From positions 1 through 36,310 of the forward strand of contig JAIFLB010000068.1 of assembly GCA_020049245.1 (NCBI GenBank): 36,310 nucleotides of DNA. The letters are read 5' to 3'. A program made the position numbers and the translations under genes. Origin of the DNA: Betaproteobacteria bacterium. GTDB taxonomy: Bacteria > Pseudomonadota > Gammaproteobacteria > Burkholderiales > Thiobacillaceae. Below the pieces are notes generated by a model. The model made no database searches and was not told the DNA's origin. It saw only the letters and a list, made by a program, of their open reading frames with translations. Shown here one piece after another: positions 1-36,310 of the stretch (position 1 is its first letter; each line of letters starts with the position of its first letter).

Positions 1-1
1 C

Positions 2-487
2 TATACTGCGGGCGGTGCAGCCACCCTGCTGGAACTGGCCGATTACCCGATGCCGTTGCTCAGCGGTGAGATCGAAGCGGAAAACGGCCCACCGGAAAAC
101 GCATTCAAATTGCAGGACATCATTGCTGCCCACGCCGGCTTGATCATCGCGTCGCCAGAACATAACCACAGCATTTCCGCGCTGTTGAAAAACACGCTGG
201 ACTGGATTTCGCGCACACCACGCGTCAAAGGCGGCAATCCCTTCACCGGCAAAATCGCCGGCATCATGGCCGCTTCACCGGGCGGCTTGGGTGGGCTGCA
301 AGGTCTCGATCATCTCGAACGCGTCCTCACAACCGTCGGTGCGATGGTGCTACCGAACAAGGTTGCGGTGCCCAACGCGGACCAGGCATTCAACGCCGAT
401 GGGCAACTGCTGGATGAAGCCTCGATGCGCCGCGTCAGCGCGCTTGCGGCTGCGGTGGTCGACGTTGCTCGCAAGCTGAACACTTGA
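2..487 (+). CDS. NADPH-dependent FMN reductase family protein (5' truncated by window edge)
   Basis: Frame 2 is open from base 2. Protein contains the flavodoxin-like motif 'ASPEHNHSISALLKNTLDWISR' and 'GKIAGIMAASPGGLGGLQGL', typical of NAD(P)H-dependent FMN reductases. Confidence 0.85.
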   Translation, partial: YTAGGAATLLELADYPMPLLSGEIEAENGPPENAFKLQDIIAAHAGLIIASPEHNHSISALLKNTLDWISRTPRVKGGNPFTGKIAGIMAASPGGLGGLQGLDHLERVLTTVGAMVLPNKVAVPNADQAFNADGQLLDEASMRRVSALAAAVVDVARKLNT

Positions 488-843
488 TGCCGTTGCCCAC
501 GATGCGGCTAACCGACTCGATCGCCGCCTGGCAAACACCCGATTTCACCGAGGTGTTCAAGGCGGAAGTGAAACAACTGGACCCCGATCTGCTGCCGTTG
601 CAGCAAGGTCTGGCGCATTCCAGCAGCGCCAATGGCGCGAATCTCGGCGTCACGCTGCTGAATCTGGCTGAAACGCCGGACGAAATTCAGGTCAAAGCCG
701 GCCTGTTCTACAGCGGCATCATTGCCGGTTGCAGTTGCGCCGATGACCCAAGCACGCAGCATGAAGTCAACGAGTACTGCGAGGTACGCTTCGCCATCAG
801 TAAACACAGCGGCGAAGCGACGGTTACGTTATTGCGGGAATAG
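487..843 (+). CDS. Uncharacterised protein (~118 aa)
   Basis: ATG at 487 overlaps the TGA of the previous gene (TGATG), suggesting translational coupling. No recognised family. Confidence 0.7.
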   Translation: MPLPTMRLTDSIAAWQTPDFTEVFKAEVKQLDPDLLPLQQGLAHSSSANGANLGVTLLNLAETPDEIQVKAGLFYSGIIAGCSCADDPSTQHEVNEYCEVRFAISKHSGEATVTLLRE

Positions 844-894
844 TCAGGTGCGTGTGTCAGGTGTGTGTGTCAGGTGTGTGTGTCAGGTGAGCGT
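843..894. repeat. Four tandem 13-bp units (gtcaggtgNgNgt) at the convergent gene junction
   Basis: Read directly: gtcaggtgcgtgt / gtcaggtgtgtgt / gtcaggtgtgtgt / gtcaggtgagcgt. Confidence 0.95.
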
Positions 895-3800
895 ATTAGC
901 CAGACGTTTGCGCATCAGCCAGCCGTGCATCAGCGGCGTCACGAACAAGGTCAGCGGCGTCGCCACCGCCAGGCCCCAGATGATGCTGGCGGCGAGCGGG
1001 CCCCAGAGCAGCGAATCGCCGCCCCAACCAAACGCCAGTGAAACCAGGCCGCCGATCACCGTCAACGTGGTGATGATGATCGGCACCAGCCGCCGCCGGC
1101 CGGCATAGAACGCCGCCGCCAGCGAAGGCTGGCCGCGCGCCAGCCGGTCTTCGCCCGCCGAAACCAGGACGATCGACGCGTTCACTGCGACACCGGACAG
1201 CGCAACGCAGCCATACAACGTATACAGCGTGATCGGCTGGCCACTGATCAACAGGCCCAGCACAACCCCGGCCAGGGCCATCGGCGTGGTGGCCAGAATC
1301 ACCAGCGGCAGCACCAGACGACCAAATTGCACCGCCAACAGGGCGTACATCAGGACGAATCCAAGGAACAGGAAGGCAATCAGATCGCGCAGGCTGGCTT
1401 TTACATCATCCAGTTCGCCACCCTGTTGCAGGCTGACGCCGGCATGGCGCGGCGAGATCTTGGCCCATGCGATATCCACCGTTTCCACCGCCTGGCGTGC
1501 GCTGATGCGCTCCTGATCAAAGCCGGCGTGCAGGGTGATGGCGCGTTCGCCGTTGACCCGGCGCAACTCGCCCGGCGTCGACTCCATGGTCACCGTGAAC
1601 AGCTCGGCCGGGTTCACCGTGCGCCCATCTGGCAGCCGCCAGGGCTTCATCAGCCAGCCCTGCACTTCCGCCTGATTCATCACCTGGCCGCGCACCACCA
1701 CGTCCAGCGATTGCGCGCCATCGTCGATCTTGCCGACCACGACGCCTTCGAAATGCAGCCGCACCAGCGCCGCCAGCTTGAATGGATCGAGGCCGGCCCG
1801 CGCCGCCGCCGGAGCGTCGACTTGCAGAGTCAGGCGCGGCTGGCTGAAACCGGCGTCATCGTTCATGTCGCTGAAGCCGGGCTGCTCGGCCAGCGCCAGG
1901 CGCAAATCACGCGCCGCCTCGGCAAGACGTTCGAGCGAGGCGCCGGTGAGGCGCAAGGACAAGCTGGACAGCATCGGCAAATCAGCCGACAGCACTTGCA
2001 CCGAAATGCTTTCTGCCCCCGCCGCTTGCAGCGCTGGCCGCAACGCGGCGACGTAATCGTTGACACTGCGGCCGCTCGCCGATTGCGGCGCCAGACTGAT
2101 CGTAACCTGGCCCATCTGTTCGCCAATGACCAGTTCACTCGGGGTGAATTGCAGGCCGGCCATCGCCAGCGTGGCGTTCAGTTCGCCTGGCCGGGCGATG
2201 CGCTTGGCCGCCAGTTCCAGCTCGCGCGCGGCGGCCAGCGTGGTTTCCAGATTGCTCGCCGGCGGCATCTGCACATTGACGTTGAACACCCGTAGCGGAT
2301 CCGAGGCGAACCAGCGCGGCTTCACCCACTCCAGCGCCAGGGAAGCGCCGGCAAGCAGAAACACACTGGTGAACAGCACAAAAACCGGTGCCGGACGGCG
2401 TATGTTCCAGAGCAGTGCTTTGCCGTAATAACGCCGCAAGTGACGCGCGAACGCATCGCGCCAGCCGCTGTCTGCACCGCCATCGCCCCAGGCCACGGCA
2501 TGCCGCGGCAGTATCCAGAGCGAGGCGAGCAAGCTGCACAACAACGTCAGCATCACCGCCAGCGGCGTGACGAACATGAATCGCCCCATCAGCCCGGGCA
2601 GGAACAACAGCGGTGCGAAAGCCAGACAGGTGGCGAAAATGGAAGCGGTCACCGGCCGCGCCACTTCCTTCAGCGCCGCGCTCACCGCCGCCGTGCGCTC
2701 CATGCCGGCGGCCAGGCGCAAGCGGATGGCCTCCGCCACCACCACCGCGTCGTCGAGCGGAATGCCAAGCACGATGGCGACACCAAGCAAAACGGAAACA
2801 TTCAGCGTGTGGCCCATCAGATACAGCGCCAGGAACATGCCGGCGAGGGCGAACGGCACGCCGATGCTGGTCAGCAAAGCAAGCCGATGGCCGAGGAAGA
2901 ACCAGGTCACCAGCAACACCACGCCAAGACCGAACAGTGCATTCGCCTCCATCACCCCGATCGCTTCCCGCGTTGTCGCGCTCTGATCATCGAGCAAGGT
3001 CAGGATCGGCGCGCCGAATGTTGCGTTGGTTTGCTTCACCATTGCATGAATGGCTTCGGTCAATTCCAGCGTATTGACGTTCTCCCGCTTGATCACCGAC
3101 AGCAGCACCGCCGGCTTGCCATCCAGGCGAACCAGTTCGCGGGCTGGCGCGATGCCGTTGGCAACGCGGGCGACTTCGCCGATTTCGACCATCCGGCCAT
3201 CGGCGCCGGTGATTGGAATTTCGGCCAGGAAATCCGGATTCGGGTTGAGGCCTTCCACCCGCATCGCGTAACGTCGGCCGCCCATGTCGGCCATGCCAGC
3301 CGGCAGGCTGCGTGTCTGCTCGGCAACGGTGCGGGTCAGGTCTTCCAGCGAGACAGCATGCTGTTCCAGCGCGGCAGGATCGAAGGTCACCGCGAGTTCG
3401 CGGCTGCGCATGCCGTAAGTCCAGATGCGGCTGACACCGGGCAATTTTTCCAGCTTGCCGCGTGTCGCCTCGGCGAGTTCGCAGACACGGCCATTCGACG
3501 CGCTGTCGGCGGTCCCGGCGCTGACCACCACCATCGCAGTGGGGAAAAAATTCGACGAGGTCAGTTCGATCACCTGCGGCGGCCGCGCTTCCTTCGGGAA
3601 ATCGGCCGAAGCCTGGCGAATCTCGCGATCCAGCGCCGCCAGGCGACGCTCGAAGCGGCTCTGGTCGAGATCGTGGAAGCGCACCAGCAGGGTAGCTACG
3701 TGGTCACGCGAGGTGGCGGCAACAAAGCGGACATCGCCGACCCGGCGCGCCGCAGCCTCCAGCGGCAACGCAATCTCACGTTCCACATCGCGCGCCGTCG

Positions 3801-3951
3801 CGCCCGGCCAGACCACCGCGACCGCTACCCAGTTGAGTTCCACCTCGGGGTATTGCGCCCTCGGCATGGCGTGATAGGCCCAGGCGCCGAGCAACAAAAC
3901 CAACGCAAGAATCAGGTCAGTGAGACGATGAGAACGAAAAATGGAAGGCAT
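883..3951 (-). CDS. Efflux RND transporter permease subunit (AcrB/HAE1-like)
   Basis: 1022 aa; N-terminal TM then 'RAQYPEVELNWVAVAVVWPGATARDVEREIALPLE', TM4-like 'GIPLDDAVVVAEAIRLRL', and C-terminal 'RRRLVPIIITTLTVIGGLVSLAFG'. Characteristic RND architecture. Confidence 0.93.
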   Translation of the reverse strand: MPSIFRSHRLTDLILALVLLLGAWAYHAMPRAQYPEVELNWVAVAVVWPGATARDVEREIALPLEAAARRVGDVRFVAATSRDHVATLLVRFHDLDQSRFERRLAALDREIRQASADFPKEARPPQVIELTSSNFFPTAMVVVSAGTADSASNGRVCELAEATRGKLEKLPGVSRIWTYGMRSRELAVTFDPAALEQHAVSLEDLTRTVAEQTRSLPAGMADMGGRRYAMRVEGLNPNPDFLAEIPITGADGRMVEIGEVARVANGIAPARELVRLDGKPAVLLSVIKRENVNTLELTEAIHAMVKQTNATFGAPILTLLDDQSATTREAIGVMEANALFGLGVVLLVTWFFLGHRLALLTSIGVPFALAGMFLALYLMGHTLNVSVLLGVAIVLGIPLDDAVVVAEAIRLRLAAGMERTAAVSAALKEVARPVTASIFATCLAFAPLLFLPGLMGRFMFVTPLAVMLTLLCSLLASLWILPRHAVAWGDGGADSGWRDAFARHLRRYYGKALLWNIRRPAPVFVLFTSVFLLAGASLALEWVKPRWFASDPLRVFNVNVQMPPASNLETTLAAARELELAAKRIARPGELNATLAMAGLQFTPSELVIGEQMGQVTISLAPQSASGRSVNDYVAALRPALQAAGAESISVQVLSADLPMLSSLSLRLTGASLERLAEAARDLRLALAEQPGFSDMNDDAGFSQPRLTLQVDAPAAARAGLDPFKLAALVRLHFEGVVVGKIDDGAQSLDVVVRGQVMNQAEVQGWLMKPWRLPDGRTVNPAELFTVTMESTPGELRRVNGERAITLHAGFDQERISARQAVETVDIAWAKISPRHAGVSLQQGGELDDVKASLRDLIAFLFLGFVLMYALLAVQFGRLVLPLVILATTPMALAGVVLGLLISGQPITLYTLYGCVALSGVAVNASIVLVSAGEDRLARGQPSLAAAFYAGRRRLVPIIITTLTVIGGLVSLAFGWGGDSLLWGPLAASIIWGLAVATPLTLFVTPLMHGWLMRKRLANTLT

Positions 3952-4053
3952 GGATATACTTCGTCAATTGGCAATAATGGTGCGATCAATCGAACTGTCT
4001 GCCCCCCCGATAGGTGGGTACAAGGCCGGCTCTTCTGTGCTGGACGACGTTAA

Positions 4054-4635
4054 ATGACGTTTATTGTGAAAACAATTGTGAAAACTCTACTCCAAACTCT
4101 GTTTCTATCCTGCCTGCTTGTGCAACTGACGCTTGCGGCCGAGACCCGAATGAATGTGCGTCAGACCGGCAGTATGCTGATGGTGGAAGGACAATTGGAA
4201 GTCCCGGTCAACCAAACTACGGCTTGGGCTGTTTTAACCGACTACGCGCGTTTTCCCGAATTCGTTCCCGGCCTTAACAGCAGTCGACTGTTGGAAGAAC
4301 GCAACACATCAAAGTGGGTTGAGCAACGCGGCACGGTCATCGCGGGCCAGTTCCGCATGCCCTTCCAGGGCGTGGTCAAGATTGAAGAACTCAGGCCGGA
4401 AGGGCAGCCAGGGGTGATTCGGGTGGCCTTTATCAGCGGTCCATTGAAGGATGTTCAAGGGGAGTGGAACATTAAGCCCGGCAAACCACTCGATTTGAGC
4501 TACCGCATGCAAATGGATTTGATGAAATCCCCTTTCCCCCCCCCGCTCGCGGTGACTATCATCGAGCAGCAAGTACGAACCTGGGTTGAAGCATTTGCCC
4601 ACGAGATGCAAGTAATGAAAAGGAAGAAGGAATGA
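4054..4635 (+). CDS. SRPBCC/START-like (polyketide cyclase/COQ10-type) protein with signal peptide
   Basis: N-terminal signal-like hydrophobic segment; 'VEGQLEVPVNQTTAWAVLTDYARFPEFVPGLNSSRLLEE' matches the SRPBCC N-terminal pattern. Confidence 0.8.
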   Translation: MTFIVKTIVKTLLQTLFLSCLLVQLTLAAETRMNVRQTGSMLMVEGQLEVPVNQTTAWAVLTDYARFPEFVPGLNSSRLLEERNTSKWVEQRGTVIAGQFRMPFQGVVKIEELRPEGQPGVIRVAFISGPLKDVQGEWNIKPGKPLDLSYRMQMDLMKSPFPPPLAVTIIEQQVRTWVEAFAHEMQVMKRKKE

Positions 4636-5240
4636 AACCCGCTTTTTTTCTGGCAGTTTTCCTGTTGCTGGGCACGGCAACCGCAGCATCCGGGACTGCC
4701 AAGGTCAAAGCCAATACCGGTTTGTCGGGCGTCAAGGTAGAAGCATCACAAGTTCTGCAGACCGATGCCCGCACGTTATGGGGGACGATTACCGACTACA
4801 ACCGGTTGGCGACCTTTATCCCGGACATGGTTTCAAGCCGTGTCATCTCGGCACCTGGCGCCCCCAAACGCGTCGAGCAGATTGCCGAAGCCGGCCTGTT
4901 CGCCTTCGTCATGCCGGATCAGGTGGTGCTGGCGCTGGAGGAAACCCCGTACAGCGTGATCCGCTTTCGCGCCATCTCGGGCAAGCTGGTTTCGATGACT
5001 GGTGAATGGCGCATCGTCGGCGACAAAGCCCCTGTCACCCTGTTTTACCGGGCTCACATTGTGCCGATGAGCCCGATTCCCCCGCTGGGTTCGGGGTACT
5101 TTGTCGAAGATGAGGTTCGTGCCCGCTTCGAAGCCGTCGGCCGCGAGGCGGAGCGGCGCACGCTCGAGTCGCGACGTGGAAGCGGCTATAACCCGCCAGC
5201 ACTGAATTCACCCTATATGTCTCCCTATCTGTCGCGCTAG
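4632..5240 (+). CDS. Second SRPBCC/START-like protein with signal peptide
   Basis: ATGA overlap with the previous stop; 'VEASQVLQTDARTLWGTITDYNRLATFIPDMVSSRVI' is paralogous to the preceding gene. Confidence 0.8.
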   Translation: MKPAFFLAVFLLLGTATAASGTAKVKANTGLSGVKVEASQVLQTDARTLWGTITDYNRLATFIPDMVSSRVISAPGAPKRVEQIAEAGLFAFVMPDQVVLALEETPYSVIRFRAISGKLVSMTGEWRIVGDKAPVTLFYRAHIVPMSPIPPLGSGYFVEDEVRARFEAVGREAERRTLESRRGSGYNPPALNSPYMSPYLSR

Positions 5241-5250
5241 TAGCCCAAAG

Positions 5251-5727
5251 ATGTCGCCACGCCAGAAATTGCAACTGCCATTGTTGACTGCCGCACGCTT
5301 ATCGATGTTGTTGGCCTGCGCGCTGCCCCTGCTAGGCTGTGACCAGGTCAAGGAACGCGCCGGATTTGCCGATCCGACCAAAATCGAAGCCGAAGGCAAA
5401 GCCGTCGGCGGCGCCTGCCGGCATGCCGGACGCGGCCTGGAAGATTGCTATCAGCTCAACAAGCAGGCTTCAAAGTCCGCTGTCTTTGCCGGTTGGAAAG
5501 AAATGAACGAATACATGTTGAAGAACAACATGCAAGCGGTGGTGCCCACCATTCCACCCGAATCCCTGACGCCAAAGAAGAAGCCTAAGAAGGCGGAAGA
5601 AAACGAGGGCGAAGAGACGCCGGAGAAAAAATCGGAAGCGGAAGCGACGGATGAGAAGAGTGCGGACAAGACAACTGACAAGAAAGCCGGGAAAGAAACA
5701 GATCAGGAAGCTGACAAAGCACATTAA
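5251..5727 (+). CDS. Small putative lipoprotein with a highly charged Lys/Glu/Asp-rich C-terminal tail
   Basis: Signal peptide ending in lipobox-like 'LPLLGC'; low-complexity tail 'KKKPKKAEENEGEETPEKKSEAEATDEKSADKTTDKK'. Confidence 0.75.
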   Translation: MSPRQKLQLPLLTAARLSMLLACALPLLGCDQVKERAGFADPTKIEAEGKAVGGACRHAGRGLEDCYQLNKQASKSAVFAGWKEMNEYMLKNNMQAVVPTIPPESLTPKKKPKKAEENEGEETPEKKSEAEATDEKSADKTTDKKAGKETDQEADKAH

Positions 5728-5729
5728 AT

Positions 5730-6485
5730 ATGAGCCCGTCACTTCGCATCGCCAGCTACAACATTCACAAGGGACTGTCATTCTTCAATCGGCGCATCGT
5801 CTTGCATGATGTGCGCGACAGCCTGATGGGACTGAACGCCGAAATCGTGTTTCTGCAGGAAGTCCAGGGCCACCATGCGCGCGGCGCCCACCGATTCGAA
5901 TCCTGGCCGGCGATGCCGCAGCATGAGTTCATTGCCGGCGACCTGTGGAACGATTTTGCCTATGGCAAGAACTCGGTCTACGAACATGGCCATCATGGCA
6001 ACGCCATCCTTTCCCGTTTTCCCATCCTGCGCTGGGAAAACGTCGATATTTCTGCGCATGCCTTCGAAAGCCGCGGCCTGCTGCATTGCGAACTCGCAGT
6101 GCCGAACATGGCGCAGCCACTGCACGCCATCTGCCTGCATCTGGCGCTGAACGAAGCCGGCCGCCGCAAACAGATTCACCAGCTCAGCGAACGCATTCGC
6201 CGCATGGTGCCGGATGACGCGCCCCTGATCATCGCCGGCGACTTCAACGACTGGCGCCAGCGCACCAGTTCCTATCTGGCGGATGAACTTGGTCTGAAAG
6301 AAGTCTTTGAATCCCACCACGGCCGGCATGCTCGCAGTTTCCCGGCCGCGCTGCCCTTTCTGTCGCTCGACCGCATTTATGTGCGCGGCTTCAGCATCGC
6401 CTCGGCCCATGTTCTGCATGGTCAACGCTGGCGGCGCCTGTCCGACCACGCCGCGCTGACCGCCCAGTTGCGACCGCTGGCCTGA
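5730..6485 (+). CDS. Endonuclease/exonuclease/phosphatase (EEP) family protein, YbhP-like
   Basis: 'RIASYNIHKGLS', 'EIVFLQEVQG', 'IIAGDFNDWR', 'LSDHAAL' are EEP signature motifs; lies next to a ClsB-like gene as ybhP does in E. coli. Confidence 0.9.
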   Translation: MSPSLRIASYNIHKGLSFFNRRIVLHDVRDSLMGLNAEIVFLQEVQGHHARGAHRFESWPAMPQHEFIAGDLWNDFAYGKNSVYEHGHHGNAILSRFPILRWENVDISAHAFESRGLLHCELAVPNMAQPLHAICLHLALNEAGRRKQIHQLSERIRRMVPDDAPLIIAGDFNDWRQRTSSYLADELGLKEVFESHHGRHARSFPAALPFLSLDRIYVRGFSIASAHVLHGQRWRRLSDHAALTAQLRPLA

Positions 6486-6527
6486 GGCGGCCACTAAAGC
6501 GGCCACTGAATCTGCAATATTCCCGGC

Positions 6528-7709
6528 ATGATTAAAGGGGGCAACCGGCTGACCCTGCTGGAAAACGGTGCCGATTACTTCCCCGCATTGATCGCGGCGC
6601 TGGTTTCGGCGCAGCGCGAAATCCACCTCGAAAGCTATATCTTCGCCAACGATGCCGCCGCCGATGCGGTAGCCGAAGCCTTGATGCGCGCCGCCCAACG
6701 CGGCGTCGAAACCCGCCTTTTGCTGGATGGTTACGGCTCGCGCGGGTTCGCCCCGGAACGGCTGAACAGACTGCGCACCGCCGGCGTCAACGTGTTGTTC
6801 TTCCGCCCTGAACGCGGCTTCATGCTGCTGCAACGCAGGCGTTTGCGGCGCATGCATCGCAAATTGGCGGTGATCGATGCCTGCATCGGATTCGTCGGCG
6901 GCATCAACCTGATCGACGACCTGAACGGGCGCAACCTGGCTGCGCCGCGCCAGGATTACGCCGTGCGGGTCGAAGGTCCGCTGGTCGCCGATATGCACAT
7001 CGCCGCGTGGCAACTCTGGCAGCGGGTGATGTGGAGCCGGCTGGGACTGAATCGCGGCGAGGCGGCCTGGCTGAAGCCCTCAACCCACCCGATCGGCACG
7101 CAACGGGCCACCTTTCTCACCCGCAATAGCGTCAGCCAGCGGCGGGCGATCGAAGTGGCCTATCTGCGCGCGATTCGGCGCGCACGGCGCGAAATCCTGA
7201 TCGGCAATGCCTATTTCCTGCCCGGGCTCCGCTTTCGGCATGCGCTGATCGATGCGGTTCGGCGCGGCGTGCGGGTTCGCTTGATCGTGCAGGGACGTTC
7301 CGATCACCCGCTTTACCAGTTGGCGGCGCGCGCCCTGTATCGCCACTTTCTTGAAAATGGCGTCGAGCTGCACGAATACCACGCCAGCGAATGGCACGCC
7401 AAGGTGGCGGTAATCGATGACACCTGGGCCACTGTCGGGTCGAGCAATATTGACCCGTTCAGCCTGCTGCTCTCCCGCGAAGCGAATGTGGTGGTACATG
7501 ACCGTGTCTTCGCCGGGCAACTGCAAGCCAGCCTGGAAAATGCGCTGGCGTGCGGTGCGCATCAGATATTCCGGCGCACCTGGCGGCATGTGCCGTGGTA
7601 CGCCCGCTTCGCCTCCTGGCTCGCCTATGGCGTCGTTCGGCTACTGATGGGCATTGGTGGCTATACCCAGATTTATGACGGTGTCGCCAAGTCACACCCC
7701 AAAACGTGA
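6528..7709 (+). CDS. clsB: Cardiolipin synthase B (phospholipase D superfamily)
   Basis: Two HKD-type motifs: 'MHRKLAVIDACIGFVGGIN' and 'WHAKVAVIDDTWATVGSSNIDPFS'. Confidence 0.9.
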   Translation: MIKGGNRLTLLENGADYFPALIAALVSAQREIHLESYIFANDAAADAVAEALMRAAQRGVETRLLLDGYGSRGFAPERLNRLRTAGVNVLFFRPERGFMLLQRRRLRRMHRKLAVIDACIGFVGGINLIDDLNGRNLAAPRQDYAVRVEGPLVADMHIAAWQLWQRVMWSRLGLNRGEAAWLKPSTHPIGTQRATFLTRNSVSQRRAIEVAYLRAIRRARREILIGNAYFLPGLRFRHALIDAVRRGVRVRLIVQGRSDHPLYQLAARALYRHFLENGVELHEYHASEWHAKVAVIDDTWATVGSSNIDPFSLLLSREANVVVHDRVFAGQLQASLENALACGAHQIFRRTWRHVPWYARFASWLAYGVVRLLMGIGGYTQIYDGVAKSHPKT

Positions 7710-7737
7710 GCGACAGAAGCCAATACAGGCGATTGAC

Positions 7738-8337
7738 CTATTCACCCCAGCGTTTCATCAATTCATGCGCAATGCCAAGCTGGTCAAGAACGCGCGCAAC
7801 AATGAAATCAATCACCTGTTCGACGTTTTGCGGCCGATGATAAAAACCTGGATTCGCTGGCAGGATGGTGGCACCCGCCTCGGCCAGTGCCGTCATGTTG
7901 CGCAGGTGGATCAGGGAAAACGGCGTTTCCCGCGCCACCAGAATCAATGGCCGCTTTTCTTTCAGAATCACGTCGGCGGCGCGCTCGATCAGGTTATCGG
8001 CGAGGCCGTGCGCAATGGCTGCCAGGCTGCCCATGGTGCAGGGGCAAATCACCATCGCGTCCGCCGGATTCGAGCCGGATGCGGCCGGTGCAAACCATTC
8101 TTCCTTGCCATAGGCTGCCAACCTGCCGCTGTGGCCACTGAAGCGCGCGTTGAACATTTCCACCAGTTCCGCATTGCCGCTAGGCAATTGCAGATCAAGT
8201 TCCTGTTTGGCGACGATCCGCGCCGCCTGCGACAGCAACAGGTCCACCTTGCAGCCGGCACGCAGCAGGCATTCCAGCAGCCGCAAGCCATAGGCCATGC
8301 CGGATGCGCCGGTGAGGGCAAGGGTGATTCGTTTCAT
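7738..8337 (-). CDS. ubiX: Flavin prenyltransferase UbiX
   Basis: 'MKRITLALTGASGMAYGLRLLECLLRAG' and 'MVICPCTMGSLAAIAHGLADNLIERAADVILKEKRPLILVARETP' are diagnostic of UbiX/Pad1. Confidence 0.95.
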   Translation of the reverse strand: MKRITLALTGASGMAYGLRLLECLLRAGCKVDLLLSQAARIVAKQELDLQLPSGNAELVEMFNARFSGHSGRLAAYGKEEWFAPAASGSNPADAMVICPCTMGSLAAIAHGLADNLIERAADVILKEKRPLILVARETPFSLIHLRNMTALAEAGATILPANPGFYHRPQNVEQVIDFIVARVLDQLGIAHELMKRWGE

Positions 8338-8873
8338 GTGGAAGACTCCGTGGGTGGGGGGCTAAGCTTGCCGAGTAAATAGGTGGTCGCCAGACCGTTG
8401 CCGAGGCCGGTCAACCAAGCCGCGCTGAGAAACAAGGGCAACAGGCCGAGAATGCTCGCACCCGGCAGCAACCAGACATCGACCAGCCAGAGCTGGGCGC
8501 CAATATGCGCGAATGCAGCCAACAATGACAGGCCGACGGGGCCAAACCAGCGCGCCGGCAGATGCATCGCGACAGCCAGCATCGCCAGGCTCATCACTCC
8601 GCCAGCCAGGCTGAGGACGAAGGTCGGGGTCAGGAACTGACCCAGCGCCAGCGCCCCGGCGACGATGCGCAAACCGGCTACCCAGGCGGCGGTACGCCAG
8701 CCGTAGCGATACAGCACCAGCAAGGTGACGATGTTGGCCAAGCCGGGTTTGATGCCGGGAATCGGCAACGGAATCGCGGCCTCCGCCAAGGTCAAGCCGA
8801 TCGCGGCGGCAGCCAGGCCAGCGATGCGCCGATCTTCCTGGCTGGGAATGAGCTCAATAGTTGAGGGTGTCAT
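8334..8873 (-). CDS. Gx transporter family / heptaprenyl diphosphate synthase component I-like membrane protein
   Basis: Start set at ATG 8873 (MTPSTIELIP), not at the longer ORF start; multiple TMs with 'IPLPIPGIKPGLANIVTLLVLYRYGW'; ATGA overlap with ubiX. Confidence 0.8.
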   Translation of the reverse strand: MTPSTIELIPSQEDRRIAGLAAAAIGLTLAEAAIPLPIPGIKPGLANIVTLLVLYRYGWRTAAWVAGLRIVAGALALGQFLTPTFVLSLAGGVMSLAMLAVAMHLPARWFGPVGLSLLAAFAHIGAQLWLVDVWLLPGASILGLLPLFLSAAWLTGLGNGLATTYLLGKLSPPPTESST

Positions 8874-9213
8874 AACCGGCGGCGGCATTTTCCACGCTGA
8901 CCCGATTCGGCAAACAGACTGCCGCGCCCCCCGACGGAATCCAGCCCTGGCGGACACAGAGCTGGCGCGGGCTGGGGTCGGCGGCAACCCGCACGCGACC
9001 GGCCTGGATTTCGATCCGGCTGATGCCAAGTGGCCCGGCAACCTCGATGATCCGATTCAGGCGCAAGCTGGCGGTCTGAAACACCTGGCCATCCTGACGA
9101 ATCACCACCTGTCCTTCCAGGCTGTCTACCTGCCGCAGCCAGAGCGCTGCGAGCAATACCACGCCCGCGCCGGCAATCAGCCAGTCGCCTGGACGCAATG
9201 CGGACGCCGCCAA
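8854..9213 (-). CDS. NusG domain II-containing protein
   Basis: Single N-terminal TM then 'GQVVIRQDGQVFQTASLRLNRIIEVAGPLGISRIEIQAGRVRVAADPSPRQLCVRQGWI..GGAAVCLPNRV', the NusG-II (DUF1312-like) pattern. Start appears to be TTG. Confidence 0.75.
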   Translation of the reverse strand: MAASALRPGDWLIAGAGVVLLAALWLRQVDSLEGQVVIRQDGQVFQTASLRLNRIIEVAGPLGISRIEIQAGRVRVAADPSPRQLCVRQGWIPSGGAAVCLPNRVSVENAAAGYDTLNY

Positions 9214-9214
9214 T

Positions 9215-10048
9215 TCAGGTCAATTCCCGATGCCGGATCAGCACCTGTTGCTGCTCGCTGAACAGGTCGGCCAGCGTCTCGGCGAAATAGACCGAGCGGT
9301 GCTGGCCCCCAGTACAGCCGAGGCCGACGGTGAAATAGTTGCGGTTGTCCTTGATGTAAGCCGGCAACCATTTGGCAACATACGCATGGATATCAGCCAG
9401 CATCTCCTGCACCACGCTTTGTGATTGCAGATAGGCGATGACCGGGCCATCGCGTCCGGTCAACGGTTTCAGTGTGACGTCGTAATGCGGGTTGGGCAGA
9501 CAGCGCATGTCGAAAACCAGATCGGCATCCATCGGAATACCATGTTTGAAGCCAAAGGATTCAAACACCAAGGTGAAATTGGCACTGCTCAGTTCAAGGA
9601 AATCCTTGATCCAGGTGCGCAGATTGTTGGCGGACAGATCGCTGGTATCCATCAGATGGCTGTTGGCCGAGATGCGCTCCAACATTTCGCGTTCGGCGCG
9701 GATACATTCCTCCAACGAGCGGTCGCCGGTGGCCAGGGGATGCCGGCGGCGGGTTTCTGAAAAACGTCTCACCAGCGTGGCGTCCTTGGCGGTGAGAAAC
9801 AGCACACGCAGGTCGTAACGTTGCCGCAACCGCTCCAGATCGTTGGGTAAACCGGGAATGCCGGCGCCACTGCGGGCGTCAATGCTGATTGCCACATCGG
9901 TGACACCGGACATGCGCAGATATTCAACGGTCTCTGGCAGCAAAGCGGCGGGCAGGTTATCGACGCAATAAAAGCCGGTATCTTCCAGCACCTTCAGGGC
10001 GACGCTTTTACCTGAACCGGAGAGTCCGCTGATGACGATGATGCGCAT
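9215..10048 (-). CDS. rapZ: RNase adapter protein RapZ (YvcJ family P-loop)
   Basis: '[31 protein letters not shown]' and '[18 protein letters not shown]'. Confidence 0.96.
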
Positions 10049-10074
10049 GGAAAAACGCTCCGCTCCTAAGTGGT

Positions 10075-11073
10075 TTACTGCCCGTTGGCCTCAATCGCGG
10101 CACGATGCCGTTCGGTGAATTCCTGCACCGAATCGAAGCCGCGCAATTTGAGGATATGGTTACGCACTGCGACCTCGACCAGCACCGCCAGGTTGCGGCC
10201 GATAGCGACCGGAATCCGCACTTCCGGGACATCGACGCCCAGAATGCTGCGCGTACTGGCGGCCATGTTCAGGCGATCAACTTCTTGCCAGTTGTGGTTC
10301 GCTTCATCCGCCAGCGTCAGGTGAATGATCAGCTTCAGATTCTTCTTCTGCTTGACGGCGGTGTCTCCGAACAAGCGGCGCACATTGAGCACGCCGAGTC
10401 CGCGCACTTCCATGAAATCGAGCAGCAATGTGGGGCAACGCCCTTCCAGCGTGTCCGGCGAAACGGCAAACACTTCCAGCGCGTCATCGGCAATCAGCCG
10501 GTGGCCGCGGGTAATCAACTCCAGCGCCAGTTCGCTCTTGCCAGCGGAGGGCGCGCCGGTAATCAATACACCAAGGCCGGATACCTCAAGGAAAACCCCA
10601 TGCAATACAGTCGATGGCGCCAACGCCTGCGCCATCAGGTGCGACAGCAGCCGCATCAATTGTGGGCCGGCCTCGGGTGAAGAGAACAAGGGTGTGGCGG
10701 TGCGCTCGGCATGCTCCATCATCACTTCGGGCACGCTTTCGCCATTCGCGATCACCACGGCGGCGATCTCGTTGGAAAACAGGTAATCAACCGCTTCGTC
10801 CAATTTGTTGCCCGGCAGCTTGCGCAAATAGTCCATTTCCGCACAGCCGAGAACCTGGACGCGGTTCGGGTGGATGAAATTCTGGTGGCCGATCAGGGCC
10901 AGACTGGGCTTTTGCACGGTATCGGAAGTCAGCAGCTTTTCACCGCCGGCATGGCCCGCGATCCAGGTCAGCCGAAGACGCTCGCCGACAGCACTGAACA
11001 ACGCAGCCACCGTGATCGGGTGGTGCGAAACAAGCTCATGTTGCCGGTTGCCGAAAGGCATCAGGGCGTCCAC
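10075..11073 (-). CDS. hprK: HPr kinase/phosphorylase
   Basis: '[34 protein letters not shown]' (P-loop) and '[16 protein letters not shown]'. Confidence 0.96.
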
Positions 11074-11516
11074 TCGGTAATCAGGCGGTGCAGTTCGGCA
11101 GCATCGGGCGCGGCGCGTAAACGAGCACGAAAGTCTTCGTCGGAAAACATCGCCGCCAATTCGCCCAGAATCTGCAAATGCAGATCGGTGGCGGCAGCGG
11201 GTGCCAGCAGGACAAAAACCAGATCCACCAGCTGATTGTCCGGTGCATCAAAATTTGTGGGGGCTTTCAGGCGAATGAAGGCACAGGCGGTTTCCTTCAG
11301 ATGCTTGATGCGGCCATGCGGAATGGCGATGCCATAGCCAAGCGCGGTGGAACCGAGCTTCTCGCGTGAAAATAGGCTGTCGAATACTTCAGCGGCCGAG
11401 ACGCCATCGCTATCCAGAAACATCTGGCCAGCTTGTTCAAACAGGCGTTTCTTGCTGGTGGTTTCAAAGTCCGCCAGGACATTAACGGGCTTCAATAAAG
11501 GTGTGATGAGATTCAT
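11061..11516 (-). CDS. ptsN: Nitrogen-regulatory PTS IIA protein
   Basis: 'GYGIAIPHGRIKHLKETACAFIRL' (EIIA-Ntr phosphorylation-site region); located between hpf and hprK. Confidence 0.94.
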   Translation of the reverse strand: MNLITPLLKPVNVLADFETTSKKRLFEQAGQMFLDSDGVSAAEVFDSLFSREKLGSTALGYGIAIPHGRIKHLKETACAFIRLKAPTNFDAPDNQLVDLVFVLLAPAAATDLHLQILGELAAMFSDEDFRARLRAAPDAAELHRLITEWTP

Positions 11517-11616
11517 GGGAGTGGCGATTGAGAGCTTGCTGAGTCTGAACGCGCTGCCATGAACCCGCTGTCTGCCAGCAGCCAGGGGTTCAGGCCCGCG
11601 CGTTCATGTCTGGCGA

Positions 11617-11949
11617 TTAGTCGACTTCGGCGATTTGGCCTTTTACGCCGCCAGATGCTCGGTTGACATCACCGGTCTTTTCCTTGTGCTTGACGACCTG
11701 ACGGTCGAGTTTGTCGACCAGAGCATCGATCGATGCATACATATCGGGTTCGATCGCTTCTACATAGATATCCTTGCCGCGTAAATGCAGATTGACTTCC
11801 GCTTTGTGCTTCAGTTTCTCGACCGTGAGGATGACCGAGACGTCGATCACTTGATCGAAATGCCGTTTGATCCGCCCCATTTTCTCCTCGATATAACCGC
11901 GAATGGCAGGCGTAATTTCCAGATGATGACCCGTGATGGTGAGGTTCAT
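11617..11949 (-). CDS. hpf: Ribosome hibernation promoting factor (short HPF)
   Basis: '[58 protein letters not shown]'. Confidence 0.95.
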
Positions 11950-11975
11950 ACAGAACTCCTTCAATAATGCGCAAG

Positions 11976-13427
11976 TCAGATCGACTTGCGCTGGTTGGCG
12001 GGAGGAATATTCAGCAACTCCCGGTACTTGGCTACGGTGCGTCGGGCAACCACAAAACCTTGTTTGCCCAACAGTTCAGCAATGGTGTTATCGGAAATCG
12101 GCTTGGTTCGATTCTCTGCTTCAATGAATTGCTTGATCAATGCGCGGATCGCCGTGCTGGAGGTGGCGCCGCCTTCGTCGGTGGCGAGTGAACTGCCGAA
12201 GAAGTATTTGAATTCATACAGTCCGCGCGGCGTCATCATGTACTTCTGGGTGGTGACACGCGATATCGTGGATTCATGCAACTCCACGGTATCGGCGATT
12301 TCCTTGAGGGTCAGCGGCCGCATGGCCACATCCCCGTGCTCGAAAAACATACGCTGGCGATCAACGATGGCTTGGGACACTTTCAGAATAGTCTCAAATC
12401 GCTGCTGCACGTTCTTGATCAACCAACGCGCCTCCTGCAATTGCACACTGAGCGAACTACCGCCGTCCTTGTTGCCGCGCAGAATACCGGCGTACATCTC
12501 GTTGATCCGCAGCTTCGGCACGGCCTCGGCATTCAGGCTGACCATCCACATGCCCTTGACCTTTTTTACGAACACATCCGGCGCGACATAGCGTGTATCA
12601 AGCGGCGTGAATGCGCTGCCAGGGCGGGGATTGAGCGAGGTGACCAAATGCCGCAGGCAAGTGAATTCGGTGTCCGAGATATCCAGCAGGCGTTTGATCT
12701 TGCCGTATTCCCGGTCCGCCAGCAGGCCGAGATGGTCACGTACCAGGACTTTCGCCTTCTCCAGATTCGGCGTCGTTGCCGGCAAGGCTTTCAACTGCAA
12801 CCACAGGCATTCACCCAGGTCGCGTGCACCGACCCCGGTCGGATCAAGACTCTGCAGCAATTTCAATGCGGTGGAGAGCTCCAGCGGGTCCAGCTCCATC
12901 TCCTCCGGGAACAGGGTCTCGAGTTCTTCCAGCGTGGTGGAGAGGTAACCATCATCGTCCAGCGCCTCGATCAGCAGCGCGATCAGCTGGCGATCGCGCT
13001 GGCTCAGCGGCGACAACGAAAGTTGATCGGCTAGATGTTGATGCAGGCCGGTCTGGCTGGTATCGGCTTGCTGGAAGCCATGCTCGTCATCGTCATCATT
13101 GCTGCCGCTGCCGGAGCCGGAAACCGCGCGGTCGCCCCAGGCCATTTCTTCATAAATGTCGTCACGTTCCTGGCGCGGCTCTTCCTGCGGCGTTTCTCTG
13201 TCGCCTTCGCTACCGGTTTGATTTTGCGTATCAACAGTCGCGGCGCTCGCCCCACCGTCAAATCGATCCTCGCCATCCAGCCGTTCGAGCAGCGGGTTGT
13301 CCTGCAGCATCTGCGATATTTCCTGACTCAGCTCCAATGTGGAAAGCTGCAACAGGCGGATTGATTGCTGTAGTTGCGGGGTTAGGGTGAGCTGCTGATG
13401 CAGCTTGAGCTGTAGGCTCTGCTTCAT
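11976..13427 (-). CDS. rpoN: RNA polymerase sigma-54 factor
   Basis: N-terminal '[33 protein letters not shown]' and C-terminal RpoN box '[21 protein letters not shown]'. Confidence 0.97.
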
Positions 13428-13475
13428 GGGTGAAGCGGGAAAATGGGTCGCTTGACGATGGAAGGATCGAAACGT

Positions 13476-14198
13476 TCAGAGTCTGAAGTGTTCACCGAGA
13501 TACACCTTGCGAACGTCTTCATTGTAAATGATTTCATCTGGCGTCCCGGCAGCCAGCACCTGGCCCGCATTGAGAATATAGGCACGGTTGCAGATGCCCA
13601 GCGTTTCTCGCACGTTATGGTCGGTGATCAAAACGCCGATGCCGCGTTCGGTCAGAAAACCAACGATCTTCTGAATGTCGATGACGGAAATCGGATCGAT
13701 ACCGGCAAACGGCTCGTCCAGCAGAATGAATCGGGGCGATGTCGCCAGCGCGCGCGCGATTTCAACCCGTCGCCGCTCACCACCTGACAACCCGGCCGCC
13801 GGCGCTTCGCGCAAATGCGTGATATGCATATCTTCCAGCAGGTTCTCCAGCCGCGTCTCGACCTCCGCCGCCTTGTGACCGCACAACTCGAGCATGGCGG
13901 CGATGTTGTCAGCCACCGACAGTCGCCGAAAGATCGAGGGTTCCTGCGGCAGGTAAGAGAGCCCCAGCCGCGCCCGCTTGTAAACCGGCATGCTGGTCAG
14001 GTCGACATCGTCCAGACGTATCCGGCCTGACTGGGCGCGGATCAGTCCGACCAGCATGTAGAAACAGGTTGTCTTGCCTGCTCCATTCGGCCCCAACAGG
14101 CCAACCACTTCGCCACTCTCGACGCGAATCGACGCGTCTGTCACAACCTGGCGCGACTTGTAGCGCTTGGCCAGATTCTCGGCGCTCAACACACTCAC
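13476..14198 (-). CDS. lptB: LPS export ABC transporter ATP-binding protein
   Basis: Walker A '[20 protein letters not shown]', signature '[16 protein letters not shown]', '[16 protein letters not shown]'. Confidence 0.96.
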
Positions 14199-14734
14199 GG
14201 TTTGGCAACCTGAGAAGACTCGTTGGCGAGCGGGACATTCTTAGGCTGAATCACCGCCCTGACGCGTCCCTTGACCCCATTGCTACTGCCTTGCGCCTGG
14301 TAAAACTCGGTCTTGGCATCGTAAAGGATCAGGCTACCGCGCAGTTCGTCAGCGCCGCGCTTGAGACGCGCCTGGCCGCTCAACTGAAGCTTGTCGGCGC
14401 CGCCATCATAAATAATGCGGTCGGCCCAACCCTCGGCAAATTCTTCCCGGCCATCCAGCTTTTGCCGGAAGTAAACCGGACTCCCGCTCGCGTTTCCGAC
14501 AGTAAATCCCTTGGCGTCCTGGCGGAATTCAATCTTGTCTGCGGTCATCCTCAGCGAGCCCTGGGTCATCACGACATGGCCCTCATAAATCGCGGCTTGT
14601 TTGGAATCCTCAACCCGAACGCTATCCGCTTCCAGGTTGATCGGTTTCGACTTGTCGGCATTTTCGGCATGGGCGGGGAAAGCCAGCATCGAGAAGCTGC
14701 AAACTAGACTGGCAAACAGCCATTCAATGCGCAT
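14195..14734 (-). CDS. lptA: LPS transport periplasmic protein LptA
   Basis: Signal peptide, '[44 protein letters not shown]'; position between lptC and lptB. Confidence 0.93.
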
Positions 14735-15332
14735 TTTTTTGATTTCCTGGTTGAGGGAGTTGAGATGATTGTTCAATAACCGCTTTCACGCCACCGGAAA
14801 GCGTCATCAAACCCTTGCTGTCATCAATCATCAACTGATTCGCAGTGATCACGGAAGCACCCTGGCTAAGCGTGAAAAATTGATTCGTGCGCATGATGCG
14901 TTCATCCGGAGAAACGTGAAGATACTCTGTATCCAGACTGACGGGCATTTGCCCTGTCCCGCCAGCCCGGGTGAGACGGACCTGATTCAGGAAATAGACT
15001 TGCTTGCCATCGGCCGAAATTTGCGCCCGTTGTGACCTCACTTCCACCGGAAGCGACTGATCGAGCGAGAAAAACATCGGCTTTTCCAACACGGTGGTGT
15101 CGTCATCCATATAGTGCGTCATGCGTTCAGCCATCAACCGATGGCGCGGCTTGCCGGCTTCATTGAACGCCAGCGCGTTGAACTCCTCGACCACGTAGTC
15201 CGGTTCATGTTCGAAACCCGCGTCGTCGACGGAAGGTATCCGCACAGCGACCTGATTCAGCCAGAAACCAAGCAGCGCCAGGAATAAAGCCAACACCAAC
15301 GGTGGCCAGTGAACTTGGTAGCCCAGGCTCAT
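14724..15332 (-). CDS. lptC: LPS export system protein LptC
   Basis: N-terminal TM then 'PDYVVEEFNALAFNEAGKPRHRLMAERMTHYMDDDTTVLEKP'; synteny. Confidence 0.92.
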   Translation of the reverse strand: MSLGYQVHWPPLVLALFLALLGFWLNQVAVRIPSVDDAGFEHEPDYVVEEFNALAFNEAGKPRHRLMAERMTHYMDDDTTVLEKPMFFSLDQSLPVEVRSQRAQISADGKQVYFLNQVRLTRAGGTGQMPVSLDTEYLHVSPDERIMRTNQFFTLSQGASVITANQLMIDDSKGLMTLSGGVKAVIEQSSQLPQPGNQKNAH

Positions 15333-15386
15333 GTTTGCAATATCCAGGTGGAATCAGTCGGCAAACCGGACTTCGGAAGGATGCGT

Positions 15387-15971
15387 TCAGCGGTCGTAGA
15401 GGGCGATCTGGGCAGCCCAGGTGCCTTGCGCCCGCATGATCAATTCACACGCTTCTCGCGCCGCACCGCGTCCGGCATTGGCCAAGGTGATCACCTGGCT
15501 GCGCCGTTTAACTTCTTCGGGCGCGTCTGGCACGGTAATCGCCAGACCACACCGATTCAGCACCGGCAAATCGACCACATCGTCACCCATATAAGCAATC
15601 TGTTCCGGCGCCAGACCGGTTTCCCGTAAAAGGCTTTGCAGCGCTTCCAACTTGTCTTCCGCGCCCTGGTAGATCTGCCCGATGCCCAGATTGCGGGCGC
15701 GGTGCAGCACGATCTGGGATGTGCGACCGGTGATGATGCCGGTCTCGACGCCGCTGGCGCGCAACATCTTGATGCCATGGCCATCGCGCGAATTGAAAGC
15801 TTTGTATTCCTGCCCCTGATTGTCATAGAACAGGCTGCCATCAGTGAGCACGCCATCGACATCAAACACCAGCATGCGCACCGCGCGGGCGCGCTGCTCG
15901 ATATCCAAGCGAACATCGCCCCTTTCCATCCCTTCCACCCCGGCTTGATCCATCTGATTCATGCCCAGCAC
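15387..15971 (-). CDS. kdsC: KDO-8-phosphate phosphatase (HAD family)
   Basis: 'VRMLVFDVDGVLTDGSLFYDNQGQEYKAFNSRDGHGIKMLRASGVETGIITGR'. Start may be ATG 15962. Confidence 0.93.
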   Translation of the reverse strand: MLGMNQMDQAGVEGMERGDVRLDIEQRARAVRMLVFDVDGVLTDGSLFYDNQGQEYKAFNSRDGHGIKMLRASGVETGIITGRTSQIVLHRARNLGIGQIYQGAEDKLEALQSLLRETGLAPEQIAYMGDDVVDLPVLNRCGLAITVPDAPEEVKRRSQVITLANAGRGAAREACELIMRAQGTWAAQIALYDR

Positions 15972-15972
15972 C

Positions 15973-16959
15973 TCATACCACCCCCGCGCGCAAAAGATCG
16001 TGCATATTCAACGCACCTGCAAGGCGGCCGTCATCATCCAGCGCCAACAGGCCATTCACCTTGTATTCCTGCATCAGGCGCACTGCCTCGACCGCCAGAT
16101 CGGAAGCCGCGACAGTATGTGGCCGACGATGCATGACCTGGGCAATCATCGCGCTGCGCACATCGACATCCTGATCGAGCAATCGACGCAGATCGCCGTC
16201 GGTAAAAATTCCAACCAAGCGGGATTCGGCATCGACAACTGCGGTCATGCCAAGCCCCTTGCGCGTCATTTCCAGTAACGCCTGTTTCAAGCTGGCGGAT
16301 TCATCGACCACCGGTAATGCCGCATCACGATGCATCAGATCATGCACGTGCACCAGCAAACGCCGCCCCAGCGCACCGCCAGGATGCGTGCGGGCAAAGT
16401 CCTCGGCGCTGAAGCCACGCGCATGCAGCGTCGCCACCGCCAACGCATCACCCAGCGCCAAAGCTACCGTCGTGCTGGCGGTGGGGGCGAGATTGAGCGG
16501 GCAAGCTTCTTGTTCGACACCGGCATCCAGATGAATATCCGATGCCTTCGCCAGCGTGGAAGCCGGGTTCCCGGTCATGCTGATCAACTTGGCGCCGCGC
16601 CGCTTGATCAGCGGCAAAATCGCCGCGAGTTCAGCGCTCTCACCGGAATTAGAAAGGGCAATGACCACGTCCTGGCCAGTGATCATGCCCAGATCGCCAT
16701 GGCTGGCCTCGGCCGGATGCATGAAAAAGGACGGCGTACCAGTACTGGCCAGCGTGGCGGCGATCTTGCCGCCAATATGACCGGACTTGCCCATGCCCGA
16801 CACGACCACTCGACCATGGCACGCTAAAAGCGTATCCACCGCGCGCAGAAAACTGTCGTCCACGCGGGCGACCAATTGCAGAACCGCCGCCGCTTCAATT
16901 TCAAGCGTGCGCTTGGCAAGCTCGAGGATCTCGGCGGGGGGTGGGGAGCGGGATGTCAT
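15973..16959 (-). CDS. kdsD: Arabinose-5-phosphate isomerase (KpsF/GutQ/KdsD family)
   Basis: SIS domain 'GRVVVSGMGKSGHIGGKIAATLASTGTPSFFMHPAEASHGDLGMI' plus two CBS motifs. Confidence 0.94.
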   Translation of the reverse strand: MTSRSPPPAEILELAKRTLEIEAAAVLQLVARVDDSFLRAVDTLLACHGRVVVSGMGKSGHIGGKIAATLASTGTPSFFMHPAEASHGDLGMITGQDVVIALSNSGESAELAAILPLIKRRGAKLISMTGNPASTLAKASDIHLDAGVEQEACPLNLAPTASTTVALALGDALAVATLHARGFSAEDFARTHPGGALGRRLLVHVHDLMHRDAALPVVDESASLKQALLEMTRKGLGMTAVVDAESRLVGIFTDGDLRRLLDQDVDVRSAMIAQVMHRRPHTVAASDLAVEAVRLMQEYKVNGLLALDDDGRLAGALNMHDLLRAGVV

Positions 16960-17023
16960 AATGGAACCCAACATAATGGTTCACAAGTATAGCGATTAGC
17001 CCCTGACCGCTCTAGCAACCGAA

Positions 17024-18559
17024 ATGCACTCCACACTCGAACTGACTCTAATCCTGCTTGCCGCTGGCGTTTTCGCCCTGGCGCTGCTGAAAGCCGCCGG
17101 CATGCCGGCTTTGCTCGGTTACGTTTTGATCGGTATTGGCCTTGGGCCTTTTTTGCATGGCATGGGCGCAGATTCGCCAACCGCGCATCTGGCCGAGTTC
17201 GGTGTTGTCTTCCTGATGTTCTCGATCGGCCTCGAGTTTTCGCTTGCTCGTCTGAAAACCATGCGGATGGCTGTATTCGGACTCGGCGGCCTGCAAGTGA
17301 CGATCACCATGTTCATCGTCATGGTCTGCGGTCTCGTTCTCGGTCTGTCCTGGGAAACCGGCCTCGCGCTGGGTGGTGTCATCACCATGTCTTCCACCGC
17401 TATCGTCAGCAAGTTGTTGTCTGAACGCGACGAACTCGATAGCGAACATGGTCGCCTGATTCTTGGTGTGCTGTTGTTCCAGGATCTCGCCGTCGCGCCG
17501 CTGATCATCTTTGTCCCCGCGCTGGCGCAGAGTAGCGGCCTGGGTGAAGCCTTGCTTTTTGCCTCGCTGAAAGCCGTGCTGGTCCTGACGCTGATACTGG
17601 CGGTTGGACAAAAGCTGATGCGGCCATGGTTTCACATCGTCGCGCAAAGCAAATCGAGCGAATTGTTCATGCTCAACGTCTTGCTGGTCACCCTTGGCCT
17701 GGCTTACATCACCGATCGCGCCGGACTCTCACTCGCGCTGGGCGCTTTCCTGGCCGGTGTCTTGATTGCCGAAACGGAATATCGCTATCAGGTCGAGGCC
17801 GACATCCGCCCATTCCGGGATGTGTTGATGGGACTCTTCTTCGTCTCCGTCGGCCTCATGCTGGATCTGCAAATCGTTGCCCAGCATTGGGAAAAAGTGT
17901 TGGCCATCCTGTTGTTGCTGGTCTTCGGCAAACTACTGGTGATCGCTTTGCTGGCCGGCTTGTTCACCCAATCCTGGCCGGTTGTGATGCGCGTCGGCAC
18001 CGGCCTGGCGCAAGCCGGTGAATTCGGTTTCGTGCTGCTCGGCCTGACCCTGGCGAACAGCCTGTTGGCGCCTGAAATGCATCAGATCATTCTGGCGGCG
18101 ATGGTTTTGTCGATGCTGGCGGCGCCATTGCTGCTGATGGCGGGAACCCGCCTGGCGCAACGCATGGAAGGCGGCGCCTGGATGGAGCAGGCGCGTGGCG
18201 TGCATGAGATCGCAACGCGCGCGTTCGGCAAACAAAAACACGTGATTCTTTGCGGCTATGGTCGTAGCGGCCAGAGCCTGGCCCGGCTGCTCGAATCGGA
18301 ACATATCCCTTTCATCGCGCTCGACCACGACCCGCGCCGGGTTCGTGCTGCGGCGCAAGCGGGCGACAACGTTGTTTTCGGCGACTCGACCCGCACCGAA
18401 GTCTTGATGGCGGCCGGCGTGCAGCGCGCAAAGGCGGTCGTGGTGAGCTTCGCGCACACGCCCTCGGCGCTGAAAATCATTGCCTCGGTGCAGCGTTTGC
18501 GACCCGATGCACCGATCATCGTCCGCACCGTGGATGACAACGCATGGAAGGCGCGCTGA
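17024..18559 (+). CDS. CPA2-family (KefB/YbaL-like) cation:proton antiporter, N-terminal part through RCK_N; frame terminates at the RCK hinge
   Basis: Na/H exchanger domain 'GYVLIGIGLGPFLHG...VFLMFSIGLEFSLARL' and RCK_N 'KHVILCGYGRSGQSLARLLE'. Stops abruptly after 'IIVRTVDDNAWKAR'; the C-terminal domain is in another frame (see next feature). Confidence 0.85.
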   Translation: MHSTLELTLILLAAGVFALALLKAAGMPALLGYVLIGIGLGPFLHGMGADSPTAHLAEFGVVFLMFSIGLEFSLARLKTMRMAVFGLGGLQVTITMFIVMVCGLVLGLSWETGLALGGVITMSSTAIVSKLLSERDELDSEHGRLILGVLLFQDLAVAPLIIFVPALAQSSGLGEALLFASLKAVLVLTLILAVGQKLMRPWFHIVAQSKSSELFMLNVLLVTLGLAYITDRAGLSLALGAFLAGVLIAETEYRYQVEADIRPFRDVLMGLFFVSVGLMLDLQIVAQHWEKVLAILLLLVFGKLLVIALLAGLFTQSWPVVMRVGTGLAQAGEFGFVLLGLTLANSLLAPEMHQIILAAMVLSMLAAPLLLMAGTRLAQRMEGGAWMEQARGVHEIATRAFGKQKHVILCGYGRSGQSLARLLESEHIPFIALDHDPRRVRAAAQAGDNVVFGDSTRTEVLMAAGVQRAKAVVVSFAHTPSALKIIASVQRLRPDAPIIVRTVDDNAWKAR

Positions 18560-18933
18560 TGCTCGCCTCGCAAACCATGCTGATGGCCGGCGTGCCATTG
18601 ACCCGCGTGTTGAAGCGCATCCGGCAAACACGGGAAGCACGTTATGGCGCGATGCGCGGTTATTTTCGCGGCTTGACCGACGAAACCGAGGATGAAACGG
18701 GTGGCGAGAGGCTGACTTCAGTCCTGCTCGAACCGCGTCATACCGGCTGCGGCAAGACCCTGGCCGAACTGACCTTTGAGAAATGGGGCGCCAGCGTCGT
18801 TGGCCTCCGGCGGCCCGGCAATCCGAGCGCGGAATACAGTCCGGAAACTCAACTTGTAGCGGGCGATATCGTACTGCTCAGAGGCGAACCGGATGCGCTG
18901 GCGGCGGCGGAAATCGCCTTGCGCGGCAGTTGA
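18544..18933 (+). pseudogene. C-terminal RCK_C (TrkA_C) portion of the same antiporter in the +2 (-1) frame; either pseudogene fragment or re-initiated separate polypeptide (ATG 18559)
   Basis: 'MEGALMLASQTMLMAGVPLTRVLKRIRQ...RLTSVLLEPRHTGCGKTLAELTFEKWGASVVGLRRPG...LVAGDIVLLRGEPDAL' continues the CPA2 family pattern. Confidence 0.75.
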
Positions 18934-18936
18934 AAT

Positions 18937-19713
18937 TCAAAACAGCGCCGCAGCGCCGCAATTCGCCTCATTTTCGGCCGCTCGCCAATATCCGTTTTGC
19001 GGGTCGTAGCAGCGGCTTTCAGATGGCGGGCCGCCACCGCCACCGTAGGCGCTGAAACGAAACTGGCCGCTGTTGGCGCGGCCATCGTCGATCTTGCGAT
19101 CGATCTCGGCCAGTATCCGCGCCGGTACCTGACTACCGGTCTTCAGGTTCAGTCTGGCGCCACCGCCGGATCCGGCAAACTGGGCATCGTATTGCAACTG
19201 CAAGGTTGCGCCATACGGGTTGCGCGGCCATTCCGAAGCAGGGTCAGGCTGGCTGCCGCTGGCGCGGTAATGCCCAGAAATCAGATTCGCATGCGATAAA
19301 TGTACCCAGACCAGCAGGCTTTCTCGCGCTTGCGGCGTATCCCGCACCACACCATCCGAATTACCGCCGATCGAATCGTTTTCAATGCCAGACAGGTTGG
19401 ATCGCGCCAAAGTCCCTGGGTAGTCCCCAGGCAGCGCGCCATATTTATCCTGAAAGGTGAAGTAGGCGGCCTTGATGCTGTCCAGTTGCGAAATCAGATT
19501 TCTCGCCCGTGCACTCTCGATCAGTTCCTGGCCTTTGAGAATTCCGCCCAGCAGCAGACCAATCACGACCAGAACAATGGCCAGTTCAATCAACGTAAAA
19601 CCTGCACATGCGCTGCGCGAGCGTCGTTTGCCGGTTTGGTTGCCAACGCGGTTGCCAATGCGGTTGCCAAAAACGCGGCCAACAATGACGCAGGCGAGAT
19701 TTGATTTGATCAT
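18937..19713 (-). CDS. Prepilin-type N-terminal cleavage/methylation domain protein (type IV pilin/pseudopilin-like)
   Basis: 'CAGFTLIELAIVLVVIGLLLGGILKGQELI' class III signal peptide. Start could be ATG 19713 (MIKSNL) or ATG 19755 (MTAQEV). Confidence 0.85.
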   Translation of the reverse strand: MIKSNLACVIVGRVFGNRIGNRVGNQTGKRRSRSACAGFTLIELAIVLVVIGLLLGGILKGQELIESARARNLISQLDSIKAAYFTFQDKYGALPGDYPGTLARSNLSGIENDSIGGNSDGVVRDTPQARESLLVWVHLSHANLISGHYRASGSQPDPASEWPRNPYGATLQLQYDAQFAGSGGGARLNLKTGSQVPARILAEIDRKIDDGRANSGQFRFSAYGGGGGPPSESRCYDPQNGYWRAAENEANCGAAALF

Positions 19714-20056
19714 GAGTGCTTTTGAAAGCAATTTACAGACCTCTTGTGCCGTCACGAAGAACAGAACCAGACTGAGTTAAAACAGGCAGCTACGCGAATC
19801 AAGATCTATTAACCGTCATTTTTTCGTCAATCATGATGATTCGCCAACATTGAGAAGCAAATCGCAGATTAAACATCACTCTTGTTGCGGGATTTAACCG
19901 CCTTGAATCAATACCAGGAAAACAGCACAGGCAGGATGAAACCAATCGTAACAATTGCAAACAGCGCAGACACGTGCGGCTTACAGCAGCGCCCTAAAGT
20001 GATCTCACCGACACACATTCAGTGTGCCGGCCCATCACCTTACTCAGGAGCATGTC

Positions 20057-20509
20057 ATGAAAAACAATCGCATCGTTAAAACCTTGGCCATCGCCGCCAT
20101 TTCCTCGCTGACCCTGCTTGCCGGAGCGAGCCAAGCGAACAGTTGGGGCAATCACTCATCACATTTCGCAACTCCTTACGCTCCGCATTCCCCCGATTAC
20201 GCCAACTTTTCTCCCGCCAGCTATGACCATGACGCTTCCCGTGGCTTCAAACCACGCGAAGCAAGCCACTTGATTGATAGCCGGCAACAGACACAGATTG
20301 ACAAAATCATGCATGGCCTGCGTATCGGCAGCCTGTCTCAACGTGAAGTCAGAAAGTTGGTACATGAGCAAAAGGAAATCGAGCAGTTGCAAAGAGATTT
20401 TCTGGCTGATCGACACCTGAGCCGGAATGAATGGGCGGAACTCGATCAGCGGCTTGATCGTGCCGCACGCAACATCCGTTCGGAAAAGCGTGACAGCAAT
20501 TGGCGCTAA
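20057..20509 (+). CDS. Uncharacterised secreted/periplasmic protein with Arg/Glu-rich helical C-terminal region
   Basis: SD 'aggag' upstream of ATG 20057; signal peptide 'MKNNRIVKTLAIAAISSLTLLAGASQA'; 'IDKIMHGLRIGSLSQREVRKLVHEQKEIEQLQRDFLADRHLSRNEWAELDQRLDRAARNI' resembles a recurrent periplasmic helical-repeat family. Confidence 0.75.
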   Translation: MKNNRIVKTLAIAAISSLTLLAGASQANSWGNHSSHFATPYAPHSPDYANFSPASYDHDASRGFKPREASHLIDSRQQTQIDKIMHGLRIGSLSQREVRKLVHEQKEIEQLQRDFLADRHLSRNEWAELDQRLDRAARNIRSEKRDSNWR

Positions 20510-20518
20510 ACGGGAATT

Positions 20519-20546
20519 GGCGGGGCCGCACACACGCCCCGCCTTT
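20519..20546 (+). terminator. Putative weak intrinsic terminator after the 20057 CDS
   Basis: 8-bp stem ggcggggc / gccccgcc with a 9-nt loop followed by 'tttg'; short T-tract. Confidence 0.5.
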
Positions 20547-20661
20547 GTGTGGCAGGTGTCACACCTTGAGCAACGTCGTGATGCTATAAAAGGGGCCACG
20601 GAAAACTCCGGCCCCTTGGTGTCTATTGCGCACCAGAATATTTACTTGACGAGGAGACATC

Positions 20662-21486
20662 ATGCAAAACACCAACCTGACCAGCCGAACCAGACTTTCC
20701 CTGATCTCGCTCAGCCTCGCTCTTGGCCTTGCGCTTTCGGCTCCAGTTCAGGCTGAAGTCGAAACCTTTGCTATCGATACCGCGCACAGCTTCGCCAACT
20801 GGGAATTGCGCCATATCGTAGCCCGCACGAGCGGGACTTTTCACGACATCAAGGGCACTGTCGTACTTGACTTGAGCAACCTGGCCCAATCATCAGTCAA
20901 TGCCGTGATCAGCGTTTACAGCCTGAATTCGAGCCACCTGCGGCGTGATGTACACACCTTGACCGACGAATTCCTCGATGCACGCAATTATCCCGAGATG
21001 AAGTTCGTCTCCACCAGCGTCACCCCCCTCACCCCTGACAAAGGCACAATCAAAGGCCAACTCAGCCTGCATGGCGAGACCAAGCCAGTCACCATGGACT
21101 ATCAGATACTGGGTATCGGTCCGGATCCCTGGGGTGGCATGCGTGCTGGCTTCAAAGCCACCACGCGCATCAACCGATCCGATTTCGGCATTACGAAATA
21201 CACACCGACAGGCCCGGTCGGCAATGAAGTCGATATCACGCTGTTGATTGAAGGCATCAAACAAGGCCCCGATGGCAAACCCTGGAATGCGAAAGCTGCC
21301 GCCGAAGAAAAGGCAAAAGTTATTTCCTACCCGATGCCGACGCAAACCGCTCCTGTACCTGTCGTCGTCCCGGTCCCGGCACCCGTGGCTGTTCCTACGC
21401 CAGCACCTGCACCTGCACCTGCACCAGTGAAAAAGGAAAGCGCGGAAGATCAGTTGAAGAAAAAACTGAAAGGTCTATTCAATTAA
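20662..21486 (+). CDS. YceI family periplasmic protein with Pro/Ala-rich C-terminal extension
   Basis: 'FAIDTAHSFANWELRHIVARTSGTFHDIKGTVVLDL', 'MKFVSTSVTPL', 'GFKATTRINRSDFGI' are YceI motifs; signal peptide present. Confidence 0.92.
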   Translation: MQNTNLTSRTRLSLISLSLALGLALSAPVQAEVETFAIDTAHSFANWELRHIVARTSGTFHDIKGTVVLDLSNLAQSSVNAVISVYSLNSSHLRRDVHTLTDEFLDARNYPEMKFVSTSVTPLTPDKGTIKGQLSLHGETKPVTMDYQILGIGPDPWGGMRAGFKATTRINRSDFGITKYTPTGPVGNEVDITLLIEGIKQGPDGKPWNAKAAAEEKAKVISYPMPTQTAPVPVVVPVPAPVAVPTPAPAPAPAPVKKESAEDQLKKKLKGLFN

Positions 21487-21613
21487 TCCGGTTCGATCCG
21501 AAGAATCTGGAGGCCAGAGCAAGCTGCCGGAAAAAAGAGGGGATTTGCGCAACGCATTCCTGCAGGCAAGCTTGAAACGGGAATGATGTGCTGAATGATT
21601 TGGATCAGTTCAG

Positions 21614-21639
21614 AGGGCCGGCTTTGACCGGCCTTTTTT
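21614..21639 (+). terminator. Intrinsic terminator downstream of the YceI gene
   Basis: Stem ggccgg-ctttga-ccggcc followed by tttttt. Confidence 0.85.
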
Positions 21640-21709
21640 CATTACAACACCATAGCGATAGTGGACTTTTTGTCAGAACTGATCTGGCCAGTACTAGCAA
21701 AAAATTTTG

Positions 21710-22333
21710 CTAGATCGCATCCCGAATATCGCCGAGTAGAGCCCGCTTCAGGTTCTTTTGAATCGGCCGCTCACCCAGCCATATCTTCAGCAAACTTCGA
21801 TTGAAGGCCGCGCCGGGTACCGCGCCGAGAAAATGCTGGTTCAACCAGACACGGGTTCCAAGGGTCGGCAGGTAATCCATTTGCACAATGCCACCTTTGG
21901 GAATACGGCCGATTTTGTGCATCAAGCTCATGAACTGATCAATTGGCGCCTGAATCGCGGCGAGTTCCTCGGCACTATTGTTGTCGGTCAAGCCGCCCAA
22001 CAAATACTTCAAATCCTGCTGAGCCGAGACATCACGTAATAGCGTGATGCGCAATCGACGCGGAATATCCTGATCAAGAATGTCCTGCGGATCATTCAGC
22101 TTGCGCGGCAAGTAGAGGGCAATCTGGTAAATATCCAGAAACAGCAAATTCCGCACACCGACGCCATTCAGGACCAGTTCGAACGACTTCAGGCTAGCCT
22201 GGCTTTCGATGATTTCAGCCGGGCGGTTACTGGCAAAGCCATCCGTTGGCGTACCCGAGAAAGCCAGGCAAACCAGACTGGCAGCGCAAGCAGTGCGTCG
22301 CCCCTGCCGAGTCACGCTTGATTCCAGGTGCAT
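21710..22333 (-). CDS. Chalcone isomerase-fold domain protein, exported
   Basis: 'LKSFELVLNGVGVRNLLFLDIYQIALYLPRKLNDPQDIL...PRRLRITLLRDVSAQQ' matches the bacterial chalcone isomerase-like domain. Start placed at ATG 22333 (MHLESS), which overlaps the stop of an upstream small ORF; the longer ORF start (22381) is less likely. Confidence 0.8.
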   Translation of the reverse strand: MHLESSVTRQGRRTACAASLVCLAFSGTPTDGFASNRPAEIIESQASLKSFELVLNGVGVRNLLFLDIYQIALYLPRKLNDPQDILDQDIPRRLRITLLRDVSAQQDLKYLLGGLTDNNSAEELAAIQAPIDQFMSLMHKIGRIPKGGIVQMDYLPTLGTRVWLNQHFLGAVPGAAFNRSLLKIWLGERPIQKNLKRALLGDIRDAI

Positions 22334-22488
22334 CAGAATGCGAGTTGTAGCCAATCCCCCAGGCAAGGGTCGGATGCGCATTCACTGAAGCCACAGAAAT
22401 CATCCTCGCTGTCACCAGGCTGAATAACATCCTCCATTTCGTCATCCTCAATTGGCTCACGCAATTCAGTTTCCCATTTGATCGACAT
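22333..22488 (-). CDS. Small acidic Cys-containing ORF (51 aa), not in the ORF track
   Basis: MSIKWETELREPIEDDEMEDVIQPGDSEDDFCGFSECASDPCLGDWLQLAF*; SD-like GGAG upstream of the ATG (gcggagtgagtcATG); its TGA overlaps the ATG of the downstream CHI-fold gene (TGATG). Confidence 0.6.
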   Translation of the reverse strand: MSIKWETELREPIEDDEMEDVIQPGDSEDDFCGFSECASDPCLGDWLQLAF

Positions 22489-22491
22489 GAC

Positions 22492-22656
22492 TCACTCCGC
22501 TTTAAAAAACAGGTGAATATCATCCTGAAGTGTCGTGAAGCTTCGATGACAATTTTCAAAAACCTTGGCTGAAACAACGACTTCAACCAATTCGCCTCCG
22601 TATTTCAACCATTTCCAACCATTTCCAGAGACTGCGGCACGGTTTGAGGTTGCCAT
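22492..22656 (-). CDS. Small ORF (54 aa), not in the ORF track
   Basis: MATSNRAAVSGNGWKWLKYGGELVEVVVSAKVFENCHRSFTTLQDDIHLFFKAE*; ends 3 nt before the next small ORF on the same strand. No strong SD at the ATG. Confidence 0.5.
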   Translation of the reverse strand: MATSNRAAVSGNGWKWLKYGGELVEVVVSAKVFENCHRSFTTLQDDIHLFFKAE

Positions 22657-22724
22657 CCCGTTGTTTCAGGGCTCAAGCAGGATTAGCCCAGGTTTTCTCC
22701 TATCGCCCCTATATACTGCGCGCC

Positions 22725-23127
22725 GGAGTTGGCCAGGCAGCCGCTGCACGGTTTACCGCGTAGAGGAAAGTCCGGGCTCCATAGGGCAGAGTGCCAGGTA
22801 ACGCCTGGGCGCTATAAGTCGAGGGTGCAAACCCCGGCCCAAGGCGACGGAAAGTGCAACAGAAAAGATACCGCCGATGGCCGGTCGAGAGACCGGATCA
22901 GGCAAGGTTGAAATGGCGAGGTAAGAGCTCACCGCGGACGTGGCAACACGGACGGCAAGGTAAACCCCACTCGGAGCAAGGCCAAATAGGCAGGCACGTC
23001 AATGGCCTTTACGGCATTGACATCGGCGGCCCGTCGAAGCCTGCGGGTAGGCTGCTTGAGGCGCGGGGCGATCCGCGTCCCAGATGAATGGTTGCCCTCG
23101 ACAGAACCCGGCTTATCGGCCAACTCC
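22725..23127 (+). ncRNA. rnpB: RNase P RNA (bacterial type A)
   Basis: Contains 'gaggaaagtccgggctccatagggcagagtgccaggtaacgcctggg' and 'cagatgaatggttgccctcgacagaacccggcttatcggccaactcc'; 5' ggagttggcc pairs with 3' ggccaactcc. Confidence 0.95.
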
Positions 23128-23192
23128 CCCTTTCTTTTCGTTAGCTGCCCAACTTCATCGCAGCGACCACCCAATTTCTAAGCATTTCCAAC

Positions 23193-23221
23193 CACAACTT
23201 AATGTTCGACATTAAGTTGTG
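23193..23221. repeat. Perfect 13-bp inverted repeat with 3-nt spacer (cacaacttaatgt-tcg-acattaagttgtg)
   Basis: Read directly; no T-tract follows on the plus strand. Confidence 0.9.
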
Positions 23222-23308
23222 CATCTATCACTTGATTTCGATTGAATATTTTTCTTTCCATAGAAATCTAAGTCATTGATGCCATTAAAAAAATTCCTAT
23301 TTTTCGGC

Positions 23309-23338
23309 TTGACGGTGGGGAATTGTGTTCTCTATAGT
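23309..23338 (+). promoter_or_regulatory. Probable dcw (Pmra) sigma-70 promoter
   Basis: TTGACG (23309-23314), 18-nt spacer, TATAGT (23333-23338); A/T-rich UP-like tract (ttaaaaaaattcctattttt) immediately upstream. Confidence 0.75.
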
Positions 23339-23379
23339 GGGGATAAGTGGGTAACTGTGTGGTTTTGTGTCGCACAGTG
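23337..23379 (+). promoter_or_regulatory. MraZ-box array: 10-bp-phased GTG repeats
   Basis: TGGGG (23338), TGGGT (23348), TGTGG (23358) spaced exactly 10 bp; further GTG at 23367 and 23377 in phase. Matches the described TGGGA-N5 repeated MraZ operator layout. Confidence 0.75.
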
Positions 23380-23397
23380 CATCACGGAGGAGATAAC

Positions 23398-23874
23398 GTG
23401 GCATTTCGGGGGTCGACGCAACTGGCGCTGGATGGGAAAGGGCGATTAGCCATTCCCGCGCGCTACCGTGAGCGTCTGGCCACGCAATGTGGCGGTCATC
23501 TGATGCTCACCGCCGACCCGACCAATGGCTGCCTCCTGCTCTATCCATTCCCTGAATTCGAAGCGCTGGAACGCCAGATCAACAGCCTCCCGGGCTTTCA
23601 TCCGCTGACCCAGCAATTGAAATTCGTCGTCGTCGGTTCGGCCGAAGAAGTCGAGCCGGACAGCGCTGGTCGCATCCTGATTCCCCCCCTGCTGCGCAAG
23701 TTCGCCACGTTGGAGAAGTCTGTCGTGCTGGTCGGTCAGGGCAACAAATTCCAGGTCTGGCAGGAAGCCGCCTGGCAAGCCAAGTTCGACGCCTCCGCGC
23801 AATTGCCGGACATGCTCAACAGTGCCGCGCGGGATGGCACCTTGCCGGAGGAACTCAAGGGCTTTTCGCTGTGA
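23398..23874 (+). CDS. mraZ: Division/cell wall cluster transcriptional repressor MraZ
   Basis: GTG start at 23398 with SD ggagg at 23386; '[25 protein letters not shown]' and '[16 protein letters not shown]' (two AbrB-like repeats). Confidence 0.94.
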
Positions 23875-24845
23875 GCGACATCGCATCCAGCGAAGCAGGA
23901 AGACACATCACCGTCCTGCTGCAAGGGGCGGTGGATGCACTGAACATGCATCCGGACGGCATCTACGTCGATGCCACTTTCGGGCGCGGTGGACACAGTC
24001 GGGAGATTCTTTCCCGGCTGGGTTCAGATGGCAGGTTGATTGCGCTGGATCGCGACCCACAGGCGGTGGCGGCAGCGGCGGAAATAAAGGATGCAAGGTT
24101 GCAAATGGTGCACGCGGCGTTTTCGGAATTGACCGAAGTGTTGCGTGAATTGGCGGTGGAAGCGGTGGATGGCGTGTTGTTCGACCTGGGCGTGTCCAGC
24201 CCGCAACTGGACCAAGCCGAGCGGGGCTTCAGTTTTCGTTTTGATGCACCGCTCGATATGCGCATGGACACCAGCCGCGGCATGACCGCAGCGGAATGGT
24301 TGAACCAGGCGGAAGAAAAGGAGATTGCCCAAGTTGTCTGGAACTATGGCGAGGAACGGTTTGCTAGACAGGTTGCGCGGGCGCTTGTTAAAGCGCGCGC
24401 GCTCACTCCAATTGCCACGACCGGACAACTGGCCAGCATCGTCGCCACAGCCGTGCGCACGCGTGAACGCGGTCAGGACCCGGCGACGCGCACCTTTCAA
24501 GCTGTGCGGATTTTCATTAACCGCGAACTTGAAGAAATCGAAGCGGCGTTGCCGCAGGCGGTTGCCGCCCTGAAACCGGGCGGACGACTGGTGGTCATCA
24601 GTTTTCATTCTTTGGAAGATCGAATGACAAAACGGTTCATGCGCGACGAGGCGGCCGGGGAACGGGTTCCACCCGAAATTCCCGTCACCGCTGACGCCTT
24701 GCGCGGCGGCCGTTTGCAACTCATCGGCAAGGCGATCAAGCCGGATTATTACGAATGCAGCGCCAATCCACGTGCGCGCAGCGCCACGATGCGGGTTGCA
24801 GAACGTACCGATGCGGCAGGTTGGAGGGATGCATGGTCAAACTGA
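23871..24845 (+). CDS. rsmH: 16S rRNA (cytosine1402-N4)-methyltransferase
   Basis: '[36 protein letters not shown]', '[34 protein letters not shown]'. Confidence 0.96.
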
Positions 24846-25105
24846 ACCTGATCCTCAGTGTGGCGTTGGTCGCTGTCGCCCTTTCTGTCGTCTCTGCGCG
24901 CCACCAAGCGCGCAAATTGTTTGTGACCTTGCAGGCAGAGCAAAGTCATGCGCGCGAACTCGAAGTTGAATGGGGCCAGCTGCAACTTGAGATATCAACC
25001 TGGCTGATGCACAACCGGGTGGAAGAAGTCGCGCGCGGACGCCTGAACATGGTGATTCCTGTACCGGGACGCATCTATGTCCTGCAACCGGATGTGCTGC
25101 CATGA
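24833..25105 (+). CDS. ftsL: Cell division protein FtsL
   Basis: Small bitopic protein between rsmH and ftsI with TM then coiled-coil-like region; start ATG 24833 overlaps rsmH. Confidence 0.9.
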
Positions 25106-26871
25106 ATCGCCGCGCCAACCTAAACCCGCCCGCGCATCCGCTGTTGCGCCTCGACCTGCAACGCTGGCGCGCGCGCTTGACCCTCGGCCTGCTGTTCGCC
25201 GGCTTTGCCGCCCTGTCGATGCGGGCAGTCTATCTGCAGGTCTGGCAAAGCGACTTTCTCACCAACCAGGGTGAAAAACGCGCCCAGCGCATCGCCCCCA
25301 TCCCGGCCTATCGCGGCATGATCACCGATCGGCGCGGCGAGCCGCTGGCGGTCAGCACGCCAGTCGAAACGCTGTGGGTCAACCCGAAGGAAGCCAGTCC
25401 GAGTGCATCGGAGATTCAGGCGCTGGCCGACATTCTGGGCAGGAACCCGGACCAGATCGCCCGCCTGTTCGCCGACAAGAAGAAGGGCTTTGTCTATCTT
25501 GAACGTCTGCTTGAGCCGGCCAAGGCCGAGCAGATCAAAGCCCTCGGGATCGTCGGACTGCACAGTAAACCGGCTTACCGGCGCTATTACCCGGGCGGCG
25601 AAGTCACCAGCCACGTGCTGGGCGCCACCGACATCGAAGACAACGGTCTTGAAGGGCTCGAACTGAGTCATCAATCCTGGCTCACCGGCGAGCCCGGCTC
25701 GCAGCGGGTGGTGAAGGATCGCCCCGGCAACGTGGTCGAAATCCTGGAACGCATCAAGGCGCCGAAACCGGGGCGCGATCTTGCTTTGTCGCTGAACCAG
25801 CACATCCAGTATCTCGCCTACCGCGAACTCAACGACGCCGTCGTCCTCAACAACGCCCGCGCCGGCTCGGTCGTCGTTCTCGATGCGCGCACCGGCGAAA
25901 TTCTGGCGATGGCCAACTCACCGGCGTTCAACCCGAACAGCCGAGCCACCTTCACCCCGGACCGCATGCGCAACCGGGCGGTGACCGATACCTTCGAACC
26001 CGGCTCGACGATGAAGCCGCTGTTTGTCGCGGCGGCGCTGGACGCCGGCGTTGTGCGGCCGGACTCGGTGATCGATACCGGCCCGGGCTGGTTCATCATC
26101 GGCGACAAGCGGATCACCGACACGCACCCCAAAGGCGTGATGACGCTGGCGGAATCGATCCAGGTCTCGAGCAACGTCGCAGTAGCCAAGATTGCGCTCG
26201 AAACACGCGGCGAGGATTACTGGAACCTGCTGACGCGCGCCGGTCTCGGCGCGCAGCCCAAATCCGGCATGCCCGGCGAAGCCAGCGGCCGTCTGCGCCC
26301 GTTCGCCACCTGGCGGCCAATCGAGAAAGCCACCATGTCCTTCGGTCATGGCCTGTCGCTCAGCCTGCTGCAACTGGCGCACGCCTACACCGCCTTCGCC
26401 AACAAGGGCGTGATGCCGCAGATCACCGCGCTGCGCCGCGAAGGCGCGGCACCTGGCACGCGTGTGATGAGCGAGAAAACCGCTGTTGACGTGCTGGGCA
26501 TGATGGAACTGGTCACCCGTGGCGAAGGCACCGCGCCGATGGCGCGCGTCTCCGGCTACCGAATCGCCGGCAAGACCGGCACCGCACACAAATTCGTCAA
26601 CGGCAGTTATGACGGCAAGTTGTACATCAGTTCGTTCGTCGGCCTGGCGCCGGCATCGGACCCGCGTCTGGTGGTGGCGGTCATGCTCGACGAACCGCAC
26701 AGCCGCCAGTATTACGGCGGTCTGGTCGCCGCGCCGGTGTTCTCGAAAGTGATGGCCGGCGCGCTGCGCTTCATGGCGTTGCCGCCCGATGCGCCGTTCG
26801 ACAGCAGCAGCGCGCCGCCCGGCGAAGCGCCGGTGGTGCCGTTCACACCCGCCGTGGCGGAGGCGACATGA
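25102..26871 (+). CDS. ftsI: Peptidoglycan D,D-transpeptidase FtsI (PBP3)
   Basis: 'FEPGSTMKPLFVAAALDAGVV' (SxxK), 'SSNVA' (SxN), 'GKTGTAHK' (KTG). Confidence 0.97.
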   Translation: MNRRANLNPPAHPLLRLDLQRWRARLTLGLLFAGFAALSMRAVYLQVWQSDFLTNQGEKRAQRIAPIPAYRGMITDRRGEPLAVSTPVETLWVNPKEASPSASEIQALADILGRNPDQIARLFADKKKGFVYLERLLEPAKAEQIKALGIVGLHSKPAYRRYYPGGEVTSHVLGATDIEDNGLEGLELSHQSWLTGEPGSQRVVKDRPGNVVEILERIKAPKPGRDLALSLNQHIQYLAYRELNDAVVLNNARAGSVVVLDARTGEILAMANSPAFNPNSRATFTPDRMRNRAVTDTFEPGSTMKPLFVAAALDAGVVRPDSVIDTGPGWFIIGDKRITDTHPKGVMTLAESIQVSSNVAVAKIALETRGEDYWNLLTRAGLGAQPKSGMPGEASGRLRPFATWRPIEKATMSFGHGLSLSLLQLAHAYTAFANKGVMPQITALRREGAAPGTRVMSEKTAVDVLGMMELVTRGEGTAPMARVSGYRIAGKTGTAHKFVNGSYDGKLYISSFVGLAPASDPRLVVAVMLDEPHSRQYYGGLVAAPVFSKVMAGALRFMALPPDAPFDSSSAPPGEAPVVPFTPAVAEAT

Positions 26872-28349
26872 CGCGGGCCATCGAGCTGGTCGCCAGCCTG
26901 CGCGCCCTCGCCCCGGCGGCGCGCAACCTCAGCGCCGACAGCCGGCAGATCGAAGCGGGCGACGTCTTCCTGGCCTTTCCCGGCGCTGAACATGATGGTC
27001 GCGACCATATCGCCAGCGCGATCCATGCCGGCGCCGCCGCAGTGGTATGGGAGCCGACCGGCGGCGAATGGAACACAGCCTGGCGTGTGCCGCACTTGCC
27101 GATCGCGAATCTGAAAGCGGAGGCTGCGGCGCTAGCTGCCGCCTGGTATGACCAACCCTCGCAAACGCTGTGGATGACTGGTGTTACCGGCACCAACGGC
27201 AAGACCTCGGTAGCGCAGTGGCTCGCCGCCGCGTTCACCGACCTGGGCCGCAAAACGGCGACTATCGGCACCCTGGGCAATGGTTTTCCCGGCCAACTTG
27301 CCAGCGCCAGCCACACCACACCGCATGCCGTCAGCCTGCAACGTCTGCTGGCTGATTTCCGCGATGCGGGGGCGGCTGGCGTGGCAATGGAAGTCTCCTC
27401 GCACGGCCTCGACCAGGGTCGCGTCGAAGGCGTCGCGTTCGATGTCGCCGTGTTCACCAACCTGTCGCGCGATCACCTCGACTACCACGGCGACATGCAG
27501 CAATACGCGGCCGCCAAGTCGCGCCTGTTCCACTGGGTCGGACTGAAAGCGGCGGTCCTCAACGCAGACGACGAACTCGGCGCCAAGCTGGTCGAACAAC
27601 TCCGCCACGGCACAACCCGGGTACTCAGTTACGGCCTGCATGCCGGCGACCTGCGCGCGCAACGCTGCCAGGCCGATCGCCACGGTCTGCGCCTGGAAAT
27701 CACTTCGCCCTGGGGCGATGGCCAGCTCGATTCACCGCTGCTCGGTGAATTCAACGCCTACAACCTGCTTGCCGCGCTGGGCGCGCTACTGGTCAGCGAT
27801 GTGCCGCTGGAGCGGGCACTGGCCGCGCTGGCGAAAATGCAGCCGGTAGCCGGCCGCATGCAACGCGTCGATGCCGGCGCCGACGATCCCAGCGTGATCA
27901 TTGACTTCGCCCACACACCGGACGCGCTCGACAAAGTGCTGGTGGCGCTGAAACCGCTGACCAGCGGCCGCCTGATCTGCGTCTTCGGCTGCGGCGGTGG
28001 CCGTGATACCGGCAAGCGTCCGTTGATGGGCGCGGCGGTGGCGGCGCGCGCCGATCTCGCCATCGTCACCAGCGACAACCCGCGTCACGAAGATCCGGCG
28101 CATATCGTCGCCGACATTCTCAGCGGCATGCCACCTGATCAAACCGTCATCCTCGACCGCCGCGCCGCGATCAGCAGCGCCATCCTGCACGCAGGTCCGG
28201 ATGACATCGTCGTGCTGGCCGGCAAGGGGCATGAGGATTACCAGGACATCAAAGGCGTCAAACACCCCTTCTCCGATCTCGTCGAAGCCCGTCTCGCGCT
28301 GGCGGCCAGATCATCCAATCCAGCAAGGAATTCGCATGCGTCTGCATGA
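26868..28349 (+). CDS. murE: UDP-MurNAc-tripeptide synthetase (MurE)
   Basis: 'GVTGTNGKTSVAQWLAAAF', 'SSHGLDQGRVEGVAFDVAVFTNLSRDHLDYHG', 'TSDNPRHEDP' (DNPR motif of meso-DAP-adding enzymes). Confidence 0.96.
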   Translation: MTRAIELVASLRALAPAARNLSADSRQIEAGDVFLAFPGAEHDGRDHIASAIHAGAAAVVWEPTGGEWNTAWRVPHLPIANLKAEAAALAAAWYDQPSQTLWMTGVTGTNGKTSVAQWLAAAFTDLGRKTATIGTLGNGFPGQLASASHTTPHAVSLQRLLADFRDAGAAGVAMEVSSHGLDQGRVEGVAFDVAVFTNLSRDHLDYHGDMQQYAAAKSRLFHWVGLKAAVLNADDELGAKLVEQLRHGTTRVLSYGLHAGDLRAQRCQADRHGLRLEITSPWGDGQLDSPLLGEFNAYNLLAALGALLVSDVPLERALAALAKMQPVAGRMQRVDAGADDPSVIIDFAHTPDALDKVLVALKPLTSGRLICVFGCGGGRDTGKRPLMGAAVAARADLAIVTSDNPRHEDPAHIVADILSGMPPDQTVILDRRAAISSAILHAGPDDIVVLAGKGHEDYQDIKGVKHPFSDLVEARLALAARSSNPARNSHASA

Positions 28350-29694
28350 AGCCGCCCAGGCACTCAACGCCGCCGCTGTCGGCGCCGACGTCAGCATCAC
28401 CGCCGTTGTCACCGACTCGCGCAAACTCAGCCCGGGGTGCCTGTTCGTGGCCTTGAAAGGGCCACGCTACGACGGCCACAGCTTTGCCGCCAAGGCGCTG
28501 GAACAAGGCGCCGCCGCAGTCATGGTGGCGGCGAGCGCGCAAATGGCGATCAGCCCGGCCCTGATGGTGGACGACACGCTGCAGGCCCTCGGCCAACTCG
28601 CGGCCTGGCATCGCAGCCGCATGCCGGCCAAGGTCGCCGCGATCACCGGCAGCAACGGCAAGACCTCGGTGAAAGAAATGCTGGCCGCGATTCTCGCCGT
28701 CGATGTCGGCGCAGATGCCGTGCTGGCGACCGAAGGCAATCTCAACAACGACATCGGCATGCCGCTGACACTGTTGAAACTGACCCCGGAACACCGTTAC
28801 GCGGCGATCGAAATGGGCATGAACCATCCCGGCGAAATCGGCTATCTGACCCAGATTGCGCGGCCGGAAGTGGCGCTGGTCAACAACGCGTTGCGCGCCC
28901 ACCTCGAAGGACTCGGCACGATCGAAGCGGTGGCGCGCGCCAAAGGCGAGATCTATGCCGGGCTGAAGGACGACGGTATCGCCATCATCAATATTGATGA
29001 CCCACATGCCGATCTCTGGCTCAGCCTCGCTATTCGCCACCAGGTGATGAGCTTCGGCTTCGCCGAACAGGCTGATGTGCGCATCGTTGCAGCCAGCCAA
29101 ACTGAGTTGAAAACCCCGCTCGTGCTGGAAACCCCGGCTGGCCGTATCGAGACCACCTTGCAGGTGCCCGGCCAGCACAACCTGCGCAATGCTGCAGCCG
29201 CCGCCAGTCTGGCATTGGCGCTCGGCATCCCGACGAAATCGATCGCCGACGGCCTGGCCAACTACAGCGGCGTCAAGGGGCGCCTGCAAGCGCATGCCTG
29301 CATTCTCGGCGCGACGCTGATCGACGATACCTACAACGCCAATCCCGATTCCGTGCTGGCCGCCATCCAGGTGCTGGCGGCGCGGCCGGGCACGCGCATT
29401 CTGGTGCTGGGCGACATGGGCGAACTCGGCCCGGATGCCGCCAAGATGCATCGCGAAGTCGGCGAGAAAGCGCACGCCGCCGGCATCGACCGCCTGCTTT
29501 GCCTGGGCGAGATGACGATCAACTCGGTTGAAGCCTTCGGCAAGAACGCGATGCACTTCGAGCGCATCGAGGAACTGCTGGCGGAAATCGAATGCGCGCT
29601 CGGGCCGCAAGTCACGGTGCTGGTGAAGGGTTCCCGCTTCATGCAGATGGAACGGGTGGTGAAGTCGTTCATCGAGGACAAGACATGCTCCTGA
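28336..29694 (+). CDS. murF: UDP-MurNAc-tripeptide:D-Ala-D-Ala ligase (MurF)
   Basis: '[19 protein letters not shown]', '[17 protein letters not shown]', '[15 protein letters not shown]'. Confidence 0.96.
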
Positions 29695-30770
29695 TGCTCG
29701 CCCAGTGGCTCGGCCACGATATCCGCGCCTTCAACGTGTTCCAGTACATCACGCTGCGTGGCGTGCTGGCGGCGCTGACCGCGCTGATGATCTCGTTCAT
29801 TCTCGGCCCGGCGATGATTCGCAAGCTGACCGAGTTGAAGGTTGGCCAGCCGGTGCGCGACGACGGCCCGCAAACCCATCTGGTGAAAGCCGGCACGCCG
29901 ACCATGGGCGGTGCCTTGATCCTCGCCTCGATCATCCTGACCACGTTGTTGTGGGCCGATCTGACCAACCGTTATGTCTGGATTGCGCTGCTGACGCTGG
30001 TCGGTTTCGGCGCCATTGGCTGGGTTGACGACTGGCGCAAGGTAGTGGAGAAAAACCCGCGCGGCCTGGCTTCACGCTGGAAGTATTTCTGGCAATCGGT
30101 GATCGCCGCCGCCATCGCCGCCTGGCTGGCCTGGTCAGCGCACCTGCCGGCGCAGACCGAGCTGATCGTGCCGTTCTTCAAACATATCGTGATGCCGCTC
30201 GGCGCCGTCGGCTTCGTCGTGCTGGCCTACTTCGTCATCGTCGGCACCAGCAACGCGGTCAACCTGACCGACGGCGCCGATGGCCTGGCGATCCTGCCCA
30301 CGGTCATGGTGGCGGGTGCACTGGCCATCTTCGCCTATGTCGCCGGCCATGCCGTGTTCTCCAAATATCTCGGCCTGCCGCACATTCCCGGCGCCGGTGA
30401 ACTGGTGGTGTTCTGCACCGCAATGGTCGGCGCCGGGCTGGCCTTCCTCTGGTTCAACGCCTATCCGGCGGAAGTCTTCATGGGCGACGTCGGCGCGCTG
30501 GCGCTGGGCGCCGCGCTCGGCGTGGTGGCGGTGATCGTGCGACAGGAAATCGTGCTGTTCATCATGGGCGGCGTCTTCGTCGCCGAGGCCATCTCGGTGA
30601 TGGTGCAGGTCGGATCGTTCAAATTGCGCGGCAAACGCGTCTTCCTGATGGCGCCGATCCACCACCACTTCGAGAAGAAGGGCTGGAAGGAAACCCAGGT
30701 CGTGGTGCGCTTCTGGATCATCTCGATGATCCTGGTGTTGATTGGTCTGGCTTCGTTGAAGTTGAGGTAA
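29685..30770 (+). CDS. mraY: Phospho-MurNAc-pentapeptide transferase (MraY)
   Basis: '[13 protein letters not shown]', '[16 protein letters not shown]', '[23 protein letters not shown]'. Confidence 0.97.
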
Positions 30771-30777
30771 GCAGAGC

Positions 30778-32190
30778 ATGAATACGCAGTCATCCAGCTT
30801 CTCCAACATCAAGGCTCTGGTCATCGGCCTTGGTGATACCGGCGCGTCCTGCGTGCGCTGGCTGCTGGAACACGACGCCACGGTGCGCGCCACCGATAGC
30901 CGCGACGAACCGCCGCATGCGCAGCATCTGCGTGAAGCCTTCCCGGAAGTAAAGCTGAGCCTGGGCGGCTTCCAGAGCGCCGATATCGACTGGGCCGATC
31001 TGGTCGTGGTCAGCCCCGGTGTTGCGCTGGCGACGCCGGAAATCCAGCAGGCGATCGCCGCTGGCAAGGATGTCGTCGGCGATGTCGAATTGTTCGCGCG
31101 CGCAATCCGCGGTTCAAAAACCAAAGTCATCGCGATCACCGGTTCCAACGGCAAGAGCACGGTGACCAGTCTGGTTGGTCACCTGTGCGCGGCGGTCGGA
31201 CTCGATACCGTGGTTGCCGGCAACATCGGTCTGCCGGTGCTGGAAGCGCTCGATAACCGGGAAACACTGAACAAAGACCCCGATGTCTGGGTGCTGGAAC
31301 TCTCCAGTTTCCAACTCGAAACCACCTCCAGCCTGCATCCTGACGCGGCGACCGTGCTGAATATTTCGCAGGATCACATGGATCGTTATGCCAGTCTGGA
31401 TGATTACGCGGCCGCCAAGGCGCGCATCTTTGCCGGCAACGGGGTACAGGTATTGAATCTCGACGATCCGGCGGTGATGGCGATGGCGTTGCCTGGCCGC
31501 GCCATGTCGACCTTCAGCATAGTCATGGACACCGCCACGGCGCAAAGCGCTGAACCGGCAGCGCAGCTGGTTTTTGGCCTGACCCAGCGCAAGGAGCGAC
31601 TCTGGCTGGCGGAAGGCGAGGAAGCGTTGTTACCGGTCGACAAGCTGCCCATCGCTGGCCTGCACAATGCCGCAAATACACTCGCCGCGCTGGCGCTGTG
31701 CCGCGCCATCGGCTTGCCGTATGACGGCCTGGTTCCGGCGTTGAAGACCTTCCAGGGGCTGCCACATCGGGTCCAGCGCGTCGCCGAAGTCGACGGCCGT
31801 ACGTTCTACGATGATTCCAAGGGCACCAATGTCGGCGCTACCGCCGCCGCGCTGCTGGGCTTCACTGTGCCGGTGGTGTTGATCGCCGGCGGCGACGGCA
31901 AAGGGCAGGATTTCTCGCCGCTGCGGGATGCGGTCAAGAACGCCCGCGCCGTCGTATTGATCGGTCGCGATGCAGCGCTGATCGAAGCCGCGATCGGCGA
32001 AGCCTGTCCGCTACATCACGCTGCCAGCATGCCGGAAGCGGTCGCCAAGGCGTTTGCACTGTCGCAACCGGGCGACGCCGTGCTGCTGTCTCCCGCCTGC
32101 GCCAGCTGGGACATGTTCCGCAATTACGCGCATCGTGCCGAAGTCTTCATCGCGGCAGTGCATGCGTTGGAGGGCGACCATGTTTCATAA
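30778..32190 (+). CDS. murD: UDP-MurNAc-L-alanine:D-glutamate ligase (MurD)
   Basis: '[20 protein letters not shown]', 'ELSSFQLETTSSLHPDAATVLNISQDHMDRY'. Confidence 0.96.
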   Translation: MNTQSSSFSNIKALVIGLGDTGASCVRWLLEHDATVRATDSRDEPPHAQHLREAFPEVKLSLGGFQSADIDWADLVVVSPGVALATPEIQQAIAAGKDVVGDVELFARAIRGSKTKVIAITGSNGKSTVTSLVGHLCAAVGLDTVVAGNIGLPVLEALDNRETLNKDPDVWVLELSSFQLETTSSLHPDAATVLNISQDHMDRYASLDDYAAAKARIFAGNGVQVLNLDDPAVMAMALPGRAMSTFSIVMDTATAQSAEPAAQLVFGLTQRKERLWLAEGEEALLPVDKLPIAGLHNAANTLAALALCRAIGLPYDGLVPALKTFQGLPHRVQRVAEVDGRTFYDDSKGTNVGATAAALLGFTVPVVLIAGGDGKGQDFSPLRDAVKNARAVVLIGRDAALIEAAIGEACPLHHAASMPEAVAKAFALSQPGDAVLLSPACASWDMFRNYAHRAEVFIAAVHALEGDHVS

Positions 32191-33382
32191 CGCCGCCCTC
32201 AAGCGCACCGCCCTGACCCCGTATGACTGGGGACTGGTGTTCGCTTCGCTGGCATTGCTGATGATTGGCCTGGTGATGGTCTATTCCGCCTCGGTACCGA
32301 CGGCGGAAGCCAAGTCCGCCGCCAACCAGTCGGCGTTCTATCTGATCCGCCATTCGATGTATCTGGTGATCGGCCTCGGCGCCGGTTATGCCGCGCTGCA
32401 GATCCCGATCGATACCTGGCAAAAACTGTCACCCATTCTGTTCATGCTCGGCGCGGCGGCGCTGGTGATCGTCCTGATTCCATTCATCGGACGCGAAGTG
32501 AATGGCAGCCGGCGCTGGATTCCGCTCGGTCCATTGGGCAATTTCCAGCCTTCCGAATTGATGAAATTCGCCACCATCCTGTATGCCGCCGACTACACGG
32601 TGCGCAAGGCGGCGCATATGCAGAGCCTGAAAAAGGGCTTCCTGCCAATGTTCCTGGTGATGCTGTTCCTCGGCGCCATGCTGCTGCTGGAGCCGGACTT
32701 TGGCGCCTTCGTGGTGATCGTGTTCATCGCGCTCGCCATCCTGTTCCTTGGCGGCCTCAATGCCCGTCTGTTCGTCGGCCTGATCGTGCTGCTGGCGATC
32801 GGCTTCGTGCTGCTGGTGGTGTTGTCGCCCTACCGCCTGGCACGCGTCACCAGCTACCTCAATCCCTGGTCGGATCCCTACGGCGCCGGCTATCAGTTAT
32901 CGCACGCGCTGATCGCCTTCGGCAGTGGCGAATTCACCGGCGTCGGCCTCGGCGATAGCGTCGAGAAACTGTTCTACCTGCCCGAGGCCTACACCGACTT
33001 CCTGTTGGCGGTGACCGGCGAGGAACTCGGTTTGATCGGCGTCATGACGGTGATTGGCTTGTTCGCCTGGCTGACCTGGCGCGCATTCTCCATCGGCTGG
33101 CAAGCCGGCCTGATGGGACGCAACTACGCCGCGCTGGTAGCGCAGGGCGTCGGCGTCTGGATGGGCGTGCAATCGTTCATCAACATGGGCGTCAACCTTG
33201 GCCTGCTACCGACCAAAGGCCTGACCCTGCCGCTGATGAGTTATGGCGGTTCCGGCATCATCGCCAACTGCCTGGCGCTGGCGGTGCTGTTGCGCATCGA
33301 CTTCGAGAACCGCTGCATGATGAAGGGCAGCACCTTCGGTCCGCGCAGCGTGCGTCTGGCCGGCGAAGGGAAGCGCACATGA
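32180..33382 (+). CDS. ftsW: Peptidoglycan glycosyltransferase FtsW
   Basis: SEDS family '[23 protein letters not shown]', '[20 protein letters not shown]', '[25 protein letters not shown]'. Start ATG 32180. Confidence 0.96.
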
Positions 33383-34488
33383 ACATCAGCCGGCAAAGAA
33401 CCCTGCTGGTCATGGCCGGCGGCACCGGCGGCCATGTGATGCCGGCGCTGGCGGTGGCGGAAGCCCTGCGCGGCGAAGGCTGGCGCGTGGTCTGGCTGGG
33501 CACCAAGGCCGGCATGGAAGCGAAGCTGGCGGTGGAGAAAGGGTTCGAGATGGCCTGGGTGCGGGTTGCCGGCGTGCGCGGCAAGAGCCTGCTCACCAAA
33601 CTGTTGCTGCCGGCCAATCTGCTCGCCGCGTTCTGGCAGGCGGCGCGCGCAATTTTCCGCGAACGGCCGGATGTCGCACTCGGCCTCGGCGGCTATGTCG
33701 CCTTCCCCGGCGGCATGATGGCCAGCCTGCTCGGCAAGCCGCTGGTGATCCACGAACAGAACGCCATCGCCGGACTGACCAATCGCATGCTGGCTTGCCT
33801 CGCCGATCGCGTGCTGCTCGGCTTGCCGGCGGCTTTCCAGAACGCCAATGACAAACCGATCCCCTGCGGCAAGCTGGCCAGCGAATGGGTCGGCAACCCG
33901 GTGCGTCCGGAAATTGCGGCAGTGGCTGATCCCGCCTCGCGCTTTGCCGGCCGCAGCGGTCCTTTGCGCTTGCTGGTGGTCGGCGGCAGCCTGGGCGCGC
34001 AGGCCTTGAATGAACTGATTCCGCAAGCACTGGCGAAGCTGGAGGCCTCACAGCGGCCGCTGGTTCGCCACCAGTCCGGTGCCAGACATCTGGATGCACT
34101 GCAAACAAACTATGCCAACGCTGGCGTTGCGGCGGAATGCCTGACTTTCATCACCGACATGGCAGAAGCCTATGCCTGGGCCGACGTGGTGATCTGCCGC
34201 GCCGGCGCATTGACCGTGGCGGAAATTGCCGCCGCCGGCGCGGCCGCCCTGTTCGTGCCTTTCCCGTTTGCGGTGGATGACCACCAGACCGCCAACGCCC
34301 GTTTTCTCTCTGATGCCGGGGCTGCCTGGCTGATGCCGCAAAGCAGCCTCAGCGCTGAAAGTCTGGCGGCATGGTTGGTCGGCCTGAATCGCGACACATT
34401 GCTGGCGCGTGCCACGAAGGCACGCACGCAGGCCAAGCCGGGAGCCACCGCGCGTGTCGCCGCAATCTGCAAGGAAATCGCACGATGA
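33379..34488 (+). CDS. murG: UDP-GlcNAc:lipid I N-acetylglucosamine transferase (MurG)
   Basis: '[19 protein letters not shown]', '[34 protein letters not shown]', '[35 protein letters not shown]'. Confidence 0.97.
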
Positions 34489-35906
34489 AACATAAAGTCC
34501 GTCGCATTCACTTCGTCGGCATCGGCGGCGCCGGCATGAGCGGCATCGCCGAAGTCCTGCTCAATCTGGGCTATCAGGTATCCGGCAGCGATGGCGCCAG
34601 CAACGCCGTCACCCAGCGGCTGGCGGACATGGGGGCGACAGTTTTCCAGGGACACGCCAGCGAAAACGTCCAAAACATCGACGTAATGGTGATTTCCAGC
34701 GCGATCAAGCCAGACAACCCGGAAGTTGTTGCGGCGCGGGAAAAGCATATTCCGGTGGTCGCCCGCGCCATGATGCTGGCCGAACTGATGCGCTTCAAAC
34801 AAGGCATCGCCATCGCCGGCACGCACGGCAAAACCACCACCACCAGCCTGATCGCCAGTGTGCTGAACGAAGCCGGCCTGGACCCGACCTTCGTCATCGG
34901 TGGCAAGTTGCTCGCCGCCGGCGCCAATGCGCGACTCGGCCAGGGCGAATGGCTGGTAGCGGAAGCCGATGAATCCGACGCGTCCTTCCTGCATCTGTCA
35001 CCGGTGTTGTCGGTGGTGACCAACATCGACGCCGATCACATGGAAACCTATGACCACGATTTCGAGAAACTGAAATCGGCGTTCATCGAATTCCTGCATC
35101 GGCTGCCGTTCTGGGGCATGGCCGTGGTCTGCGCCGACGACGCCAACGTGCGCGGCCTGCTGCCGCGCATCACCAAACCGGTGATGACCTACGGCACGAC
35201 CGACGACTGCATGATCCAGGCTGTGAACATCCGCGCCGAGGATGGCCGCATGCGGTTCACCGCGTTGCGCAACGGCACGCGTTCTCCGATCGACATCACG
35301 CTGAACCTGCCCGGCATGCATAACGTATTAAATGCGCTGGCCGCGATCGCGGTGGCGTGGGAACTGCAAGTACCAGACGCCGCCGTGCAAAAGGCGCTGG
35401 CCGGCTTTAGCGGCGTCGGTCGCCGCTTCCAGCGTTATGGCGAAATTGAGCTGGCCGATGGTCGGACGGGGTTGCGTACATTCACGCTGGTCGACGACTA
35501 TGGCCATCACCCGGTGGAGATGCGCGCCACGCTATGTGCCGCGCGCGGTGCTTTCCCCGGTCGCCGCCTGGTGCTTGCCTTCCAGCCGCATCGCTACACG
35601 CGCACACGCGATCTGTTCGAGGATTTCGTGCAGGTGCTGTCGCAGGCCGACGCGGTGCTGCTGACCGAAGTCTATGCCGCCAGCGAACAACCCATCGTCG
35701 CCGCCGACGGCCGCAGCCTGGCGCGCGCGGTCCGGGTCGCCGGCAAGGTCGAGCCGGTGTTCATCGCCGACATCAACGATCTACCCGCTGCACTGGCCGA
35801 CTTCATTCAGGACGGCGATGTCGTGCTCTGCATGGGCGCCGGCTCGATCGGCCAGACACCGGCACGCCTTGCCGCGTTGGGTGTGCAATCCGGAGACGCC
35901 GCATGA
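34485..35906 (+). CDS. murC: UDP-MurNAc:L-alanine ligase (MurC)
   Basis: '[28 protein letters not shown]', '[18 protein letters not shown]', '[14 protein letters not shown]'. Start ATG 34485 (ATGA overlap with murG). Confidence 0.97.
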
Positions 35907-36310
35907 TCGTGGCCGACTACACCAACCCGCCGGTGAAGGTGCCTGGCACCCAGGGCGAGTTGCAGCTGAATGTCGACATGAGCGGCTATACCAGCTGGCG
36001 CGCCGGCGGCAAGGCGGATCGGTTGTATACGCCGCTCGACCTGGCCGATCTGTGCGCCTTCCTGAAGACCCTGGAACGCAACGAACCACTGTACTTCATC
36101 GGCCTTGGCAGCAACCTGCTGGTGCGCGACGCCGGCCTGCGCGGCACGGTGATTCATCTGCACGGCGCGCTGAAGCGGATCGATCTGGAACAACGCAAAA
36201 CCAATGGCAGCGACAGCAGCAGCCCATTCGGCGTGATTTTTGCCGAAGCCGGCGTCGCCAGCCCGAAACTGGCGCGCTATGCCGCCACGCATAATCTGGT
36301 CGGCGCTGAA
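35903..36310 (+). CDS. murB: UDP-N-acetylenolpyruvoylglucosamine reductase (MurB), 3' truncated by window edge
   Basis: ATGA overlap with murC; translation '[32 protein letters not shown]....[25 protein letters not shown]' is the MurB FAD-binding N-terminus. Confidence 0.95.

Follow-up and report, generated by a model that had tools for sequence, protein, structure and literature searches.

Within the 36,310-nt window analysed here (the whole stretch under study, positions 1 to 36,310 of contig JAIFLB010000068.1, assembly GCA_020049245.1, from a betaproteobacterium of the family Thiobacillaceae), the minus strand carries an operon that, judged from its sequence, is made up of two genes: orfB (22488–22333), encoding an acidic protein of 51 amino acids, and a gene for a chalcone isomerase (CHI)-fold protein of 207 amino acids with its start corrected (21710–22333). 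We consider it fairly probable that this operon is controlled by PhoB and pairs an orphan cytosolic small protein with an exported FAP-like carrier of lipids or fatty acids, serving phosphate-sparing remodelling of the membrane. An initial annotation had proposed a three-gene operon headed by a further small frame, orfA (22656–22492, minus strand); the linkage of orfB with the CHI-fold gene was borne out, and orfA had to be given up as a gene. On re-reading the sequence, the coordinates and translations of orfA and orfB, their separation by 3 nt, the GGAG motif before orfB and the TGATG overlap after it were all exact. Two features had been missed, namely the RNase P RNA gene rnpB (22725–23131, plus strand; RF00010, 300 bits), a divergent upstream neighbour lying outside the operon, and a PHO-box promoter located inside orfA.

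Conservation in other genomes alone lifts orfB above chance. A profile search recovered homologues in six genomes, all of the window's genus, with identities of 84% in G002 (probably record CAMDHJ010000002.1), the nearest relative, and 65% in G007 (probably record NCGJ01000008.1). No convincing homologue appeared among the 398 order-level and 369 class-level genomes sampled, viral contigs contained none, and there was no match in Pfam, NCBIfam or PHROGs. Of the weak orfB-like matches in other genera (E 0.008–0.1), the one in G273 read on inspection as TPR-like sequence, and the others were set aside because they scored poorly or lay in long or stop-interrupted frames. In the two closest pairs of genomes, where dS is least saturated, dN/dS (NG86) was 0.093 (window genome G000 versus G002) and 0.131 (G020 versus G015), below the value of 0.235 obtained for the CHI-fold gene in the first of these pairs. 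Invariant residues include W5, E6, R10, D20, E28–D30, C37, A38, C42, G44 and W46, several of them falling in a conserved C-terminal module, CA[ST]xxCxGxW. The proposal that orfB is an unannotated small gene was thus upheld by purifying selection at the amino-acid level, and the pattern of substitution marks it as a real gene. Its product has a pI of about 4 and yielded a low-confidence structure model (pLDDT 58) with almost no structure. Taken with the two-cysteine module, this acidity and near absence of structure suggest a binding peptide or a metal site; the protein is probably cytosolic and largely unstructured, and CA[ST]xxCxGxW may contact a protein partner or a metal.

The same comparison spoke against orfA. 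In the closest relative, G002, several stop codons and gaps that shift the frame break up its reading frame; a homologue search did not recover it in the other genomes with orfB; and it lacks a Shine–Dalgarno (SD) sequence (anti-SD duplex −1.9 kcal/mol). The window contains 25 ATG-initiated ORFs of 50–60 amino acids, so that the length of orfA is unremarkable. What looked like peptide conservation (CHRSFTxxQDD) was confined to the promoter region, the PHO box and −10 element being the sole conserved stretch of orfA, and this case illustrates that conservation of a promoter may be mistaken for conservation of a peptide. An intact ATG-to-stop frame directly upstream of orfB is what remains in favour of orfA as a real first gene of the operon; given the disrupted frame in G002, its absence from the other orfB genomes, the missing SD and the position of the promoter, which would leave most of orfA untranscribed from that start, we regard this as highly improbable and treat orfA as a chance frame lying over a promoter.

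This promoter consists of a predicted PhoB site (22552–22535, minus strand; TTGTCAT-CGAA-GCTTCAC) followed after exactly 10 nt by the −10-like hexamer GATGAT (22524–22519, minus strand), from which transcription would be expected to start at about 22513–22510. A PHO-box-like element precedes orfB in all six genomes, with its 3′ end 44–48 nt from the ATG, and in each case [GCA]AT[GC]AT begins after a spacer of exactly 10 nt; for G002, the box and −10 are those of the second of two overlapping registers. Using a matrix built from five classical E. coli boxes and five pstS-region boxes of the genus, the six orfB boxes reached a summed score of 83.4, compared with a shuffle maximum of 43.6, where the six genomes are related and non-independent and the shuffles ignore kinship. 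The window's box alone was marginal (p = 0.057), deviating in its second half-site (TTCAC rather than TGTCAC) and having a −10 match of 4/6, and the claim of a PHO box therefore rests on the six genomes together.

Similar elements were found elsewhere in the genus. A second matrix, derived from the orfB boxes alone and requiring a −10 at +10, placed pstS and ppk2 of G000, btaA of G000 and G002, a phosphoesterase gene of G007 and a pyruvate-kinase-like gene of G008 higher than any of the 173 control upstream regions. Lower-scoring Pho candidates, beaten by 4–5 controls, were pstS of G007 and btaA of G007, G011, G014 and G021, while the top-scoring control region itself turned out to lie upstream of a PlcP-like gene in G017. 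A strict genome pattern, searched in G000 and G007 only and loosened beforehand to admit the orfB site, gave nine matches, and none when reversed as a control; these fell at pstS (two), orfB (two), PPK2, a phosphoesterase, two PEP-CTERM proteins and a 94-aa protein. Because the orfB site was provided for in this way, it is the matches at other genes that are informative. Among them is the PPK2 polyphosphate kinase gene (TIGR03707), whose strong PHO box likewise stands 10 nt from the −10 (L087; G000:C52:6085–6117, plus strand). A further PHO-box-like match beside the CHI-fold gene of G007 (L065:9957) falls at the start of a T2SS-G gene and was judged to be coding sequence.

A PHO box at a fixed distance from a −10 element, as in a PhoB regulon, is accordingly present before orfB in six genomes and also at pstS, ppk2 and btaA, and we infer PhoB control of the orfB operon. 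Regulators of the OmpR family also bind phased direct repeats, the −10 of orfB is unlike the TAnnnT of pstS and btaA, and the window's site is weak alone; on these grounds a different OmpR-type regulator might use the element, or the signal to which the operon responds might be other than phosphate. Against this, the same box and 10-nt spacing recur at pstS, ppk2 and btaA of the genus, and we hold such a reading to be rather unlikely, retaining PhoB as the predicted regulator.

Several of these upstream matches merit separate mention. The two PEP-CTERM proteins (L094, G000:C211, and L092, G007:C29) are alike in their N- and C-termini and share the PHO-box-like upstream element, and the 94-aa protein behind such an element (L091:1201–1482, minus strand; G000:C110) has no family match. 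A pyruvate-kinase-like protein (613–615 aa; L071:6249–8090 and L078:5303–7150, both minus strand; the former PRK14725) is preceded in both genomes by PHO-box-like elements, with CHI-fold genes nearby.

Downstream of the promoter, the initial annotation had read a GGAG SD-like sequence and a TGATG layout typical of translational coupling, and both were found as described. The GGAG lies at 22498–22495 (minus strand) and forms an anti-SD duplex of −6.1 kcal/mol; five of the six genomes had an orfB duplex between −6.1 and −9.2 kcal/mol, compared with −6.0 kcal/mol for the 5th percentile of random window sites. No SD of its own was detected for the CHI-fold gene in any of five genomes (−1.5 to −2.4 kcal/mol). 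The stop/start overlap TGATG (22335–22331, minus strand) is identical in G000, G002 and G007; in G020 the junction reads TGA-AT-ATG, with a 2-nt gap, and in G021, read across two contigs overlapping by 36 bp, a TTG within orfB may serve as the CHI-fold start (frame derived manually). Stop and start codons that overlap or nearly overlap, with no independent ribosome-binding site downstream, are the mark of a coupled pair, and this conserved overlap before an SD-less gene makes translational coupling of the CHI-fold gene to orfB likely. The shift of the CHI-fold start to 22333 also proved sound, since in G002 an in-frame TGA separates the equivalent of the ATG at 22381 from the TGATG start; a start at 22381 is contradicted by this stop.

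Such an arrangement could mean that orfB is a leader ORF only, which loads ribosomes onto the SD-less CHI-fold gene that it overlaps, its short, acidic and predicted unstructured peptide being inert. That would leave unexplained an amino-acid-level dN/dS of orfB lower than that of the CHI-fold gene, as well as the persistence of orfB in G015, where a homologue search found no CHI-fold match. The G015 sequence after orfB resembles the G020 sequence after the CHI-fold gene, suggesting that the latter was lost in G015. We therefore consider a leader-only orfB improbable and favour a peptide with a function beyond coupling.

The CHI-fold protein belongs to Pfam Chalcone_3 (PF16036; E = 2.8e−40, 138.5 bits versus a cut-off of 27). 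Its fold assignment rests on sequence matches, the single-sequence AlphaFold2 model reaching a pLDDT of only 36. An N-terminal signal peptide, judged by eye, indicates that the protein is apparently exported. Bacterial CHI-fold proteins probably resemble the non-catalytic proteins from which the plant flavonoid enzyme evolved; in the literature searched we found no described function for them, and nothing relevant linking them to phosphate starvation or to DUF3419. Convergent with the CHI-fold gene lies a gene for a YceI-domain protein with an Ala/Pro/Val-rich tail (20662–21486, plus strand). YceI proteins are binders of isoprenoid-like lipids, and a link between the two genes is possible.

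The neighbours of the cassette differ between genomes (rnpB in G000 and G002, a phosphoesterase/5′-nucleotidase gene in G007, and btaA (DUF3419), divergent from orfB, in G021), which indicates that promoter, orfB and CHI-fold gene travel together while their surroundings change. The cassette does not adjoin lipid genes in G000, G002, G007 and G020. CHI-fold paralogues, on the other hand, adjoin such genes: in G014 the order is btaA, a btaB-like methyltransferase, HAD, an OlsB-like gene and the CHI-fold gene (similarly in G004); in G011 the paralogue adjoins btaA; and in G017 it follows an OlsB-like gene transcribed divergently from genes for a PlcP-like phosphoesterase and two GT4 glycosyltransferases. 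The OlsB-like protein scored 169 bits with the NCBIfam OlsB model, below the cut-off of 350, and is thus a homologue rather than a proven OlsB. The phosphoesterase, presumably a PlcP judging by its sequence, had only Metallophos and weak LpxH-like matches in family libraries. The orfB-linked CHI-fold proteins formed one clade (100/100) and the bta/ols-linked ones another, each tested against the other. Joint descent, a shared predicted Pho promoter and this lipid-remodelling neighbourhood lend support to a functional link between orfB and the CHI-fold protein. As G015 and G020 have no DUF3419 match, betaine lipids are not the setting in every orfB genome. Two further observations concern btaA: in the window's genome it is split over two frames (L062/L063; G000:C70:9413–10493) by a frameshift, as a pseudogene or through an assembly error, and in G021 the interval separating it from orfB holds a long inverted repeat, GGAGCCTGTCGG...CCGACAGGCTCC (L034, about 300–420).

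These findings suggest the following course of events. When phosphate is scarce, phosphorylated PhoB would bind the PHO box, which would take the place of a −35 element; RNA polymerase would then initiate just downstream of the −10, producing a short leader that supplies orfB with its SD site. Ribosomes ending orfB would then re-initiate at TGATG to make the CHI-fold protein, which, once exported, may bind a fatty acid or lipid intermediate while phospholipids are swapped for phosphorus-free betaine, ornithine or glycolipids; the orfB peptide would meanwhile act as more than a coupling leader. More tentatively, and with rather more doubt than belief, we propose that the two proteins are undescribed parts of lipid remodelling under phosphate starvation, the CHI-fold protein carrying acyl chains or diacylglycerol in the periplasm in the manner of a FAP, and orfB representing a new family of cytosolic proteins, small and acidic, that tunes a partner in lipid synthesis or phosphate signalling. 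With orfB, a regulon that can be tested under well-defined culture conditions would gain a small protein confined to one genus and unmatched in the family libraries searched, and phosphate-free membrane lipids offer a testable physiological setting for bacterial CHI-fold proteins.

As for known systems, the only credible PDB relatives of the CHI-fold profile were the plant fatty-acid-binding proteins FAP1 (4doo, E = 2.9e−5) and FAP3 (4dol, E = 0.0025). These have an invariant Arg and Tyr in the N-terminal segment corresponding to that of the invariant R61 and Y69 here, although this segment aligns only weakly. Plant FAPs are plastid-located, whereas the present protein is bacterial and apparently exported, and its ligand binding is putative. 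From these relatives, the invariant R61 and Y69 and the gene neighbours, we put the chance that it binds a fatty acid or lipid intermediate during replacement of phospholipids by phosphorus-free lipids at a little short of even. The main doubt on this reading comes from the yeast CHI-fold proteins Aim18p and Aim46p, which are likewise non-catalytic relatives with a functional conserved arginine, and which bind heme and need that arginine (PMC9996372). By analogy, the exported protein could be a hemoprotein, or bind another ligand, with the lipid-gene neighbourhood incidental. The fungal proteins are mitochondrial and were absent from the PDB sequence matches. Those matches comprised plant FAPs only, and CHI-fold genes are repeatedly placed with btaA, OlsB-like and PlcP-like genes; we judge this alternative unlikely, if worth keeping in mind, and prefer a lipid or fatty acid as the candidate ligand. 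Predicted Pho boxes precede olsB homologues in Burkholderia (PMC7814305), and Pho-regulated clusters for phosphorus-free lipids of the plcP-btaAB and plcP-agt types, with Pho boxes, have been described in marine bacteria (PMC4796936). The genus studied here resembles the latter in its predicted PHO boxes and in the occurrence of btaA and btaB-like genes, a PlcP-like phosphoesterase and GT4 glycosyltransferases with CHI-fold genes; it differs in that the window's operon stands alone beside rnpB and in having the exported CHI-fold protein and orfB, neither of which belongs to the described clusters.
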